The notes below the pieces were generated by a model, which made no database searches, had not been told where the DNA came from, and was given only the letters and a program-made list of their open reading frames with translations. Shown here one piece after another: positions 1 to 64,000 of a stretch of 64,000 nt of DNA; within the stretch, counting starts at the first letter, position 1, and the number at the start of each line of letters is the position of its first letter. A program made the translations under genes and the position numbers. Source of the DNA: Thermomonas sp. (lineage in GTDB: Bacteria; Pseudomonadota; Gammaproteobacteria; Xanthomonadales; Xanthomonadaceae); contig JADKKV010000006.1 of assembly GCA_016720345.1 (NCBI GenBank), positions 62,001 to 126,000 on the forward strand. Direction: 5' to 3'.

Positions 1-480
1 CGCGGTGTACCAGACCTCCAGTCCCTTGCGGGCCCAGCGGGTCACGCCGCTGCCCTGCCACAGGAACAGGTTCTTGGCGGTCTGCTGGCTGATCGTGCTG
101 GCACCGCGCAGGCGGCGAACAGGTTTGCCGCGCTTCTCCGCGCGCTCGATCATCTTTTCGTTGTGCGCCTGCGCCTTTTCGATGGCGGCGAAATCGAAGC
201 CATGGTGGCTTGCGAAGTTCTGGTCTTCCGAAGCCACCAGCGCCAGCGGCAGGTTCGGCGAGATCCGGTCCATGCCGCGCCAGTCGTGGGCGATGCGGAA
301 CCCGAAATCGCCGGCGATGGCCGCATCCAGCTGGCGCGCGGCCATGAACATCGAGAACGGCGGGTCGATGAAGCGCAGCGCCAGCACCTGCAACACGCTG
401 AACGCGACGAACGCCAGCGGCAGCTTCCACAACCAGCCGCGCCAGCGCCGGCCGCGCCGCGACTTGCCCGGTGCGCTCAT
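1..480 (-). CDS. mtgA: Monofunctional peptidoglycan glycosyltransferase MtgA (3' end beyond the window)
   Basis: Polymerises lipid II into glycan strands at the periplasmic face of the inner membrane. The visible 160 residues have a basic N-terminus, one membrane anchor at about residues 19-36, and GT51 signatures: an EDQNF motif with the presumed catalytic Glu85, and the [12 protein letters not shown] segment. The ATG at 480 gives a normal N-terminus. The gene runs off the left edge, so about one third (the C-terminal part of the usual 230-240 residues) is missing because of the window, not truncation. It is divergent from hslO. Assignment is firm from the GT51 motifs without a transpeptidase domain in view. 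Confidence 0.93.
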
Positions 481-602
481 GGGTGGATCGCCTTGTGTCC
501 CGTACCCGCGTACCCCATATCCTTCGCCACTCCCTTGCCCCGATCGCCTGCCGACGGCACGCCCCGTGCATTTTGGCAGGCCGGGCGAATTCCGGTATCG
601 AC

Positions 603-1532
603 ATGACCCAAGCCCGCGCGCCCGCCCCGTCCGACCTGCAACTGCGGTTCCTGCTGCCCAGCGCCGGCGTGCGCGGGGTGCTCGTACAGCTGGACCAGAC
701 CTGGCGGGCGATGGCCGCGCGCGCGGCGTATCCGCCCGCGGTCGCCGAACTGCTGGGCGAAGCGGCCGCCGCGGCCGCGCTGTTCACCGGGCATGCCAAG
801 GTCGACGGCCGGCTCTCGGTGCAACTGCGCAGCCACGGCGCCCTGCGCACCCTGTTCGCCGAATGCACCGCGGCCGGCACCCTGCGCGGGATCGCGCGGC
901 TGCAGGAGGATGCGTCCGAACCCGGCGCGGCGACCCCATCGCGCGACCTGCGTTCGCTCGGCAACGACGCGGTGCTGGCCATCACCATCGAGAATCCCGC
1001 GCTGGGCGGCCGCGAGCCGATGCGCTACCAGGGCCTGGTCGAACTCGACGCGGACAACCTCGGCGAAGCCTTCGAGGGCTACTTCCGCCAGTCCGAGCAG
1101 CTGCCGACCCGCCTGCTGCTGGCCTGCGACGGCGCGCGCGCGGCCGGCCTGATGTTGCAAAAGCTGCCCGGCGACGGCGGCGACGACGACGGCTGGAACC
1201 GGGTCGGCGCGCTGTTCGAGACCCTCGGCAGCGCGGAACTGCTGGCGCTGGCGCCCGCCGACACCATCCACCGCCTGTTCCACGAGGAATCACCGCACGC
1301 AATGGGCGGCAAGCCGCTGCGGTTCGCCTGTTCGTGCTCGCGCGAGCGGGTGGCGGCGATGCTGGTCTCGCTGGGCATCGGCGAGGCCGAAGCCGCGGTC
1401 GCCGCCGGCGACGGCGAGGCGCGGGTGCTGTGCGAGTTCTGCGGCCATGACTACCGGTTCGACGCCGAAGCGGTCGCCAGCCTGTTCCGCGGCGCGGGGG
1501 CCGCACTGCCCGCCGCGCCCGGGATCCAGTGA
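603..1532 (+). CDS. hslO: Hsp33 redox-regulated chaperone
   Basis: Cytosolic holdase chaperone switched on by oxidative stress. The 309-residue product has the Hsp33 fold and a C-terminal zinc centre with C243-S-C245 and C277-E-F-C280, the four cysteines that release zinc and form disulfides on activation. The C-terminal pair is CxxC as in the family. The ATG at 603 is preferred over an in-frame ATG at 471, because the upstream extension lies inside the mtgA 5' region and has no Hsp33 character. Length matches the family (about 290-310). Stand-alone gene divergent from mtgA. Confidence 0.95.
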
Positions 1533-1583
1533 CGCCTCGCGCGATTGGATATCCGCGCTGGCCCCGGGCTGCCCTGGCGCGCA

Positions 1584-1612
1584 TTGTTAAAGAATCATGA
1601 ATCGGCTAGGCT
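1584..1612 (+). promoter_or_regulatory. Predicted promoter of the exported-protein gene at 1666
   Basis: TTGTTA at 1584-1589, a 17-base spacer and TAGGCT at 1607-1612. The -35 is identical to that proposed for the TonB-dependent receptor at 11.1 kb. The -10 matches consensus only at three positions, so this is moderate evidence. Confidence 0.4.
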
Positions 1613-1665
1613 AGGTAGCCCCGGGGAGAGGAACTTCGCCGCTCGCGGCTTGTCCATCCAGCACC

Positions 1666-2523
1666 ATGCGCATGCGCCTGACACCCATTGCCGCCGCACT
1701 GCTCGCCCTGGCCCTCGCCAGCGGCGGCGCGCAGGCGCAATCCCGGGCCAAGCGCGACGCCGCAGTGGTGCCGGTGGTGAACAAGGAAAGCGGCAAGCTG
1801 GAAGCCGTGCTCCTGCTGGAGCCCGCCACCACCAGTACCGGCGCCGGCGCACGCTGGCGCTTCGGCAGCACCACCCTTGAAGCGACCTATGGCGTGCAGG
1901 CCGGCGACTCGCTGGCGCTCGTGTGCGACCGCCAGAACGGCCTGTCCTCGGGCATCGCCCAACTCGCCGACAACTGCGTGATGGCCACCCTGAACGACGA
2001 TGGCGCCGGTGGCGTGAGCCGCCACGGCAGCGCAGGCGCCAGCATCAGCCGCGGTGGCAACAAGCTCGGCATGGCGATCGGCAACGGCCGCGACTCGCTG
2101 CCGGCGTGGCTGGCGCCTGGCCAGCGCGCGGGCAAGGTCGAGTCCAGCGATTTCTCGCTGCTCGCCGAGAAGAACATCGGCCGCGAGGCCTTCGTCAGCG
2201 TCGGCGGCACCGTCGCCCGTGCGCGGCTGGTGCCGGCGGCCGACGTGCCGCAACTCGTGGACCAGTGGAATACCCGCAGCCTCAGCATCGGCGGTGGCTT
2301 CGGTGCCTTCGGCGCCAACATCGTCGGACGGGTGGTCAACGTGCCGGGCGAGAGCAACGTCTGGAAGGGCCTGGGCCTGGGCCTGACCTGGCGCACCCCG
2401 TGGAGCGGCCAGCTCACGCTGGGCGCGGACAACGTGGTCACCCGCGGCAAGAACCCGTTCTCGACCGCCAACCAGGACGACCAGGGCACCATCCCCTACG
2501 TGCGCTACAAGCAGGACCTGTAG
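1666..2523 (+). CDS. Exported protein of unknown function, possibly outer-membrane beta-barrel
   Basis: 285 residues with a clear Sec signal peptide (basic start, hydrophobic stretch, AQA cleavage site near residue 24). The mature part is rich in Gly, Ala and alternating short strands, with repeated stretches of GGGFGAFGANIVG type, and ends in strand-like residues. This would suit a small beta-barrel or beta-sandwich in the cell envelope. No catalytic motif is recognised. A promoter candidate lies about 55 bases upstream. The gene ends facing a convergent DUF4097 gene, separated by a hairpin terminator. Function unknown; export is well supported. Confidence 0.75.
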   Translation: MRMRLTPIAAALLALALASGGAQAQSRAKRDAAVVPVVNKESGKLEAVLLLEPATTSTGAGARWRFGSTTLEATYGVQAGDSLALVCDRQNGLSSGIAQLADNCVMATLNDDGAGGVSRHGSAGASISRGGNKLGMAIGNGRDSLPAWLAPGQRAGKVESSDFSLLAEKNIGREAFVSVGGTVARARLVPAADVPQLVDQWNTRSLSIGGGFGAFGANIVGRVVNVPGESNVWKGLGLGLTWRTPWSGQLTLGADNVVTRGKNPFSTANQDDQGTIPYVRYKQDL

Positions 2524-2559
2524 GCCCGGCTGGTTTCGACGACACGTCCGCACAAGCGA

Positions 2560-2584
2560 AAGGCCGCATCATCGATGCGGCCTT
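2560..2584. terminator. Bidirectional hairpin terminator between convergent genes
   Basis: Perfect 11-bp stem AAGGCCGCATC / GATGCGGCCTT with a 3-base loop, lying between two genes that converge. TTC-rich sequence follows on both strands, but neither side has a long T tract, so termination is likely but not certain. Confidence 0.6.
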
Positions 2585-2616
2585 CGTGCTTGCGGGGTGC
2601 CGGATCGCGTCGGCGG

Positions 2617-3522
2617 CTACAGCAGGCGCAGGGTTGCGTCGCCGGAGAAGGTTTCGATGCGCACCTCGCCCTTGCCCGCGCCATAGCGGGCGTGGAAGCT
2701 GGAGCCGGGGCCGAATTCCTCGCGCTGGATCTTCGCATCGGGCGCGCTGAGGTCGCCACTGAAACTTTCGCCAGTCACCTGCGCGGAGAGGTCGCGGGGG
2801 ACGGCCAGGGCCAGGTCGCCGCTGACGCTTTCCATGCTGATCTCGCCATCCGGCAGCAGCGCCACCTTCAGGTCGGCATCGCCGGACACGGTCTCCACCG
2901 ACAGCCTGCGCAGGCGCTCGCCCTTGCTGTCCACCCGCATGTTGCCGGACACGGTTTCCAGCGCGACCTGGCCGCTGAGCCGGCCGCCGAGGGTGAGGTC
3001 GCCGCTGACCGCGCTGGCCTCGACGTCGCCGCTGTTGAAGGTCAGCACCAGGTCGCCACTCACCGATTCCACCGACGCGCGGCGCGGCGCCCCGTTTGCA
3101 CTGATGTCGCCGCTCACCGACTCCAGCGACAACTCGCGCGGGGCGACGCCGTGCACGTCGATGTCCGCCGACACCGTGCTGACTTCCAGCCCGGCCTGCA
3201 ACGGCACCTGCACCAGCAGCATCGTCGGCTCGCTGTTGCGGTCGCGGTTCGGGTACTTCACCTCGATCCGCAATGCGCCTTCATCGCCCTCCACCGTGAA
3301 TTTCTCGACCCCGGCGCCGAGGCTGCCGGTGATCCGGACCTCCGGCCGGTCCCAGGCGCGCACTTCGACGCGGCCCTTGAGGTTGTCGATCTCGACCCGG
3401 CCACGCGGATCCAGCGGCCGGGTCTGGTCGATCGGGGTGGCGGCGAATGCCGGGCACGTTGCGGAAGTAATGATCAAGATCGGGGCCAGGGCCAGGATCG
3501 AGGCTTTCAGGGACAGGGACAT
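2617..3522 (-). CDS. DUF4097-family periplasmic beta-repeat protein
   Basis: 301 residues: signal peptide to about residue 27, then a series of short repeats of the form VSGDL/VSGDI (GDLVLTF, GDLTLGG, GNMRVDS, GDADLKV, GDLALAV, GDLSAPD, GDATLRL). This is the repetitive beta-helix pattern of DUF4097/DUF4098 proteins, often called putative adhesins. It starts 11 bases after the anti-sigma gene and is probably co-transcribed with it, suggesting an envelope protein whose level is set by that sigma factor. Precise role unknown. Confidence 0.8.
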   Translation of the reverse strand: MSLSLKASILALAPILIITSATCPAFAATPIDQTRPLDPRGRVEIDNLKGRVEVRAWDRPEVRITGSLGAGVEKFTVEGDEGALRIEVKYPNRDRNSEPTMLLVQVPLQAGLEVSTVSADIDVHGVAPRELSLESVSGDISANGAPRRASVESVSGDLVLTFNSGDVEASAVSGDLTLGGRLSGQVALETVSGNMRVDSKGERLRRLSVETVSGDADLKVALLPDGEISMESVSGDLALAVPRDLSAQVTGESFSGDLSAPDAKIQREEFGPGSSFHARYGAGKGEVRIETFSGDATLRLL

Positions 3523-3533
3523 ATCGGACTCCT

Positions 3534-4061
3534 TCAGGCGTAGAGCGCGCGGCGCGACAGGGCGAGCCGGCGGGTGTAGGTATCGCGCAACCGCTGCAGC
3601 AGCAGGCGCGAACCGGGATCGCGCCGCAAGGCCTCGCGGATCTCGGCGGCGCTGCGGTCCAGCGCCTCCAGGCCCGGCTGCCAGCCGGCGTGCGCTGCCT
3701 GCGGCTGCAGTTCGCGCAGCGCAGCCTGGTACTGCACGGTCAGGGTGTCGGCTTCACGCTGCAGCAGCGGCGCTGGCCGGCCGGCGGTGGCGACGATCGA
3801 GGTTCCGGACCCGGCCACGTCCGATGGCGGCGGCTGCATCTTCCAGGACACACCGACCGCCAGCAGCAGCGCGGCCGCAGTCGCCAGCGACATCGGCCAA
3901 CGCGGCCGTGACCGCGCAACCTGCGCTTGCCTTCGCGGCAGTGCCGTGATGCGTTCGGCGATACCGGGCCACAGGTCGTGGCCGGGATCGGCGTCCTGGC
4001 GCAGCCCACGCAAGGCCATGCGCAGCTCGGCTTCACCGATCGGGGCGGGGATCTCGTTCAT
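3534..4061 (-). CDS. Putative membrane anti-sigma factor
   Basis: 175 residues: a cytosolic N-terminal part (about 1-50) that would bind the sigma factor, one transmembrane helix at about 52-68, and a helical, charged periplasmic C-terminus. No zinc-binding HxxxCxxC motif is present, so it is not a ZAS-type anti-sigma. The ATG overlaps the stop codon of the ECF sigma gene (ATGA), which indicates translational coupling and is the main argument for the function. The call is inferred from context plus topology. Confidence 0.7.
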   Translation of the reverse strand: MNEIPAPIGEAELRMALRGLRQDADPGHDLWPGIAERITALPRRQAQVARSRPRWPMSLATAAALLLAVGVSWKMQPPPSDVAGSGTSIVATAGRPAPLLQREADTLTVQYQAALRELQPQAAHAGWQPGLEALDRSAAEIREALRRDPGSRLLLQRLRDTYTRRLALSRRALYA

Positions 4062-4648
4062 GCCGCTTCTCCTATGCGCGTGCGCAGCAGGCCGCGCGCG
4101 CGATGCAATTGCGCCTTCGAGCTGCCCACCGCCATGCCCAGTTCCTCGGCGATTTCCTCGTGCTTCCAGCCTTCCACGTCGTGCAGCACCAGCACCGCGC
4201 GCGCGCGTGGCGGCAGGGTCGCCACCGCGCGCTCCAGGTCGCGCCCGAGCACCGCGCGACCGGCGGTATCCGGCGTCGACAACCCGTCCAGCGCGTCCTC
4301 GTCATCGTCCGCCTGCGGCCTGCTACGGCGGGCGCGCAGCTCCATCAGCGCGGTGTTGACCGCAAGCCGGTGCAGCCAGGTCGAGACCGCGCTTTCGAAG
4401 CGGAACGACGGCAGCGCCTGCCATGCGCGCACGAACGCCTCCTGGGTGAGGTCCTCCGCGCGCGCGCCGGCGTGCCCGACCAGGCGCACGATCACCCCGT
4501 GCACGCGCCGGTGGTGGCGGCGGTACAGCAACTCGAAGGCAGCCACGTCCGCCGCGGCCGCGCGCCGCACCAGCACGGCGTCCTCGCCCGCGTCGTAGCC
4601 GGCGGTGTCGCTCTCGGTGGTTGGCGTCGGCATGGCCTGCATCAGCAT
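4058..4648 (-). CDS. ECF-type RNA polymerase sigma factor
   Basis: About 191-196 residues with the two conserved sigma regions. Region 2 contains FELLYRRHHRRV and DLTQEAFVRAWQ (-10 recognition and core binding). Region 4 contains LPPRARAVLVLHDVEGW followed by the EEIAEELGMAVGSSKAQLHR helix-turn-helix. Several in-frame ATGs (4648, 4642, 4633) lie close together without a strong ribosome site; the longest is listed. It heads the operon sigma / anti-sigma / DUF4097, so it probably controls envelope functions. Its stimulus cannot be read from the sequence. Confidence 0.9.
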   Translation of the reverse strand: MLMQAMPTPTTESDTAGYDAGEDAVLVRRAAAADVAAFELLYRRHHRRVHGVIVRLVGHAGARAEDLTQEAFVRAWQALPSFRFESAVSTWLHRLAVNTALMELRARRSRPQADDDEDALDGLSTPDTAGRAVLGRDLERAVATLPPRARAVLVLHDVEGWKHEEIAEELGMAVGSSKAQLHRARGLLRTRIGEAA

Positions 4649-4680
4649 ACCCAGTCCGATGCGGCGCCGCGGCGGAGGGT

Positions 4681-6276
4681 TTAAGCCGGCAGCTCCGGAA
4701 CCTCGACCCCGCCCTGCCGGAGGGCCGCGACCAGCGGCTGCAGGTGCTTTGCATAGGGCGCCCACTTCGGCACGTCCCGGCGCACCACCCGGTCGCGCAC
4801 CTGCACCGCGCTGGCGGTGGCGACCGCGCGCCCGCTGCTGCGCGGATCGCTCATCGCATCGAGGTAGTCGATGCCGCAGAACGCCGCGACCATGCGCATC
4901 ACGCCGGCCGGATCGCGGGTCAGCTCCGCGTAGTCCACGTCCAGGATCCGGCCCGGATATGCGGCGTGCCAATGCGCCATCAGCCGCCGGTACTGCAGGT
5001 AGTAGTCGGCAAGCTCGCGCTGGTCGTAGGAATACGGGTTGGCGTCGGAAAACAGCTCGCGCAGGTTGGAGAAGCAGGTCTCCACCGGATCGCGCACCAT
5101 GTGCAGGATCCGCGCCTGCGGCAGGGCGCGGCAGATGAAGCCGATGTTGAGGAAGTTGGACGGCAGCTTGTCGGTGAAGCAGCGCTCGTCGCCGAGCCGC
5201 CATGCCATGCCATCCAGGTAGCGCTGGCCGACCTCGCCGAAATCGACGTCCCCCGCGCGTTCCACGATGGTGCGGTCGATCACGCCCTTGCAGTGGTGGT
5301 CGGTGGCGTAGCGCATCGCACTGGTGAAGTCGTAAAGCTCGCCGACCCCATGCACCTGCGGGCTGCCATCCAGGAGCTGTTCCAGCAGCGTGGTGCCGGA
5401 GCGGTGCATGCCGACGATGAAGACCGGCACGCGCGCAGCCCCGTCGTCCGCGCGCGGCAGCACCGGCGGGACCGGACTTGCGACCAGCATGTCGACCAGG
5501 TCGCGACTGTCGGCGACGTCGTACTTCAGCAGGCTGCGCTTGGCACCGCACGCCTGTTCCAGGGCGGTCCAGGCGGCATCGTGCTCGCCCAGGTCGTCGA
5601 GTTCCTTGTGCAGCGCGAACGCGAACGACGCCACCTCGCGCGCCGGCAACCCGGGCCGCGCGAGGATCCCGCGAAGCCGCTGGACGTGGTTGTCGTCGCG
5701 GGTCGCACGGCCGATGTGGGCCAGGAACCAGTGCGCCTGGCCGATCTGCGGCGCGATGGCGATGCATTGCTCCAGGTCGCGGCGCGCTTCCTGCATCCGG
5801 CCGAGGTAGGTCAGCACCTGCGCGCGTGCCAGCAGCACCGGCGGATACCTGTCGTCGCCCCGCTTGGCCTCGTCCAGCATTTGCAGGGCGCGCTCCTGCA
5901 GGTGCACGTACGAGAGCTGGGCCGCATAGGCCACCAGCAAGGGGATCGGGATCACGCGGGGATCGCCGGAGGAATCGATCAGTTCCAGCAGCAGCGCCAC
6001 GTCGTTGCTTGTCCGCAACCTCGCCGCAAGCTGCTCGCGCAGGCGCGGCGCGCGGGCGCCGCAGGCGAACGCCATCATCGCCGCCGTCCGCGCAGTCCGG
6101 TAGCGCCCGGCCAGCGCCTCGGCATAGGAAGCCTCGATCAGGCGTTCCGCCTTCTGCTCCACCGGGACCTGGATGCCAGCCAGGAGCCGGCGCAGGGACG
6201 CGAGGTCGCTGCCTGCGGCGAACGGCTCCGCGTACCTGAGCATCGCCAGCAGCGGACTGTCGGTCCCGGCGGTCAT
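4681..6276 (-). CDS. TPR-containing sulfotransferase (second of pair)
   Basis: 531 residues. The N-terminal half is helical with TPR-like repeats (for example QMLDEAKRGDDRYPPVLLARAQ). The C-terminal half is a PAPS-dependent sulfotransferase: the 5'-phosphosulfate loop FIVGMHRSGTTLLEQLL near residue 285-300 and the 3'-phosphate motif MVRDPVETCFSNL near 385-400. The ATG overlaps the stop of the upstream homologue (ATGA), so the two are translated together. Both lie downstream of a TonB-dependent receptor. The acceptor is unknown; families of this build include protein and small-molecule sulfotransferases. Confidence 0.88.
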   Translation of the reverse strand: MTAGTDSPLLAMLRYAEPFAAGSDLASLRRLLAGIQVPVEQKAERLIEASYAEALAGRYRTARTAAMMAFACGARAPRLREQLAARLRTSNDVALLLELIDSSGDPRVIPIPLLVAYAAQLSYVHLQERALQMLDEAKRGDDRYPPVLLARAQVLTYLGRMQEARRDLEQCIAIAPQIGQAHWFLAHIGRATRDDNHVQRLRGILARPGLPAREVASFAFALHKELDDLGEHDAAWTALEQACGAKRSLLKYDVADSRDLVDMLVASPVPPVLPRADDGAARVPVFIVGMHRSGTTLLEQLLDGSPQVHGVGELYDFTSAMRYATDHHCKGVIDRTIVERAGDVDFGEVGQRYLDGMAWRLGDERCFTDKLPSNFLNIGFICRALPQARILHMVRDPVETCFSNLRELFSDANPYSYDQRELADYYLQYRRLMAHWHAAYPGRILDVDYAELTRDPAGVMRMVAAFCGIDYLDAMSDPRSSGRAVATASAVQVRDRVVRRDVPKWAPYAKHLQPLVAALRQGGVEVPELPA

Positions 6277-7850
6277 GCGTCGGAGGCCGCCACGCCGCAC
6301 CGCTCCAGTTCGGCCAGCATGGGCTGCAGCTGCTGCGAATAGCGCCGCCACGCGCCCATGTGGCCGCGACTGATGGCGTCGCGCGCCTGCACCGCACTGG
6401 CGGTGGCGATCGTGTGCGTCGCGATCGCACCGCCCTCTTGGCGTGCCGGCAGCGAGAGCGCCCCGGCGATGGCCGCGATCGAATCCCGCGGCCTTTCCAC
6501 GAACGCTTCGTAACCCACGCTCGCCACGCGCGGATGCGCGAGCGCCTGCACGCGATCCAGCAGGCGCCGGAAGCGCGCGTACTGGCGCGCGGTTTCCGCC
6601 ATGTCGTAGCTGTAGTAGTAGGAAGACGCGAACCACTCCTTGAGGTTCGAGAAGCAGGTATCCATCGGATCGCGGACCACGCAAAGGACCCTGGCCGCTG
6701 GCATCGCGGCAAGGATGTGGCCGATCGCCAGGTAGTTTTCCGGCCATTTGTCGGCATAGGAGGATGCCCCCTGCGCCCGCCACTGGGTGTGTTCCAGGTA
6801 GCGCTGGCCGAGGTCCTGCAGGTGCGACGGCAGGACCGCCGCGAGCAACCTTGCGTCCGGGTGGAATGGCCCGGGCTGCTGCGCGCACCAGCGCATCTGC
6901 ACCGCCAGGTCCCGCAGCTCGCCGGCACTGGCAAGGTCGGTGGCTGCACACAGGCGCTGCTCGATGAGGGTGGTGCCGGTTCGCGGCATGCCGACCACGA
7001 ACACCGGCTGTGGCCCCGCGTCCAGCGCGGCGCCTGCACCTGCGCCGCTGGCCCATTCGAGGGCGTTCCCGGCCGCCGCGAACAGCGCGTCCTGCGCCGA
7101 TTCGTCATGCTGGACCTGGCCGCGGCGCAACTGCATCGCAGTCTGCAGCGCGGGCCATGCCTCGCCTGGCCGGTCATCACCATCCAGTTCGTGGAACAGG
7201 CTGTACCAGAGCAGCGGTGCGTCGCGAGCGCCCGATTCGGTGCGCTCCAGCAGCCGGCGCAGGCGGTCGATCCGGGCACCCCTCGCAGGGGCAGGCCCCA
7301 CCTTGCTCAGCGCCCAGTGGGCGGGGGCGAACCCCGGGTTGCCCGCCAGGCTGCGTTCCAGTTCCGACCGCGCTTCGTCGAGGCGGCCGAGGTACATCAG
7401 GTTCAGTCCCAGCAAATAGCGCACCGCCGGCGCACCGGCGAGCCCCATCGCCACCGCGCGCTGCAGCAGGGTCAAGGCCGCCTCTGGCTGCATGTGGTCG
7501 GACATCAATTTGCCCACTTCCGCCAACGCCTGCAGCGGGGCTGGCATGCCCGCGAGCGCCGTGGCGCAGGCGAGCGCCGCACGGGTCTCGCCGAGCGGCA
7601 ACAGGGTCTTGCACAGCAATTCCAGCAATTCCGGATCGCCGTATGCGGCCGACATCGCGGCCAGGCCCTGCGCGGTTGCACCCCGCAGGTCGCCGGCGCG
7701 TTGGTCCAGCACCGACAGCCTCAGGTGCGCGAGCGGCGCATACATGCGCTCGCTTCCCAGCCCGGCGTACAACGGACGCGCGTGCTGGTACCGCCCCGCC
7801 GCGTTCAGCCGTTCGGCTTCTTCCCAACGCGCGGCGGCGTCCGCTTCCAT
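6273..7850 (-). CDS. TPR-containing sulfotransferase (first of pair)
   Basis: 525 residues, same architecture as its downstream neighbour: TPR-like helices over about residues 1-230, then a sulfotransferase domain with VFVVGMPRTGTTLIEQ near residue 275-290 and VVRDPMDTCFSNL near 385-400. It starts at the ATG at 7850 behind a GGAGAG ribosome site. The pair has diverged well past recent duplication, yet both keep the PAPS-binding residues, so both should be active. It lies about 75 bases beyond the terminator of the TonB-receptor gene, so read-through or an own promoter is needed. Confidence 0.88.
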   Translation of the reverse strand: MEADAAARWEEAERLNAAGRYQHARPLYAGLGSERMYAPLAHLRLSVLDQRAGDLRGATAQGLAAMSAAYGDPELLELLCKTLLPLGETRAALACATALAGMPAPLQALAEVGKLMSDHMQPEAALTLLQRAVAMGLAGAPAVRYLLGLNLMYLGRLDEARSELERSLAGNPGFAPAHWALSKVGPAPARGARIDRLRRLLERTESGARDAPLLWYSLFHELDGDDRPGEAWPALQTAMQLRRGQVQHDESAQDALFAAAGNALEWASGAGAGAALDAGPQPVFVVGMPRTGTTLIEQRLCAATDLASAGELRDLAVQMRWCAQQPGPFHPDARLLAAVLPSHLQDLGQRYLEHTQWRAQGASSYADKWPENYLAIGHILAAMPAARVLCVVRDPMDTCFSNLKEWFASSYYYSYDMAETARQYARFRRLLDRVQALAHPRVASVGYEAFVERPRDSIAAIAGALSLPARQEGGAIATHTIATASAVQARDAISRGHMGAWRRYSQQLQPMLAELERCGVAASDA

Positions 7851-7923
7851 CGACTCTCCATTCCCGTTGCCCACGCCCACGCGCAAACCGCCACGGACTT
7901 TAACCTCGCCCGCCGGTCCAGGC

Positions 7924-7955
7924 AAAAAAAGGACGGCCGCACAAGGCGGCCGTCC
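7924..7955 (-). terminator. Rho-independent terminator of the TonB-dependent receptor gene
   Basis: On the minus strand a perfect 10-bp stem GGACGGCCGC / GCGGCCGTCC with a 5-base loop is followed directly by seven T residues. It lies 23 bases after the receptor stop codon, a textbook intrinsic terminator. Confidence 0.93.
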
Positions 7956-7978
7956 GAAGCACAACAATTGCTTGGCTA

Positions 7979-10900
7979 TCAGAAGTCGTATTGCACCATG
8001 AAGCGCACCGCACGCGGGGTCTGCCAGCCATTGACCGATTTGTAGATGTTGGGCTGCAGGGCGCCGCCCGAGTCTTCGCCGAACTCGTTGACGTTGATCG
8101 CCTTGCGGCTGTTCAGCACGTTGAACACGTCGACCTTCAGGGTCAGGTGATCGTCCGCGAAGGCCGGCGACCACGACACGTTCAGGTCCAGCTTCTGGGT
8201 CCACGGCAGGCGACCGGCGGTACCGCGCGGCACCTGGACGCCATCGCAGTAGAAGTAGCTGTTGCCGTAGTTCGGCGAGATCGGGTGGTAACCGAAGCAG
8301 TTGATCGGACGCCCGGACTGCGCCGAGAAGTTGCCGCCGATCGACACGGTTTCGGTCACGTCGTAGCTACCGAACAGCTTGAAGCTGTGGCGACGGTCGT
8401 TCGGCAGGTAGCCGTACGAACCTTCAGCCAGTTCCGGGTAGTCGAAGTCCTGGGTGGTGCCGGTATCGTCCTGGCCGATATCCGACTTCACGCCACCTTC
8501 GGTGTTGCCGATGCTCTTGGCGAAGGTGTACGAACCCTGCAGGAACGCACGGTCCCAGCTGCTTTCGAAGAACACTTCGAACGCGGTGTACTTGCGCTTG
8601 GCCTTCGGGCCCAGGATGTCGGCGTCGAGCTCGACCGTCTCCAGGACGCCGTCGCCATTGACGTCCATCTTGAAGACGGAGTCGCGGCCCGGGTTGTACA
8701 GGTGGCAGAACGCAAAGCCGGGGTTGTAGACGGCGATGTCGCTGTTCTGGGTCTTGTCGACCGGCTCGATGAAGATGCCGCCGTCGGCGGTGAAGCCGTT
8801 CGCCAGCGCCCAGTCGATGATCGGACGGTAGTCGCACTGGTCGTCGATCGCCGCCTTCAGGTCGCGATGGATCAGTCGGGTACCCAGCGAGAAGGTATCG
8901 GTGATCTGCTTCTGGAAGCCCAGGATGTACTCGTCCTGGTACATCGGCTTCAGGCCCTGGTCGGAGATGGTCTCCGGGTTCTTGCCGACGCCGAACTCGT
9001 TGTTCAGGTAGCGGATGTCGCGACCGTTGTTGTAGTTCGGGATCAGGGTCAGGCCGGTCGGCGCCCCGGTCACCGGATCCACGCCGGTGTAGGTGTAGAA
9101 CTGCTCGCTGTACAGCGACTTCGAGGCACCACGCACCGCCACGGTGGCGGTCAGCGGCAGCGCGTAACGGCCGGCGTTGCCGTACACCTTGAAGGTGGAA
9201 TCACCGTACACGTCCCAGCTGAAGCCCAGGCGCGGGGCGAACTGGTTCTTGATTTCGGCGAAGGTTTCGCCGTCACCATTCATGTTCTCGAAGTTGTCCC
9301 AGCGCAGGCCGAGATAGGCGATGAAGTTGTCGGTGACGTTCCAGCTGTCTTCGATGTAGAACGCGGTCTGGTCGACGGCGACGGTGGAACCGGACTGGAA
9401 CACGCGCTTGCGGACGACGCTGTTCTCATTGGTGATGCCGGTTGCACTGTAGCGGCCGTAACGCCAGACGATGCCGCCGGAGTACGACTCACCTGCAACC
9501 GACTCGAAGTTGTCGATGTCGACGCCGGCGCGCAGCAGGTGGGCACCCAGCTGCCATTCCGCGTCGATGCGGAACTGGTCGCGGGTGTCCTTGGCGTCCG
9601 GACGACCGAGGACGCTGGCGATCTCGCAGCCAACGCGGCGCGGAACGATATTGTTCACGGCGGACGGACGCGCATCGACGATGACCGGGCAACCGTTGGC
9701 GGGCACGCCAACCGTACCCAGGTACTCGTTGACCACGCCGTTGGCGGCCACGGAGTAGTTGCCGCGGGCGGACTCGGTGGTACCGGCCAGCACCGACAGG
9801 GTGAAGCTGTCGGTCAGGTAGCCGGTGTACTTGCCGATGTAGGTATTGCCACCGAATTCGCTGTACTCGGTGCCCTTGAACGCACCCACCGTCGGAACGC
9901 CGCTGGTGGCGGTCACGTTGTAGTAGTCGGTCTCGATCTCACGCTTGTCGGAAATCGCGGTGAATTCGAGGATGTGGTTGTCGCTGATGTTCCAGTCCAT
10001 CTTCAGCAGCCACTTCGGCTGCGTGTTGACGTCGGAGGTACCGTTGCCGTTCCCACCGGGCAGCGACAGGTTGTCGTCCAGCTTGGTGTACTGCACCAGG
10101 CCGTAGGCGAACAGGCGGTCCTTGATCAGCGCGCCACCGGCCCAGACCGCAGCGGTCAGCTCGTCGGAGAACTTGTCGGACGAATTATCAGCCGCAACGG
10201 TGCCGTCGTTGTAAACCTGGTTCGGGAAGTTCTCGCGCAGGCTGCCCGGGGTGTAGAACAGGTTCCCACCGGCCATGAACTCGTTGGTGCCGCGACGCGA
10301 GATCTGGTTGACGACGCCACCGGTCGAACGGCCGAATTCCGCGCCGTAGCCGCCGGTCTTGGTCTGCTGCTCGGCGATCGCTTCGAACGGGATCTGCGCG
10401 AAGGCGAGGTTGTTGAAGCTGTTGGTGATGTTGAAGCCGTTGAAGTAGTACTGGTTCTCGGCCACCGACGAGCCACCGAAGGACGCCAGGTTGCCGAACG
10501 CCGAGTCGCCGCGCACGGTACCCGGGGCCAGCAGGGCCACCGCGGTGGTGTCACGCGCGACCGGGATCTTCGCGATCTGCTCGGCGGTCAGGATGGTGGT
10601 CGATTCGACCGAGGAGACGTCGATCGGGTTGATCGCGCCGGCACCGACGACGGTCACGGTGTCGAGGGTGGTGGCATCGCCGCCAGAGGTCACGAAGTCG
10701 ATGTTGGCCGCGCCGCCGACGTTGACCGTGACGTTGCGCGGGGCACCGCCGTTGCGGCTCAGCTGGTACTGGCCGGTGGGCAGGGCGGAGAAGCGGTAGT
10801 TGCCATCGCTGCCAGCGGTGATGGTGCGGCTGAAGCCGGTGGCCGGGTTGGTGATGGTGATGGTGTCGCCAGAGGCGGCACGGCCGGTGACTGCACCGGC

Positions 10901-10999
10901 GGTATTCGTCTGGGCCTGCACGCCGCCGACAAAGCACAGACCCAGAGCGACGGTAAGCGCGCTCCGCTTCAGGCCTTTGGCAAAGTAGTTAGAAGCCAT
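7979..10999 (-). CDS. TonB-dependent outer-membrane receptor, Oar-like
   Basis: 1006 residues: signal peptide cleaved after GVQA (residue 29), an N-terminal carboxypeptidase-regulatory-like beta domain at about 30-120 (GDTITITNPATGFSRTI, GNYRFSALPTGQYQLS), a plug domain with the TonB-box-like stretch TLDTVTVVG, then a long beta-barrel ending MVQYDF with the C-terminal aromatic used for BamA insertion. Such receptors import large or scarce substrates such as glycans, peptides or metal chelates; the ligand is not evident. A strong promoter and a 5' leader of about 70 bases precede it. Two TPR-sulfotransferases follow on the same strand. Confidence 0.92.
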   Translation of the reverse strand: MASNYFAKGLKRSALTVALGLCFVGGVQAQTNTAGAVTGRAASGDTITITNPATGFSRTITAGSDGNYRFSALPTGQYQLSRNGGAPRNVTVNVGGAANIDFVTSGGDATTLDTVTVVGAGAINPIDVSSVESTTILTAEQIAKIPVARDTTAVALLAPGTVRGDSAFGNLASFGGSSVAENQYYFNGFNITNSFNNLAFAQIPFEAIAEQQTKTGGYGAEFGRSTGGVVNQISRRGTNEFMAGGNLFYTPGSLRENFPNQVYNDGTVAADNSSDKFSDELTAAVWAGGALIKDRLFAYGLVQYTKLDDNLSLPGGNGNGTSDVNTQPKWLLKMDWNISDNHILEFTAISDKREIETDYYNVTATSGVPTVGAFKGTEYSEFGGNTYIGKYTGYLTDSFTLSVLAGTTESARGNYSVAANGVVNEYLGTVGVPANGCPVIVDARPSAVNNIVPRRVGCEIASVLGRPDAKDTRDQFRIDAEWQLGAHLLRAGVDIDNFESVAGESYSGGIVWRYGRYSATGITNENSVVRKRVFQSGSTVAVDQTAFYIEDSWNVTDNFIAYLGLRWDNFENMNGDGETFAEIKNQFAPRLGFSWDVYGDSTFKVYGNAGRYALPLTATVAVRGASKSLYSEQFYTYTGVDPVTGAPTGLTLIPNYNNGRDIRYLNNEFGVGKNPETISDQGLKPMYQDEYILGFQKQITDTFSLGTRLIHRDLKAAIDDQCDYRPIIDWALANGFTADGGIFIEPVDKTQNSDIAVYNPGFAFCHLYNPGRDSVFKMDVNGDGVLETVELDADILGPKAKRKYTAFEVFFESSWDRAFLQGSYTFAKSIGNTEGGVKSDIGQDDTGTTQDFDYPELAEGSYGYLPNDRRHSFKLFGSYDVTETVSIGGNFSAQSGRPINCFGYHPISPNYGNSYFYCDGVQVPRGTAGRLPWTQKLDLNVSWSPAFADDHLTLKVDVFNVLNSRKAINVNEFGEDSGGALQPNIYKSVNGWQTPRAVRFMVQYDF

Positions 11000-11037
11000 G
11001 TTGTGTAACCCCCATAGGGAAAGTTGTGACCAGAGAT

Positions 11038-11047
11038 GTACATGTAC
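11038..11047. promoter_or_regulatory. 10-bp palindrome in the TonB-receptor leader
   Basis: Perfect palindrome GTACATGTAC located between the predicted transcription start (about 11069) and the start codon. It could be an operator or simply chance; no regulator is identified. Confidence 0.3.
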
Positions 11048-11075
11048 GCCCGGCCTGGACCGGCCCGACTCGCCG

Positions 11076-11104
11076 ACTATAGCCAGCCAACGAATCCTTA
11101 ACAA
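11076..11104 (-). promoter_or_regulatory. Sigma-70-type promoter of the TonB-dependent receptor
   Basis: On the minus strand TTGTTA (11104-11099), a 17-base spacer and TATAGT (11081-11076). The -10 matches consensus at five of six positions and spacing is optimal. The rest of the 332-base gap to pckG (11000-11331) shows only a GGCGCG/CGCGCC inverted repeat at 11132-11151 and no gene. Confidence 0.65.
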
Positions 11105-11331
11105 GCCCTTGTCGTCCCATTCACATTGCGGGGCGCGGAATTTTTCGCGCCGCGTCAAAATGCCGCAGTGCAGCATCGGACCGCCGGATTGCCCGGCGGC
11201 GTGCAACTGGCGACATCCCGAACGGGCGCACGCAGGGTTGGCCTTGTCGCGTCGATCCGGTCAAAGGTGCAGGCTCGTTCCTCTGCCGACGGCGCAAGGC
11301 CGGATCATGCTGCGATGCAGCACCACCTTCG

Positions 11332-13122
11332 TCAGGCCAATGCGCCGGAAATCCGCACCTGCTCCGCCTTCAGCGCCGCCGGCATGCGCGGGCCGTACTC
11401 GTCCAGGAACTGGCCGATGCTCTCGAACTCCGCCTGCCAGCCGGCACGGTCGTAGCCGAACAGCTTGGCGCGGGCTTCGGCGGACAGTTCGAGTCCTTCC
11501 AGATTGAGGTCGGCTTCGGCCGGCAGGCGGCCGATCGGGGTTTCGACCGCACCTGCCCCGCCTTCGACGCGCCGGATCATCCATTCCAGCACGCGCAGGT
11601 TGTCGCCGAAGCCCGGCCACAGGAACTTGCCGTCGTTGCCCTTGCGGAACCAGTTGACGTGGAAGACCTTCGGCAGCTTCGCGCCCTCGGTGTCGAACGA
11701 CAGCCAGTGCGCGAAGTAGTCGGCGAAGTTGTAGCCGCAGAACGGCTTCATCGCCATCGGGTCGCGGCGCATCACCCCGACCGCGCCGGTGGCGGCGGCA
11801 GTGGTTTCCGAACCCATCGCGGCGCCGACCAGCACGCCGTGGGTCCAGTCGCGGGCCTCGAACACCAGCGGCACCAGCGAGGCGCGGCGGCCGCCGAAGA
11901 CGATGGCGGAAATCGGCACGCCCTGCGGATCTTCCGCCATCGGCGAATAAGATGGGCAGCGCCTGGCGCTGACGGTGAAGCGGGAATTGGGATGCGCGGC
12001 CGGGCGCTTGGCCGGGTCGTAGGCCTCGCCGCGCCAGTCAGTGGCGGGCTGCTGGCCGTTGTCGATGCCTTCCCACCACGGCTGGTTGTCGGCGGTGGTG
12101 CCGACATTGGTATAGATGGTGTTGGACTGGATCGAAGCCAGCGCGTTCGGGTTGGATTTCTCCGAGGTGCCCGGCGCCACGCCGAAGAAGCCGGATTCCG
12201 GGTTGATCGCGTACAGGCGGCCGTCCGCGCCGGGGCGCATCCAGCAGATGTCGTCGCCGATCGTCCACACCTTCCAGCCGGCCTCGCGGTAGCCCGCCGG
12301 CGGGATCAGCATGGCGAGGTTGGTCTTGCCGCAGGCGCTGGGGAACGCCGCGGCGATGTAGTGGGTCTCGCCCTGCGGGTTCTCCACGCCCAGGATCAGC
12401 ATGTGCTCCGCCAGCCAGCCTTCCTGGCGCGCCTGGTGGCTGGCGATGCGCAGGGCATGGCACTTCTTGCCGAGCAGGGCGTTGCCGCCGTAGCCGGAGC
12501 CGTACGACTTGATGGTCAGTTCTTCGGGGAAATGCATGATGAAGCGGCGGTTGGGGTCCAGCTCGCCGATCGAATGCAGGCCCTTGACGAATGCGCCTTC
12601 GCGCTCGATCCGCGCCAGCGCGGCCGCGCCCATGCGGGTCATGATCCGCATGTTGGCGACCACGTAGGGCGAGTCGGTGATCTCCACCCCGCAGCGCGAC
12701 AGCGGCGAGTCGATCGGCCCCATGCAGTACGGGATGACATACATCGTGCGGCCCTGCATGCAGCCGTCGAACAGGGCGTCCATCTCGGCGTGGGCCTCGT
12801 CCGGCGCCATCCAGTGGTTGTTCGGGCCGGCGTCCTCGTGGTGGGTGGTGCACACGTAGGTCAGGTGCTCGACCCGGGCCACGTCGTCCGGATCCGAGCG
12901 GTGCAGCCAGCTGTCCGGATGGGTCTGTTCGTTGAGCTTGAGCAGGGTGCCGTCGGCCTGCATGCGCGCGACCAGGGCGTCGTTCTCGCTGTCGCTGCCG
13001 TCGCACCAGTGGATCGCGTCCGGGCGGGTGCGCATGGCGACGCTGGCCACCCAGTCGTTCAGCGCAGCGAGGGCGCTGCCGGTGGAAGTGGCGTCGGAGC
13101 TGTGTTTGGAGAGTGCGTTCAT
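11332..13122 (-). CDS. pckG: Phosphoenolpyruvate carboxykinase (GTP)
   Basis: Converts oxaloacetate and GTP to PEP, CO2 and GDP, the first committed step of gluconeogenesis. The 596 residues fit the GTP-dependent family. Signatures are the P-loop FPSACGKTNLAM with the reactive Cys264, the metal-binding region around TIGDDICWM, PWWEGIDN, and MKPFCGYNFADYFAHWL near the C-terminus. It is not the ATP-dependent PckA type. Monocistronic, with tetR on the same strand upstream. No regulator site was recognised. Confidence 0.97.
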   Translation of the reverse strand: MNALSKHSSDATSTGSALAALNDWVASVAMRTRPDAIHWCDGSDSENDALVARMQADGTLLKLNEQTHPDSWLHRSDPDDVARVEHLTYVCTTHHEDAGPNNHWMAPDEAHAEMDALFDGCMQGRTMYVIPYCMGPIDSPLSRCGVEITDSPYVVANMRIMTRMGAAALARIEREGAFVKGLHSIGELDPNRRFIMHFPEELTIKSYGSGYGGNALLGKKCHALRIASHQARQEGWLAEHMLILGVENPQGETHYIAAAFPSACGKTNLAMLIPPAGYREAGWKVWTIGDDICWMRPGADGRLYAINPESGFFGVAPGTSEKSNPNALASIQSNTIYTNVGTTADNQPWWEGIDNGQQPATDWRGEAYDPAKRPAAHPNSRFTVSARRCPSYSPMAEDPQGVPISAIVFGGRRASLVPLVFEARDWTHGVLVGAAMGSETTAAATGAVGVMRRDPMAMKPFCGYNFADYFAHWLSFDTEGAKLPKVFHVNWFRKGNDGKFLWPGFGDNLRVLEWMIRRVEGGAGAVETPIGRLPAEADLNLEGLELSAEARAKLFGYDRAGWQAEFESIGQFLDEYGPRMPAALKAEQVRISGALA

Positions 13123-13193
13123 GGAGTGGCCTCGGCCCAGGCGGGCACCGGTGGGACGCGGGCGACGCCGCGTCCGGGGTCAGGATTCGGGGT

Positions 13194-13772
13194 TCAGGAC
13201 TTCGGGATCAGGGTCGCCATCATGTGTTCGATGTAGCCGTCGAGCCCCTCGATCGGCTGGCGCGCCTGGAACTTCGGCAATTCGAGCTGCAGGAAGCCGA
13301 CGTAGACGGCATAGGTCATGCGCGCCCGGTTCAGCGCGTCCTTCTGGCTCAGGCCGGCCTGGCGGAAGGATGCGAACAGGAAGCCGATGCGGCGGTCCAG
13401 CACGTGCGCCAGCACCGCCTGCACGGCGGCATGGTCGCTCGCCTTCAGCAGCTCGGAATAGATGACGTGGGTCTTGTTGTGGTGCGCGATCAGCTGGAAC
13501 AGCGAACGCAGCCGTGCGGTCGGGTCCGAGATCGACTCCAGCGCCCCGTAGGCGGCCTGTTCGTCGTGCTCCCAGCGCTCCAGTGCCGCCTGCAGGAGGG
13601 CGTCGCGTGACGGGAAATGCCAGTAGAAGCTGCCCTTGGTGACCCCAAGCCGGCGTGCCAGCGGTTCCACCGCCACCGAACCGACGCCGGCCTCGGCGAT
13701 CTGCTCGAGTGCCTCGCGGGCCCAGTCGTCGGCGCTCAGGCGCCCGCTGCGTGGTAAGGCTTCGGTGGTCAT
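13194..13772 (-). CDS. TetR/AcrR-family transcriptional regulator (likely of fadE)
   Basis: 192 residues from the ATG at 13772. An N-terminal helix-turn-helix contains ALEQIAEAGVGSVAVEPLAR and RLGVTKGSFYWHFPSRDALL, the canonical TetR recognition helix. The C-terminal ligand domain (about 70-192) is helical with no recognised ligand motif. It is divergent from an acyl-CoA dehydrogenase gene, and a palindrome overlaps that gene's -10, so it probably represses fatty-acid oxidation until an acyl-CoA or similar signal binds. Function is inferred from position. An upstream in-frame ATG at 13964 is rejected because it lies across the fadE promoter. Confidence 0.9.
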   Translation of the reverse strand: MTTEALPRSGRLSADDWAREALEQIAEAGVGSVAVEPLARRLGVTKGSFYWHFPSRDALLQAALERWEHDEQAAYGALESISDPTARLRSLFQLIAHHNKTHVIYSELLKASDHAAVQAVLAHVLDRRIGFLFASFRQAGLSQKDALNRARMTYAVYVGFLQLELPKFQARQPIEGLDGYIEHMMATLIPKS

Positions 13773-13853
13773 CCTGGTCTTTGTGCGTCCATACGCCGGG
13801 GCTTGGAGGGGTATGCTCGGGAAGTATGCTGAGTTTTTGCTCGGATTCGCCAA

Positions 13854-13881
13854 TTGACAGCGGCGACCGACACGCCATACT
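13854..13881 (+). promoter_or_regulatory. Predicted fadE promoter
   Basis: Perfect -35 TTGACA at 13854-13859, 16-base spacer, -10 CATACT at 13876-13881 (four of six). The start codon is about 75 bases downstream. Confidence 0.6.
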
Positions 13882-13892
13882 TGACCGTATGG
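13875..13892. promoter_or_regulatory. Probable TetR-family operator overlapping the fadE -10
   Basis: Perfect inverted repeat CCATAC-N6-GTATGG spanning 18 bases, the usual size for TetR dimers, sitting on the -10 of the fadE promoter. Further CATAC/GTATG pentamers lie at 13790, 13811 and 13824 in the same intergenic region. Confidence 0.6.
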
Positions 13893-13956
13893 TACGAAAC
13901 GCTGCAACCGCATGCAACGTTGCCATGCCCAGATACCCGGCCCCCGGAGTCCCCAC

Positions 13957-16431
13957 ATGAGCATCCTGCTTCCCTTCCTGATCCTGCTGGCCGCGACCGC
14001 GTTCGCGGCCTACCACCGCCTGCGCCTCGCAGTCTGGGCCGCGGCGACGGCCACCCTGCTGGTCGCCTGCTGGCTGTTGGGCGCCGACAAGACCGCCACC
14101 AGCGTGGCTGCCGTGCTGGTGGCGCTGGTCGCGCTGCCGCTGCTGCTGCCGTTCCTGCGGATGCCGCTGATCACCCGGCCGCTGCTCGGCTTCTACACCA
14201 AGATCCTGCCGCCGCTGACGGAAACCGAGCGGGTGGCGCTGGAAGCCGGCACCGTGGGCTGGGAAGGCCAGCTGTTCTCCGGCAAGCCGGACTGGAACGT
14301 GCTGGCCGACCAGCCCAGGCCCACCCTGCGCCCAGACGAGCAGGCGTTCCTGGACGGCCCGGTCGAAGAACTGTGCCGGATGACCAACGACTGGCAGATC
14401 ACCCACGTCGACGCCGACCTCTCGCCGGAGCTGTGGGACTACATCAAGAAGAACCGCTTCTTCGGGATGATCGTGCCGAAGGAATACGGCGGCCTGGGGT
14501 TCACCGCGCTGGGCAACCACAAGGTGATCCAGAAGCTGGCATCGATCAGCGCGGTGGTCAGTTCCACCGTCGGCGTGCCGAACTCGCTGGGTCCGGCCGA
14601 GCTGCTGATGCACTACGGCACCGACGAACAGAAGCAGCACTACCTGCCGCGCCTGGCCGATGGTCGCGAGGTGCCCTGCTTCGCCCTGACCGGCCCGTTC
14701 GCCGGGTCGGATGCGACCTCGATCCCCGACTACGGCATCGTCTGCATGGGCGAATGGAACGGCGCGCGGGTGGTCGGCGTGCGCCTGACCTTCGACAAGC
14801 GCTACATCACCCTGGCACCGGTCGCCACCCTGGTCGGCCTGGCCTTCCGCATGTACGACCCGGATGCCCTGCTGGGCGACAAGCGCGACATCGGCATTTC
14901 GCTGGCGCTGGTCCCGCGCGACACCGCCGGCCTGGAGATCGGCCGCCGCGCGATGCCGCTCAACAGCACGTTCCAGAACGGCCCGGTGCGCGGCAAGGAC
15001 GTGTTCATCCCGCTCAGCCAGCTGATCGGCGGCGAGGCGATGGCCGGCAAGGGCTGGCAGATGCTGGTCGAGTGCCTGTCGATCGGGCGCTCGATCACCC
15101 TGCCCTCCACCGCCAGCGGCGGCGCCAAGATCGGCGCGGTGGCGACTGGCGCGTACGCACGCATCCGCAAGCAGTTCGGGCTGTCGATCGGCCGCTTCGA
15201 GGGCGTCGAGGAAGCGCTGGCGCGGATCGGCGGCAACGCCTACACCATCAGCGCGCTGGCCGAGGCCTCGGCGGCGGCGGTGGCGCGTGGCGAATTGCCG
15301 GCGGTGCCGTCCACCATCTCCAAGTACCACTGCACCGAGATGGGCCGCGACGTTTCCCGCGACGTGATGGACATCATCGGCGGCAAGGGCATCATCCTCG
15401 GCCCGCGCAACTTCGCCGGCCGCGCCTACCAGGCGGCGCCGATCGCGATCACGGTGGAAGGCGCGAACATCATGACGCGCTCGCTGATGATCTTCGGCCA
15501 GGGCGCGATCCTGTGCCACCCGTGGGTGCTGAAGGAGATGAAGGCGGCGACCAACCCGGACGCCGGCGCGCGCCTGCGCGACTTCGACCACGCGCTGTTC
15601 GGCCACATCGGCTTCGCGATCTCGAACGCGGTGCGCTCGCTGTGGTTCGGCCTCACCGGCGCGCGCATCGGCGCGGCGCCGGGCGACACCTACACCCGCC
15701 GCTACTACCGCAAGCTCAACCGCTACTCGGCGGCGCTGGCGCTGATGGCGGACACCTCGATGCTGATGCTGGGCGGCAAGCTGAAGTTCAAGGAATCGCT
15801 GTCGGGCCGCCTCGGCGACGTGCTCAGCAACCTGTACATCGCCAGCGCCCTGCTCAAGCGCTACGAGGACGAAGGCAGCCCGGCCGCCGACCAGCCGCTG
15901 CTGGCGTGGTCGATCCACAACGCGGTGTTCAAGATCGAGAACGCGTTCTCCGGCGCGCTGCGCAACTTCCCGATCCGCCCGGTCGGCTGGCTGCTGTGGG
16001 CGCTGGTGTTCCCGTGGGGCCGCCGCGCGCAGTACCCGAGCGACCGCCTGTGCCACAAGGTCGCCTCGCTGCTGATGTCGCCGAACGAGGCGCGCGACCG
16101 GCTGGCGGTGGGCGTGTTCACCACCCCCTGCGAGAACAATCCGGCCGGCCGCATCATCAGCTACCTGCCGAAGGTGGTGCTGGCCGAACCGGTCGAGCGC
16201 AAGCTGATCAAGGCCCTGAAGAACAGCGACATCGAGGCGCTCGATTTCCGGGCGCAGCTGGAAGAGGGCGTGCGCGAAGGCTGGATCACCGCCGAGGAGC
16301 GGGTGCAGCTGGAGGAACTGCGGGTGATGACGATCGACGCGATCAGCGTCGACGACTTCGACCCGGCGGAACTGCGCTCTGCCTGCTCGCGGCTGGAGCA
16401 GGACGCCACGGAAGCGCGCGCGGCTGCATGA
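13957..16431 (+). CDS. fadE: Acyl-CoA dehydrogenase FadE, membrane-anchored
   Basis: First step of beta-oxidation: oxidises acyl-CoA to trans-2-enoyl-CoA with FAD. The 824 residues match the long FadE/YafH type. Two hydrophobic segments lie within residues 1-75, followed by the acyl-CoA dehydrogenase N-terminal, middle (ALTGPFAGSDATS) and C-terminal flavin domains, and a FadE-specific C-terminal helical extension of about 270 residues. The ATG at 13957 follows a GGAG site. It is divergent from a TetR regulator with an operator-like palindrome on its -10. A 15-bp hairpin follows the stop. Confidence 0.95.
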   Translation: MSILLPFLILLAATAFAAYHRLRLAVWAAATATLLVACWLLGADKTATSVAAVLVALVALPLLLPFLRMPLITRPLLGFYTKILPPLTETERVALEAGTVGWEGQLFSGKPDWNVLADQPRPTLRPDEQAFLDGPVEELCRMTNDWQITHVDADLSPELWDYIKKNRFFGMIVPKEYGGLGFTALGNHKVIQKLASISAVVSSTVGVPNSLGPAELLMHYGTDEQKQHYLPRLADGREVPCFALTGPFAGSDATSIPDYGIVCMGEWNGARVVGVRLTFDKRYITLAPVATLVGLAFRMYDPDALLGDKRDIGISLALVPRDTAGLEIGRRAMPLNSTFQNGPVRGKDVFIPLSQLIGGEAMAGKGWQMLVECLSIGRSITLPSTASGGAKIGAVATGAYARIRKQFGLSIGRFEGVEEALARIGGNAYTISALAEASAAAVARGELPAVPSTISKYHCTEMGRDVSRDVMDIIGGKGIILGPRNFAGRAYQAAPIAITVEGANIMTRSLMIFGQGAILCHPWVLKEMKAATNPDAGARLRDFDHALFGHIGFAISNAVRSLWFGLTGARIGAAPGDTYTRRYYRKLNRYSAALALMADTSMLMLGGKLKFKESLSGRLGDVLSNLYIASALLKRYEDEGSPAADQPLLAWSIHNAVFKIENAFSGALRNFPIRPVGWLLWALVFPWGRRAQYPSDRLCHKVASLLMSPNEARDRLAVGVFTTPCENNPAGRIISYLPKVVLAEPVERKLIKALKNSDIEALDFRAQLEEGVREGWITAEERVQLEELRVMTIDAISVDDFDPAELRSACSRLEQDATEARAAA

Positions 16432-16436
16432 GCCCC

Positions 16437-16471
16437 CGCCGCGATCCCGGCAACCCGCCGGGATCGCGGCG
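16437..16471 (+). terminator. Strong hairpin after fadE
   Basis: Perfect 15-bp stem with a 5-base loop beginning 6 bases after the fadE stop codon. There is no T tract, so it may stabilise the 3' end or cause partial termination rather than act as a classical intrinsic terminator. Confidence 0.55.
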
Positions 16472-16531
16472 TCGGCACCATCCCACCACTTGCCTGTGAC
16501 GCCCGGCCCGGCCGGGCAAGCGAGCCCCGAG

Positions 16532-16999
16532 ATGTCCGTGCTTGCCACCTACCGCCGCCTGGCCCGCTGGCCCGCGGGCCGCTGGCTGTTTTCCCGGCTG
16601 GTGTGCCTGAAGGCGCCCTACTTCGCCAGCATCGACCCGCGCATGGAACTGCTGGAGCCGGGGCGTGGCGTCGCCACCCTCCGCCATCGGCGCGCGGTCA
16701 GCAACCACCTCGGCAGCGTGCACGCGATCGCGCTGTGCAACCTGGCCGAGTTCGTCGGCGGCCTCGCCTGCGATGCCAGCATCCCGCCGTCGATGCGCTG
16801 GATCCCCAAGGGCATGACCGTGGCCTACCTGAAGAAGGCGATCGGCAGCATGCGGGCGACCGCAACGCCCGCGTTCGCGCCGCGGGAATCCGCGCAAGGC
16901 TACGAACTGCCGTTCGAGGTGGTGGTCGCGAACGCGCAGGGCGAGCCGGTGTTCACCGCCACCATCGCGATGTGGGTGTCGCCGAAAACCCCGCGCTGA
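16532..16999 (+). CDS. DUF4442-like hotdog-fold thioesterase
   Basis: 155 residues from the ATG at 16532. The middle (RAVSNHLGSVHAIALCNLAEFVGG) matches hotdog thioesterases of the PaaI/DUF4442 kind, in which the Asn-His and the following helix carry substrate contacts. The C-terminal strands (FEVVVANAQGEPVFTATI) fit the same fold. It follows fadE after 100 bases on the same strand and may hydrolyse acyl-CoA in the same pathway. The assignment is to a fold family; substrate unknown. An alternative start at 16490 would add 14 unconserved residues. Confidence 0.78.
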   Translation: MSVLATYRRLARWPAGRWLFSRLVCLKAPYFASIDPRMELLEPGRGVATLRHRRAVSNHLGSVHAIALCNLAEFVGGLACDASIPPSMRWIPKGMTVAYLKKAIGSMRATATPAFAPRESAQGYELPFEVVVANAQGEPVFTATIAMWVSPKTPR

Positions 17000-17131
17000 C
17001 CCGGCGCCAAGGCCACTGGCCACGCGACCGCTTGCGATGCCATCCTGCGTTTGCGCGGGGATGAGGTTCGCCTGCGCGCGGACGTGGTGGCGCCGGACCC
17101 GGCGTGCGCCGGCAGGCAAGGGGACGCTTGG

Positions 17132-18898
17132 ATGCAGGCACGCAACACCGGCGACGCCACCGCCAGGATCCGCCTCAACATCGGGCTGACCGCGCATCGC
17201 GACGTCATCGACAGCGAGGTCCCGCGCCTGCGCCGCGAGGTGCGCAGTTTCTTCCAGCGCCTGCAGGCCGAATTCCCGGACCTGCCGCTGCGGCTGATTT
17301 CCGCGCTGGCCGAGGGCGGCGACCAGTTGGTGGCCGAGGAGGCGCTGGCGCTCGGGATCGAGCTGATGGTGCCGCTGCCGATGCCGCAGGCGGACTACGA
17401 ACAGGACTTCGATCGCGCCGGTGCGCGCGAGCGCTTCCACGCGCTGATGGCCCGCGCGCAGGTGCGCACGCTGCCGCTGGCGCCCGGCAACACCGCGGAA
17501 TCCCTCCACCAGCGCGGACCGGCGCGCAACCGCCAGTACGCGCAGCTGGGGATGTTCGTGTCCTCGCACTGCCAGGTACTGCTGGCGCTGTGGGATGGCA
17601 AGCCCAGCGACGCCACCGGCGGCACCGCGCAGGTGGTGGACTACCACCTGCGCAATGCGATGCCCGGGTTCCGCGCCGGCGACGTGGCCCCGAACCTGCT
17701 GGCCGACGACGAGAGCGACCTGGTCTACCACCTGCACTGCCCGCGCCGGCTGCCGCATCCCGACGCCGGCGAGCGCGAGGCGGACGGCCTGGCCGGGGTC
17801 CCGCGCTGGCTCACCGTGGAAGCCAGCGTGGCCGGCGAGGCGCCGATGCCGGCGCAATACCGCCACGTGTTCGCGCAGATGCAGGCGTTCAACCACGATG
17901 CCGCGCGGCATGCGGCGGCGATTGCGCGCGACGCGCGCTCGCTGCTGGCGGCCGACACCCCGGCGCCGGCGCCACCGGCGGTGCGCGAGGTGGATGCGCT
18001 GTTCGGCGCCGCCGACTGGCTGGCCGTGCATTTCCGCCAGCGCGTGCGCCGCGGGATGCTGCTGACCCATGGGCTGGCGGCGGCGATGGGCCTGGCCTTC
18101 ATCCTGTATTCCGACGTCGACAGCGACCGCCGCTACGTCGCCGCGTTCCTGGCGATGTTCGCGCTGGGCCTGCTCGTGAAGTGGATCGGCGAACGCCGCG
18201 AATGGCACCGCAAGTACCTCGACTACCGCGGCCTCGCCGAAGGGCTGCGGGTGCAGGTGTACTGGCGGCTGGCCGGGGTGGAGACGCCGCCGAACAGCAG
18301 CCTGGGCTACGACAGCTTCCTGCAGAAGCAGGACGTCGACCTGAGCTGGATCCGCCACGCCATGCGCAGCACCGGGCTGCTGCGCAGCGAGGACTTCCGC
18401 ACCGACGCCGACTGGCTGCGATGGGTGATCGCGCGCTGGGTGGGGCGGCGCGCCAGCGCGACCGCCGTCGCCAGCGGGCAGCTGGCCTATTTCAGTGAAG
18501 GCAGCCGCAGGCGCGAGGATGCCTATCGCACCACCGCCGTGCTTGGCGGCGTCGCCCTGGCCGGCGGCGTGCTCGGCGCGCTGGCGCTGCTGGTCGCCGG
18601 CGGACGCCTGGACCCGGGCCTGCACGGCAAGCTGCTGCTGGCGATGGGCCTGCTGCCGCTGCTGGCGGGTATCCGCGAAGCGTTTTCGTACAAGAACGCG
18701 GACAAGGAGCTGATCAAGCAGTTCCGCTTCATGAGCCGCCTGTTCGACAGTTGCCGCGCGCGCCTGGACCGCGCCGCCGACGACGCCGAGTCGCGCCAGT
18801 TGCTGCGTGCGCTGGGCTGCGCCTGCCTGGAGGAACACGCGGAGTGGATCCTGCTGCATCGCGAGCGGCCGCTGGACGTGGGCGGGATGTCCGCATGA
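17132..18898 (+). CDS. SLOG-like sensor fused to SLATT-like four-helix membrane region
   Basis: 588 residues. The N-terminal part (about 13-175) looks like a Rossmann-type SLOG nucleotide/ligand-binding domain: IGLTAHRD, LISALAEGGDQLVAEEAL (the G-x-D loop) and LLALWDGKPSDATGGTAQVV. The C-terminal part has two pairs of membrane helices (about 308-326, 335-353, 469-489, 499-515) separated by a cytosolic helical region, resembling SLATT effectors thought to form membrane pores in conflict systems. The ATG at 17132 follows an AAGGGGA ribosome site. Next on the same strand, 70 bases on, is a TIR-TPR protein. The domain calls are from memory of these families. Confidence 0.65.
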   Translation: MQARNTGDATARIRLNIGLTAHRDVIDSEVPRLRREVRSFFQRLQAEFPDLPLRLISALAEGGDQLVAEEALALGIELMVPLPMPQADYEQDFDRAGARERFHALMARAQVRTLPLAPGNTAESLHQRGPARNRQYAQLGMFVSSHCQVLLALWDGKPSDATGGTAQVVDYHLRNAMPGFRAGDVAPNLLADDESDLVYHLHCPRRLPHPDAGEREADGLAGVPRWLTVEASVAGEAPMPAQYRHVFAQMQAFNHDAARHAAAIARDARSLLAADTPAPAPPAVREVDALFGAADWLAVHFRQRVRRGMLLTHGLAAAMGLAFILYSDVDSDRRYVAAFLAMFALGLLVKWIGERREWHRKYLDYRGLAEGLRVQVYWRLAGVETPPNSSLGYDSFLQKQDVDLSWIRHAMRSTGLLRSEDFRTDADWLRWVIARWVGRRASATAVASGQLAYFSEGSRRREDAYRTTAVLGGVALAGGVLGALALLVAGGRLDPGLHGKLLLAMGLLPLLAGIREAFSYKNADKELIKQFRFMSRLFDSCRARLDRAADDAESRQLLRALGCACLEEHAEWILLHRERPLDVGGMSA

Positions 18899-18968
18899 GC
18901 CGCGGCTTCGCGTTGCCCACTGGGTTGGCCCGCGTGCCTGGCCACGGCTGAAACCCGGGAGGTGTGGC

Positions 18969-21065
18969 TTGCGTTATCGCGCCTTCATCAGCTACAGCCA
19001 CGCCGACGCGCGCCAGGCCACCTGGCTGCACCGGCAGCTGGAGGGCTACCGCTTGCCGTCGCGGCTGCGCGGCGGCAGCGGCGAACACGGCCCGCTGCCG
19101 GAGCGGCTGGTGCCGATCTTCCGCGACCGCGACGACCTCTCCAGCGCCGGCCAGCTGGGCCCGCAGATCGAGGCAGCGCTGGCCGACTCGGAGGCGCTGG
19201 TGGTGGTGTGTTCGCCGAGCGCGGCGCGCTCGCCGTTCGTGGATTCGGAAATCCTCGCCTACAAGCGGCTTGGCCGCGGCGACCGCATCTATGCCTTCAT
19301 CATCGACGGCGAACCCAATGCCGGCGACCAGCGCGAGTGCTTCCCGGCGGCGTTGCGTTTCGAGCTTGAGCCCGACGGCAGCATCGGCAGCACCCCGGCC
19401 AACCCGATCGCCGCCGACGCCCGCGCGGGCAAGGACGGCAAGTCGCTGGCGCGGCTGAAGCTGCTGGCCGGCCTGTTCGGCCTGCCGCTGGACACCCTGC
19501 GCCAGCGCGAAGCGCAACGCCGGCACCGGCGCATGGCCGCGGTGACCGCGCTGGCAGTGCTGGTGATGCTGGTCACCAGCGTGCTGGCGGTGCAGGCGGT
19601 GGTGGCGCAAAAGGCCGCCGAGCGCCGGCAGAAGCAGGCCGAGGCGCTGGTGGACTTCATGCTGGGCGACCTCAACGACAAGCTCTCGGAAGTGGGCCGG
19701 CTGGACATCCTGTCCGCGGTCAACGACAAGGCGATGGCCTATTTCAAGTCGTTGCCGAACACCGACGTCACCGCGGCGGTGCTGCAGCAACGCGCCAAGG
19801 CGCTGGTCAAGATCGGTGTAGTCCGCTCCGATCAGGGCGAGTTGTCGAAGGCGATGGAGAGTTTCGAGGCGGCGTCGAAGCTGTCGGGCGCGTTGGCACG
19901 GGCTGCCCCGGCCAACGTGGCGACGCAACTGGCACATGCCGAAGTGCTGGCCTACGTCGGACTCAGCCACTGGTACCAGGGCGACCTTGCGCGCGCGGAG
20001 CAGGGCTTCGATGCGGCGTATGACGTCCTCGCCGGTGCGCGCCGCCTGGCGCCCGACGATCCGCAGCTCCTCTTCCAGTTGTCGACCGTCGAGAACAACA
20101 ACGGCCACGTGCTCGAGGCCCGCGGGCAGATCGACCAGGCGACCGGCCACTACCGACGCATGCTGGAGGCGGCACAGCGGCTGACCACGCTTGCGCCGGA
20201 CGAGGACGACTGGCAGAACCAGCTGGCGCTGGCGCACAACAACCTGGCGAAAATGGCGTTGCTGGGCGGAAACCTGTCGATGGCGATCGAGGGGTATCGC
20301 CGCCAGGTCGCGATCCAGCGCGCGCTGGCCGCGCGCGATCCCAGGAACAATGCGCAACGCCGCGGCCTGCTGATCGCCCGCTTCACCCTGGGCCGCACGC
20401 TTGCACTGATGGGGCAGGCGGAAGAAGGGCGCCGACTGATGCAGCAGGCGCTGGATGAAGCACGCGCACTCCACGCGATGGAGCCCAGCAGCACGGACTT
20501 CCAGAGCGACGTTGGCCTGTACGCGCTGCAACTCGCCCGGCTGGAACGCCAGCTCGGCAATTCCGAATCGGCGTTGCAACTGGCACAGGAGTCCGCCGGG
20601 CTGTTCGATGCATTGGTCAGGGCCAGCAAGGACCAGCCCACCTGGCAGAGCCGGCAAGCGGAGGCCATCACCGAGCGTGCGCACCTGGCGATCGCCGCCG
20701 GCACGCGCGAAGGCGATCTGGACACCCAGCTTCGAAAGGCCCTGCAAACCCTGGAAGCGCAACTGGCCCAGAGTCCGCAGGACCGCAGCAGCGTGCTTGC
20801 CACGGTCGACGCCCGCCTGCGCCTGGCCGCGATTTCCAGTGATCCGGAACGGACTCGGCTCGCCACCACGTCGCTTGCCACCATCGAAGCGCAGGCATCC
20901 GCGCGCAACGACCCGCGCCTGCGCGTGCTTGAAGCCGATGCGTTGCGCCAGCTTGGGCGCAGGGCCGACGCCAGCGCCGTCGACACGGCACTGCGGGCCT
21001 CTGGCTATCGGGCACCCGCCGTTGCCAGGGTGGCGCGCGCCGCCGCGGCTTCCCTCAACCCCTGA
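18969..21065 (+). CDS. TIR-domain protein with membrane helix and TPR repeats
   Basis: 698 residues. The TIR domain (about 1-140) has FISYSHADARQATWLHRQL, the RDRDDLSSAGQLGPQIEAAL stretch and CSPSAARSPFVDSEI with the Glu expected in NAD-hydrolysing TIRs. A basic linker (RQREAQRRHRR) is followed by one membrane helix at about 186-208, then a coiled segment and TPR-type helical repeats to the end. With the N-terminus inside, the TPR part would be periplasmic. The start is TTG at 18969, six bases after GGGAGG; no in-frame ATG nearby is plausible. Same strand as the SLOG protein and the two small genes. TIR domains act as NADases or scaffolds; which applies here is unknown. Confidence 0.8.
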   Translation: MRYRAFISYSHADARQATWLHRQLEGYRLPSRLRGGSGEHGPLPERLVPIFRDRDDLSSAGQLGPQIEAALADSEALVVVCSPSAARSPFVDSEILAYKRLGRGDRIYAFIIDGEPNAGDQRECFPAALRFELEPDGSIGSTPANPIAADARAGKDGKSLARLKLLAGLFGLPLDTLRQREAQRRHRRMAAVTALAVLVMLVTSVLAVQAVVAQKAAERRQKQAEALVDFMLGDLNDKLSEVGRLDILSAVNDKAMAYFKSLPNTDVTAAVLQQRAKALVKIGVVRSDQGELSKAMESFEAASKLSGALARAAPANVATQLAHAEVLAYVGLSHWYQGDLARAEQGFDAAYDVLAGARRLAPDDPQLLFQLSTVENNNGHVLEARGQIDQATGHYRRMLEAAQRLTTLAPDEDDWQNQLALAHNNLAKMALLGGNLSMAIEGYRRQVAIQRALAARDPRNNAQRRGLLIARFTLGRTLALMGQAEEGRRLMQQALDEARALHAMEPSSTDFQSDVGLYALQLARLERQLGNSESALQLAQESAGLFDALVRASKDQPTWQSRQAEAITERAHLAIAAGTREGDLDTQLRKALQTLEAQLAQSPQDRSSVLATVDARLRLAAISSDPERTRLATTSLATIEAQASARNDPRLRVLEADALRQLGRRADASAVDTALRASGYRAPAVARVARAAAASLNP

Positions 21066-21137
21066 ACCAGTCCGCGTCCCCGCCAGCCGCGGAGCGGCGG
21101 CGCCACTGCACGGATGCGCCACCGCACGGAGCTCCTG

Positions 21138-21533
21138 ATGACAAACAACATCAACGTGACTCTGGATACGTCGGTTACCCCCCACGAGCTGAAGGTCCAC
21201 GACCACGGGCATGTCCGCATCGACAAGAAGCCCGGCGCCCAGCTCATCAGCTGGAACCTGACCGGAAATCTTGCGCAAGGCAGCTTCCTCCCGATCTGCG
21301 GCAATTCCCCGGGTTTCGAGTGGGTGAGCGACCCGCCACCGCCAGGAGGCATCTTCGGCGAGCCGCAGGTCTTCGCGAAGTCGCTCACCCTCGTCGATAT
21401 CCATCCCGACGGTGGCAGCGACGGTACCTGGATCTACCGCCTGAGGGTGTGCCTGGATGGAACCGTGTACTCGACCAGCTCGAGCGCTGGCGTCTCCGAC
21501 GTCCGCGGCAATCCGATCATCATCAACGACTGA
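21138..21533 (+). CDS. Small beta-rich protein with C-terminal NPIIIND tag
   Basis: 131 residues from the ATG at 21138 behind a GGAG site; no signal peptide and no membrane helix. Predicted mostly beta (NINVTLDTSV, GAQLISWNLTG, WIYRLRVCLDGTVYST). It has SDPPPPGGIFGEP in the middle, a DP...EP pattern that may place it in the uncharacterised family called DP-EP (recalled, not checked). The last seven residues are NPIIIND. The next small protein ends NPIIINH, and the two DNA ends are 22/24 identical. It follows the TIR-TPR gene by 72 bases and is probably in its operon. Function unknown. Confidence 0.72.
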   Translation: MTNNINVTLDTSVTPHELKVHDHGHVRIDKKPGAQLISWNLTGNLAQGSFLPICGNSPGFEWVSDPPPPGGIFGEPQVFAKSLTLVDIHPDGGSDGTWIYRLRVCLDGTVYSTSSSAGVSDVRGNPIIIND

Positions 21534-21629
21534 GCTCGCCAACCGACGAACGGCACGCTTTTCCACCAGCCCCGGCGTAGCCTGCCGAGGCTGGCCATTC
21601 CGCCAACGCACTTCCGCAGGAGCATCCCA

Positions 21630-21794
21630 ATGGGCAATTCGAAGAAGCCGCACCAGGACGACCAGGACAACGACGGCATCGCCGACACCGGCCAATCGCA
21701 GTCGCAAGCGCATGCCGGCCAGGACCAGGATGGCGACGGCGTCCCCGACGGCGACACCAGCGTCCAGTCCAACCCGATCATCATCAACCACTGA
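21630..21794 (+). CDS. 54-residue acidic peptide with two DxDxDG loops and NPIIINH tag
   Basis: Too short for most gene finders, but it has a near-perfect AGGAG site seven bases before the ATG. The product is hydrophilic and acidic, with two copies of the calcium-loop pattern D-x-D-x-D-G-x-x-D (DQDNDGIAD and DQDGDGVPD), as in thrombospondin type 3 or dockerin-like loops. It has no cysteine, signal peptide or membrane segment. It ends SNPIIINH, sharing NPIIIN with the neighbouring 131-residue protein. It is the last gene of the SLOG/TIR block, before a GC hairpin. Not recognised as a described family; possibly a substrate, partner or trigger of the TIR-TPR protein. Confidence 0.68.
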   Translation: MGNSKKPHQDDQDNDGIADTGQSQSQAHAGQDQDGDGVPDGDTSVQSNPIIINH

Positions 21795-21800
21795 CCGCTT

Positions 21801-21828
21801 CGCGCCCGCCGCGCGTGCGGCGGGCGCG
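21801..21828. terminator. GC hairpin between convergent genes
   Basis: Perfect 12-bp stem CGCGCCCGCCGC / GCGGCGGGCGCG with a GCGT loop, seven bases after the peptide gene's stop and just before the stop of the convergent MFS gene. No T tract on either strand. Confidence 0.5.
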
Positions 21829-21831
21829 GGC

Positions 21832-23196
21832 TCAGGCTGGCGGGTCGGCCGGCGGCCGCGCCGCGGGCAGTTTCCTGGCCTCGCCCACCACCTTCCACGC
21901 GCCCAGGGTCATGCCCATCGCGACCAGCAGGCCCGCGCCGAACACCACCTGCGAGCCGAACGCGGACAGCAGCTTGTGCAGCCACACGAAGGTGAGGTCG
22001 CCACCGCGGTAGACCACGGTGTCGATCGCGGCGCCGGCCTTGTAGCGCCATTCGCGGCCGACCCGGGTGTAGATCGTCTCGCGCGCGGGCTTCGCCAGCG
22101 AGAATTCGCTGGCGCGGGTCACCACCTGCACCGTCGCCACCAGCAGCGGCAACGGTGATGCGGCCAGCGCGGCATAGCCCAGGATGATCGCGCCGCCCGG
22201 GACCAGCAGCGCCGGGCCGATGCCGAAGCGCGACAGCAACGCGCGGGTGACGAACAGCTGCACGAACAGGGTCAGCGCATTCACCGCCAGGTCGATGTTC
22301 GCGTAGTACGCCGTTGCCAGCTTCGGGTCGGGATGGAACTGCCGCACGATCGCGGCCTGTTCGTTGTACAGCAGGGTGCCGACGCCGACGCCGAACAGGG
22401 TCAGCACCGCCATCCAGCGCAGCAGCGGTTCGCGCACCACCAGCTTCAGCCCGGCCAGCACCTGCCCGCCGATCGGCAGCTCGCCGCTGGCGAGGTTGCG
22501 CTGCAGCTCGCGCTGCACCGCATGCCGGCGCAGGCGCAGCAGGCAGACGATGCACAGCAGCAGGAACCCGGCCGAGACCAGCATCAGGTTGGCGATGCCG
22601 ATGCGTTCGACCAGCGTGCGCGTCAGCATCGGCCCGAAGATCGCGCCCAGGGTGCCGGCCGCGCCGATGTAACCGTAGTAGCGGCGTGCCTCGGCGTCGT
22701 CGTAGACGTCGGCCATGAAGCTCCAGAACACCGCCACCGCGAACAGGTTGAACACCGTGATCCACAGGAAGAACGCCATTCCCCGGCCGGGCACGCCGCC
22801 GTGGAACATGGCGTAGAACACCAGCAGGGTGGCGATGAAGAAGCCGTACACCACCGGCAGGAACACCCTGCGCGGGAAACGGCTGACCAGCCAGCCATAC
22901 ACCGGCTGCAACACCAGCATGATCAGGAACGTGCAGGTGAACAGCACCTGCAGCACCAGTTCCTTCAGTTCGATGCCGCGCACCGCGAAGAATTCGATCA
23001 TCGCCGGCGGGAACACCGCGGCGACGTCGCTGGAGGCGCCCATCGCCTCGCGCACCGGGCGCAGCACGTAGTAGCCGCTGAGCAGGCAGAAGAAGTACAG
23101 GAACGACCACAGCAGCGGCGGCGATTCGGCCAGCGCGGCGCGGAAATTGCCCATCCTGCCGCCGATGCGCGCGGTGCTGGCGGTGGTGTCCGTCAT
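21832..23196 (-). CDS. MFS-type membrane transporter, nucleotide-transporter-like
   Basis: 454 residues with about 12 membrane helices. The N-terminal stretch FFCLLSGYYVLRPVREAMG resembles the first helix of Npt/ATP-ADP-translocase-like and related MFS proteins common in Gammaproteobacteria. Other features are FNLFAVAVFWSFMADVYD and YYGYIGAAGTLGAIFGP in the central helices. Substrate is unknown; bacterial homologues are annotated as MFS transporter or Npt1/Npt2-like without proof. It is divergent from a GMC oxidoreductase across 125 bases that contain a small palindrome GAGCATTTGCTC (23264-23275). Confidence 0.75.
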   Translation of the reverse strand: MTDTTASTARIGGRMGNFRAALAESPPLLWSFLYFFCLLSGYYVLRPVREAMGASSDVAAVFPPAMIEFFAVRGIELKELVLQVLFTCTFLIMLVLQPVYGWLVSRFPRRVFLPVVYGFFIATLLVFYAMFHGGVPGRGMAFFLWITVFNLFAVAVFWSFMADVYDDAEARRYYGYIGAAGTLGAIFGPMLTRTLVERIGIANLMLVSAGFLLLCIVCLLRLRRHAVQRELQRNLASGELPIGGQVLAGLKLVVREPLLRWMAVLTLFGVGVGTLLYNEQAAIVRQFHPDPKLATAYYANIDLAVNALTLFVQLFVTRALLSRFGIGPALLVPGGAIILGYAALAASPLPLLVATVQVVTRASEFSLAKPARETIYTRVGREWRYKAGAAIDTVVYRGGDLTFVWLHKLLSAFGSQVVFGAGLLVAMGMTLGAWKVVGEARKLPAARPPADPPA

Positions 23197-23321
23197 CTGC
23201 GGGGCTGGGACCTGCGCGCGGCGATGCGCAACGGTAACCGCAGTCGATAACGGACACCAGCCTGAGCATTTGCTCTAGCGCCGGGGCATAGCGTCGGGGG
23301 GTCATCGCAGCGGGACGGCAC

Positions 23322-24917
23322 GTGATCCACGACGGCAGGTTCGACTACATCATCATCGGCGCCGGCTCGGCCGGCTGCGTGCTCGCCAACCGCCTGAGCG
23401 AAGACCCGGACGTCAAGGTGCTGCTGCTGGAAGCGGGCCCGCGCGACTGGCACCCCTTCATCCACATGCCCGCCGGGCTGGCCAAGCTGGTCAACCGCAA
23501 GGGCGTGAACTGGAACTACGACACCGCACCGGAGCCACACCTGCACAAGCGCGTGCTGTGGTGGCCACGCGGCAAGGTGCTGGGTGGCTCCAGCTCGATC
23601 AACGCGATGTGCTACATCCGCGGCGTGGCGCGCGACTACGACGAATGGGGCCAGGTTGCGCAAGGCTGGGACTGGAACGGCGTGCTGCCGTATTTCCGGC
23701 GTTCCGAGGGCAACAGCCGCGGTGGCGACGCGCTGCACGGCGCCGACGGTCCGCTCAGCGTCAGCGACCTGCGCCACAGCAACCCGCTGTCGCAGGTCTT
23801 CCTCGACGCCGCCGGCCAGGTGGGCATCCCCGCCAATGGCGATTTCAACGGGCCCAGCCAGGAAGGCGTCGGCCTGTACCAGGTCACCCAGCGCGATGGC
23901 GCGCGCTGCTCTGCCGCGGTCGCCTACCTCAACCCGGCGAAGTCACGGCGCAACCTCACCGTGCATACCGGCGCGCTGGTCAACCGCATCACCTTCGATG
24001 GCGCGCGCCGCGCCAACGGCGTGACCTACTCGATGCGGGGCAAGGCCTTCCATCAGCCCGCTGCGCGCGAAGTCATCCTCTGCGGCGGCACCATCAATTC
24101 CCCGCAGGCGCTGATGCTGTCCGGGATCGGCCCGGCCGACGCCTTGCGCAGCCTCGGCATCGACGTGGTCCACGATTCCCCCGGCGTCGGCGGCAACCTG
24201 CAGGACCACCTGGATATCTGCACCCTGCAGCATTCGACCCGGCGCATCACCTACGACCGCATCAACGAACCGAGGATGGCGTTCGACTATTACCTGCGCG
24301 GCCATCGCGGCGCCGGCAGCAGCAACATCGCCGAGGCCGGCGGCTTCTGGCGCTCGCCGCTGGCGACCGACGAGCGATGCGACGTGCAGTTCCACTTCGT
24401 GCCGGCGATGCTGGACGACCACGGCCGCCGCCGCCTTCCGGGCGACGGCTACACCCTGCACGCCTGCTTCCTGCGCCCGCGCAGCCGCGGCCGGCTGACC
24501 CTGGCCAGCAACCGTGCCAGCGACCAGCCCCGGATCGAAGCGAACTACCTCGGCGATGCCGAGGGCTTCGACCTGAAGGTGATGCTCGAGTGCGCGAAGG
24601 TCTCCCGTTCGATCTTCGCCCAGCGCGCGTTCGATCCCTATCGCGGGGCGCCCATCTTCCCGGCCCGCAACGACCTGTCCGATGCCGAACTGCTGGAGTT
24701 CATCCGGGCCAAGGCGGAGTCGGTGTACCACCCCGTCGGGACCTGCCGGATGGGCGACGACGACGACGCCGTGGTCGATGCCTCGCTGCGCGTGCGCGGC
24801 GTCGAAGGCCTGCGCGTGGTGGATGCCTCGGTGATGCCGAACCTGCCGGGCGGCAACACCAATGCGCCGACGATCATGATCGCGGAGCGCGCGGCGGACC
24901 TGATCCGGGCGGGTTGA
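23322..24917 (+). CDS. GMC-family FAD-dependent alcohol/choline dehydrogenase
   Basis: 531 residues, start GTG at 23322. The FAD-binding Rossmann motif IIGAGSAGCVLANRLSE is followed by an acidic residue in LLLEAG. GMC signatures are WPRGKVLGGSSSINAMCY (signature 1) and GGTINSPQALMLSGIGP (signature 2). The C-terminal active-site segment is VYHPVGTCRMG and NLPGGNTNAPTIMIAERA. It oxidises an alcohol such as choline or a medium-chain alcohol to the aldehyde. No betaine pathway genes are adjacent, so choline specificity is not supported. Cytosolic, monocistronic. Confidence 0.92.
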   Translation: MIHDGRFDYIIIGAGSAGCVLANRLSEDPDVKVLLLEAGPRDWHPFIHMPAGLAKLVNRKGVNWNYDTAPEPHLHKRVLWWPRGKVLGGSSSINAMCYIRGVARDYDEWGQVAQGWDWNGVLPYFRRSEGNSRGGDALHGADGPLSVSDLRHSNPLSQVFLDAAGQVGIPANGDFNGPSQEGVGLYQVTQRDGARCSAAVAYLNPAKSRRNLTVHTGALVNRITFDGARRANGVTYSMRGKAFHQPAAREVILCGGTINSPQALMLSGIGPADALRSLGIDVVHDSPGVGGNLQDHLDICTLQHSTRRITYDRINEPRMAFDYYLRGHRGAGSSNIAEAGGFWRSPLATDERCDVQFHFVPAMLDDHGRRRLPGDGYTLHACFLRPRSRGRLTLASNRASDQPRIEANYLGDAEGFDLKVMLECAKVSRSIFAQRAFDPYRGAPIFPARNDLSDAELLEFIRAKAESVYHPVGTCRMGDDDDAVVDASLRVRGVEGLRVVDASVMPNLPGGNTNAPTIMIAERAADLIRAG

Positions 24918-24977
24918 GCGCCCGGGCATCGCGCCGGCGGCTGCGCCGGGATCCGCGGACCCGGGTGGGCGCCTGCC

Positions 24978-26864
24978 TCAGCTGGATTCGAGCATCGGCG
25001 GCAGCGGGCAGTGCAGCACCCCGCAGATGGTGCGCAGCAGTTCCGCCTCGGCCACGCTGACCCGGCCGTCGTGGCTGACCGCATCGGTCACCGCCTCCAC
25101 CATCACCTGCTTGGCCAGCGGATCCAGCGCATCCAGCGGCTCCCACACCGCATCCAGCGCCTGCACGCCGTTCGCCGGCGGCGCATACGGCAAATGGTCG
25201 CGCGGCAGCACCCGCTGCATGCCGGCGAGGTAGGCGCGGCGGGCGGAGGCGGCATCGGCATGCCCGGCCTGCGCCACCACCGCCAGCAGGGTCGCGAATT
25301 CCTGGCGCACGTTGCCGGGCTTGCGCCGGCCGAAGCGCGCGTAGCGGGAAGGATCCAGCGACTCGCGCACCTGCACCGCCAGCAGCCGGCCCAGGCAGTA
25401 CTCGAACAGCGAGACCTCGCCGTCGGCGGCGACCACCGCCGCAACCGTGGCCAGGAACGCATCCAGCTCCGGGCGCGGGCGCAGCCGCAGCACCGGGAAC
25501 GCCAGCGCCGCCAACGGCAGCCGCAGCATCGGGTGCAGGTCGGCGACCAGCTGCTGGTGGATGCGCAGCGCGTGGTCGGCGTGGGATTCGCCAAGGCGCG
25601 CGCCGATTTCCGCCTGCTGGCGCGCGGCGAGGGCGTCGTCGTCGGCCAGCAACAGGCCGAGCAGCAGCGGCATCACCGTCTCGCGCCCCGCGGCGAGGTC
25701 GCGCAGCGCCTCCGGGATCGCGGCGACGATGCCGTCGGCGCGGCGGACGTCGTCGGCCGCGGGGGTCGCCACCTGCGCCGCCACCGTGCGCGGGGTCACC
25801 TCGAGCTGCTGCGCCGCCAACGGCAGGCGCGTGCCGCTGTCGCCACCCAGGCCCATGTGCCGGTCTTCGTCGAGCCCGCTCGGCGGCGAAGCCGCCCACT
25901 TCGCCTGCAGGGCCTGCAGGGCACCGCCATCGAACCCGGGCTCCAGCGCCTGGATCCGCTTCAGCAACGGCGGGTGGGTGGCGAACAGGCCGGAGAACCC
26001 GACCCCATCGCCGAACAGCATGTGGCTGACTTCCTCGGCATCGCCGCGGTCGTTGAGCCTGGCGCCTTCGTGCAGGCCGCCGATCTTCTTCAGCGCGCCG
26101 GCCAGGCCCTGCGCCTGGCGGGTGAACTGGACCGCGCTGGCGTCGGCCAGGACCTCGCGCGAGCGGCTCACGCCGGCCTTGATCATGCGTCCGAAGAACA
26201 GCCCGATGTAGCCGACCACGATCGCCACCAGTGCCACCCCGAGCACCCCGCCGGCGCCCTTGCCGCGCCCGCCGAAACGGCCGGGGGCGAGGATCTTGCG
26301 GCCGATCAGGCCGATCATCAGGATCCCGAACAGGACCCCGACCAGGCGGATGTTGAGGCGCATGTCGCCGTTGAGGATGTGGCTGAACTCGTGCGCGACC
26401 ACGCCCTGCAGTTCGTCGCGGTTGAGCCGGTCAAGCGCGCCGCGGGTGACCGCGACCACCGCGTCCGAGCTCGAGTAACCGGCGGCAAAGGCGTTGATCG
26501 CCGCTTCGTGCTCCAGCACGTAGACCCTGGGTACCGGCACCCCGGACGCGATCGCGATTTCCTCGACCACGTTGCGCAGCCGGCGCAGGTTGAGGTCGGT
26601 GGCATCCTCCGGCACCGGCACCCCGCCCATCTGCAGGGCGACCGCGTCGCCACCGCCGCGCAGGCTGGCGATCCGGTACATCGAGCCGAACCCGATCACC
26701 GCCAGGGTGGCGACGCTGGTGAACGCCACCACCTGCACCGAACCGGTCAGCAACCAGGCAACCGCATCCACCGCGGCGACGATCCCGGCCACCGCCAGCG
26801 CGAACAGCAACAACAGCCGCGAGGACATGCGCCGCGCCGCCGCCTGGTGCTCGAAGAAATTCAT
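24978..26864 (-). CDS. M48-family membrane zinc metalloprotease with TerB-like C-terminus
   Basis: 628 residues. Two N-terminal membrane helices (about 18-38, 42-62) are followed by the HtpX/Ste24-type core: VVAHEFSHILNGDM with zinc ligands H158 and H162 and catalytic E159, two more helices near 190-235, and EVLADASAVQFTRQ with the third ligand. The C-terminal 300 residues are an extra cytosolic region with two DG-x-V-S-x-x-E stretches (AADGEVSLFEYCLG and SHDGRVSVAEAELL) like TerB domains. It starts at ATG 26864. LemA lies 54 bases upstream on the same strand, a common pairing for membrane-protein turnover. Confidence 0.88.
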   Translation of the reverse strand: MNFFEHQAAARRMSSRLLLLFALAVAGIVAAVDAVAWLLTGSVQVVAFTSVATLAVIGFGSMYRIASLRGGGDAVALQMGGVPVPEDATDLNLRRLRNVVEEIAIASGVPVPRVYVLEHEAAINAFAAGYSSSDAVVAVTRGALDRLNRDELQGVVAHEFSHILNGDMRLNIRLVGVLFGILMIGLIGRKILAPGRFGGRGKGAGGVLGVALVAIVVGYIGLFFGRMIKAGVSRSREVLADASAVQFTRQAQGLAGALKKIGGLHEGARLNDRGDAEEVSHMLFGDGVGFSGLFATHPPLLKRIQALEPGFDGGALQALQAKWAASPPSGLDEDRHMGLGGDSGTRLPLAAQQLEVTPRTVAAQVATPAADDVRRADGIVAAIPEALRDLAAGRETVMPLLLGLLLADDDALAARQQAEIGARLGESHADHALRIHQQLVADLHPMLRLPLAALAFPVLRLRPRPELDAFLATVAAVVAADGEVSLFEYCLGRLLAVQVRESLDPSRYARFGRRKPGNVRQEFATLLAVVAQAGHADAASARRAYLAGMQRVLPRDHLPYAPPANGVQALDAVWEPLDALDPLAKQVMVEAVTDAVSHDGRVSVAEAELLRTICGVLHCPLPPMLESS

Positions 26865-26918
26865 GCAGGTGCGTCCTCGCCGCAACCCCTCCGCCGGCGG
26901 GAGGGGCGTGTCAATCCG

Positions 26919-27515
26919 TCAGAACTGCACCTTCGGCGCGGCGCGCACGTCGGCCTTCCGCTCCGCCGGGATTTCCAGCAGGGTGGCGGCGGTGAAGCCG
27001 AACATGCCGGCGAAGATGCTGTTCGGGAACATCTCGCGCCGGTTGTTGTAGGCCATCACCGCGTCATTGAACGCCTGCCGCGCGAACGCGACCTTGTTCT
27101 CGGTGCTGGTCAGCTCCTCGGTCAACTGCATCATGTTCTGGTTGGCCTTGAGGTCCGGATAGGCCTCGGCGACCGCGAGCAGGCGGCCGAGCCCGGCATT
27201 CAACTGCCCTTGCGCGGCGACCAGCTGCGCCATCGCCTCCGGATCGCCCGGGCTGGCCTTGGCCGCGGACAGGCCGGACTGCGCGGCGGCGCGCGCGGCG
27301 ATCACCGCCTCCAGCGTTTCCCGCTCATGGCTCATGTACTTGCGGGCCACTTCGACCAGGTTCGGGATCAGGTCGAAGCGGCGCTGCAGCTGCACGTCGA
27401 TCTGCGCGAAGGCGTTCTTGAACGCGTTGCGCGCGGTCACCAGGCCGTTGTAGATGCCCACGCCCCAGAATGCGACGGCGGCCACAATCACCAGCAATAT
27501 CAGCAGCGTAAGCAT
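26919..27515 (-). CDS. LemA family protein
   Basis: 198 residues: one N-terminal membrane helix (about 2-22), then the LemA helical bundle with GIYNGLVTARNAFKNAFAQI, VQLQRRFDLIPNLVEVAR and a C-terminal FTAATLLEIPAERK. Starts at ATG 27515 after GGGGAG. The next gene downstream is an M48 protease, a frequent partner of LemA. Biological role unknown beyond membrane association; it may present or regulate substrates for the protease. Divergent from a serine hydrolase. Confidence 0.9.
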   Translation of the reverse strand: MLTLLILLVIVAAVAFWGVGIYNGLVTARNAFKNAFAQIDVQLQRRFDLIPNLVEVARKYMSHERETLEAVIAARAAAQSGLSAAKASPGDPEAMAQLVAAQGQLNAGLGRLLAVAEAYPDLKANQNMMQLTEELTSTENKVAFARQAFNDAVMAYNNRREMFPNSIFAGMFGFTAATLLEIPAERKADVRAAPKVQF

Positions 27516-27597
27516 CAAAGCTCCCCTCATTCATGCAATCGTGGAAACAGGCGCTAGAATCGGGCGCAGGTCGGAGCATACGCAGGGGGCAAGGCCG

Positions 27598-28947
27598 ATG
27601 AAAGACACCAGCACTCGGCAGGCTTGGCGTATCGGGCTGGTGGCGGCGCTGCTGCCGCTGGCCCTTGGTTCCGCCGCGCAAAGCGGATTGCAGTGGAAGG
27701 CCCAGCCGGCACCGTCGACGGCGGTGCAAGCGGCTGCGACCGGCGCGCCTCCTGCAGGCAACTCGCAAGTGGCAGCGCGCCCATTCGACGTGCGCAGCTT
27801 CGAGTCCATGGCCCAGCAACTGGTTGCCGGCGGGCGCATTCCCGGGCTGGCGGTCGCGATCGTGCGAGACGGCCGCGTGCTCAGCGCGCGCGGCTACGGG
27901 GTCACCGACGCCCGCAACGGCGAGCCGGTGGACGCGCATACGGTGTTTCGCCTCGCCTCGCTGTCGAAGTCGTTCGCCGGCACCGTCACCGGCATGCTGG
28001 TCAACGACGGGCTGCTGCGCTGGGACAGCCGGCTGACCGACTACCTGCCGGACTTCAGGCTGTCGCTGCCGAACGCTGCCGAGCAGGTCACCGTGGCCGA
28101 CCTCCTCAGCCACCGCGTGGGCCTCACCCACAACGCGTACGACCGCGACCTCGAGGCAAACGCGGACTTCCATGCGCTGACCATGAAGATGGCCAACGCG
28201 CCCATGACCTGCGCGCCCGGCCAGTGCTATGCCTACCAGAACGTGGCATTCAGCCTGGTCGGCGACGTGGTGTTCGCCGCCACCGGCCAGTTCTACAGCG
28301 AGGAAGTGGCGCGCCGCATCTTCAAGCCGCTGGGCATGCACGACGCCAGCTACGGACTGGAAGGCATCGAGGCCAGTGCGCGCTGGGCAAAGCCGCACGT
28401 GCGTGGCGGCGGCGGCTGGGTGCCGCTGAAGCCGAAGCCCAACTACTATCGCGTCGCGCCCGCGGCCGGCGTCAACGCCAGCATCAGCGACATGGCGCAG
28501 TGGCTGATCGCGCAGACCGGGCACCGCCCGGACGTCCTGCCGGCGCCGCTGCTGGCGACCCTGCATTCACCGCTGGTGTCCACCCCCGGCGAATTGCGCG
28601 GCGCGGCCTGGCGCCGCACCCGCCTGGGTGCCGCCGGTTACGCACTGGGCTGGCGGGTGTTCAACTACGCCGGCCACGACGTGGTGTTCCATGGTGGCGC
28701 GGTGCAAGGCTATCGCGGCGCGATGGCGCTGCTTCCGGATAGCGACCTCGGCATCGCGATCCTGTGGAACAGCGAGAGCGCGCTGCCGTCCGGCCTGTTG
28801 CCGACCATCCTCGACAGTGCGCTGGGCCTGACCGGCGGCCAGTGGCTGGACGACGAGCTGGCGGCGCCGGAACCGGCGATGTACGCCAACCAGCCGGGTA
28901 CGCAGGCGGGCGTGGAAGCCTCGGCCGCGAACGCCTCGCCGGAATAA
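27598..28947 (+). CDS. Serine hydrolase of the beta-lactamase / class C family, exported
   Basis: 449 residues from ATG 27598. Signal peptide or anchor at about 10-28, a low-complexity linker to about 60, then the penicillin-binding fold. The active site has S121-L-S-K124 in FRLASLSKSFAG, a YQN motif (the Y-x-N general base) and HGG in VVFHGGAVQGY in place of KTG. These fit esterases, D-aminopeptidases or carboxypeptidases of family S12 as well as AmpC-type enzymes, so resistance to beta-lactams should not be assumed. The ATG at 27454 is rejected because it overlaps lemA. A TAGAAT at 27555 could be its -10. Confidence 0.87.
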   Translation: MKDTSTRQAWRIGLVAALLPLALGSAAQSGLQWKAQPAPSTAVQAAATGAPPAGNSQVAARPFDVRSFESMAQQLVAGGRIPGLAVAIVRDGRVLSARGYGVTDARNGEPVDAHTVFRLASLSKSFAGTVTGMLVNDGLLRWDSRLTDYLPDFRLSLPNAAEQVTVADLLSHRVGLTHNAYDRDLEANADFHALTMKMANAPMTCAPGQCYAYQNVAFSLVGDVVFAATGQFYSEEVARRIFKPLGMHDASYGLEGIEASARWAKPHVRGGGGWVPLKPKPNYYRVAPAAGVNASISDMAQWLIAQTGHRPDVLPAPLLATLHSPLVSTPGELRGAAWRRTRLGAAGYALGWRVFNYAGHDVVFHGGAVQGYRGAMALLPDSDLGIAILWNSESALPSGLLPTILDSALGLTGGQWLDDELAAPEPAMYANQPGTQAGVEASAANASPE

Positions 28948-28955
28948 TCCGCGGG

Positions 28956-28992
28956 CAAAAAGAAACCCCTCCCGCCTGGGCAACGGGAAGGG
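28956..28992 (-). terminator. Rho-independent terminator of the H1-like gene
   Basis: On the minus strand a 9-bp stem CCCTTCCCG / CGGGAGGGG (one G-T pair) with a 9-base loop is followed by TTTCTTTTTG. It lies downstream of the histone-like gene and just after the convergent hydrolase gene's stop. Confidence 0.85.
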
Positions 28993-29041
28993 CCTTCAGT
29001 GTGCAGCGACTGCCCGGCCGGGTGCTCCCGGCCGGTGCGTC

Positions 29042-29437
29042 TTACATCATCGGTGCAGGCATCGCCGGCATCGCAACCGGCTTGGCCTTCTTGGCGGCCT
29101 TCTTCTTGGCAGCCGGCTTCTTCGCAGCAGCCTTCTTCGCAGCCGGCTTCTTGGCAGCAACCTTCTTTACCGCCTTCTTGGCGGCCGGCTTCTTCGCAGC
29201 AGCCTTCTTCACCGCCTTCTTGGCGGCCGGCTTCTTCGCAGCAGCCTTCTTCACCGCCTTCTTGGCGGCCGGCTTCTTCGCAGCAGCCTTCTTCACCGCC
29301 TTCTTGGCGGCCGGCTTCTTCGCAGCAGCCTTCTTCGCAACCTTCTTCGCCGCCGGCTTCTTGGCGACCTTCTTCGCCGCCTTCTTGGCGGCCGGCTTCT
29401 TCGCAGCCTTCTTTGCAGCAGCTTTCTTAACGGCCAT
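29042..29437 (-). CDS. Histone H1-like Lys/Ala-rich nucleoid protein
   Basis: 131 residues, starting at ATG 29437 behind GAGGAG. Almost the entire protein is AAKKPAAKK-type repeats; at its core is a 14-residue unit KKPAAKKAVKKAAA encoded by near-identical 42-base tandem repeats. The tail is PVAMPAMPAPMM. This is the composition of eukaryotic H1 C-terminal tails, chlamydial HctB and Pseudomonas AlgP, which bind DNA non-specifically and condense it. The longer ORF reaching 29596 has no support. Expected to be highly expressed in stationary phase, but no regulator is visible. Confidence 0.9.
   Translation of the reverse strand: MAVKKAAAKKAAKKPAAKKAAKKVAKKPAAKKVAKKAAAKKPAAKKAVKKAAAKKPAAKKAVKKAAAKKPAAKKAVKKAAAKKPAAKKAVKKVAAKKPAAKKAAAKKPAAKKKAAKKAKPVAMPAMPAPMM
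29180..29347. repeat. Four tandem 42-bp repeats inside the H1-like gene
   Basis: Near-identical units begin at 29180, 29222, 29264 and 29306 (each starting GGCGGCCGGC), in frame (42 = 14 codons). Copy number is likely to vary between strains by slippage without breaking the frame; the last copy diverges near its end. Confidence 0.9.
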
Positions 29438-29601
29438 GGTATGGCTCCTCGTCAATGGGTACAGCGGTAACGCCCAGTTGCAGAAAACACCACGGGTATC
29501 GGACCCGCGATCGACCGCCGGCGCGCCAGGCGCACCGGTACGGATTGGGTGGCGCCGCGCGATGCAACCGCGCCAGCGCCGTCTGACGTTCCGCACCCAT
29601 T

Positions 29602-29630
29602 AAAAAACCCGCGGCGACGAACGCTGCAGG
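29602..29630 (-). terminator. Rho-independent terminator (candidate sRNA end)
   Basis: Minus strand: CCTGCAGCG, loop TTCGT, CGCCGCGGG (one A-C mismatch) followed by six T residues. No annotated gene ends here, so it ends an unrecognised transcript or attenuates transcription toward the H1-like gene. Confidence 0.65.
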
Positions 29631-29773
29631 CTTCGATCATGGGCGCTTCCAAGCTTTCTGCGAGGGATGCGATGCCGGCGTCCACCTTTTCAATGTTGCG
29701 GGCGGAGGTGCGTTTGCTGCGGCCGGTTATCGCGATTTGTTTTATCACTCGCTTCTGCAGGAAACGTCTGCTG
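29602..29773 (-). ncRNA. Candidate small RNA, about 170 nt
   Basis: A transcript is predicted from a promoter with a perfect -35 (29807-29802) to an intrinsic terminator (29630-29602), in a gap with no accepted gene. A GTG-started open frame (from 29748) runs straight through the terminator, so it is unlikely to be the product. No match to a known RNA family is recognised. It could also be the leader of the H1-like gene with a premature terminator. Confidence 0.45.
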
Positions 29774-29778
29774 GGCGA

Positions 29779-29807
29779 AACCTAATCACGGTTTTTTCAA
29801 CTGTCAA
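29779..29807 (-). promoter_or_regulatory. Predicted promoter of the candidate sRNA
   Basis: Minus strand TTGACA (29807-29802, perfect -35), 17-base spacer, TAGGTT (29784-29779) as a weak -10. The expected start is near 29773. Confidence 0.5.
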
Positions 29808-29830
29808 CATCCTGTCGCAATTATTTTTCG

Positions 29831-30168
29831 CGACACGCGCATGGCGTTGGTCAACGATGCGCTCGCGCAGCAACGAAGGCGGCCGCACCTCACCCACGCG
29901 CAACCGCGCGCATCGCCTTGCGCGAATGCCACGCGCAAGCAATGGCGCGGCTTGCAGCGATCATGCGCATGCATCGATGCATGCGCGCGCGAAGTACGCG
30001 GCATTCTCCGCGCATCTCCGCGATGCCGTTCCTTCGCTTTCCTTGCGGACGAATCGATCGCGCGCGAAGCGATGCCTTTGCGCGTTGCACAAGCCCGTTT
30101 GCGCAAAACTGCGCGAACATTTTCGCGCATCGAAAGCGATCGACGCGCCGCCATCGCGCTTTTCCCTG
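29831..30168. other. Gene-free GCGC/CGCGA-rich stretch
   Basis: About 340 bases with no convincing gene on either strand, densely packed with GCGC, CGCGA, TGCGCG and GATCG words and including a 22-bp perfect palindrome at 29965-29986. Open frames here are Arg/Ala-rich artefacts. It lies between a candidate sRNA promoter and the gcvH terminator. Its purpose is unknown. Confidence 0.5.
29965..29986. repeat. 22-bp perfect palindrome
   Basis: Half-site GCGCATGCATC directly abuts its reverse complement GATGCATGCGC, with no spacer. It is the longest uninterrupted palindrome I noticed in the window and sits in non-coding DNA. Confidence 0.8.
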
Positions 30169-30171
30169 CCC

Positions 30172-30210
30172 CGGAAAACGAAGGACCCGCGGCGTTTCCA
30201 CCGCGGGTCC
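30172..30210 (-). terminator. Rho-independent terminator of gcvH
   Basis: Perfect 10-bp stem GGACCCGCGG / CCGCGGGTCC with an 8-base loop, followed on the minus strand by TTCGTTTTCC. It starts 29 bases after the gcvH stop codon. Confidence 0.87.
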
Positions 30211-30238
30211 CGGCATGGTGTTCGGTTGGACGCGCGCG

Positions 30239-30634
30239 TCAGTGGTCTTCTTCTTCCAGCAGCTCCGCGTAGGCGTCCGGGTCGAGCAACTCGTTGAGCT
30301 GCTCGGCGTCGTCGATGACCATGGTGAACAGCCAGCCGTCGCCGTAGGCGTCCTCGTTGATGGTCTCCGGCTTGTCGGACAGCGCGGCATTGACCTCGAC
30401 CACCTTGCCGCTGACCGGCGCGTACACGTCGGACGCGGCCTTCACCGACTCCACCACTGCGCAGGCATTGCCGGCCTCGACGCTGTCGCCGACGTTCGGC
30501 AACTCGACGTAGACGAGGTCGCCGAGCAGGCCCTGCGCGTGGTCGGAGATGCCGACGGTGACCTTGCCGTCGCCTTCGACACGGGCCCATTCGTGGGACT
30601 TGAGGAACTTGAGGTCGCCGGGGATCTCGCTCAT
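30239..30634 (-). CDS. gcvH: Glycine cleavage system H protein
   Basis: Carries the lipoyl-bound aminomethyl group between the P, T and L proteins of the glycine cleavage system. 131 residues, full length, with Lys65 in VESVKAASD as the lipoylation site and the family N-terminus [21 protein letters not shown]. It starts at ATG 30634 and lies 80 bases downstream of gcvT on the same strand, probably in one operon. gcvP is not in the window. The acidic tail ELLEEEDH is normal for the family. Confidence 0.97.
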
Positions 30635-30714
30635 TGCTGGCTCCAGTGGAACTTGCGGGGAATGGGTTGGGGAAAGTCTAGCGAAGCTGCGGGCGAATGT
30701 TCACCCGCGTCGGG

Positions 30715-31815
30715 TCAGATGCCGTCCTGGACCTTGCCTTCCCGGACGAACGGGAACTTCACCACGCGCACCGGGACTTCCTTGCCGCGGATGTCGACGC
30801 GCACCTCGCCCGGCGCGCCGGCGGGCACGCGGGCGAAGGCGATCGCCTTGCCGATGGTCGGCGAGAAGGTGCCGGACAGGATCTCGCCCTCGCCGTTGGC
30901 GGTCAGCACCTTCTGGCCGTGTCGCAGCACGCCCTTCTCGTCCATCACCAGGCCGATCATCTGCCGCGACACGCCAGCCGCCTGCTGCGCTTCCAGCGCG
31001 GCGCGGCCGATGAAGTCGCGGCCCTCGTCCAGGACCACGGTCCAGGCGAGCGCTGCCTCGAACGGCGAGACGGTGTCGTCCATGTCCTGGCCATACAGGT
31101 TCATGCCTGCCTCCAGGCGCAGGGTGTCGCGCGCGCCCAGGCCAGCCGGCTTCACGCCCGCCTCCAGCAACGCATTCCAGAACGCCACGGTCTGCGCCTC
31201 CGGCACGATCACCTCGAAGCCATCCTCGCCGGTGTAGCCGGTGCGGGCGACGAACACCTCGACGCCATCGGTGGTCCTGGCCTCGCGCGCGCTGAAGCGC
31301 AGCAGCTTCGACACCGGCGCGCGGTCTTCCTCGCGCAGCAGGCCGACGACTTTTTCGCGGGCGTTCGGGCCCTGTACCGCAACCATGCCGAATTCGGGAC
31401 GCTCGCGGACGTCGACCGCGAACGCGGTGGCCTGCGCGGTGATCCAGGCGACGTCCTTCTCGCGGGTCGCGGCATTGACCACCAGCCGGAACCAGTCTTC
31501 CGACATGAAATAGACGATCAGGTCGTCGATCACCCCGCCCTGCGGGTTGAGCATCGCGGTGTACAGCGCCTTGCCCGGTTTCTGCAGCTTGTCCACCGAA
31601 TTGGCGACCAGGTGGCGCAGGAAGTCGCGCACCTTCGCACCGGTGAGGTCGACCACGGTCATGTGGCTGACGTCGAACATGCCGGCGTCGCGCCGCACCA
31701 GGTGGTGTTCGTCGAGCTGCGAACCGTAGTGGATCGGCATGTCCCAGCCGCCGAAATCGACCATCTTCGCGCCCAGCGCGCGGTGGGTCTCGTTGAGGAT
31801 GGTCTTCTGGGTCAT
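30715..31815 (-). CDS. gcvT: Glycine cleavage system aminomethyltransferase (T protein)
   Basis: Transfers the methylene group from the lipoyl arm of GcvH to tetrahydrofolate, releasing ammonia. 366 residues from ATG 31815. Signatures include [34 protein letters not shown], the folate-site Asp in [14 protein letters not shown], and the C-terminal barrel [12 protein letters not shown] longer in-frame start at 31845 adds only an Arg-rich stretch. No glycine-riboswitch-like structure is seen upstream. Same strand as gcvH. Confidence 0.97.
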
Positions 31816-31897
31816 GCGGCGGGTCCGGCGACGTGGGGCCGCCATTATCCCAGAGCGGGCACCCCATGCGCGCCGGTACGTGGCGGCGCGCGCCGGA

Positions 31898-32329
31898 TCA
31901 GGCCGGCTCGACCTGCAGGCTCATCGCGTCGCCGCCGACGATGCGGACGTGGGTACCGGCAGGCAGCTCCGGGCCGGTCACTTCCCAGAAGGCGTCGGCG
32001 ATCTGCACCCGCCCGCGACCATCGACGATCGCGCGTTCCAGCGGCACCACCCGCCCCACCAGCGCGGCACTGCGGCGGTTGAGCGCGGGCTGGTCGCTCG
32101 GGCGCTCGCGGGTGCGGAACCACTTGCGGTAGACCTGGATCGAGACGAAGCCGAGCGCGATGAAGGCCGCGGCCTGCGCCAGCACCGGGATGCCCGGGAC
32201 CAGCAGCACGCCGAGGAACACCGCGACCGCGGCGAAGCCCAGCCACAGCATGAAGGCACCGGGGGCCAGCGCTTCCGCGGCGAACAGCAGCAGCGCGATC
32301 GCCGCCCACGCGAACACGTCCCAGCGCAT
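31898..32329 (-). CDS. NfeD-family membrane protein
   Basis: 143 residues: two to three membrane helices in residues 5-65, then a C-terminal OB-fold (about 85-143: [26 protein letters not shown]), the short NfeD1b type without the protease domain. It starts three bases after the stop of an SPFH-family gene, the classic pairing in which NfeD interacts with a stomatin-like protein in membrane microdomains. The complex may modulate membrane fluidity or protease activity. Confidence 0.9.
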
Positions 32330-32332
32330 GGC

Positions 32333-33286
32333 TCAGCCCCCGGCCTTCGGCGACGGGATGACCTTGGCGCCGCCGGCCTGCCGGTCCATCGCCTCCTTCG
32401 CCAGTTCGGCGATGCCGCCCAGCGAACCGATCACGCCGGCCGACTCCATCGGCATCAGCACGAACTTCTGGTTCGGGCCTTCGGCCAGCGCCTTGAATGC
32501 CTCGATGTACTTCTGCGCGACGAAGTAGTTGATCGCCTGCACGTTGCCGGAGGCGATCGCGTCCGACACCATCTGGGTCGCCTTGGCCTCGGCCTCGGCC
32601 AGGCGCTCGCGCGCTTCGGCCTGGCGGAACGCCGCCTCCTTCTCGCCCTCGGCCTCCAGGATCACCGACTGCTTCTCGCCCTCGGCCTTGAGGATCGCCG
32701 CCTGGCGGAAGCCCTCGGCCTCCAGGATGTTGGCGCGCTTCTCGCGCTCCGCCTTCATCTGCCGTGCCATCGAGTCGACCAGGTCGCGCGGCGGCTGGAT
32801 GTCCTTCAGTTCGATGCGGTTGACCTTCAGGCCCCACGGGTGGGTGGCCTGGTCGACCGCCACCAGCACCTTGGCGTTGATCTCGTCGCGCTTCGAAAGC
32901 GATTCGTCCAGGTCCATCGAGCCGATCGAGGTGCGGATGTTGGTCATCACCAGGTTGAGGATGGCGATCTCCAGGGTGGCGACCTCGTACGCCGCCTTGG
33001 CGGCATCGAGCACCTGGAAATAGACCACGCCGTCGACCTTGACCACCGCGTTGTCCTTGGTGATCACGTCCTGGCTGGGGACGTCCATCACCTGCTCCAT
33101 CATGTTGATCTTGCGGCCGACGCCGTACACCACCGGCACCAGGAAGTGCAGGCCCGGGGTCATGGTGTGGGTGTACTTGCCGAAGCGCTCCACCGTCCAT
33201 TCGTAGCCCTGCGGCACCATCCGCACGGTCTTGAACAGGATGACGACACCGGCGAACAACACGATCAACGCGAGTAGCGGGCCCAT
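32333..33286 (-). CDS. SPFH/stomatin-like protein (QmcA type)
   Basis: 317 residues from ATG 33286 after a strong GGAGG. An N-terminal membrane helix (2-20) is followed by the SPFH/band-7 domain (VPQGYEWTVERFGKYTHTM, DVITKDNAVVKVDGVVYFQV) and a long Glu/Ala-rich coiled coil at about 190-250 that drives oligomer rings, ending with a Gly-rich tail. It is operonic with NfeD. Homologues hold FtsH or other proteases in membrane assemblies. Close to E. coli QmcA by layout; symbol withheld. Confidence 0.92.
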   Translation of the reverse strand: MGPLLALIVLFAGVVILFKTVRMVPQGYEWTVERFGKYTHTMTPGLHFLVPVVYGVGRKINMMEQVMDVPSQDVITKDNAVVKVDGVVYFQVLDAAKAAYEVATLEIAILNLVMTNIRTSIGSMDLDESLSKRDEINAKVLVAVDQATHPWGLKVNRIELKDIQPPRDLVDSMARQMKAEREKRANILEAEGFRQAAILKAEGEKQSVILEAEGEKEAAFRQAEARERLAEAEAKATQMVSDAIASGNVQAINYFVAQKYIEAFKALAEGPNQKFVLMPMESAGVIGSLGGIAELAKEAMDRQAGGAKVIPSPKAGG

Positions 33287-33359
33287 GGAACCACCTCCGG
33301 ATTTGTTCGCCCGAGTATAGGCGCCGGGCATGGCGGGCGATATCGGCGCCGGCGCGTGC

Positions 33360-34319
33360 TCAGGCCAGGCTTGCCTGCACCCGCTCCCAGCTGGCGTCGT
33401 CGAGGCGCTGCCACACTTCCAGCGCCTCGAGGTCCTGCAGCAGCTGCGCCAGTCCGGTTGCGCCCAGCAGCACGCTGGACACGTTCGGATTGCGCAGGCA
33501 CCAGGCGATCGCCAGGGTCGCCGGTGCCACGCCAAGTTCGGCCGCCAGCGAAGTGAAGCGCCGCAGTGCCTCGATGCGGTCCCCGTGCAGGCCGCGCTGC
33601 AGCCAACCCATGCCGTCCTGGGCGAGGCGCGACCCGGCCGGGATGCCGTCGTTGTACTTGCCGGTCAGCAGGCCGGATGCCAGCGGCGAGAAGATGGTGG
33701 TGCCCATTCCGAATTCGGCGTACAGCGGCGCGTACTCCACTTCGACGCGTTCGCGCTCGAGCAGGTTGTATTGCGGCTGTTCCATGGTCGGCGCCACCAG
33801 GTTGTGGGCATGCGCCACGCGGTGGGCCTCGCGGATCTCGCCCGCGCTCCATTCGGAGGTGCCCCAGTACAGCACCTTGCCCTGGCGGATGAGGGCGTCC
33901 ATCGCCGAAACGGTTTCGGCGATCGGCGTTTGCGGGTCCGGGCGATGGCAGAAGTACAGGTCGAGGTAATCCACCCGCAGCCGCTTCAGCGCCGCATGGC
34001 AGGCATCGTGCACATGCTTGCGCGACAGGCCCTTCTGGGTCGGCCGCGGATCCGCCGCCGAACCGAAATAGACCTTGCTCGACACGCACCAGCCATCGCG
34101 CGGCAGGCGCAGGTCGGCGATCACGTCGCCCATCACCTTCTCCGCCTCGCCGTTGGCATAGCCCTCGGCGTTGTCGAAGAAGTTGACGCCGTGGTCCCAG
34201 GCCGCGGCGACCAGCTCGCGCGCGGTCCCGCGGCCGACCTGGTTGCCGAAGGTGACCCACGCGCCGAACGCCAGCGCCGACAATTGCAGGCCCGAGGTGC
34301 CGAGGCGGCGGTATTGCAT
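33360..34319 (-). CDS. Aldo/keto reductase, K+-channel beta-subunit type
   Basis: 319 residues, TIM barrel. MQYRRLGTSGLQLSALAFG is the family start. The catalytic tetrad is visible as Asp and Tyr in FFDNAEGYANGEAE, Lys in CVSSKVYFG and His in LYFCHRPDP. NADPH site: ILGATG-like LLGATGLAQLLQDLEAL at the end. It reduces aldehydes with NADPH; the natural substrate is unknown. It starts at ATG 34319, divergent from the GDT1-like gene; the start at 34589 is rejected because it crosses that gene. Confidence 0.93.
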   Translation of the reverse strand: MQYRRLGTSGLQLSALAFGAWVTFGNQVGRGTARELVAAAWDHGVNFFDNAEGYANGEAEKVMGDVIADLRLPRDGWCVSSKVYFGSAADPRPTQKGLSRKHVHDACHAALKRLRVDYLDLYFCHRPDPQTPIAETVSAMDALIRQGKVLYWGTSEWSAGEIREAHRVAHAHNLVAPTMEQPQYNLLERERVEVEYAPLYAEFGMGTTIFSPLASGLLTGKYNDGIPAGSRLAQDGMGWLQRGLHGDRIEALRRFTSLAAELGVAPATLAIAWCLRNPNVSSVLLGATGLAQLLQDLEALEVWQRLDDASWERVQASLA

Positions 34320-34403
34320 GCGTGGCTCCGGTGCGGTTTCGTGCGCAGTGTAGCCATCGCCGCGCGCGGGCACCGCTAGAATCGCGCCTTTCCCACGCCG
34401 TGG

Positions 34404-34982
34404 ATGCCGCCGCCGATGCTCGATGCACTGCTTGTCGCCACCGGCACCGTGGCCCTGGCCGAGATCGGCGACAAGACCCAGCTGCTGGCGCTGCTGCTGG
34501 CCGCGCGCTTCCGCAAGCCGTGGCCGATCATCGCCGGGATCCTGGTCGCGACCCTGCTCAACCACGCGCTGGCGGCATGGATGGGCCAACTCGCGGCAGG
34601 CTGGCTGACCCCGCAGATGCTGCGCTGGGTCGTTGCCGCGAGTTTCATCGGCATCGCCCTGTGGACGCTCAAGCCCGACCAGCTCGACGACGACGAACGC
34701 CTGCCGCTGCGGGGTGCCTTCATCGCCACCACGATCGCGTTCTTCATCGCCGAGATGGGCGACAAAACCCAGGTCGCCACCGTGCTGCTGGCGGCGAAGT
34801 ACGCCTCGCTGTGGCAGGTGGTCGCCGGCACCACCGCCGGCATGCTGCTGGCCAACGTGCCGGTGGTCGCGCTTGGGAGCCGCTTCGCTGCCAGGCTGCC
34901 GCTGAAGGCGGCGCGGATCGCCGCGGCCTGCGTGTTCCTGGCGCTCGGCGCGTGGGTGGCGCTATCCGGCGTCGGCGGCTGA
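34404..34982 (+). CDS. GDT1/TMEM165 (UPF0016) family cation transporter
   Basis: 192 residues with six to seven membrane helices arranged as an inverted repeat. Each half carries the family signature E-x-G-D-K-T (ALAEIGDKTQ near residue 19 and IAEMGDKTQ near 117), which binds Mn2+ or Ca2+. Bacterial members such as MneA export manganese. A TAGAAT at 34377 could be the -10. No manganese riboswitch fits in the short upstream region. The ATG at 34416 is an equally good start. Confidence 0.92.
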   Translation: MPPPMLDALLVATGTVALAEIGDKTQLLALLLAARFRKPWPIIAGILVATLLNHALAAWMGQLAAGWLTPQMLRWVVAASFIGIALWTLKPDQLDDDERLPLRGAFIATTIAFFIAEMGDKTQVATVLLAAKYASLWQVVAGTTAGMLLANVPVVALGSRFAARLPLKAARIAAACVFLALGAWVALSGVGG

Positions 34983-35012
34983 TCGCGCACCGGCGCGTTA
35001 TGCTGGCCGCGC

Positions 35013-36161
35013 ATGGGGGCCTTCGAGACTGACGCGATTGCGGGTTTGCACGATTTCCGGCGGCGCCTGCTGGCGCGGCCGGATGCGCTGATGCTGGAGC
35101 TCGGCGCAGGGGGCGAATTGCTGGTGGCGCGGCTGCGCGCCTTGCTGTCGATGGCGATGCTGTCGATGCCGCTGGTCAACCTGCTGGCGGGCGGCAAGGC
35201 CAGCGAGACGATGGTCGGCCTGTTCGGCGTGGTGCTGGCGATCGTGCTGTCGCAGGCGTGGCTGGCGCTGGCCCGGCAACGCCAGCGGCATCGCTGGCTG
35301 CCGTGGGCGACCGCCGCCTACGATGTCAGCCTGACCACCCTGGTGCTGGCCATCCTCGCCGTCGATTCGCCGGTCACCGGGCTCAACAGCATGGTGGTGT
35401 GGGCGTTCTACCTGGTCTCGATCGCGATGACCGCGTTGCGCAACGACGGCCGCCTGACCCTGTTCAGTGGCGCGCTGGCGATTGCGCAGTACGGCGTGCT
35501 GGCGGCGGCCATCTTCGCCCTGGTGCCGAACCCGGACCAGCTGGCCTCGATCGACTACGGCACCGTGACCGCGTCCAACCAGATCCAGCGGCTGGTGCTG
35601 CTGGCGCTGATGACCGCGATCACCGCGACCATCGTCTACCGCATGCAGAAACTGGTGGACATGTCCGGCACCGATGGCCTGACCGGGCTGCCCAACCGCA
35701 CCTGGCTGGTGCACCGCTTCCCGGTCATGCTCGACGCCATCCGCGGCCAGGGCGGGTCGCTGGCGGTGTGCCTGATCGACCTCGACTACTTCAAGCGGAT
35801 CAACGATGAAGTCGGCCACCTCGCCGGCGATCGCGCGCTGCGCCACGTGGTCGGGGTGCTGCGGCAGCAGATGCAGGAGGGCGACTGGCTGGCGCGGCTG
35901 GGCGGCGAGGAATTCGCGCTGCTGCTGCCGCTGCCGCTGGGGCGCGCCTGGGAACGGCTGGAAGCGATGCGCCGGACCGTGGCCACGCAACCGTTCGCGC
36001 CGGAGCACGGGGCCGAGTTGATGCGGCTGACCTTCAGCGCCGGCATCGCCAGCTGGCCGCAGGACGGCGCCGACCTCTCGCAGCTGCTGCGCCGCGCCGA
36101 CCTGCGCCTGCGCCACGCCAAGCTGGAAGGCCGCAACCGGGTGCTGGCGCGCGACCCCTGA
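35013..36161 (+). CDS. Membrane diguanylate cyclase (GGDEF domain)
   Basis: Makes cyclic di-GMP from two GTP. 382 residues: six predicted membrane helices over about 40-215 form an unknown sensor region, then a GGDEF domain (about 220-382) with DGLTGLPNRTWLVHRF, DLDYFKRINDEVGH and the active GGEEF at 297-301. The inhibitory RxxD site five residues before GGEEF is not intact, so product feedback is unlikely. No EAL domain. A TATGCT seven bases before the start codon suggests a leaderless mRNA. Confidence 0.92.
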   Translation: MGAFETDAIAGLHDFRRRLLARPDALMLELGAGGELLVARLRALLSMAMLSMPLVNLLAGGKASETMVGLFGVVLAIVLSQAWLALARQRQRHRWLPWATAAYDVSLTTLVLAILAVDSPVTGLNSMVVWAFYLVSIAMTALRNDGRLTLFSGALAIAQYGVLAAAIFALVPNPDQLASIDYGTVTASNQIQRLVLLALMTAITATIVYRMQKLVDMSGTDGLTGLPNRTWLVHRFPVMLDAIRGQGGSLAVCLIDLDYFKRINDEVGHLAGDRALRHVVGVLRQQMQEGDWLARLGGEEFALLLPLPLGRAWERLEAMRRTVATQPFAPEHGAELMRLTFSAGIASWPQDGADLSQLLRRADLRLRHAKLEGRNRVLARDP

Positions 36162-36230
36162 GCGACGGCGCTTGCCGGGTCGCGGGGGCTGACCTACCCT
36201 GCACCGTCAACAACGCAGGCGGGGATTCGG

Positions 36231-37529
36231 ATGGAAGCTCTCGGGCGGATCGGCTTCGGCCTGTTCGGCCTTGCGGTGCTGCTCGGCATCGCATGGTTGT
36301 TCTCCAGCAACAGGCGTGCGGTCGACTGGAAGCTGGTCGCCACCGGCGTGTCCCTGCAGATCCTGTTCGCCGCGCTGGTGCTGCTGGTGCCAGGCGGCCG
36401 CGACGTGTTCGACGCGCTCGGCCGCGGCTTCGTCAAGGTCCTGAGCTTCGTCGCCGCCGGTTCGAACTTCATCTTCGGCTCGCTGATGGATACCTCGAAG
36501 TTCGGCTTCATCTTCGCCTTCCAGGTGCTGCCGACGATCATCTTCTTCGCCTCGCTGATGGGCGTGCTCTACCACCTGGGCGTGATGCAGTGGATCGTGC
36601 GCGGCATGGCGTGGGCGATCACCAAGGTCATGCGGGTGTCCGGCGCCGAGACCACCAGCGTCTGCGCCAGCGTGTTCATCGGCCAGACCGAGGCGCCGCT
36701 CACGGTGCGCCCGTACATCGCGCGGATGACCGAGTCCGAGCTGATCACGATGATGATCGGCGGCATGGCGCATATCGCCGGCGGCGTGCTCGCGGCCTAC
36801 GTCGGCATGCTCGGCGGCGGCGATCCGGTGCAGCAGGCGTTCTACGCCAAGCACCTGCTGGCCGCCTCGATCATGGCCGCGCCCGCCACCCTGGTGGTGG
36901 CCAAGCTGCTGATCCCGGAAACCGGCGAACCGCTGACCCGCGGCACCGTGAAGATGGAGGTCGAGAAGACCGCCAGCAACGTGATCGACGCCGCCGCCGG
37001 CGGCGCCGCCGAGGGCCTCAAGCTGTCGCTCAACATCGCCGCGATGCTGCTCGCCTTCATCGCCCTGATCGCGATGATCAATGCACCGCTCACGTGGCTG
37101 GGCGAGGTCAGCGGCCTGTCGGCGACGCTCGGCAAGCCGACCGACCTCGCCGCGATCTTCGGCTGGGTGCTGGCGCCGCTGGCGTGGGTGATCGGGGTGC
37201 CGTGGCAGGACGCCAGCACGGTCGGCTCGCTGATCGGGCAGAAGGTGGTGATCAACGAGTTCGTCGCCTACCTGCAGCTGTCCGAGATCGTCAACGGCAA
37301 CACCCCGGGGGTCGCCCTGACCGAACAGGGCAAGCTGATCGCGACCTATGCGCTGTGCGGATTCGCCAACTTCAGCTCGATCGCGATCCAGATCGGCGGC
37401 ATCGGCGGGCTCGCCCCCGAGCGCCGCAGCGACCTCGCCAGGTTCGGCCTGCGCGCGGTGCTGGGCGGCTCGATCGCGACCTTCATGACCGCCACCATCG
37501 CGGGCGTGCTCAGCGCCTTCGGCGGCTGA
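36231..37529 (+). CDS. nupC: Concentrative nucleoside transporter NupC
   Basis: Imports nucleosides with protons or sodium across the inner membrane. 432 residues with the CNT architecture: an N-terminal helix bundle, the nucleoside-binding loop IGQTEAPLTVRPYI, MTESELITMMIGGMAHIAGGVLAAY, and the C-terminal YALCGFANFSSIAIQIGGIGGLAPERR signature. It ends four bases before a ribokinase-like gene, a strong hint of joint use in nucleoside or ribose salvage. Specificity cannot be read from the sequence. Confidence 0.95.
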   Translation: MEALGRIGFGLFGLAVLLGIAWLFSSNRRAVDWKLVATGVSLQILFAALVLLVPGGRDVFDALGRGFVKVLSFVAAGSNFIFGSLMDTSKFGFIFAFQVLPTIIFFASLMGVLYHLGVMQWIVRGMAWAITKVMRVSGAETTSVCASVFIGQTEAPLTVRPYIARMTESELITMMIGGMAHIAGGVLAAYVGMLGGGDPVQQAFYAKHLLAASIMAAPATLVVAKLLIPETGEPLTRGTVKMEVEKTASNVIDAAAGGAAEGLKLSLNIAAMLLAFIALIAMINAPLTWLGEVSGLSATLGKPTDLAAIFGWVLAPLAWVIGVPWQDASTVGSLIGQKVVINEFVAYLQLSEIVNGNTPGVALTEQGKLIATYALCGFANFSSIAIQIGGIGGLAPERRSDLARFGLRAVLGGSIATFMTATIAGVLSAFGG

Positions 37530-37533
37530 CCCG

Positions 37534-38481
37534 ATGGCGCGCGTCGCCGTCGTCGGCTCGTTCAACGTCGACCACGTGTGGCGGGTGGCGGCGCTGCCGC
37601 AGGCGGGCGCCACCCTCGGCGGCGACTATGCCAGCGGCCCGGGCGGCAAGGGTTTCAACCAGGCGATGGCCGCGCGTCGCGCCGGCGCCGAAGCCTGCTT
37701 CGTGTGCGCGCTCGGCGGCGACCTCGGTGCGCAGCTCGCGCGCGCGCTGTGCACCGCCGACGGCATCGACCTGCGCGATGCCGAAAGTGCTGCGCCGACC
37801 GGAACCGCCGGGATCTTCGTGGATGCGTCCGGCCGCAATTGCATCGTGGTCGGCGCCGGCGCCAATGCAACCCTGGATGCCGGGTTCGTCGCCGCCTCGC
37901 TGGAGGCGCTTGGCGCGGTTTCGGTGGTGCTTGCGCAACTGGAGTCGCCGGCGGATGCGATCGCACGCGCGCTCACGCATGGCCGCGCGCGCGGCGCGAC
38001 CACCATCCTCAACCCGGCGCCGGCGAATGCAACGGCCAGCGGCGCGTTGCTGGAACTGGCCGACATCCTGACCCCGAACGAGACCGAATTCGCCGCCCTG
38101 CTGGGCCGCCACGTCGGCGAACGGATCGAGGCCGACGCCGTGTCCAGCCTCGACCAGGGCCGCCTGCATGCGTTGTGCCGCCAGCTCGGGCATGGCAGCT
38201 CGGTGGTGGTGACGATGGGCGCCAGCGGCTGCTTCGTCTCCCACCCGGACGGCAACCTGCGCGGCGACGAGGCCGCCTGCTACCGCATCTCCGCCGACGC
38301 CGCCAACGCCGTCGACACCACCGGCGCCGGCGACGCCTTCAACGGCGCGCTGGCGGCTTCGCTGGCATTGCGGCCGCGGCAACCGTTCGCCGAACACATC
38401 CGCTTCGCGACCCGCTACGCCGGCCTGTCGACCGAATGCGAAGGCGCGGCGCTGGCGATGCCGCGGCTGCCGACCGCCTGA
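37534..38481 (+). CDS. PfkB-family carbohydrate kinase, ribokinase-like
   Basis: 315 residues. Features are the N-terminal VVGSFNVDHVWRV, sugar-binding GGKGFNQAMAARRAGA (PfkB signature 1), and the C-terminal DTTGAGDAFNGALAASLAL with the catalytic Asp (signature 2). NPAPANA and TPNETEFAALLG are ribokinase hallmarks. It phosphorylates ribose or a nucleoside with ATP. Translationally close to nupC (4-base gap), suggesting that imported nucleosides or released ribose are phosphorylated. It could be ribokinase (rbsK) or a nucleoside kinase. Confidence 0.9.
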   Translation: MARVAVVGSFNVDHVWRVAALPQAGATLGGDYASGPGGKGFNQAMAARRAGAEACFVCALGGDLGAQLARALCTADGIDLRDAESAAPTGTAGIFVDASGRNCIVVGAGANATLDAGFVAASLEALGAVSVVLAQLESPADAIARALTHGRARGATTILNPAPANATASGALLELADILTPNETEFAALLGRHVGERIEADAVSSLDQGRLHALCRQLGHGSSVVVTMGASGCFVSHPDGNLRGDEAACYRISADAANAVDTTGAGDAFNGALAASLALRPRQPFAEHIRFATRYAGLSTECEGAALAMPRLPTA

Positions 38482-38521
38482 GCCAGGGCGGCGCGAACGC
38501 GCGCATCCGTACAATGCGCGG

Positions 38522-39520
38522 ATGCGGATCGGACGCCACCACATCGAATCCAGGACGATCCTCGCGCCGATGGCGGGGGTGACCGACAAGCCGTTCCGGC
38601 TGCTGTGCAAGCGGTTGGGCGCGGGCATGGCGGTGTCGGAGATGACCAGCTCGGATCCGCGCTTCTGGCGCACCGCGAAATCGTTGCACCGGATGGACCA
38701 TGTCGGCGAGCCGGATCCGGTCAGCGTGCAGATCGCCGGCACCGTGCCCGCGGTGATGGCCGCGGCCGCGCGCCACAACGTCGAGCACGGCGCCCAGCTG
38801 ATCGACATCAACATGGGTTGCCCGGCCAAGAAGGTGTGCAACGCGTGGGCAGGTTCGGCGCTGATGCGCGAACCGCAGCTGGTGGGGCGGATCCTCGCGG
38901 CGGTGGTGGAATCGGTCGATGTGCCGGTGACCCTGAAGATCCGCACCGGCTGGGACGCCAGCCATCGCAACGCGGCGGAGATCGCGCGCATCGCCGAGGA
39001 CGCGGGCATCGCCGCGCTCACCGTGCATGGCCGCACCCGCGACCAGCAGTACGCCGGCAGCGCCGAGTACGACACCATCGCCCGGATCAAGTCGATCCTG
39101 CGGATCCCGGTGATCGCCAATGGCGACATCGATTCCCCCCGGAAGGCGAAACAGGTGCTGGATGCCACCGGTTGCGATGCGGTGATGGTCGGGCGCGCGG
39201 CGCAGGGTCGTCCGTGGATCCTCGGCCAGATCGGCCACTACCTGGCCACCGGCGAATTGGTGCCGGAGCCTTCGCTGCGGCAGGTGCGCGACATCCTGCT
39301 CGGCCACCTCGGGCACCTGCATGCGTTCTACGGCGAGGCCACGGGCGTGCGCATCGCGCGCAAGCACCTCGGCTGGTACGCCAAGGACCGCCCCGAGAAC
39401 GCGGCGTTCCGTTCGGTTGTGAACAGCGCGCAGACCGCCGACGAACAACTGCGGCTGACCCGCGATTACTTCGATGCGCTGGCCGCAGGGGTGGCGACCG
39501 GGTTGCCTGCCGCGGCCTGA
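38522..39520 (+). CDS. dusB: tRNA-dihydrouridine synthase B
   Basis: Reduces uridines in the tRNA D-loop using FMN and NADPH. 332 residues. RTILAPMAGVTDKPFRLLCK is the FMN-binding start, catalytic Cys100 lies in NMGCPAKKVCN, and HGRTRDQQYAGSAEYD and VIANGDIDSPRKAK follow; the pattern is DusB rather than DusA or DusC. Its usual partner fis does not follow here. A TACAAT at 38510-38515 is six bases before the ATG, which would make the mRNA leaderless. Its 3' end overlaps the convergent hydrolase by 55 bases. Confidence 0.95.
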   Translation: MRIGRHHIESRTILAPMAGVTDKPFRLLCKRLGAGMAVSEMTSSDPRFWRTAKSLHRMDHVGEPDPVSVQIAGTVPAVMAAAARHNVEHGAQLIDINMGCPAKKVCNAWAGSALMREPQLVGRILAAVVESVDVPVTLKIRTGWDASHRNAAEIARIAEDAGIAALTVHGRTRDQQYAGSAEYDTIARIKSILRIPVIANGDIDSPRKAKQVLDATGCDAVMVGRAAQGRPWILGQIGHYLATGELVPEPSLRQVRDILLGHLGHLHAFYGEATGVRIARKHLGWYAKDRPENAAFRSVVNSAQTADEQLRLTRDYFDALAAGVATGLPAAA

Positions 39521-40529
39521 GCCAAAGCGGGCTGGGTCCAGATCCGCTCCCACATCGCGGTCAGGCGGCGCGTGGCCTGCCATGGCCAGCGCAGTTGCTC
39601 GGGCGGGATCGCGCGCCATGCGTTGCCGTCGCGCTCGGCGACCGCGAAGTTGAAGGTGTAATCCGGTTCCGCGCCCATCCGCAGGTCGCTGAGCACCAGC
39701 ACGCCGTCGCGCACCTGCGCCTTCTGGAAGCCGTGGTTGAACCAGTCCAGCCGCTGCACGGCGGCAATCCCCTGCGCGGCACGCAGCGCCTCCAGGTTCG
39801 AGCGATACCCCCGGAACACCATCGGCCCGCTGTCGGCGAGCAGCGAGCGTTCGCCCTCGACGAAACCCTGCGGGGTCATCGCCACCACCCGCCACAGCAC
39901 GGTGTTGAACGGCATCGGCACCGAAAACCGCGGCGCATCCGCCAGTCCGATCGCAGCAAGCGCGCGGCCGGCTTCGCGATCGACCGCCACCTTCGCCAGC
40001 AAGGACCACGCGAGGTACGCGCTGCTCAGCACCAGGCCGGCCAGCAGCACCCGTGCGCGGCGATCCGCTCGCGCAGCCACCAGGCCGCGATGCACGCGGC
40101 CAGCAACCAGATCGTGTACAGCGGATCGATGATGAACACGCTGGACCACATCACCGACCGCATCGGCAACGGCCACCACAGCTGTGTGCCGTAGACGGTG
40201 AATGCATCCAGCAGCGGATGGGTCACCAACGCCAACTGGATGGCCCAGAACCAGCGCAGCGGCGATTCCGCCACGCGCCCGCCGCTGCGTCGGAACAACG
40301 CCCAGATCGCCCACCCGAGCAACGGCAGCACGAACAGCGAATGGCTGGCGCTGCGATGCCAGGTCATGCGCGCGACCGGGTCGTCGGTGAGCAGGGCCAG
40401 TGGCAGCGCGTCGAGGTCGGGCAAGGTGCCGAGCATCGCGCCAGCGAGCAACGCGGCGCGGCGATGTGGTGCGGGCGCGATGGCGGCGGCAACCGCGCCG
40501 CCGAGGACGATCTGGGTCAGCGAATCCAT
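39466..40529 (-). pseudogene. Membrane-bound metal-dependent hydrolase (YdjM-like), frameshifted
   Basis: The 5' part from ATG 40529 reads MDSLTQIVLGGAVAAAIAP, then histidines in MTWHRSASHS and THPLLDAFTVYGTQLW, and several membrane helices; this matches the DUF457/YdjM family, a membrane-bound metal-dependent hydrolase. It stops at about 40026. A different frame continues smoothly from ARVLLAGLVLSSAYLAWSLL (near 40065) to 39466, completing a protein of about 350 residues. One missing base near 40060-40070 explains both. It is either a real frameshift or a sequencing error. The downstream part overlaps dusB in antisense by 55 bases. Confidence 0.75.
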
Positions 40530-40561
40530 GCGCCGATCCTAACCGGCGCCGGGCGCGGCGA

Positions 40562-41392
40562 TCACGCCGCTTGCGGCAGCGTCCCGACGCCCGGGGATCG
40601 CATCGGTCGCCATCGCGGCAATACCTCGGCCAGCACTTCGCCGGTGTGCGCAAGCAGGCGAAGGCTGCCGTCGGCCTCCTCGACCAGCGCACTCAGGCTT
40701 TCGACCCAGTCGCCGTCGTTTGCGTAGACCAGGCCATCGCGCTGGACCAGGGCGGCGCGATGGATGTGGCCACAGACGATGCCGTCGAGGCCGCGCCGGC
40801 GCACGTCGTCGAGGCCGGCCTGGACGAAGCGGTCGATGAAGCGCTCGGCGGCGCCGCTCTGGCGCTTCAGGAATTCCGAAAGCGACCAGTAGCGCAGCCC
40901 CAGCCGGCGGCGCACGAAGTTGAGCAGCTGGTTGCCACCGAGGATGCGGTAGTACAGCCAGTCGCCGAATTTCTCCTGCAGGCTGCCGAAGTGGGTGATC
41001 GCGTCGAATTCGTCGCCGTGGGTCACCAGCAGGCGGCGGCCATCGGCGGTGACGTGGATCGCGCGGCGGCGCACCCGCATCGCCGGCAGGGCGAGGCCGC
41101 AGAAGCGGCGCACCGGGCGGTCGTGGTTGCCGGGGATGTACACGATCTCGGTGCCGGCGCGACGCAGCGCGTGCAGCGCCTCGACCACCCGGTTCTGCGC
41201 CGCGCCCCAGCTGGCGCGGCGTTGCGCCATCCACCACAGGTCGACGATGTCGCCGACCAGGTAAAGCCGCTTGCAGCGCAGGCGCGCCAGGAAGTCCGCC
41301 AGTTCCGCCGCATGGCAATGCCGCGAGCCGAGGTGGACGTCGGAGATGAACACCGCGCGCCGCAGCGGGACCGGCGCGGCGGCGGGATTCAT
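40562..41392 (-). CDS. LpxH-like metallophosphoesterase
   Basis: 276 residues with the calcineurin-like metal site: D18 and H20 in FISDVHLGS, GD at 47-48, GNHD at 88-91, H in THGDEFD and GHIH near the C-terminus. It resembles UDP-2,3-diacylglucosamine diphosphatase LpxH and its paralogue LpxH2, but the insert and length fit the paralogue group better, so lipid A activity is not assured. The ATG overlaps the stop of the OlsF-like gene (ATGA), linking it to membrane-lipid metabolism. Confidence 0.87.
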   Translation of the reverse strand: MNPAAAPVPLRRAVFISDVHLGSRHCHAAELADFLARLRCKRLYLVGDIVDLWWMAQRRASWGAAQNRVVEALHALRRAGTEIVYIPGNHDRPVRRFCGLALPAMRVRRRAIHVTADGRRLLVTHGDEFDAITHFGSLQEKFGDWLYYRILGGNQLLNFVRRRLGLRYWSLSEFLKRQSGAAERFIDRFVQAGLDDVRRRGLDGIVCGHIHRAALVQRDGLVYANDGDWVESLSALVEEADGSLRLLAHTGEVLAEVLPRWRPMRSPGVGTLPQAA

Positions 41393-43131
41393 GCCGCCTC
41401 CGCTGCGGCGTGCGGGGTCGTGCCCGGCTTCGCTTCGCCGAGGTAGCGTTGCCGCTTCTTCGGCCGCATGCGCTGGATGTCGACTTCGATCAGCCCGTCG
41501 ACCGCATCGCTGAAGTCCGGGTCCACCCCGAACGCGAGGAAGCGCGCGCCGCCCGGCTCGCACAATTCGGTGTACTGCTTGTAGAGCATCGGCACCTGCG
41601 CGCCGAGCGCGTCGAGGTTCGCCTTCAGCACCCGGAACGCGGTCTCTGCATCCACCGCCGCGTCCCGCGGCTGCGCGGCGCGGTAGGCGAACGGCCGCTT
41701 CGACACCACCTCGCCGGCATCGCCGCCGAAGTAATGCGCGTAGTGCGCGGCGATCTGCTCGCGCGCGGCGGGCGGCAGCGCCGCGCTGATCGAAACCGCG
41801 CCGAACAGGTAGCGCACCTTCGGATGCGCGCGCAGGTAGGCGCCGATGCCCTGCCACAGGTAGTCGATGCTGCGGCTGCCCCAGTAGTCCGGGGCAACGA
41901 AGCTGCGGCCGAGTTCCATCCCCTGCGCGATGCGGGCGATGGCGTCGTCCGCGTAGTCGAACAGCGAGGCGGTGTACAGGCCACGGATGCCGTGCGCGGC
42001 CAGTACCGGCGCACCGCGGGCGATCCGGTAGGCACCGGCGATCCTTGCGGCGCCGGCGTCCCACAGCACGATGTGTTCGTACCAGCTGTCCCACGGGTCG
42101 AGGTCGAGGCTGCGGCCGGTGCCCTCGCCCACCGCGCGGAAGGTGAGTTCGCGCAGGCGGCCGATCTCGCGCAGCAGCGGCGCGTCCGCCGCCAGGGCGC
42201 CGACCCGGATCTGCTTGCCATCGCTGGTTTCGCCCAGCGAACGCAGCCCGGCGATGCCGGCGCGCACCAGCGCCGGGTCGACCTCGGCGGCGACCGGCTC
42301 GGGACCGGCATCGCCGGGGGCTGCGGCCTGCTCGCGGCGGGTGCCAAGCGCATACAGCTCGCGGCGGATGTCGCGCAGCAGCGCCGCGCCATCGGCATCG
42401 GCCGGGATCCGCCGTGGCTGGCCGATCCGCAGCACGATCCGGCGCGCGCGGCGGGCGAACATCTCGCGCACCAGCAGCGCCGTGCCCGCCGGCTTGAACA
42501 GCGCGGAGGCGCCGTAGAACAGCGCCGAATTGCGGGCCTGGATGCGCACCGGCAGCACCGGCGCGTCGCAGCCGCGGGCGAAACGCAGGAACCCGCGCCG
42601 CCAGCGGGTATCGCGCACGCCGCGCGGGCCCAGGCGCGAGACCTCGCCGGCCGGGAACACGATCACGCACTCGTCCCGGGCCAGCGCGGCGTCGATCGCG
42701 CGCAGGCTGTCCGCGCTTGGCCGGCCGCCGAGGATGCGCACCGGCAGCAGCAGCTCGCCGATGTTGTCCAGCGCGGACAGGAAATCGTTGGCGACGATCC
42801 GCACGTCGCGCCGGACCGTGCCCACCGCATCCAGCAGCGCCAATGCATCCAGCGCGCCGCTGGGATGGTTGGCGACCACCAGCACCCGCCCCTGGGCGGG
42901 GATCCGCGCCAGCGCGGCCGGATCGACCTGGTAGCGCGCGCCGAGGAACTGCAGCGCCGCCGCGACGAAATCGAAGCCGCGCAGGCCGCGGTTGGCGGCG
43001 AGGAAGGCGTCGATCACGTCGAGCCGCGACCAGCGCCCCAGCCCGCGCACCAGCGGCCGCGCGATCACGGCGCGACGGCCGCGGAACCACTGCGGGAATC
43101 GCTGCTGCAGGCGTTGTTCAAGCTCGATCAT
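41389..43131 (-). CDS. Bifunctional GNAT N-acyltransferase / lysophospholipid acyltransferase (OlsF-like)
   Basis: 580 residues. The N-terminal half is a PlsC/OlsA-type acyltransferase with ANHPSGALD near 87-95 and FPAGEVSRLG near 190. The C-terminal half (about 300-560) is a hemolysin/OlsB-type acyl-ACP N-acyltransferase with WDSWYEHIVLWD and SIDYLWQGIGAYLR. This two-domain order matches OlsF, which makes ornithine lipids alone in Serratia. It is translationally coupled to an LpxH-like phosphoesterase. Start chosen at ATG 43131; another ATG at 43161 is possible. Substrate not proven. Confidence 0.82.
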   Translation of the reverse strand: MIELEQRLQQRFPQWFRGRRAVIARPLVRGLGRWSRLDVIDAFLAANRGLRGFDFVAAALQFLGARYQVDPAALARIPAQGRVLVVANHPSGALDALALLDAVGTVRRDVRIVANDFLSALDNIGELLLPVRILGGRPSADSLRAIDAALARDECVIVFPAGEVSRLGPRGVRDTRWRRGFLRFARGCDAPVLPVRIQARNSALFYGASALFKPAGTALLVREMFARRARRIVLRIGQPRRIPADADGAALLRDIRRELYALGTRREQAAAPGDAGPEPVAAEVDPALVRAGIAGLRSLGETSDGKQIRVGALAADAPLLREIGRLRELTFRAVGEGTGRSLDLDPWDSWYEHIVLWDAGAARIAGAYRIARGAPVLAAHGIRGLYTASLFDYADDAIARIAQGMELGRSFVAPDYWGSRSIDYLWQGIGAYLRAHPKVRYLFGAVSISAALPPAAREQIAAHYAHYFGGDAGEVVSKRPFAYRAAQPRDAAVDAETAFRVLKANLDALGAQVPMLYKQYTELCEPGGARFLAFGVDPDFSDAVDGLIEVDIQRMRPKKRQRYLGEAKPGTTPHAAAEAA

Positions 43132-43287
43132 GGCGGACGCAATGCCGGTCTTGGCGGGCATCCTGCGGGCCCGATGCGACCGCGCCATTGCCGCGAGGTT
43201 GCGGTGGCGTGACCGCCGCCGGGCATCGCGCGTGCCGCACACAGCGGGCCGCGGATGCCGCAAGATGCACGCCTGCCCGCACCCATG

Positions 43288-43293
43288 TATCAT
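43288..43293 (+). promoter_or_regulatory. Predicted -10 of metK
   Basis: TATCAT, five of six to consensus, placed so that transcription would start near 43300. No good -35 is visible. The resulting leader of about 48 bases consists largely of the hairpin at 43307-43328. Confidence 0.45.
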
Positions 43294-43306
43294 GCGCGGC
43301 CATCTT

Positions 43307-43328
43307 TTCATCCAGATTGAAGGATGAA
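43307..43328 (+). promoter_or_regulatory. Inverted repeat in the metK leader
   Basis: TTCATCC, 8-base spacer, GGATGAA: a perfect 7-bp stem ending nine bases before the AGGAG ribosome site, followed by TCATTTTCT. Could be an RNA hairpin controlling translation, an attenuator or a DNA operator. It does not match a SAM riboswitch class that I recognise. Confidence 0.5.
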
Positions 43329-43347
43329 TCATTTTCTAGGAGCCCCG

Positions 43348-44580
43348 ATGTCCAGCTACCTGTTCACCTCCGAATCGGTGTCCGAAGGCCACCCGGACAA
43401 GCTTGCCGACCAGATCTCCGACGCCGTGCTGGACGCGATCCTGGCCCAGGACAAGCGTGCCCGCGTCGCCTGCGAAACCATGGTCAAGACCGGCGCCGCG
43501 ATCGTCGCGGGCGAGGTGACCACCGACGCCTGGGTCGACATCGAGGCGCTGGCGCGCAAGGTGATCAACGACATCGGCTACGACAATTCCAAGGTCGGCT
43601 TCGACGGCCACACCTGCGCCATCATCAACATGCTGGGCAAGCAGTCGCCGGACATCGCCGCCGGCGTGGACGGCAGCAAGAAGAAGCAGAAGAAGCCGGA
43701 GGAACAGGGCGCCGGCGACCAGGGCCTGATGTTCGGCTACGCCTGCAACGAGGCGCCGGAATTCATGCCCGCGCCGATCTACTACAGCCACCGCCTTGTC
43801 GAGCAGCAGGCCAAGGTGCGCAAGAACGGCAAGCTGAAGTGGCTGCGCCCGGACGCGAAGTCGCAGGTCACCCTGCGCTACAGCGAGGCCGGCCACCAGA
43901 TCGAGGGCCTGGACGCGGTGGTGCTGTCCACCCAGCACGACCCCGAGGTCAAGCACAAGGACCTGGTGGAGGCGGTGCGCGAGCACATCCTCAAGCCGGT
44001 GCTGCCGAAGAAGTGGATGGACGCGCTGGCGAAGAACAAGGTCCACATCAACCCGACCGGCATCTTCGTGATCGGCGGCCCGGTCGGCGACTGCGGCCTG
44101 ACCGGCCGCAAGATCATCGTCGACACCTACGGCGGCATGGCCCGCCACGGCGGCGGCGCGTTCTCCGGCAAGGATCCGTCCAAGGTCGACCGTTCGGCCG
44201 CCTACGCCGCCCGCTACGTGGCCAAGAACATCGTCGCCGCCGGCCTGGCCGACAAGTGCGAGGTGCAGGTCAGCTACGCGATCGGCGTCGCCGAGCCCAC
44301 CAGCATCTCGGTCACCACCTTCGGCACCGGCAAGATCGCGGACGCGGAGATCGAGAAGCTGATCCGCGCGCACTTCGACCTGCGCCCGTACGGCATCGTC
44401 AAGATGCTCGACCTGATCCACCCGATCTACCAGCAGACCGCGGCCTACGGCCACTTCGGCCGCAAGCCGAAGGACGTCAGCTACACCGACGGCGCCGGCA
44501 ACAAGCAGACCGCGACCGCGTTCAGCTGGGAAAAGACCGACAAGGCCGACGATCTGCGCAAGGCGGCGAAGCTGAAGTAA
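43348..44580 (+). CDS. metK: S-adenosylmethionine synthetase
   Basis: Makes SAM from methionine and ATP. 410 residues from ATG 43348 with an AGGAG site. Hallmarks: [21 protein letters not shown], the SAM-synthetase signature [13 protein letters not shown] and GGGAFSGKD. An insertion [14 protein letters not shown] at about 112-127, rich in Lys and Glu, lies before the conserved GDQG motif; insertions here occur in related genomes. Terminator directly downstream. The upstream in-frame ATG at 43324 lacks a ribosome site. Confidence 0.98.
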
Positions 44581-44621
44581 CCCGCGCGCCTCCTGCCTGC
44601 CAGGGTGCGACGCAGTCCCGG

Positions 44622-44652
44622 ACGGGCCGCCCTTGGCGGCCCGTTTCCTTTT
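44622..44652 (+). terminator. Rho-independent terminator of metK
   Basis: Perfect 10-bp stem ACGGGCCGCC / GGCGGCCCGT with a 3-base loop, followed by TTCCTTTT, 42 bases after the metK stop. Confidence 0.9.
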
Positions 44653-44696
44653 CGATGCGTGCCTTGCGCGCCGCCACACCCGCAACAGGATCGACG

Positions 44697-46307
44697 TTGA
44701 ACGACAGCCACCCCAACCCCGCTTCCGCACCCGCCGACACGCAAGCGCCCGACGAGCGCCTGCGCCAGGCGCTGGCATTGCTGGAAGCGATCGCCGCCGA
44801 CCGCACCGTGCTCGATGGCTGCCCGGAGGACCAACGCGCGCGCCTGCACCGGGCCATCGCGGCGATCTACCACCCGGAACCCAAGCTGCGCCGGCAGAAG
44901 ACCAAGGAACGCGAACGCGAACGCAACGCCGAAGCCATCCGCCGCGCCGATGCCCTGCTCGACAGCACCGGCATCCGCGAACTGCGGCGAAAGCCGGTGT
45001 TCACCACGCCGAACTATTTCCCACCGCAGGGCTTCGACGCGCTCGGCAATCCTCAATCCACGAACGCCGACGGCACCACGCAGGCGGGCGACGCATCGCG
45101 CGAGTCGGGCGAACTGCTGCACTGCTACGTGTGCAAGCAGAAGTACACGCGGGTCCATCACTTCTACGACCAGCTGTGCCCCGCCTGCGCGGACTTCAAC
45201 TTCGCCAAGCGCACCGAGCTGGCCGACCTGACCGGCCGGGTCGCGCTGCTGACCGGGGGTCGGGTCAAGATCGGCTACCAGGCCGGCCTCAAGCTGCTGC
45301 GCGCGGGCGCGCGGCTGATCGTCACCACCCGCTTCCCGCGCGACTCCGCCGCGCGCTACGCGCAGGAGCCCGACTTCGGCGAATGGGGCCACCGGCTGGA
45401 AGTGTTCGGCCTGGACCTGCGCCACACGCCCAGCGTCGAGGCCTTCTGCACGGAACTTGCGGCCAAGCTGCCGCGCCTGGACTTCATCATCAACAACGCC
45501 TGCCAGACGGTGCGCCGCCCGCCGGGGTTCTACGCGCACATGATGGCGGCGGAAACCGCGGCGCTGCGCGACACCCCCGAGCATGTGCGCAACCTGCTCG
45601 GCAGCTACGAGGGCCTGCGCAGTTACACCATGTTGCCGGAGGGCGACGCCGCGTCGCTGCAGGTGGCGATCGGCAGCGAGCGGCTGGCCGAAGCGGCCGG
45701 CCTGACCCGCCCGGCCGAACTCTCGCAGGTACCGCTACTGGCCGAGGAACTGCTGGGCCAGGAGCACCTGTTCCCCGAGGGCCGGCTGGACCAGGACCTG
45801 CAGCAGGTCGACCTGCGCGGCCGCAATTCGTGGCGCCTGCTGATGCACGAGGTGCCGTCGGTGGAGCTGCTGGAAACCCAGCTGGTCAACGCCATCGCGC
45901 CGTTCATCATCAACGCGCGGCTGAAGCCGCTGATGCTGCGCACCCCGGAACGCGACAAGCACATCGTCAACGTGTCGGCGGTGGAGGGCCAGTTCTACCG
46001 CAACTTCAAGACCACCCGTCACCCGCACACCAACATGGCCAAGGCCGCGTTGAACATGATGACCCGCACCGCCGCCGCGGACTACCACGGCGACGGCATC
46101 CACATGAACAGCGTCGACACCGGCTGGGTCACCGACGAGGATCCGGCCGAGATCGCGGCGCGCAAGGTGGTCGAGGAACGCTTCCATCCGCCGCTCGACA
46201 TCGTCGACGGCGCCGCCCGCATCGTCGACCCGATCATCCACGGCCTCAACACCGGTGAACACGTCTGGGGCCAGTTCCTCAAGGACTACAAGCCGACGGA
46301 TTGGTGA
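44697..46307 (+). CDS. Atypical SDR-family oxidoreductase with N-terminal zinc-ribbon-like motif
   Basis: About 536 residues. The first 135 are helical and charged, then CYVCKQKY...LCPAC forms a CxxC/CxxC zinc-ribbon-like pair, then a short-chain dehydrogenase fold: LLTGGRVKIGYQAGLKLL (cofactor loop), DFIINNACQTVRR, VNVSAVEGQFY, MAKAALNMMTRTAA. The usual catalytic Tyr of YxxxK is Thr here (TNMAK), so the chemistry may differ. Start: TTG at 44697 with AGGA six bases before; the ATG at 44655 sits two bases after the metK terminator and has no ribosome site. Function unknown. Confidence 0.75.
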   Translation: MNDSHPNPASAPADTQAPDERLRQALALLEAIAADRTVLDGCPEDQRARLHRAIAAIYHPEPKLRRQKTKERERERNAEAIRRADALLDSTGIRELRRKPVFTTPNYFPPQGFDALGNPQSTNADGTTQAGDASRESGELLHCYVCKQKYTRVHHFYDQLCPACADFNFAKRTELADLTGRVALLTGGRVKIGYQAGLKLLRAGARLIVTTRFPRDSAARYAQEPDFGEWGHRLEVFGLDLRHTPSVEAFCTELAAKLPRLDFIINNACQTVRRPPGFYAHMMAAETAALRDTPEHVRNLLGSYEGLRSYTMLPEGDAASLQVAIGSERLAEAAGLTRPAELSQVPLLAEELLGQEHLFPEGRLDQDLQQVDLRGRNSWRLLMHEVPSVELLETQLVNAIAPFIINARLKPLMLRTPERDKHIVNVSAVEGQFYRNFKTTRHPHTNMAKAALNMMTRTAAADYHGDGIHMNSVDTGWVTDEDPAEIAARKVVEERFHPPLDIVDGAARIVDPIIHGLNTGEHVWGQFLKDYKPTDW

Positions 46308-46317
46308 GGGCGGCAGC

Positions 46318-46350
46318 TTCTGCTCCCTTTCCCGTGTGCGGGAGAGGGCT
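46318..46350. repeat. Intergenic CCCTCTCCCG-type hairpin repeat, copy 1
   Basis: CCCTTTCCCG, loop TGTG, CGGGAGAGGG (10 bp, one G-T pair), followed by CTGTGGTGAGG. Lies between convergent genes. Related copies are at 48186-48228 and 48378-48416, suggesting a dispersed repeat family of the genome. Confidence 0.7.
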
Positions 46351-46370
46351 GTGGTGAGGATGCGCTTGCG

Positions 46371-47441
46371 TTACCTGCGCAACTTCATCGCCGCCTCGAA
46401 TTGCAGCACAAGCGCCCGCCGCGCCGCCGGCGCAAGCGCCAAAGAGGATCGGGCACGCTTCACCCATCCCGCGCCGCGCGCCGCCAGCTCCGTCCACGCA
46501 TCGGTCAACAGGTGCGGTGCCCGTTGCAGATGCCAGTCGATCAGCGCCAGCGCCTGCGCGATGTCCTTGCCGTGCTTGGGATGCCGCGCGCCGCGCTCGT
46601 GGGCCACGATCAGCTTGTGCAGCCCGTAACGCGCGGGGTCCGGCAGGTTGACCAGCACTGCATCGGCCCGATCCAGCAGCACCGCCTGCCCCGGGCGCTC
46701 GATCAGATAGTCGAGGAACTTGAGGGGACTGAGCGCAACCCCGAGATCCGGCGCATGCACCTCGGTCCGGCCGCCACGTCGCGGCACGGTCAGGAAGTCG
46801 ATGCGCAACTCGGGCTCGCGCTCGCTGACATACAGACTGGCCATGCCCTTGCTGCCGCCCAACGACGGCAGGAATCCATGTTCCAGCGAGGTGATCGCAT
46901 CGTGCGCATTCGCCTGCAGATCGGCGGGCAGCGCCACCGCCACATTGCCGCCCGGCCCGGCGTGGGCGAAATCCAGGTCCAGCGTGCGGGTGCCACTGCC
47001 CCACGCCACGCCCAGCTGGTTGCCCAGCGCCAGGAACGCATGCGTACCCACCAGCAAGCCACCCGCGCGGAAGAGCTGGTATTCGGACAGGCGCTTGACG
47101 ATGCGGAAATGCTTGGGCGGCGTTGCGATGCATCCCTGTGCCAGTGCCGCGCCCGCTTGCCGCGCCACCGCATCCAGCGCGGGTGCGCCCTGCGCGCGCG
47201 CGCGCTCGATTGCCGCGATCGCCGGCCCCTCCGGGCCCAGGTAGTACTCGCGCTTGCGTCCGTCCAGCTCCTTGAATGCCCAATAGGCGTAGCGCGCACC
47301 CTTGATCGTCTTGTACGCCACCGTGCCGGTGACGAAGGCCGGTGAGCGCACGGTTTCCGCGACCTGCACCAACTCGCACAGCTCGGCGTAGGCCGTCTGC
47401 GCGGCGGCGTGGAGTTCACGGTAGAGGGGGATGGCGCCCAT
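46371..47441 (-). CDS. GSU2403-family nucleotidyltransferase-fold protein
   Basis: 356 residues. N-terminal YKTIKGARYAYWAFKELDGRKREYYLGPEG is typical of this family. The nucleotidyltransferase fold follows: LVGTHAFLALGNQLG and TRTLDLDFAHAG, where Asp residues of the DxD pair would bind metal, then EPELRIDFLTVPRRGG. Members are often next to toxin-antitoxin or abortive-infection genes, but their reaction is not established. A perfect 13-bp inverted repeat lies four bases before the ATG, pointing to autoregulation. Divergent from a DUF6933 gene. Confidence 0.8.
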   Translation of the reverse strand: MGAIPLYRELHAAAQTAYAELCELVQVAETVRSPAFVTGTVAYKTIKGARYAYWAFKELDGRKREYYLGPEGPAIAAIERARAQGAPALDAVARQAGAALAQGCIATPPKHFRIVKRLSEYQLFRAGGLLVGTHAFLALGNQLGVAWGSGTRTLDLDFAHAGPGGNVAVALPADLQANAHDAITSLEHGFLPSLGGSKGMASLYVSEREPELRIDFLTVPRRGGRTEVHAPDLGVALSPLKFLDYLIERPGQAVLLDRADAVLVNLPDPARYGLHKLIVAHERGARHPKHGKDIAQALALIDWHLQRAPHLLTDAWTELAARGAGWVKRARSSLALAPAARRALVLQFEAAMKLRR

Positions 47442-47445
47442 GGGC

Positions 47446-47482
47446 GAGTTATCCCACCGGAATTGATCTGGTGGGATAACTC
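47446..47482. promoter_or_regulatory. Perfect 13-bp inverted repeat at the nucleotidyltransferase start
   Basis: GAGTTATCCCACC, 11-base spacer, GGTGGGATAACTC. It lies four bases upstream of the start codon at 47441, so a bound dimer or the RNA hairpin would block transcription or translation. Arms are perfect over 13 bases. Confidence 0.75.
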
Positions 47483-47609
47483 TCCAGCCACTATCCTGCC
47501 GGACTGGAACAAGGCGGAAGCCCGGAACGTAAGACCTGCACTACCTGTATCGCGTCATCACCGATGCCGAGTTGCACCAGGCAACCGGACAATTGCTAGG
47601 CTTCGCGCC

Positions 47610-48158
47610 GTGACCACCCTCCGCTGCTCGCAAAAACTCCTGAAACGCCTGCGCCAACCGGCCAACCTGCCGGAGCCGCCGCCGGCCGACAACCCGCTCG
47701 GCGAATGGTGCGCGGATATCGATTTCATCGACCGCATTCCCTATGCGCTGCTGATGAACGCGGCCACCGGCACCATGCTGGTCCTGCCGGCACGTGCGGC
47801 GGACCTGAAGGAACTGCATGTGATGGCCGCGCGGCAGCTGACGGGCCTGCTGGAGGTGCTCGGGATCGACGGCCCGCTGGCGCAGGCGGAACTGGACGCG
47901 TTGGCGCAGCCGTTCGCGTTCGCCCGGAACGGCAACCGGAGCCTGGTGGCGTCGATGAACCAGCGCAAATTTCAGATATGGGCGGAGTTCGCCTACAACC
48001 AGCGCACCGCGTTCGAGGCTGCACTCCGAGAACTGGAAACGCCGTTCAGCCGCAAGGAACTCGGGCGCGATTTCCACTATGCCGCCGACCTGTTGCGCAC
48101 GCGACTACGACCGTCGGCAAAGATCCTGCCGTTTGCGCTATCCAGCGCGAAGCATTGA
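47610..48158 (+). CDS. DUF6933-family protein
   Basis: 182 residues from GTG 47610. The pattern TTLRCSQKLLKRL, NPLGEWCADIDFI, LLMNAATGTMLVLPAR and NRSLVASMNQRKF follows DUF6933 proteins, small cytosolic proteins frequently found singly in defence or mobile contexts. The GTG overlaps the stop of a short upstream open frame (GTGA). Function unknown. It faces away from the GSU2403-type gene. Confidence 0.72.
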   Translation: MTTLRCSQKLLKRLRQPANLPEPPPADNPLGEWCADIDFIDRIPYALLMNAATGTMLVLPARAADLKELHVMAARQLTGLLEVLGIDGPLAQAELDALAQPFAFARNGNRSLVASMNQRKFQIWAEFAYNQRTAFEAALRELETPFSRKELGRDFHYAADLLRTRLRPSAKILPFALSSAKH

Positions 48159-48185
48159 TTTCGGCGCTGACCGGGGCAAAGAGCA

Positions 48186-48228
48186 CCCCTCCCCAGCCCT
48201 CCCCTGCTCCGCAAGGGAGGGAGCAAAG
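48186..48228. repeat. Intergenic hairpin repeat, copy 2
   Basis: CCCTCCC (48197-48203), 11-base loop, GGGAGGG (48215-48221), preceded by CCCCTCCCCAG. Lies between the DUF6933 stop and the ahcY promoter; no T tract. Confidence 0.6.
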
Positions 48229-48267
48229 CGAAACGCCTTGATTCATCCCTTCATCGCGATCTTGCGA

Positions 48268-48273
48268 TATAAT
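48268..48273 (+). promoter_or_regulatory. Predicted -10 of ahcY-metF
   Basis: Perfect TATAAT; transcription would start near 48280, just before the riboswitch aptamer. No convincing -35 with standard spacing. Confidence 0.6.
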
Positions 48274-48283
48274 GGCCGGGCCC

Positions 48284-48368
48284 TGCCGAGGGGCGCTGCA
48301 AGTCCGGCCCGCCGCAAGGCGCACTGCCCGGGATCAGGCTCGGCATGGTTTTCGACGAACGGCGCCCG
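48284..48368 (+). ncRNA. S-adenosylhomocysteine (SAH) riboswitch
   Basis: Senses SAH and raises expression of ahcY. P1 is TGCCGAG (48284-48290) with CTCGGCA (48339-48345). The conserved core GGGGCGCTGCAAG follows the 5' strand of P1 and CAGG precedes the 3' strand. GGGCGC (48291-48296) pairs with GCGCCC (48362-48367) to form the pseudoknot. Layout and core bases match the SAH riboswitch as known from Ralstonia, with ahcY directly downstream. Confidence 0.93.
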
Positions 48369-48377
48369 GTTGCCCTG

Positions 48378-48416
48378 CCCTCACCCCAGCCCTCTCGCGC
48401 TGGCGGGAGAGGGGGC
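48378..48416. repeat. Hairpin repeat, copy 3, inside the ahcY leader
   Basis: CCCTCTC (48390-48396), 10-base loop, GAGAGGG (48407-48413), preceded by CTCACCCCAG as in the family. It lies between the riboswitch and the ribosome site, where it could affect or replace the expression platform. Confidence 0.65.
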
Positions 48417-48437
48417 AAAAACAAACCGGAGCCAGAC

Positions 48438-49898
48438 ATGAGCGCACAACTGAAGCCCGCTTCTACCAAGCAATTCTCCACCGAAGGCGACTACAAGGTC
48501 GCCGACATCGCCCTGGCCGACTGGGGCCGCAAGGAACTGGACATCGCCGAGCACGAGATGCCGGGCCTGATGTCGATCCGCCGCAAGTACGCCGCCACCA
48601 CCCCGCTCACGGGCGTGCGCGTCACCGGCTCGCTGCACATGACCATCCAGACCGCGGTGCTGATCGAGACGCTGAAGGACATCGGCGCCGACGTGCGCTG
48701 GGCGTCCTGCAACATCTTCAGCACCCAGGACCACGCCGCCGCCGCGATCGCCGCCACCGGCACCCCGGTGTTCGCGTGGAAGGGCGAGACGCTGGAGGAA
48801 TACTGGGATTGCACGCTGGACGCGCTGACCTTCACCCTGGCCGACGGCACCCTGACCGGGCCGGAACTGGTGGTCGATGACGGCGGCGACGTCACCTTGC
48901 TGATCCACAAGGGCTACGAGCTGGAACAGGGCGACGACAGCTGGGTGAACTCGGCGTCGGGCAGCCACGAGGAGCAGGTGATCAAGAACCTGCTCAAGCG
49001 CGTCGCCAGCGAGCGTCCGGGCTACTGGAGCCGCGTGGTCAAGGACTGGAAGGGCGTTTCCGAGGAAACCACCACCGGCGTGCACCGCCTCTACCAGCTG
49101 GCCGAAGCCGGCAAGCTGCTGGTGCCGGCGATCAACGTCAACGATTCGGTGACGAAGTCCAAGTTCGACAACCTGTACGGCTGCCGCGAGTCGCTGGCCG
49201 ACGGCCTCAAGCGCGCGCTGGACGTGATGCTGGCCGGCAAGGTGGCGGTGGTGTGCGGCTACGGCGACGTCGGCAAGGGTTCGGCGGCGTCGCTGCGCGC
49301 CTACGGCGCCCGCGTGATCGTCACCGAGATCGACCCGATCTGCGCGCTGCAGGCGGCGATGGAAGGCTACGAAGTGACGACCCTCGAGGACACCCTCGGC
49401 CGCGCCGACATCTACGTCACCACCACCGGCAACAAGGACATCATCACCCTGGCCCACATGCAGGCGATGAAGGACCAGGCCATCGTCTGCAACATCGGCC
49501 ATTTCGACAACGAGATCCAGGTCGATGCGCTGTATGCCAGCGGCGCGGTGAAGACCAACATCAAGCCGCAGGTGGACAAGTTCACCTTCGCCAATGGCAA
49601 TGCGATCTTCCTGCTGGCCGAAGGCCGGCTGGTGAACCTGGGCTGCGCCACCGGCCATCCCAGCTTCGTGATGTCGAACTCGTTCTCCAACCAGACCCTG
49701 GCGCAGATCGACCTGTGGGCCAACAAGGACTTCTACGACCCCAGGGTCTACATCCTGCCGAAGAAGCTGGACGAGGAAGTGGCGCGCCTGCACCTGGAGA
49801 AGATCGGGGTGAAGCTGACCACGCTGACCAAGCAGCAGGCCGACTACCTCGGGGTGCACGTGGACGGCCCGTTCAAGCCGGAACACTACCGCTACTGA
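48438..49898 (+). CDS. ahcY: S-adenosylhomocysteine hydrolase
   Basis: Splits SAH into adenosine and homocysteine, removing the inhibitor of methyl transfer. 486 residues from ATG 48438 with GGAG upstream. NAD-binding [20 protein letters not shown] and the two family signatures ([17 protein letters not shown] and [13 protein letters not shown]) are intact, as are the C-terminal HYRY residues that reach the partner subunit. Controlled by the SAH riboswitch and followed by metF. Confidence 0.98.
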
Positions 49899-49907
49899 CC
49901 GCCCTGC

Positions 49908-49931
49908 GCGGGCGGCCCCCGGGCCGCCCGC
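49908..49931 (+). terminator. Strong hairpin between ahcY and metF
   Basis: Perfect GC-rich stem GCGGGCGGCCC / GGGCCGCCCGC with a minimal loop, ten bases after ahcY. No T tract, so it probably protects the ahcY 3' end or lets only part of transcription enter metF. Confidence 0.5.
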
Positions 49932-49967
49932 ATCGCGCCCCGCAACGACGCACCACGGAGCCCCTGC

Positions 49968-50801
49968 ATGGCCCTGCGCGCCCCGGTTTCCTTCGAGTTC
50001 TACCCGCCCAAGACCGACGAACAACGCGCGCAGCTCGACCGCAGCGTGCAGCGGCTGAAGGCGCATGCGCCGCAGTTCATGTCGGTCACCTTCGGCGCCG
50101 GCGGCTCGACCCTCAGCCATACCCCGGAAACCGTGCAGCGGCTGCGCAGCGAGCACGGCGTCGCCGGGGTGCCGCACATCACCTGCGTGGGCGGCAGCCG
50201 CGAGGAGATCCGCTCCCTGCTCAAGCTTTACCGCGCGCTGGGGTGCGACCGCGTGGTCGCGCTGCGCGGCGATACCCCGTCCGGCATGGCCCGCAGCGGC
50301 GACCTGCGCTATGCCAGCGAACTGGTCGCGCTGATCCGCGCCGAGCACGGCGACCATTTCCAGGTCGAGGTCGCCGCCTATCCGGAAACCCATCCGCAGG
50401 CCGAGGATGCGCACGCTGACCTGCGCAACTTCAAGACCAAGGTCGATGCCGGCGCCAACGGCGCGATCACCCAGTACTTCTACAACACCGACGCCTATTT
50501 CCGCTTCGTCGACGACGCGCGCGCGCTCGGGATCGACATCCCGATCGTGCCGGGGATCATGCCGATCTCCAATTTCAGCCAGCTCCGGCGTTTTTCCGAA
50601 GCCTGCGGCGCGGAGATCCCGCGCTGGATCGGCCAGCGCATGCGCGCCTATGGCGACGATGCCGACGGCATCCGCGAGTTCGCGGCGGACTGCGTGGCCG
50701 GGCTGTGCCGGCGGCTGCTTGCCGGCGGTGCGCCATCGCTGCACTTCTATACCCTCAACCTGGCCAAGCCGACCCTGAACGTGCTCGCCCGGCTGGATTG
50801 A
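49968..50801 (+). CDS. metF: 5,10-methylenetetrahydrofolate reductase
   Basis: Produces 5-methyl-THF for methionine synthesis with FAD. 277 residues. VSFEFYPPKTDEQ is the family start, FMSVTFGAGGSTLSHT and VALRGDTPSG form the substrate and flavin sites, and QYFYNTDAYFRFVDDARALG and PGIMPISNFSQLRRFSE follow. Starts at ATG 49968 with GGAG. Follows ahcY and is probably part of the SAH-responsive operon, linking homocysteine supply to methyl supply. Confidence 0.97.
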   Translation: MALRAPVSFEFYPPKTDEQRAQLDRSVQRLKAHAPQFMSVTFGAGGSTLSHTPETVQRLRSEHGVAGVPHITCVGGSREEIRSLLKLYRALGCDRVVALRGDTPSGMARSGDLRYASELVALIRAEHGDHFQVEVAAYPETHPQAEDAHADLRNFKTKVDAGANGAITQYFYNTDAYFRFVDDARALGIDIPIVPGIMPISNFSQLRRFSEACGAEIPRWIGQRMRAYGDDADGIREFAADCVAGLCRRLLAGGAPSLHFYTLNLAKPTLNVLARLD

Positions 50802-50901
50802 GCACGGCCTCGCCGGCCGCCGCGATCGCGGTTGCCGGATGCCGCGCCATCGCGGCCGTTCCGCACTTCCTCGATCCGCGCCGCCCGCGTAGGCTGCGCG
50901 C

Positions 50902-51474
50902 ATGCCGCGCCTCGCCTTGTCCTTCCTGCTGCTGCTTGCATGCGCCTTGGCGCCGGACGCGGCAGTGGCGCAGGTGCGCCAGTGCGTCGGCGCCGACGGC
51001 GTGCTGGTCTACAGCGACCGCAAGTGCGAGGACATCGGCGCCCGCGAACGCCCGGCCTTGCCGGCGGCCGAAGGCATCGGCGCCCTGCGGCCTGCGCGCG
51101 GCGGCTGTTCGCGCAGCGTGCAGGACCTGGTGCATGCGCTGGGCAGCGCGCTGCAGGCCGGCGATGCCAACCAGGTCGCAGGGGTCTACGACTGGGCCGG
51201 GATGTCGACCGCCAACGGCTACCGCGTGATGGAACGCCTCGAGGCGATCGCCCGGCGCCCGCTGGTGGACCTGCAGCCGGTGTACGCAGGCGGCGACGAA
51301 TACGGCTTCGACGCGGTGGAGTTCAACGCGGACGGCGAAGTGGTGGGCACGCCGCCGCGCAAGCCGCGCCTGGTCGGCCTGCGCGTCGAACAGACCCTGG
51401 CCGATGGCAGCACGCCCGCGCGCACGGTGTTCGGCCTGCGCCGACACCTCGGCTGCTGGTGGATCCGCCTGTAG
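50902..51474 (+). CDS. Exported protein, DUF4124-like N-terminus
   Basis: 190 residues: signal peptide cut after AVA (residue 23), then QCVGADGVLVYSDRKCEDIG, a short two-Cys strand pattern like DUF4124 domains, followed by a helix and a mixed region with Cys pairs near 74 and 186. Envelope protein of unknown function. TAGGCT at 50890-50895 is exactly six bases before the ATG, which suggests leaderless translation. Confidence 0.72.
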   Translation: MPRLALSFLLLLACALAPDAAVAQVRQCVGADGVLVYSDRKCEDIGARERPALPAAEGIGALRPARGGCSRSVQDLVHALGSALQAGDANQVAGVYDWAGMSTANGYRVMERLEAIARRPLVDLQPVYAGGDEYGFDAVEFNADGEVVGTPPRKPRLVGLRVEQTLADGSTPARTVFGLRRHLGCWWIRL

Positions 51475-51492
51475 GCGAGCGCGCCGCTGCTG

Positions 51493-52599
51493 CTAGCGCA
51501 GCCTGGCCATCCAGCCGTGGCGGTCCGGAACCCGGCCGTACTGGATGTCGGTCAGCTCCCTGCGGATCGCCATGGTGACCTCGCCGGCCGGCGCGTGGAT
51601 GTCGCCCACCGCGAAATCCCTGCCCTTCAGCTCCCCGATCGGGGTGATCACCGCCGCGGTCCCGCACGCGAACACCTCGGTGATGTCGCCCGCCGCCACG
51701 CCCTGCTTCCATTCGTCGATGGACACCTTGCGCTCCTCCACCACCAGGCCGCGATCGCGGGCCAGTTGCAGCACGCTGGCGCGGGTGATGCCTTCGAGGA
51801 TGCTGCCGGACAGCTCCGGCGTGACGATCCGGCCATCCCGGTGGACCAGGAACACGTTCATGCCGCCGAGTTCCTCCAGGTACCTGCCTTCGACCGGATC
51901 GAGGAACAGCACCTGCGAGCAGCCTTGCGCATGCGCCTCCTGCTGCGGCAACAGCGAGGCGGCATAGTTGCCGCCGCACTTGGCCGCGCCGGTGCCGCCC
52001 TTGGCCGCGCGCGCGTAGTCCTCGGACAACCAGATCGACACCGGCGCCACGCCCCTGGCGAAGTACGCGCCGGCGGGGCTGGCGATCACGAAGTAGGCCG
52101 CCGCCTGCGCCGGGCGCACGCCGAGGAAGGCCTCGGTCGCGATCATGAAGGGACGGAAGTAGAGGCTGCTCTCCGGCGCCGACGGCACCCACGCGTGGTC
52201 GACGGCGATCAGCTGGCGCAGCGATTCGGTGAACTCGGCCACCGGCAACTGCGGCAGGGTCAGGCGCGCGGCGGAGCGTTGCAGGCGCTGGCCGTTGGCG
52301 TCGGGTCGGAACGTCCAGACCGAGCCGTCGGCGTGGCGATAGGCCTTGATGCCTTCGAAGATCTCCTGCCCGTAATGCAGCACCGCCGCGGCCGGATCCA
52401 GCACCAGCGGGCCGTAGGCGTGGACCTGCGCATCGTGCCAGCCCTGCGCCTTGTCCCACTGGATGGCGACCATGTGGTCGGTGAAATGCCTGCCGAAGCC
52501 GAGATCGCCTTCGAGGATCGCCGCCCGCTGCGCGTCGCTGCGGGCATGGTCGGAAAGCGCGACCCGGTAGGCCAGCGGTGCGGAAGCAGGGGCAGTCAT
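51493..52599 (-). CDS. ilvE: Branched-chain amino acid aminotransferase
   Basis: Final transamination of valine, leucine and isoleucine synthesis with PLP. 368 residues, group with [23 protein letters not shown], the presumed PLP lysine K207 in [12 protein letters not shown], and [11 protein letters not shown] followed by [17 protein letters not shown] (phosphate and substrate contacts). This is the longer type (like eukaryotic BCAT and many Actinobacteria), not the 309-residue E. coli IlvE type. Monocistronic on the minus strand. Confidence 0.95.
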
Positions 52600-52674
52600 G
52601 CAGGAATCCTTGGCGACGGTGCATGCGCATTATGCCGCCGAAGCCGCCGGCAGGATCGCGCCACGCCCGGACCG

Positions 52675-54024
52675 CTAGGCCGGCGGCTGCGCGAACCGCA
52701 GGGTGGCGACCACCCCGCGCTGCTCGCCCGGCCGCACATGCACGTCCCAGCCGTACAGCGCGCACAGGCGACGCACGATCGACAGGCCGATGCCGCCGCC
52801 CTGCGAATGCCCGGCATGGGTGCCGCGGTAGCCGCGCTCGAACAGCCTGGCGGCATCCTCCGCGCTGAGACCGGGACCGGAATCGATCACGTCCACCGCG
52901 TTGTCGTGCAGGCGCACGATCACCGCGCCGCTCTGGGTGTACTTCACCGCGTTGCCGATCAGGTTGCCAAGCGCCACCGACACCGCCGACTCCGGCGCAT
53001 CCACCACCAGCCTCGGCGCCCCGTCCAGCAGCAATTCCAGCGGCTTGCCGCCGAGCTGGGCGCGATGGCTGTCCAGCAGCTGCTGCGCGACCTTCGCCAC
53101 GTCGCAGGCACCGACCGCGCGCTCGTTGCGCGAGAGCAGCAGCAGGGCGCTGATCAGGTCGGTGCATTGCTGTTCGGCGCGCTGGATGCGCTGCAGCCGG
53201 GTCCGCGTGCGGTCGTCCACGTCCGGCTTCGACAGCAGCAGTTCGACCGCGCCGCGGATCACCGCCAGCGGGGTGCGCAGCTCATGGCTGACGTCGGCGT
53301 TGAACTCGCGGTCGCGCTGCACCACGTCGGTCAGGCGTTCCGAATAATCGTCCAGCGCCTTCGCCAGCTCGCCCACCTCGTCGCGCGCGAAATGCGGCGC
53401 CAGCGCTTCGGGGTCGGAACTGACGCCGCTGCGGCGCAACCGTCGCGCCAGTTCCGAAACCGGCGCCATCACCCGCGAGGCGGACCACCAGCCCAGCAAC
53501 AGCGAGAACAGGGTGAACACCGGCACCACGACGTACAGCGCCCGCTCGAATTTCTCGGTGCGGCGCACGCTTTCCTGCATGTCGTAGGCAAGGAAGAACC
53601 AGGTATCCGGCGTCTTGCGCACCGCCAGCTTGTAGGCGAACGGCGAGCCATCCTCGTTGCGGCCGGTCACCGGATGGATGCCGTCGCCCAGCCTGTACCA
53701 GTCCGGCTGGTCGTCCTTCAGCGATTCGAACTTCTCGCGCGACACCACGCGCCCGTACATCTGCTGCACCGGCAGGTCGATCTGCCGGCCACCGCTGTTG
53801 TAGTAGCGCTGCGAGTACGCATTGATGTTGCGGTTCATCAGGTCGGTGATCATGTCCTCCTCGACCCGGCCGCGGACCCAGTTGGTCGCGAACGCGAGCA
53901 GCAGGGTCAGGCTCAGGCCCAGCAGGGCGAACGACAGGATGATGCGGGTACGCAGCCGCCTTCGCGCACGCGGCGCGCGGCGGATCGCGGGGCGCGGCTC
54001 GGGCGAGGCGTCAGCCTTCGGCAT
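52675..54024 (-). CDS. Sensor histidine kinase
   Basis: 449 residues. Membrane helices at about 28-48 and 162-182 flank a periplasmic sensor of about 110 residues. HAMP at about 182-236, then HisKA with FNADVSHELRTPLAV (H247) and an HATPase with GNLIGNAVKYT, DSGPGLSAEDAARLFERGYRG and GGGIGLSIVRRL. It overlaps the response-regulator gene by 14 bases, so the two are one system (PhoPQ/QseBC-like layout). The signal is unknown. Confidence 0.93.
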   Translation of the reverse strand: MPKADASPEPRPAIRRAPRARRRLRTRIILSFALLGLSLTLLLAFATNWVRGRVEEDMITDLMNRNINAYSQRYYNSGGRQIDLPVQQMYGRVVSREKFESLKDDQPDWYRLGDGIHPVTGRNEDGSPFAYKLAVRKTPDTWFFLAYDMQESVRRTEKFERALYVVVPVFTLFSLLLGWWSASRVMAPVSELARRLRRSGVSSDPEALAPHFARDEVGELAKALDDYSERLTDVVQRDREFNADVSHELRTPLAVIRGAVELLLSKPDVDDRTRTRLQRIQRAEQQCTDLISALLLLSRNERAVGACDVAKVAQQLLDSHRAQLGGKPLELLLDGAPRLVVDAPESAVSVALGNLIGNAVKYTQSGAVIVRLHDNAVDVIDSGPGLSAEDAARLFERGYRGTHAGHSQGGGIGLSIVRRLCALYGWDVHVRPGEQRGVVATLRFAQPPA

Positions 54025-54694
54025 CGGGCGGTGCGATCCGGTAGCCGATGCCGTGCCGGGTCTGGATCATCGGGGTGGCGAACGGCTTGTCCACCATCGC
54101 GCGCAGGCCGTGGATGTGCACCCGCAGCGAATCCGAATCGGGCAATTCCTCGCCCCACACCCGGGTTTCCAGGTCCTGCCGGGTGACCACCGCGGGAGAG
54201 GCCTCCATCAGCGACTGCAGGATCTTCAGCGCGGTCGGGTTGAGTTGCAGCAACTTGCCTTCGCGCCGCACCTCGAGGGTGTCGAGGTTGAATTCGAGTT
54301 CGCCCACGTTGAGGATCCGCGCCTGCGGGCCGCGGCCGCGGCGGGCCAGCGCATTCAACCGCACGTCCACTTCCTGCAGCGCGAACGGCTTGATCAGGTA
54401 ATCGTCGGCACCGGAGTCGAACCCGGCCAGCTTGTTCTCCAGCGAATCGCGCGCGGTCAGCATCAGCACCGGGGTCTGCTTGCGGCCCTCGCCGCGCAGC
54501 TTGCGGCAGACTTCCAGCCCGTCCATCCCGGGCAGGTTGAGGTCGAGCACGATCGCGTCGAAATCGTGCACCACCGCCAGGTGCAGGCCGGTCACGCCAT
54601 CGGCGGCGAAATCCACGACATGGCCCTGGTCCTCGAGGTAGTCGCCGAGGTTGGCGGCGATGTCGGGATTGTCTTCGATGACGAGGATGCGCAT
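54011..54694 (-). CDS. OmpR/PhoP-family response regulator
   Basis: 227 residues. Receiver with acidic pocket (ED at 7-8), phospho-acceptor D51 in IVLDLNLPGMDG and Lys in YLIKPF. The C-terminal winged helix ends GIGYRIAPPDAEG with the recognition helix in DSDSLRVHIHGLRAMV. Start at ATG 54694; longer in-frame starts are not supported. Partner of the overlapping histidine kinase. Target genes unknown. Confidence 0.94.
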   Translation of the reverse strand: MRILVIEDNPDIAANLGDYLEDQGHVVDFAADGVTGLHLAVVHDFDAIVLDLNLPGMDGLEVCRKLRGEGRKQTPVLMLTARDSLENKLAGFDSGADDYLIKPFALQEVDVRLNALARRGRGPQARILNVGELEFNLDTLEVRREGKLLQLNPTALKILQSLMEASPAVVTRQDLETRVWGEELPDSDSLRVHIHGLRAMVDKPFATPMIQTRHGIGYRIAPPDAEG

Positions 54695-54802
54695 GCGTTC
54701 ATTCCTTGCGGCGAGGGCCACGGGCTTGGCTATGACCGGATCCCGTTGCCGGGGTTCCCGGATTCTGGCATAGCGGCGCCGGGATGGCCGCCCCGGGTGC
54801 CG

Positions 54803-54837
54803 GACAAACGAAGGCCCAGGCGCGTGGCGCCTGGGCC
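54803..54837 (-). terminator. Rho-independent terminator of rimK
   Basis: Perfect 11-bp stem GGCCCAGGCGC / GCGCCTGGGCC with a 3-base loop, followed on the minus strand by TTCGTTTGT. It lies 91 bases after the rimK stop and before the response-regulator gene. Confidence 0.85.
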
Positions 54838-54928
54838 CGAAACGACTGACAAGGTTCACAACTGCCCTGCGCGGCCCACCCCGGGGGAAGTGAAGCGGGA
54901 CCGCGGGGGAACGTTACACCCGCATCGA

Positions 54929-55846
54929 TTAAGAATCCGTCAAATCCCCGTTGCGCGGATGTTTCCGCGGCGGCTCGGCCGGCGCCGCCACGTGTTCGAT
55001 GATGCAGCCGGCGACATCCACCCCGGTCGCCTCCTCGATGCCCTCCAGCCCCGGCGAGGAGTTCACCTCCAGCACCAGCGGGCCGCGCTTGCTGCGGATC
55101 AGGTCAACGCCGGCCACGCCCAGCCCGAGCACCTTGGCCGCGCGCACCGCGGTCGCGATCTCGGCCTTGGTCGCACGCACCGCCTTCGCGCTGCCGCCGC
55201 GATGCAGGTTGGAGCGGAAATCGCCCTTCGGCGCCTGCCTGCGCATCGCCGCGACCACCCTGTCGCCGACCACGAAGCAGCGCAGGTCCGCGCCCTTCGC
55301 CTCGGCGATGAATTCCTGCACCAGGAAATGCGCGTACAGGCCGCGCAGGGTCTCGATCACCCCGCGCGATGCCGACAGTTTCTCGGTCAGCATCACCCCG
55401 GCGCCCTGGGTGCCCTCGTTGAGCTTGATCACGTGCGGCGGCGGGCCGAGCATCGACAGCAGGTCGCCGGTGTCGTCCGGGTTGTCGCCGAACACGGTCA
55501 CCGGCAGGCCGATCCCCTGCGCGGCCAGCAACTGGTGGCAGCGCAGCTTGTCGCGCGCGCGCGCGATCGCCGCCGCGCTGTTCGGGGTATAGCTGCCCAT
55601 CAGTTCGAACTGGCGCAGCACCGCGCAGCCGTAGCGGGTGACCGAGGCACCGATGCGCGGCACCACCGCGTGGTAGCCGGCGATCTGCGCGCCCTTGTAG
55701 CGCATCTCGAAGCCTTCGGTGCTGATCCGCATGTAGCAGCGCAGCGGATCCAGCACGCGCACGCTGTGGCCACGCTCGCGCGCGGCTTCGACCAGGCGCC
55801 TGGTCGAATACAGCTTGCTGTTGCGGGACAGGATCGCCAGTTTCAT
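54929..55846 (-). CDS. rimK: Glutamate ligase RimK (ATP-grasp)
   Basis: Adds glutamate residues to the C-terminus of ribosomal protein S6. 305 residues. N-terminal [21 protein letters not shown]-grasp region with [38 protein letters not shown] and the metal site [17 protein letters not shown]. The RimB-like protease gene lies 22 bases upstream on the same strand. Together they resemble the rim operon of Pseudomonas, in which RimB modulates RimK activity. Confidence 0.95.
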
Positions 55847-55868
55847 GCAGGCCTTCTCGTGTGGTGCT

Positions 55869-56327
55869 TCAAACGTCGCCCGCGGGCGGCAGCGGCCGGT
55901 GCCCGCGACGGCGGCGGTGCAGGAACGAGCCCGCGGGATCGACCGTGAACGCGTCCGCCAGCGCGGTGCGCCCGAGCAGCAGCGGGAACCGCATCCCGCA
56001 ACGATCCGACAGGTTCATTTCAATTTCGCGTTCGATCCCGGCCAAGCGCAGCCGGGTCCGCACGAACACGCGCGCGGTCCGGTGCCCGCCGGAATCGGTC
56101 ACCAGGCGTTCGTCCACGATCGCCGCCGCGGCCTCCACCTCGCCGGCATGCGCCCTCGGCAACAGCACGAAGCCCACCCACGGCGCGCCGGCATCGACGA
56201 ACCGCCATTGCCGCTCCACGTGCAGGGCCGAGCTGCGCGCACCGGTGTCGACCTTGGCGCGCAGGCGCGGCAGGCCCAGTTCGGGCAGGGCCGCCCATTC
56301 ACGCCAACCGACCGCGATCGCCGCCAT
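55869..56327 (-). CDS. RimB-like retropepsin-fold protease (DUF785)
   Basis: About 152 residues from the ATG near 56327. The aspartic-protease-like signature [12 protein letters not shown] (D-T-G-A) is followed by paired strands and [18 protein letters not shown], as in the ATP-grasp-associated RimB/RimK-linked protease family. Immediately upstream of rimK and probably in its operon. The longer open frame to 56396 is rejected because it crosses the tRNA-Gly terminator. Confidence 0.85.
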
Positions 56328-56341
56328 CCGTGCCCTCGCCT

Positions 56342-56381
56342 GCAAAACGAAACGGCGGCATTCCGTTGGAATACCGCCGTT
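56342..56381 (-). terminator. Rho-independent terminator of tRNA-Gly
   Basis: Minus strand 14-bp stem AACGGCGGTATTCC / GGAATGCCGCCGTT (one G-T pair), loop AAC, followed by TCGTTTTG. Located between the tRNA and the RimB-like gene, so the protease-rimK operon starts downstream. Confidence 0.88.
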
Positions 56382-56404
56382 GGCTTGCCTCACCAATCCG
56401 GAGT

Positions 56405-56478
56405 TGGAGCGGGTGAAGGGAATCGAACCCTCGTCAGTTGCTTGGGAAGCAACAGCTCTGCCATTGAGCTACACCCGC
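56405..56478 (-). tRNA. tRNA-Gly (anticodon CCC)
   Basis: Cloverleaf on the minus strand: acceptor GCGGGTG / CACCCGC, D-arm GCTCAATGGCAGAGC, anticodon arm GTTGC-TTCCCAA-GCAAC (anticodon CCC, reads GGG), T-arm with GGTTCGATTCC, discriminator T and an encoded CCA. A terminator follows. Confidence 0.97.
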
Positions 56479-56551
56479 GATCGCGCCAAGTCTAGTCCGC
56501 GTGGCGCGGGCGATGCAACGCGCGCAGGGGCGCGCCGCACCGCCGGATCGA

Positions 56552-58420
56552 TCAGAAGCTGCTGCCCACGCTCAGGAAGAAGGTCGTGTCATCGGCACCC
56601 TTCTGGCCCACGCTCAGGCTGGCGCCGGCATTGGCGTCCAGGCCCATCACTTTGGTCCGCAAGCCGAACACGAGCGTGCCGAAGGTGTCGTCGTATTCCA
56701 GGCCCGGCACCGCGTACGGCAGGCTGCCCGGCATCGACTGCGCCTGCGCGAAGGCCTGCTCCGGCGCCTCCTCGAACTCGCGGTCCCAGGTGATCTGCGC
56801 ATACGGCTGCAGGTGCTCATTGATCGAGTAGCTGGCCTGCCAGCCGACGCTGCCGATCAGCGAGTCGAAGTCCTGCTCCGGATACGCCAGCGAGGTGGAC
56901 AGGGTCGGGTCGGTCTCGGCGTAGCCGTCGATCGAGATCTGCTGCGACAGCAGCGACAGCACCGGGCCGTGGCGCAGGGCGCCGTGCTCGAATTCCCAGC
57001 CGGCGCTGGCGCCGATGCTCAGGTTGTCGCCGTCCGGCGAGCCACTGTGCACGCGGGTCGCGGGGCCGAGCGGGACGACGCGGTCGACATCGAAGCCGAC
57101 ATCGGTCCAGGCCAGCTGGGCGTTCGCCCACAGCCCGTCGCCGCGCCAGCCGACGAAGCCGCCAAGGCCGGCATCGGTCTGCTGGAACTCGCCGCGATCT
57201 TCGCCGAAGTCGTTGTTCTGGCGGCCATAGCCGGCGAACGCGCCATAGACAAGGTTGCCGCTGGTCCAGCCGATCCCGAACGAGGCGGCCGGGCCGATGC
57301 CGTCATAGCGGTACGGCGCCTCGTAGCGCTGCTGGTCGCCGCGCACGTCGGCCCACCAGCGCATGCCGTCTTCCTTGCCGAAGCTGGCGATCGCGCCATC
57401 CACCATCTGCGCGCGGGCACGGCCGATGACGGTTTCGGAATGGGGCAGCAGGGCGATCTGGCGCGGGCCCTCGATCACCGAAATGGCGAAGTCGGCCAGC
57501 GCCTCGTGCGCGGCGGCGGTGGGATGCACGCCGTCAGCGAACAGGTAGCTGGAGCCGCCAGGCACGGTCGACAACGGGCTGCAGAACAGCGAGGACCCGC
57601 CGGCCGGCGGCGGCTGGACGGCGCAGGCCTTGCCGCTGACGTTGGTGATGCCGTACGCGCCCGGGTTCGCCACCACTTCCTGCAGGAAATGGAACGTATC
57701 CAGTGGAATGACCCGCAGGTTCGACGAAGCCAGGCTGCTGAACAGCGCGTTGTTGTAGGCGCTCGTCAGCGCGGTGCCCTGCGCCATGGCGGCCGCCCCA
57801 CCGGCACGCGAGTCGGGCGTCAGGCCGAGGTCGGGCAAGGTTGGCACCAGGATGTACTGCGCGCCCGCGCTGGTCAGTGCACCCACCAGGCCAACCTGCG
57901 CGGTGACCGCGGCACCGATGATCTGCTGGGCCTGCGACGGGTTCGCCTGCACTGCGAACAGGTCGTTGGCACCACCCCACACGGTGTACAGCGCGTTCCG
58001 GTCCACCGTATTGCCGGCACTCAGGTAGCGCGCGTACTGGGCGGCCAGCGACGGCGTGTAGCCAAGCCCGCCCGCGTAGCTGGTGCCGGTGCGCGCACCG
58101 CCAACGGCCCAGTTGTTGCCACTGGCAAGGGTCGGGTTGGCGGTCATGTTGCCGGTCCACGCAGCCTGGGCATTGCTGCCGTAGTAGTCGGCCAGGTACT
58201 GCGACCAGACGTAGTTCGGGTTGTTGGTGAACTGGCCGATGGTGGCGCCGTTCGGCCCGACCATCTGGATCAGCAGCGGACGGAAGTAGCCGCCATCGGT
58301 GAGGCTGTCACCGAAGAAGATGGTCTTGGTGAACGGCGAGTCGGATGCCTGCACGGCGGCCGGCAGGGCGGCCAGTGCCAACGCAGCGGCCAGCAGGGAA
58401 TGACGGAACTTGGCTTTCAT
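56552..58420 (-). CDS. GDSL-family autotransporter esterase (EstA/ApeE type)
   Basis: 622 residues. Signal peptide to about residue 25, passenger with nucleophile S39 in FFGDSLTDGG, oxyanion Asn in WGGANDLF and catalytic pair FADGVHPTAAAH; then an autotransporter beta-barrel from about 330 to the end (terminal FLSVGSSF). Secreted type V esterase that stays surface-displayed, hydrolysing lipids or acetylated compounds. ATG 58420 with AGAGGA upstream. In Pseudomonas EstA affects rhamnolipids and motility; similar roles here are conjecture. Confidence 0.93.
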   Translation of the reverse strand: MKAKFRHSLLAAALALAALPAAVQASDSPFTKTIFFGDSLTDGGYFRPLLIQMVGPNGATIGQFTNNPNYVWSQYLADYYGSNAQAAWTGNMTANPTLASGNNWAVGGARTGTSYAGGLGYTPSLAAQYARYLSAGNTVDRNALYTVWGGANDLFAVQANPSQAQQIIGAAVTAQVGLVGALTSAGAQYILVPTLPDLGLTPDSRAGGAAAMAQGTALTSAYNNALFSSLASSNLRVIPLDTFHFLQEVVANPGAYGITNVSGKACAVQPPPAGGSSLFCSPLSTVPGGSSYLFADGVHPTAAAHEALADFAISVIEGPRQIALLPHSETVIGRARAQMVDGAIASFGKEDGMRWWADVRGDQQRYEAPYRYDGIGPAASFGIGWTSGNLVYGAFAGYGRQNNDFGEDRGEFQQTDAGLGGFVGWRGDGLWANAQLAWTDVGFDVDRVVPLGPATRVHSGSPDGDNLSIGASAGWEFEHGALRHGPVLSLLSQQISIDGYAETDPTLSTSLAYPEQDFDSLIGSVGWQASYSINEHLQPYAQITWDREFEEAPEQAFAQAQSMPGSLPYAVPGLEYDDTFGTLVFGLRTKVMGLDANAGASLSVGQKGADDTTFFLSVGSSF

Positions 58421-58549
58421 CGTGGAGTCCTCTGGGTGTGCGCCGACAGTACGACAGCGAATGGTGCCGATGGTTTCACGAAATCGTAACGGTCACAAGT
58501 CGCAGCGCCGCAGCCAGCGGCGAGCGCCGAAACAGGCGAAAATCCGCCC

Positions 58550-58750
58550 ATGCGAATCCTCATCAATGGCGAGCCGCGCCAACTCCCCGCCGGCAGCACC
58601 CTCGTCGACCTGCTCGACGCGGAGGGCCTGGGCGAACGCCGGGTGGCGGTCGAAGTGAATGGCGGCATCGTCCCGCGCAGCGCGCATGCCGGGCACCAGT
58701 TGCACGCGGGCGACCGGGTGGAGATCGTGCACGCACTGGGCGGAGGCTGA
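58550..58750 (+). CDS. thiS: Sulfur carrier protein ThiS
   Basis: 66 residues, ubiquitin-like fold, ending ALGGG: the C-terminal Gly-Gly is adenylated and thiocarboxylated to give sulfur for the thiazole of thiamine. Upstream of thiG by 102 bases. A GAAAAT at 58538-58543 is six bases before the ATG, consistent with a leaderless mRNA. No TPP riboswitch is seen. Confidence 0.95.
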   Translation: MRILINGEPRQLPAGSTLVDLLDAEGLGERRVAVEVNGGIVPRSAHAGHQLHAGDRVEIVHALGGG

Positions 58751-58852
58751 GCCGAGGGCGGGCGTGGCGCTGGTTCGCGCCGCGGCGGCCCGGTCCCGGC
58801 GACGGCCATCGGGCGGGCGAACATGCGCCGTTGCATCGGCGATAATCCGCCG

Positions 58853-59647
58853 ATGACTGCCATCTCCCCGCACGACCCGCTGGTGATCGCCGGCAAGCCC
58901 TACGCCTCGCGCCTGCTTACCGGCACCGGCAAGTTCCAGGACCTGGACGAAACCCGCCGCGCCACCGAAGCCGCCGGCGCGCAGATCGTCACCGTCGCGA
59001 TCCGCCGCACGAACATCGGCCAGGACCCGGGTGAGCCGAACCTGCTCGACGTGCTGCCGCCGGACCGCTACACGATCCTGCCCAACACCGCCGGTTGCTA
59101 CACCGCCGAGGACGCGGTGCGCACATGCCGGCTGGCGCGCGAACTGCTGGATGGCCACCGCCTGGTCAAGCTCGAGGTGCTGGGCGATGCCAGGACCCTG
59201 TACCCCGACGTGGTCGCGACCCTGGCCGCGGCGGAAACCCTGGTCGGCGACGGCTTCGACGTGATGGTCTACACCAGCGACGATCCGATCCTGTGCAAGC
59301 GGCTGGAGGACATCGGCTGCGTGGCGGTGATGCCGCTGGCGGCGCCGATCGGCTCCGGGCTGGGCATCCAGAACCGCTACAACCTGCTGGAGATCGTCGA
59401 GAACGCGAAGGTGCCGATCATCGTCGATGCCGGCGTCGGTACCGCCTCCGACGCGGCGATCGCGATGGAACTCGGCTGCGACGGGGTGCTGATGAACACC
59501 GCGATCGCCGGTGCCCGCGACCCGGTGCTGATGGCGCATGCGATGAAACTGGCGGTGGAAGCCGGACGCGCCGCGTTCAAGGCCGGGCGCATCCCGCGCA
59601 AGCGCTTCGCGTCCGCGTCCTCGCCGGTCGACGGGCTGATCGGCTGA
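58853..59647 (+). CDS. thiG: Thiazole synthase ThiG
   Basis: Builds the thiazole phosphate of thiamine from deoxyxylulose phosphate, iminoglycine and ThiS-thiocarboxylate. 264 residues, TIM barrel. [11 protein letters not shown], Schiff-base K106 in [24 protein letters not shown] (phosphate site) and [20 protein letters not shown] 58853 lies six bases after GATAAT, so it may be transcribed from its own leaderless promoter. One base before the next gene, trmB. Confidence 0.97.
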
Positions 59648-59648
59648 G

Positions 59649-60383
59649 ATGACCGACCCCTTTTCGAGCGACGGACGCAAGGCCCCGCCGAAGCCGTTCA
59701 CCATCACCGAAGGCCAGCGCAAGGTGCGCAGCTTCGTGCTGCGCCAGGGCCGCTTCACCGACGCCCAGCAGCGCGCGTTCGACGAATCGTGGCCGCGCTT
59801 CGGCCTCGACTACACGGGCCAGCCACGGGATTTCGACGCCGCGTTCGGGCGCAAGGCGCCGCGCATCCTCGAGATCGGCTTCGGCAATGGCGAGGCCCTG
59901 CGCTTCTCCGCGCAACGCGATCCCGGCCGCGACCACATCGGCATCGAGGTGCACGCGCCCGGCGTCGGCCGCCTGCTGAACGCGCTGGCCGAGGACGGCG
60001 CGCGCAACGTGCGGCTCTACCACCACGATGCGGTGGAAGTGCTGCAGCACGAAGTCGCCGACGGTTCGCTGGACGAGATCCGCGTCTACTTCCCGGACCC
60101 GTGGCACAAGAAGCGCCACCACAAGCGGCGGCTGCTGAATCCGGAGTTCGCCACGCTGCTGGTGCGCAAGCTGGCGCCGGATGGCCGCTTGCACCTCGCC
60201 ACCGATTGGCAGGACTATGCAGGGCAGATGTGGGACGTGCTGGATGCGACCGCCGGCATCGCCAATCGTGCGGGCCCGCGCGGCGCGGTGGCGCGGCCGG
60301 ACTGGCGCCCGCAGACGCATTTCGAAACCCGCGGCCAGAAGCTCGGCCACGGCGTGTGGGACCTGCTGTACGACCGCTGCTGA
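59649..60383 (+). CDS. trmB: tRNA (guanine-N7)-methyltransferase
   Basis: Methylates G46 of tRNA with SAM. 244 residues. [17 protein letters not shown] is the SAM-binding loop, YHHDAVEVL the following acidic motif, [18 protein letters not shown] the signature of TrmB (PDPWpKkRH), and ATDWQDYA near the end. Begins one base after the thiG stop, so it is translationally coupled; thiG-trmB adjacency is common in this lineage. Confidence 0.97.
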
Positions 60384-60407
60384 CACCGAAGGAACGCACG
60401 GCGCGAA

Positions 60408-62246
60408 ATGGACACCACGCTGACGCTCACCACCGACATGGAGCTGGTGCTCGGCCTGGTGTTCTTCACGATGGTGATGTTCCTGTTCGAGCGCATCCGC
60501 GCCGACGTGGTCGCGCTGGTGGTGCTGGTGGTGCTGGGCCTGACCGGGCTGGTGCCGCGCGAGGACCTGTTCGGCGGCTTCGCCGGCAACGCGGTGATGA
60601 GCATCATCGCCACCATGATCCTGGGCGCGGGACTGGACCGCACCGGCGCCCTGAACCGCCTCGCCGGCTGGCTGTTGCGGCGCGCGCACGGGGTTGAATC
60701 GCGCCTGCTGCTGCTGACCACCGGCGCCGCCGGCCTGACCAGCTCGATCATGCAGAACCCGTCGGTGATGTCGCTGTTCCTGCCGGTGGCCTCGCGGCTG
60801 TCCTCGCGCACCGGGCTGACCCTGTCGCGCATGCTGCTGCCGCTGGCGGCGGCGATCGTGATGGGCGGCGGCCTGACCATGGTCGGCAATTCGCCGCTGA
60901 TCCTGCTCAACGACCTGCTGGTCGCGGCCAACGCCAACATGCCGTCCGGCGCGGCCACCCTGGAACCGCTGAACATGTTCGCGCCGATGCCGGTCGGCCT
61001 GGTGCTGCTCGCCGCCTCGCTGGCGTACTTCCACTTCTTCGGCAGCAAGCTGCTGCGCGAGGACGGCGACGAAGCGGTCACCCCGGCGCGCACGCAAAGC
61101 TACTTCGCCCGCGCCTACGGCATCGACGGCGACGTCTACGAACTCACGGTCACCGCCGACAGCCCGCTGGTCGGCATGAGCGTGGGCGATACCGAGGCCC
61201 TGCACGGCGCGCCGTTGCTGCTGGCGCTGCGCAGCGGCGAGGAATCGCGGCTGTCGCCGCCGGCGGATGCGCGGATCTGGGTCGGCAGCGTGCTCGGCAT
61301 GATGGGCGCGAAGCAGCAGGTGACCGATTTCGCGCAGAACAACTTCCTGCGGCTGTCGGCGCGGCTGCGCACCTTCGGCGACCTGTTCAACCCCAGCCGC
61401 GCCGGCATTTCCGAGGCGGTGGTGCCGCCGACCTCCGCCTTCATCGGCAAGACCTCGGCGCAGCTGCGCCTGCGCAAGCAGCTGGGGATCAGCCTGCTGG
61501 CGATCAACCGCGACAAGAACGTGCTGCGCGAGGACGTGCGCAGCACCCCGATCCGCGCCGGCGACATGCTGGTGCTGCACAGCATCTGGGCCGACCTTGC
61601 GCAGGCGGCGCGCGGCAAGGACCTGGTGGTGGTCACCGACTACCCGAAGGACGAGCAGCGCCCGCACAAGTTCAAGCTGGCGATGGCGATCTTCGCGGTG
61701 TCGATGCTGCTGGCGCTGAGCTCGAAGATCCCGGTGCCGATCGCGCTGATGACCGGCGTCGCCGGCATGCTGGTGACCGGCGTGATCCACATCGACGAGG
61801 CGTACGCCGCGATCAGCTGGAAGACCGTGTTCCTGATGGCCTGCCTGATCCCGCTGGGCTGGGCGATGGACTCCAGCGGCGCCGCGGCATGGCTTGCCGG
61901 GCACAGCCTGGAACAGCTGCCGGACGGCTTCCCGCTGTGGCTGCTGCAAATACTGATCGGCCTGCTGACCACCGCGTTCTCGCTGGCGATCAGCCATGTC
62001 GGCGCGACCATCCTGATGGTCCCGATCGCGATCAACATCGCGCTGGCCGCCGGCGGCGATCCCACTGCATTCGCCCTGATCGTTGCGCTGTCGGCCTCCA
62101 ACAACCTGATGACCGCATCGAACCCGGTGATGTCGATGGTCACCGGCCCGGCCAATTATTCCAGCCGCGACCTGTGGCGGGTCGGCGGACCGCTGTCGCT
62201 GGTCTACCTCGGGGTGATCGTGGTGGTGATCAACCTGCTGTACTGA
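60408..62246 (+). CDS. SLC13/DASS-family permease with two TrkA-C (RCK-C) domains
   Basis: 612 residues. N-terminal helices and QNPSVMSLFLPVASRL with a gate-like MGGGLTMVGNSPLILLND, then two cytosolic RCK-C regions at about 215-300 and 305-400 (GISLLAINRDKNVLRED), and a second set of helices with SHVGATILMVPIAINIAL and SASNNLMTASNP (the SNT-type sodium/substrate motif). Exports or imports divalent anions such as dicarboxylates or sulfate; substrate not defined. Same strand, 24 bases after trmB. Confidence 0.88.
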   Translation: MDTTLTLTTDMELVLGLVFFTMVMFLFERIRADVVALVVLVVLGLTGLVPREDLFGGFAGNAVMSIIATMILGAGLDRTGALNRLAGWLLRRAHGVESRLLLLTTGAAGLTSSIMQNPSVMSLFLPVASRLSSRTGLTLSRMLLPLAAAIVMGGGLTMVGNSPLILLNDLLVAANANMPSGAATLEPLNMFAPMPVGLVLLAASLAYFHFFGSKLLREDGDEAVTPARTQSYFARAYGIDGDVYELTVTADSPLVGMSVGDTEALHGAPLLLALRSGEESRLSPPADARIWVGSVLGMMGAKQQVTDFAQNNFLRLSARLRTFGDLFNPSRAGISEAVVPPTSAFIGKTSAQLRLRKQLGISLLAINRDKNVLREDVRSTPIRAGDMLVLHSIWADLAQAARGKDLVVVTDYPKDEQRPHKFKLAMAIFAVSMLLALSSKIPVPIALMTGVAGMLVTGVIHIDEAYAAISWKTVFLMACLIPLGWAMDSSGAAAWLAGHSLEQLPDGFPLWLLQILIGLLTTAFSLAISHVGATILMVPIAINIALAAGGDPTAFALIVALSASNNLMTASNPVMSMVTGPANYSSRDLWRVGGPLSLVYLGVIVVVINLLY

Positions 62247-62304
62247 GCGGATTGCACCGGGCAATGCAGGTGCGGGGGGTTGCCCCGCGCAACCGCCACC
62301 GCGC

Positions 62305-62330
62305 GCCCGCGGCGCAAGCCGCGCTCCTAC
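62305..62330. repeat. REP-like element of the GTAGGAGCGCGGC type
   Basis: On the minus strand GTAGGAGCGCGGCTTGCGCCGCGGGC, a short palindrome (CGCGGC, loop TTGC, GCCGCG) with a GTAGGAGC head, as in REP sequences found repeatedly in Xanthomonadaceae. It supplies the stop codon of the Rieske gene (TAG). Confidence 0.7.
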
Positions 62331-62674
62331 GGCGATGCGAGGAACACCTCGCCGCCACGCACCTCGACCGCGACCGCACGCAGCGATTCGCCGCGGCACG
62401 GCCCGGCCACGCAGGCGCCATGCTGCAGTTCGAAGCTGGCGCCGTGGACCGCGCACACCAGCAGGCCATCCTTGCTGCGCAGGAACCTGCCCGGCGCCCA
62501 GTCCAGCCGGCGCCCGGCATGCGGGCACACGTTCAACCATGCGCGAACGCCGCCGTGCGCATCGCAATGCAGGATCAGCGACTCCGCCTCGCCGTCCACC
62601 ACCGCCTCGACCTCATGCAGGCCGCCGCGCTCGATCGACGCCAGCGGCAGCAGCGCGCCGGCCACGGGATCCAC
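62327..62674 (-). CDS. Rieske [2Fe-2S] ferredoxin-like protein
   Basis: 115 residues from GTG 62674; alternatives are GTG 62701 and ATG 62752. The cluster motifs are NVCPHAGRRLDW (C-x-H) and LLVCAVHGASFEL (C-x-x-H), the two pairs of Rieske domains. Single-domain cytosolic ferredoxin, like those feeding oxygenases, or a NirD-type protein. The stop codon lies in a REP-like repeat. Its 5' end faces the small membrane protein gene. Partner oxygenase is not in the window. Confidence 0.85.
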   Translation of the reverse strand: MDPVAGALLPLASIERGGLHEVEAVVDGEAESLILHCDAHGGVRAWLNVCPHAGRRLDWAPGRFLRSKDGLLVCAVHGASFELQHGACVAGPCRGESLRAVAVEVRGGEVFLASP

Positions 62675-62776
62675 GCCATCGCGATTTAACGAACTGCTCA
62701 CAACTCGGATTCGCGCTACCCGGATACTTGCCGCAATTGTGTCATGGCGCATGCGCGCCGCAGGAATCCGCAACCG

Positions 62777-63079
62777 ATGTCCGCATCCCATCGCTTCGCT
62801 TTCTCGCGCAACGGCCGCTTCGATCCGTTCGCGGCCCCGCGCCGTCCGCGCCACCGGATCCTGCGCGTGGTGCTGGGCCTGGCCGGCGTCGGCCTGCTGC
62901 TGGCGCTGCTGTTCGTCAGCGTGTTCGTCGGCATCGCGATGCTTGCCGCCGGCATGCTCTGGCGCCTGTGGGCGCGGCGCGGCCGGCCGCTCGCGCGCAC
63001 CACCGGCGCCACCCGCGCCAACAGCATCGACGGCGACTTCCGGGTGGTCGGCAAGGCGCAGCTGCCGATGGCGCGCTGA
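62777..63079 (+). CDS. Small membrane protein of unknown function
   Basis: 100 residues from ATG 62777. Basic N-terminus (about 1-40), a long hydrophobic stretch at about 43-68 (VVLGLAGVGLLLALLFVSVF and GIAMLAAGM) probably forming one or two helices, a WRLWARRGRP turn and a soluble tail. Its TGA is followed at once by the GTG of the FAH-family gene (no gap), so the two are co-translated. Confidence 0.7.
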   Translation: MSASHRFAFSRNGRFDPFAAPRRPRHRILRVVLGLAGVGLLLALLFVSVFVGIAMLAAGMLWRLWARRGRPLARTTGATRANSIDGDFRVVGKAQLPMAR

Positions 63080-63817
63080 GTGGGCGGCGGCAACGACGAC
63101 CTGGTGCCGGCCGCCGCCGCACCCCGCGTTCCGGTGCATGACCGCGACGGTCACCGGCTCGGCGGGTTCCCGGTCCGCCGCATCTACTGCGTGGGCCGCA
63201 ACTTCGCCGATCACGCGCGCGAAATGGGCGCCAGCGCGCCCGCGTCGAAGGCCGGGCGCGGCACCCCGGTGTTCTTCCTGAAGCCTGCCGATGCGATCGT
63301 CATCGATGGCGTGGTGCCGTATCCGCCCGGCACCGCCGAGTTGCACCACGAAGTGGAACTGGTGGTCGCGCTTGGCCGCGATGCGCCGGCCGGGATCCTG
63401 GCGCCGGAAGCGGCGATGCCGCTGGTGTTCGCTTACGGCATCGGCCTGGACCTGACCCGGCGCGACCTGCAGGCGGCGGCCAAGGCCAAGGGCCTGCCAT
63501 GGGATACCGGCAAGGCGTTCGATCACTCGGCGCCGGTGAGTGCCCTGCTGCCGGCGGCCGGGCTGGACGGCATCGATGACCTGCAGCTGTCGCTGGACGT
63601 CAACGGAACCGCGCGCCAATCCGCGAGCCTGCGCGACCTGATCTGGCCGGTGGCCGACATCCTGCACGAGCTGTCGAAGCTGTACGCCCTGCGTGCGGGC
63701 GACCTGGTGTTCATGGGCACGCCGGCCGGCGTTGGCCCATTGCTGCCGGGGGACCAGTACCGGGCCGCGCTCGGCGAGGTGCTGCAACTGCAGGGCAGGA
63801 TCGTGGCGGCGGTGTAG
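63080..63817 (+). CDS. Fumarylacetoacetate hydrolase family protein
   Basis: 245 residues from GTG 63080. FAH-fold signature: KPADAIVIDGVVPYP, metal ligands in ELHHEVELVVALG (E-x-E) and GIGLDLTRRDLQ, and VFMGTPAGVGPLLPGDQY at the C-terminus. Members cleave or decarboxylate fumarylpyruvate-like acids (oxaloacetate decarboxylase, YcgM type). The N-terminal APRVPVHDRDGHRLGGFPVRRIYCVGRNFADHA covers the family start. Coupled to the upstream membrane-protein gene. Confidence 0.9.
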   Translation: MGGGNDDLVPAAAAPRVPVHDRDGHRLGGFPVRRIYCVGRNFADHAREMGASAPASKAGRGTPVFFLKPADAIVIDGVVPYPPGTAELHHEVELVVALGRDAPAGILAPEAAMPLVFAYGIGLDLTRRDLQAAAKAKGLPWDTGKAFDHSAPVSALLPAAGLDGIDDLQLSLDVNGTARQSASLRDLIWPVADILHELSKLYALRAGDLVFMGTPAGVGPLLPGDQYRAALGEVLQLQGRIVAAV

Positions 63818-63859
63818 GCTGTCGCCTCGGGGAATTTACGGACCAACGGGAGCTGACGC

Positions 63860-64000
63860 ATGGGAATGATCGGCGAGTTCAAGGATTTCATCGCCAGGGG
63901 CAACGTGGTCGACCTCGCGGTCGGCGTGGTGATCGGTGCCGCCTTCGGCAAGATCGTGACGACCCTGGTGGACAAGGTGATCATGCCGCCGATCGGCATG
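63860..64000 (+). CDS. mscL: Large-conductance mechanosensitive channel MscL (5' part)
   Basis: Opens under membrane tension to relieve hypo-osmotic shock. The visible 47 residues are [22 protein letters not shown] and [20 protein letters not shown], the conserved amphipathic helix and start of TM1 of MscL with its Gly-rich packing. GGGAG lies seven bases before the ATG. The gene runs off the right edge. Confidence 0.96.

Follow-up and report, generated by a model that had tools for sequence, protein, structure and literature searches.

Several described systems resemble parts of the locus analysed here. Thoeris pairs a TIR protein, ThsB, with a SLOG protein, ThsA, the latter with a sirtuin-type NADase; its TIR produces a cyclic ADP-ribose signal, and the system protects against phages. 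HOP on the EEVD end of Hsp90 and PEX5 on PTS1 are TPR readers of C-terminal peptides. The DP-EP protein SO1698 of Shewanella oneidensis (PF08985, DUF1888) cleaves itself at Asp-Pro by a chemistry of Lys98, Asp37 and Asp116, whereby its last strand becomes a separate peptide, and in SpyTag/SpyCatcher and chaperone-usher donor-strand complementation a beta-strand completes a sandwich from outside. What triggers TIR proteins in bacteria is, to our knowledge, largely open. A TIR protein beside a 2TM SLATT protein is described, in a passage of PMC9503650, as a predicted ADPr-regulated membrane effector pair. A search of open-licence papers, made by subject rather than by the letters of the tail, listed no title naming the tail or the locus described below.

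In the window, i.e. the whole stretch of 64,000 nt that was analysed, P0004 (17132..18898; start candidates 17051 TTG, 17084 GTG and 17132 ATG) and P0003 (18969..21065; probable TTG start at 18969 with GGGAGG upstream) lie directly upstream of two genes for small tagged proteins, P0001 (21138..21533) and P0002 (21630..21794), all on the plus strand. Both small frames have GGAG upstream of their ATG, and both end as the original prediction had it, in GNPIIIND for the 131-aa P0001 (tag NPIIIN plus D, 21510..21530, where IIIN is the final strand in the model) and in SNPIIINH for P0002, a 54-aa acidic low-complexity peptide with a body net charge of -8 (tag NPIIIN plus H, 21771..21791). P0003 consists of a TIR domain (Pfam TIR_2, E 4.9e-9), one hydrophobic segment (residues 197-215) and TPRs (TPR_2, E 8.4e-9); the Glu of [WFY]-V-x-x-E in the TIR, which we take to have a role in TIR activity, is invariant in 6 sequences. 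The predicted structure of P0004 has a SLOG fold, Rossmann-like and of the YpsA/DprA/LOG group, followed by a helical C-terminal part with hydrophobic segments that is SLATT-like, with SLATT_1 at 19.8 bits (cut-off 41) and DUF4231 at 16.3 bits (cut-off 24.7).

Of 52 loci, some of which are truncated at contig ends, 36 were found to have a homologue of this SLOG-SLATT gene; in L011 and L012 nothing matched it. Since a SLOG-SLATT-like protein is present in most loci, the backbone resembles TIR-to-SLOG NAD signalling. As in Thoeris the TIR gene adjoins the SLOG gene, but the SLOG domain here is joined to membrane helices, whereas ThsA has the sirtuin-type NADase, and no sirtuin was found among the Pfam matches of P0004; we therefore do not file the locus as Thoeris but only as working like it. 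It differs from both Thoeris and the predicted TIR-SLATT pair in that the TIR is followed in the same chain by a hydrophobic segment and TPRs, and in the extra tagged small proteins. PADLOC gave weak matches only (TIR-NLR, E 0.019). In one genome (L199 in G010, 6386-9895) the SLOG-SLATT gene lies beside a different TIR-like protein with no convincing tag, an arrangement which suggests that the SLOG-SLATT part is common to several TIR systems. Outside the class, distant SLOG-SLATT-like genes lie beside what by eye is a patatin-like gene (L201 in G939 and L202 in G984), again with no convincing tags.

The pattern AAYCCNATHATHATHAAY has exactly 2 matches in the 2.66 Mb genome, both being the tails of P0001 and P0002. 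Beyond this genome, a fixed DNA pattern for P-I-I-I-N was searched in 296 family genomes and was present at 58 places in 47 of them, against 1 for the backwards pattern. On examining 48 of the 58 places (the omitted ten are all from one genus), 12 were the C-terminus of a real ORF, five further stop-to-stop frames having been dropped for want of a usable start, and 11 of these 12 adjoin a TIR-TPR gene. The twelfth is an orphan 50-aa acidic peptide ending DPIIINR (L068 in G183, tail near 4989, minus strand), whose neighbours are presumably DUF488 and 3-methyladenine glycosylase genes, in a genome where no TIR-TPR and no A3-type beta homologue were detected. A scan with the TIR-TPR alignment gave 51 loci, with record titles that include Rhodanobacter, Dyella, Frateuria, Lysobacter and Nevskia. 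The strict tail is present in six, and in most others the next gene ends in a general form such as NPTIKNR, NPSIKNN or NPWVRNN; NPIIIN is one local form of P-x-[IVL]-x-N. At least one ORF tagged with this general form was found in 46 of the 48 loci that have more than 450 nt downstream. The two exceptions are a beta protein without the tail (L130, titled Nevskia, tag lost) and a peptide ending PRIKPT (L099); a beta protein with Gly for Pro (GGIIINK, L106) was left out of the tagged count. Near the TPR, 90 distinct tagged sequences were obtained among 915 same-strand ORFs, as opposed to 1 among 1,032 opposite-strand ORFs (some loci are counted twice in these totals), and among ORFs elsewhere in the same loci 12 of 4,447 matched, several being second copies of the system. 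The recurrence of the tail beside TIR-TPR is thus more than chance, and the observation is real and wider than the window. The proposal of a tag is supported in that the tail behaves as a transferable one on unrelated bodies and is associated with TIR-TPR.

On hand sorting, a tagged beta protein was present in 42 loci, a tagged acidic-type peptide in 20 and both in 16. The acidic-type peptides look disordered and have 43-56 aa with a body net charge of -4 to -10, except for that of L116, which is 0. The small tagged proteins of L095, L115 with its near copy L117, and L177 have a signal-peptide-like start, and those of L164, L165 and L170 have proline-alanine repeats, so the tail is on at least four kinds of body, viz. 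beta-sandwich, acidic, signal-peptide-like and proline-alanine. Other tagged proteins are in L172 (CDPPIINK) and L189 (CDPMIINRFD). The proteins of L095 (7798-7995) and L115 (8161-8361) have in common a two-cysteine core similar to ISNWFACAIGSQSCVS. In the window the two bodies are unrelated apart from the tail, as had been proposed, for P0001 and P0002 without their tails gave no BLAST match at E 10. P0002 had also been called calcium-loop-like, which is weak: the Excalibur match has E 0.0015 and 19.3 bits, under the Pfam cut-off of 22 bits, the second loop is altered in the congener homologue, and on reading by eye the idea does not extend to the other acidic peptides.

The number of residues after the tail Asn was searched from 0 to 8. 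One match of the 90, a 195-aa frame in L009 with 7 residues after the Asn, looks spurious and was dropped; in the other 89, one residue follows the Asn in 76 cases, three in 12 and five in 1, and never 0, 2 or 4. The longer tails are in several separate loci, related loci not being independent. Such an odd register, together with the alternation of P, I and N, is as would be expected of a beta-strand read from the C-terminus. The likeness to the HOP and PEX5 type of reader lies in a TPR beside proteins that have a conserved extreme C-terminus in fixed register; the difference is that conservation here falls on every second residue, as for a strand, and that none of the 89 tails has its Asn at the very end. 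In L090 (2084-4734) and L092 (9706-10077), a beta-type protein has the tail DPEIHN(K/H)P(K/Q), with three residues after the Asn, and that of L090 adjoins a second TIR-TPR copy that has its own distinct tail.

Within a locus, the tails of beta and non-beta proteins vary together. In 20 loci the summed covariation score over three variable positions was 39.3, as against 15.4 for shuffled pairs and 26.2 for pairs shuffled within two clades set by us, and none of 20,000 shuffles reached it. The [IVL] position alone is marginal (19.0 vs 17.1, p 0.05). This set excludes near copies (L088 and L117), a doubtful 42-aa ORF (L133), L170 and the loci without a beta protein. We then related tail divergence to that of the candidate readers by partial Mantel tests on 41 loci with one beta protein each, the test being liberal. 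The tail goes with the TPR at 0.26 given the beta body (p 0.003) and at 0.26 given the TIR (p 0.0025); with the beta body at 0.03 given the TPR (p 0.35) and 0.16 given the TIR (p 0.007); and with the TIR at 0.15 given the TPR (p 0.06) and 0.21 given the beta body (p 0.015). The TPR and beta body correlate at 0.61; between the TIR and the TPR, which belong to one protein, the correlation is 0.41. The pattern favours the TPR as reader, the effects being small and the support modest. The TIR-TPR protein had been proposed as the common partner that reads the tail; its association with the tail stands, and this modest covariation makes the TPR a candidate reader.

Our best explanation, to which we give somewhat less than an even chance, is that the tail is a portable docking strand and that the TPR of the neighbouring TIR-TM-TPR protein is its most likely reader. 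The P-x-[IV]-x-N stretch with an odd number of residues would form a short beta-strand with one side, that of P, I and N, turned into a groove, and the alternate residues together with the residue after the Asn would tune specificity to the locus. The DP-EP-like sandwich, the acidic disordered peptide and sometimes a signal-peptide or proline-alanine peptide would be interchangeable ligands or regulators that bind the TIR-TM-TPR protein, or each other. Once the receptor is triggered, the TIR, as a putative NADase, would make an NAD-derived nucleotide, to be sensed by the SLOG domain of the adjacent gene product, whose SLATT-like part would then permeabilise the membrane, presumably by forming a pore. 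The whole would be a Thoeris-like abortive response, with a putative role in defence and a tag-based input layer.

A very different reading is that the likeness of the tails is a matter of DNA, that is, a recombination site or a recently copied gene end without any protein-tag function. The original prediction had counted 22 of the final 24 coding bases as identical between P0001 and P0002; this figure holds if the stop codon is counted, but the last eight sense codons have 20 of 24. The same codon is used at 5 of the 6 shared residues where 4.4 are expected from codon bias, so the base identity of the window tails is close to the codon-bias expectation. Over the loci, 83 of 113 shared residues have the same codon where 71.5 are expected, an excess which indicates that some exchange may occur, and the Thr-rich linkers before the tail look similar in some loci. 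Yet the identity of the DNA beyond the stop codon is only 0.17-0.50 in 22 pairs, in L090 PRIKNN ends both bodies with 1 of 6 codons in common, and the Asn is present in all of the 8 beta homologues that were collected irrespective of the tail. Because the L090 codons differ and the DNA beyond the stop is dissimilar, the tail is kept as protein, perhaps with some exchange of gene ends besides. The DNA-repeat explanation is thus disfavoured by the codon and post-stop comparisons, and we consider it very improbable.

The AlphaFold model of P0001 (pLDDT 91) is a beta-sandwich, in agreement with the earlier description of the protein as beta-rich, and in it the tail is predicted to be also the last strand of the fold, paired with its own sandwich. 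In alignment A2, which holds the 8 beta homologues collected irrespective of the tail, all have the Asn and 7 have the Pro; in alignment A3 (42 rows), M1, the tail Pro and the tail Asn are the only invariant residues, the last two partly by construction since the rows were picked by the tail. With Foldseek, the MakD entry 8rqy was the sole match to the P0001 model with E < 0.001, and the others among the matches listed were mostly Ig-like. SO1698, which is outside the best 50 matches, emerged in a second structural look and is the best structural match: in three of five mutant chains of SO1698, residue 122 is aligned with the last residue of the P0001 tail, and P126 falls on P117 of SO1698 if the alignment is ungapped. 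The model shares the DP-EP fold with the C-terminal strand in place. In contrast to DP-EP, none of the 42 members of A3 matched PF08985 (E up to 1), and here the tail is common to unrelated neighbour proteins. A search for PF08985 in 185 class genomes gave no match, which is uninformative as no control matched either. On searching the sequences of solved structures, A3 had no match, A4 gave nothing meaningful, and two single proteins gave chance-level matches.

The likeness to DP-EP also bears on whether the tail serves as a signal for processing or turnover, i.e. a C-terminal degron or a site of cleavage before the Pro or after the Asn, comparable to DP-EP cleavage at Asp-Pro. The residue before the tail Pro is N in 38 of 90 and D in 18 of 90 cases, and the structural relative SO1698 is self-cleaving. 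In a passage of PMC11655445, a Shewanella DUF1888 sequence is termed self-cleaving. However, A3 has no invariant or nearly invariant Lys or Asp, so the catalytic chemistry of DP-EP is not conserved. The residue before the Pro also varies, no recurring peptidase gene was seen by eye in the loci read, and a degron would not be expected to keep a fixed odd register. We regard processing as unlikely.

As the single-chain model of P0001 pairs the tail with its own sandwich, the sandwich itself may be the reader. The tail would then fill a groove of the sandwich in cis and be replaced in trans by that of the peptide, whereby an acidic or secreted peptide would switch, cap or polymerise the sandwich. 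As with SpyTag/SpyCatcher and donor-strand complementation, a sandwich could be completed in trans by a beta-strand that detaches, the difference being that the strand here is natural and common to several proteins of one gene cluster and that binding in trans, like any covalent link, is putative. Against this, tagged peptides persist with TIR-TPR in L110 and L114, where no A3-type sandwich homologue was detected (a divergent sandwich can escape such a search, as with L189 in G023), the tail does not track the divergence of the beta body once the TPR is accounted for, and 26 of the 46 hand-sorted tagged loci have the sandwich only and no acidic peptide. We find strand exchange doubtful, though less so than processing.

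Returning to the docking strand with the TPR as its likely reader, the one hydrophobic segment of P0003 would place the TIR and the TPR in different compartments. A signal-like start is lacking in most tagged proteins and present in a few; as the two sorts would be in different compartments, a single reader can hardly meet them all. A more specific form of the reading is that a sandwich-derived strand tail on unrelated small proteins competes for a single socket, in the TPR or the sandwich, and thereby controls a TIR-to-SLOG NAD signal, tag and reader coevolving locus by locus to give natural orthogonal pairs; this is possible, and we hold it tentatively, a little below the docking reading itself. 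The sequence comparisons suggest that an immune-like signalling module uses a docking tag of the plug-in kind, its inputs seemingly marked by a short strand at the C-terminus that is portable. As the tail can be mutated, swapped and titrated, the question of TIR triggering becomes directly testable. If tails and readers pair in a mutually exclusive way from locus to locus, orthogonal peptide tags that are genetically encoded could be drawn from them, and for annotation the short genes are recognisable by their last six or so residues.

Homologues of P0001 were found in 5 of 296 family genomes, its own included, and all five adjoin TIR-TPR; their tails include KDPIIINH, DNPIIINR, KDPVIINR and GGPIIINKKQ. 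The 54-residue frame of P0002 is conserved in a congener (G1139, at a contig end), where a 54-aa homologue, 52% identical and ending SNPVIINR, lies beside a beta protein ending KNPVIINR, both tails differing from those of the window by the same I/V exchange. Given this conserved frame and the TIR-TPR association, neither of the two findings that the original prediction had named as telling against itself, tails scattered at random without TIR or TPR neighbours and a 54-residue frame absent from close relatives, was made. The dN of 0.31 and dS of 0.48 between the two peptides indicate that the P0002-type body is weakly constrained.

For the genus, we compared the stretch beyond the 3′ end of the flanking gene, which we take to encode a transporter, in 14 congeners. 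In 10 of these (L225, L227-L229, L231-L235 and L237) a presumed acyl-CoA dehydrogenase gene lies past the transporter, with a presumed DUF4442-like gene in four, and no gene of the module was detected. L226 (G225) has the SLOG-SLATT gene alone (1074-3188), between the DUF4442-like gene and the transporter, which is a partial loss of the module; in L224 the beta protein is present, together with a tagged peptide, where the contig ends, and L230 and L236 had no match to any query. In G237 the module is at the same place as in the window. The module thus comes and goes within the genus. In the order, 31 of 397 genomes had a match to the beta profile, and of 20 stretches fetched from such genomes 18 had a TIR or TPR match, L167 having neither and L168 only the SLOG-SLATT gene. 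In the class sample, tagged beta proteins were found in 1 of 369 genomes, that of the window. With P0001 alone, neither a close-relative scan of genome contigs, for which the TIR-TPR alignment served instead, nor a search of plasmids and phages gave a match. By their record titles, L130 (Nevskia) and L108 (Candidatus Eremiobacteraeota) belong to other groups. L108 shows the arrangement in full, beta protein and peptide alike having the unusual tail PWVRNN, and may be either a transfer or a misfiled metagenome bin. In G023 the TIR-TPR gene is in two overlapping pieces (L048/L124) with the tagged peptide after it intact, and a second TIR-TPR locus of the same genome (L189) has a divergent tagged protein of 144 aa.
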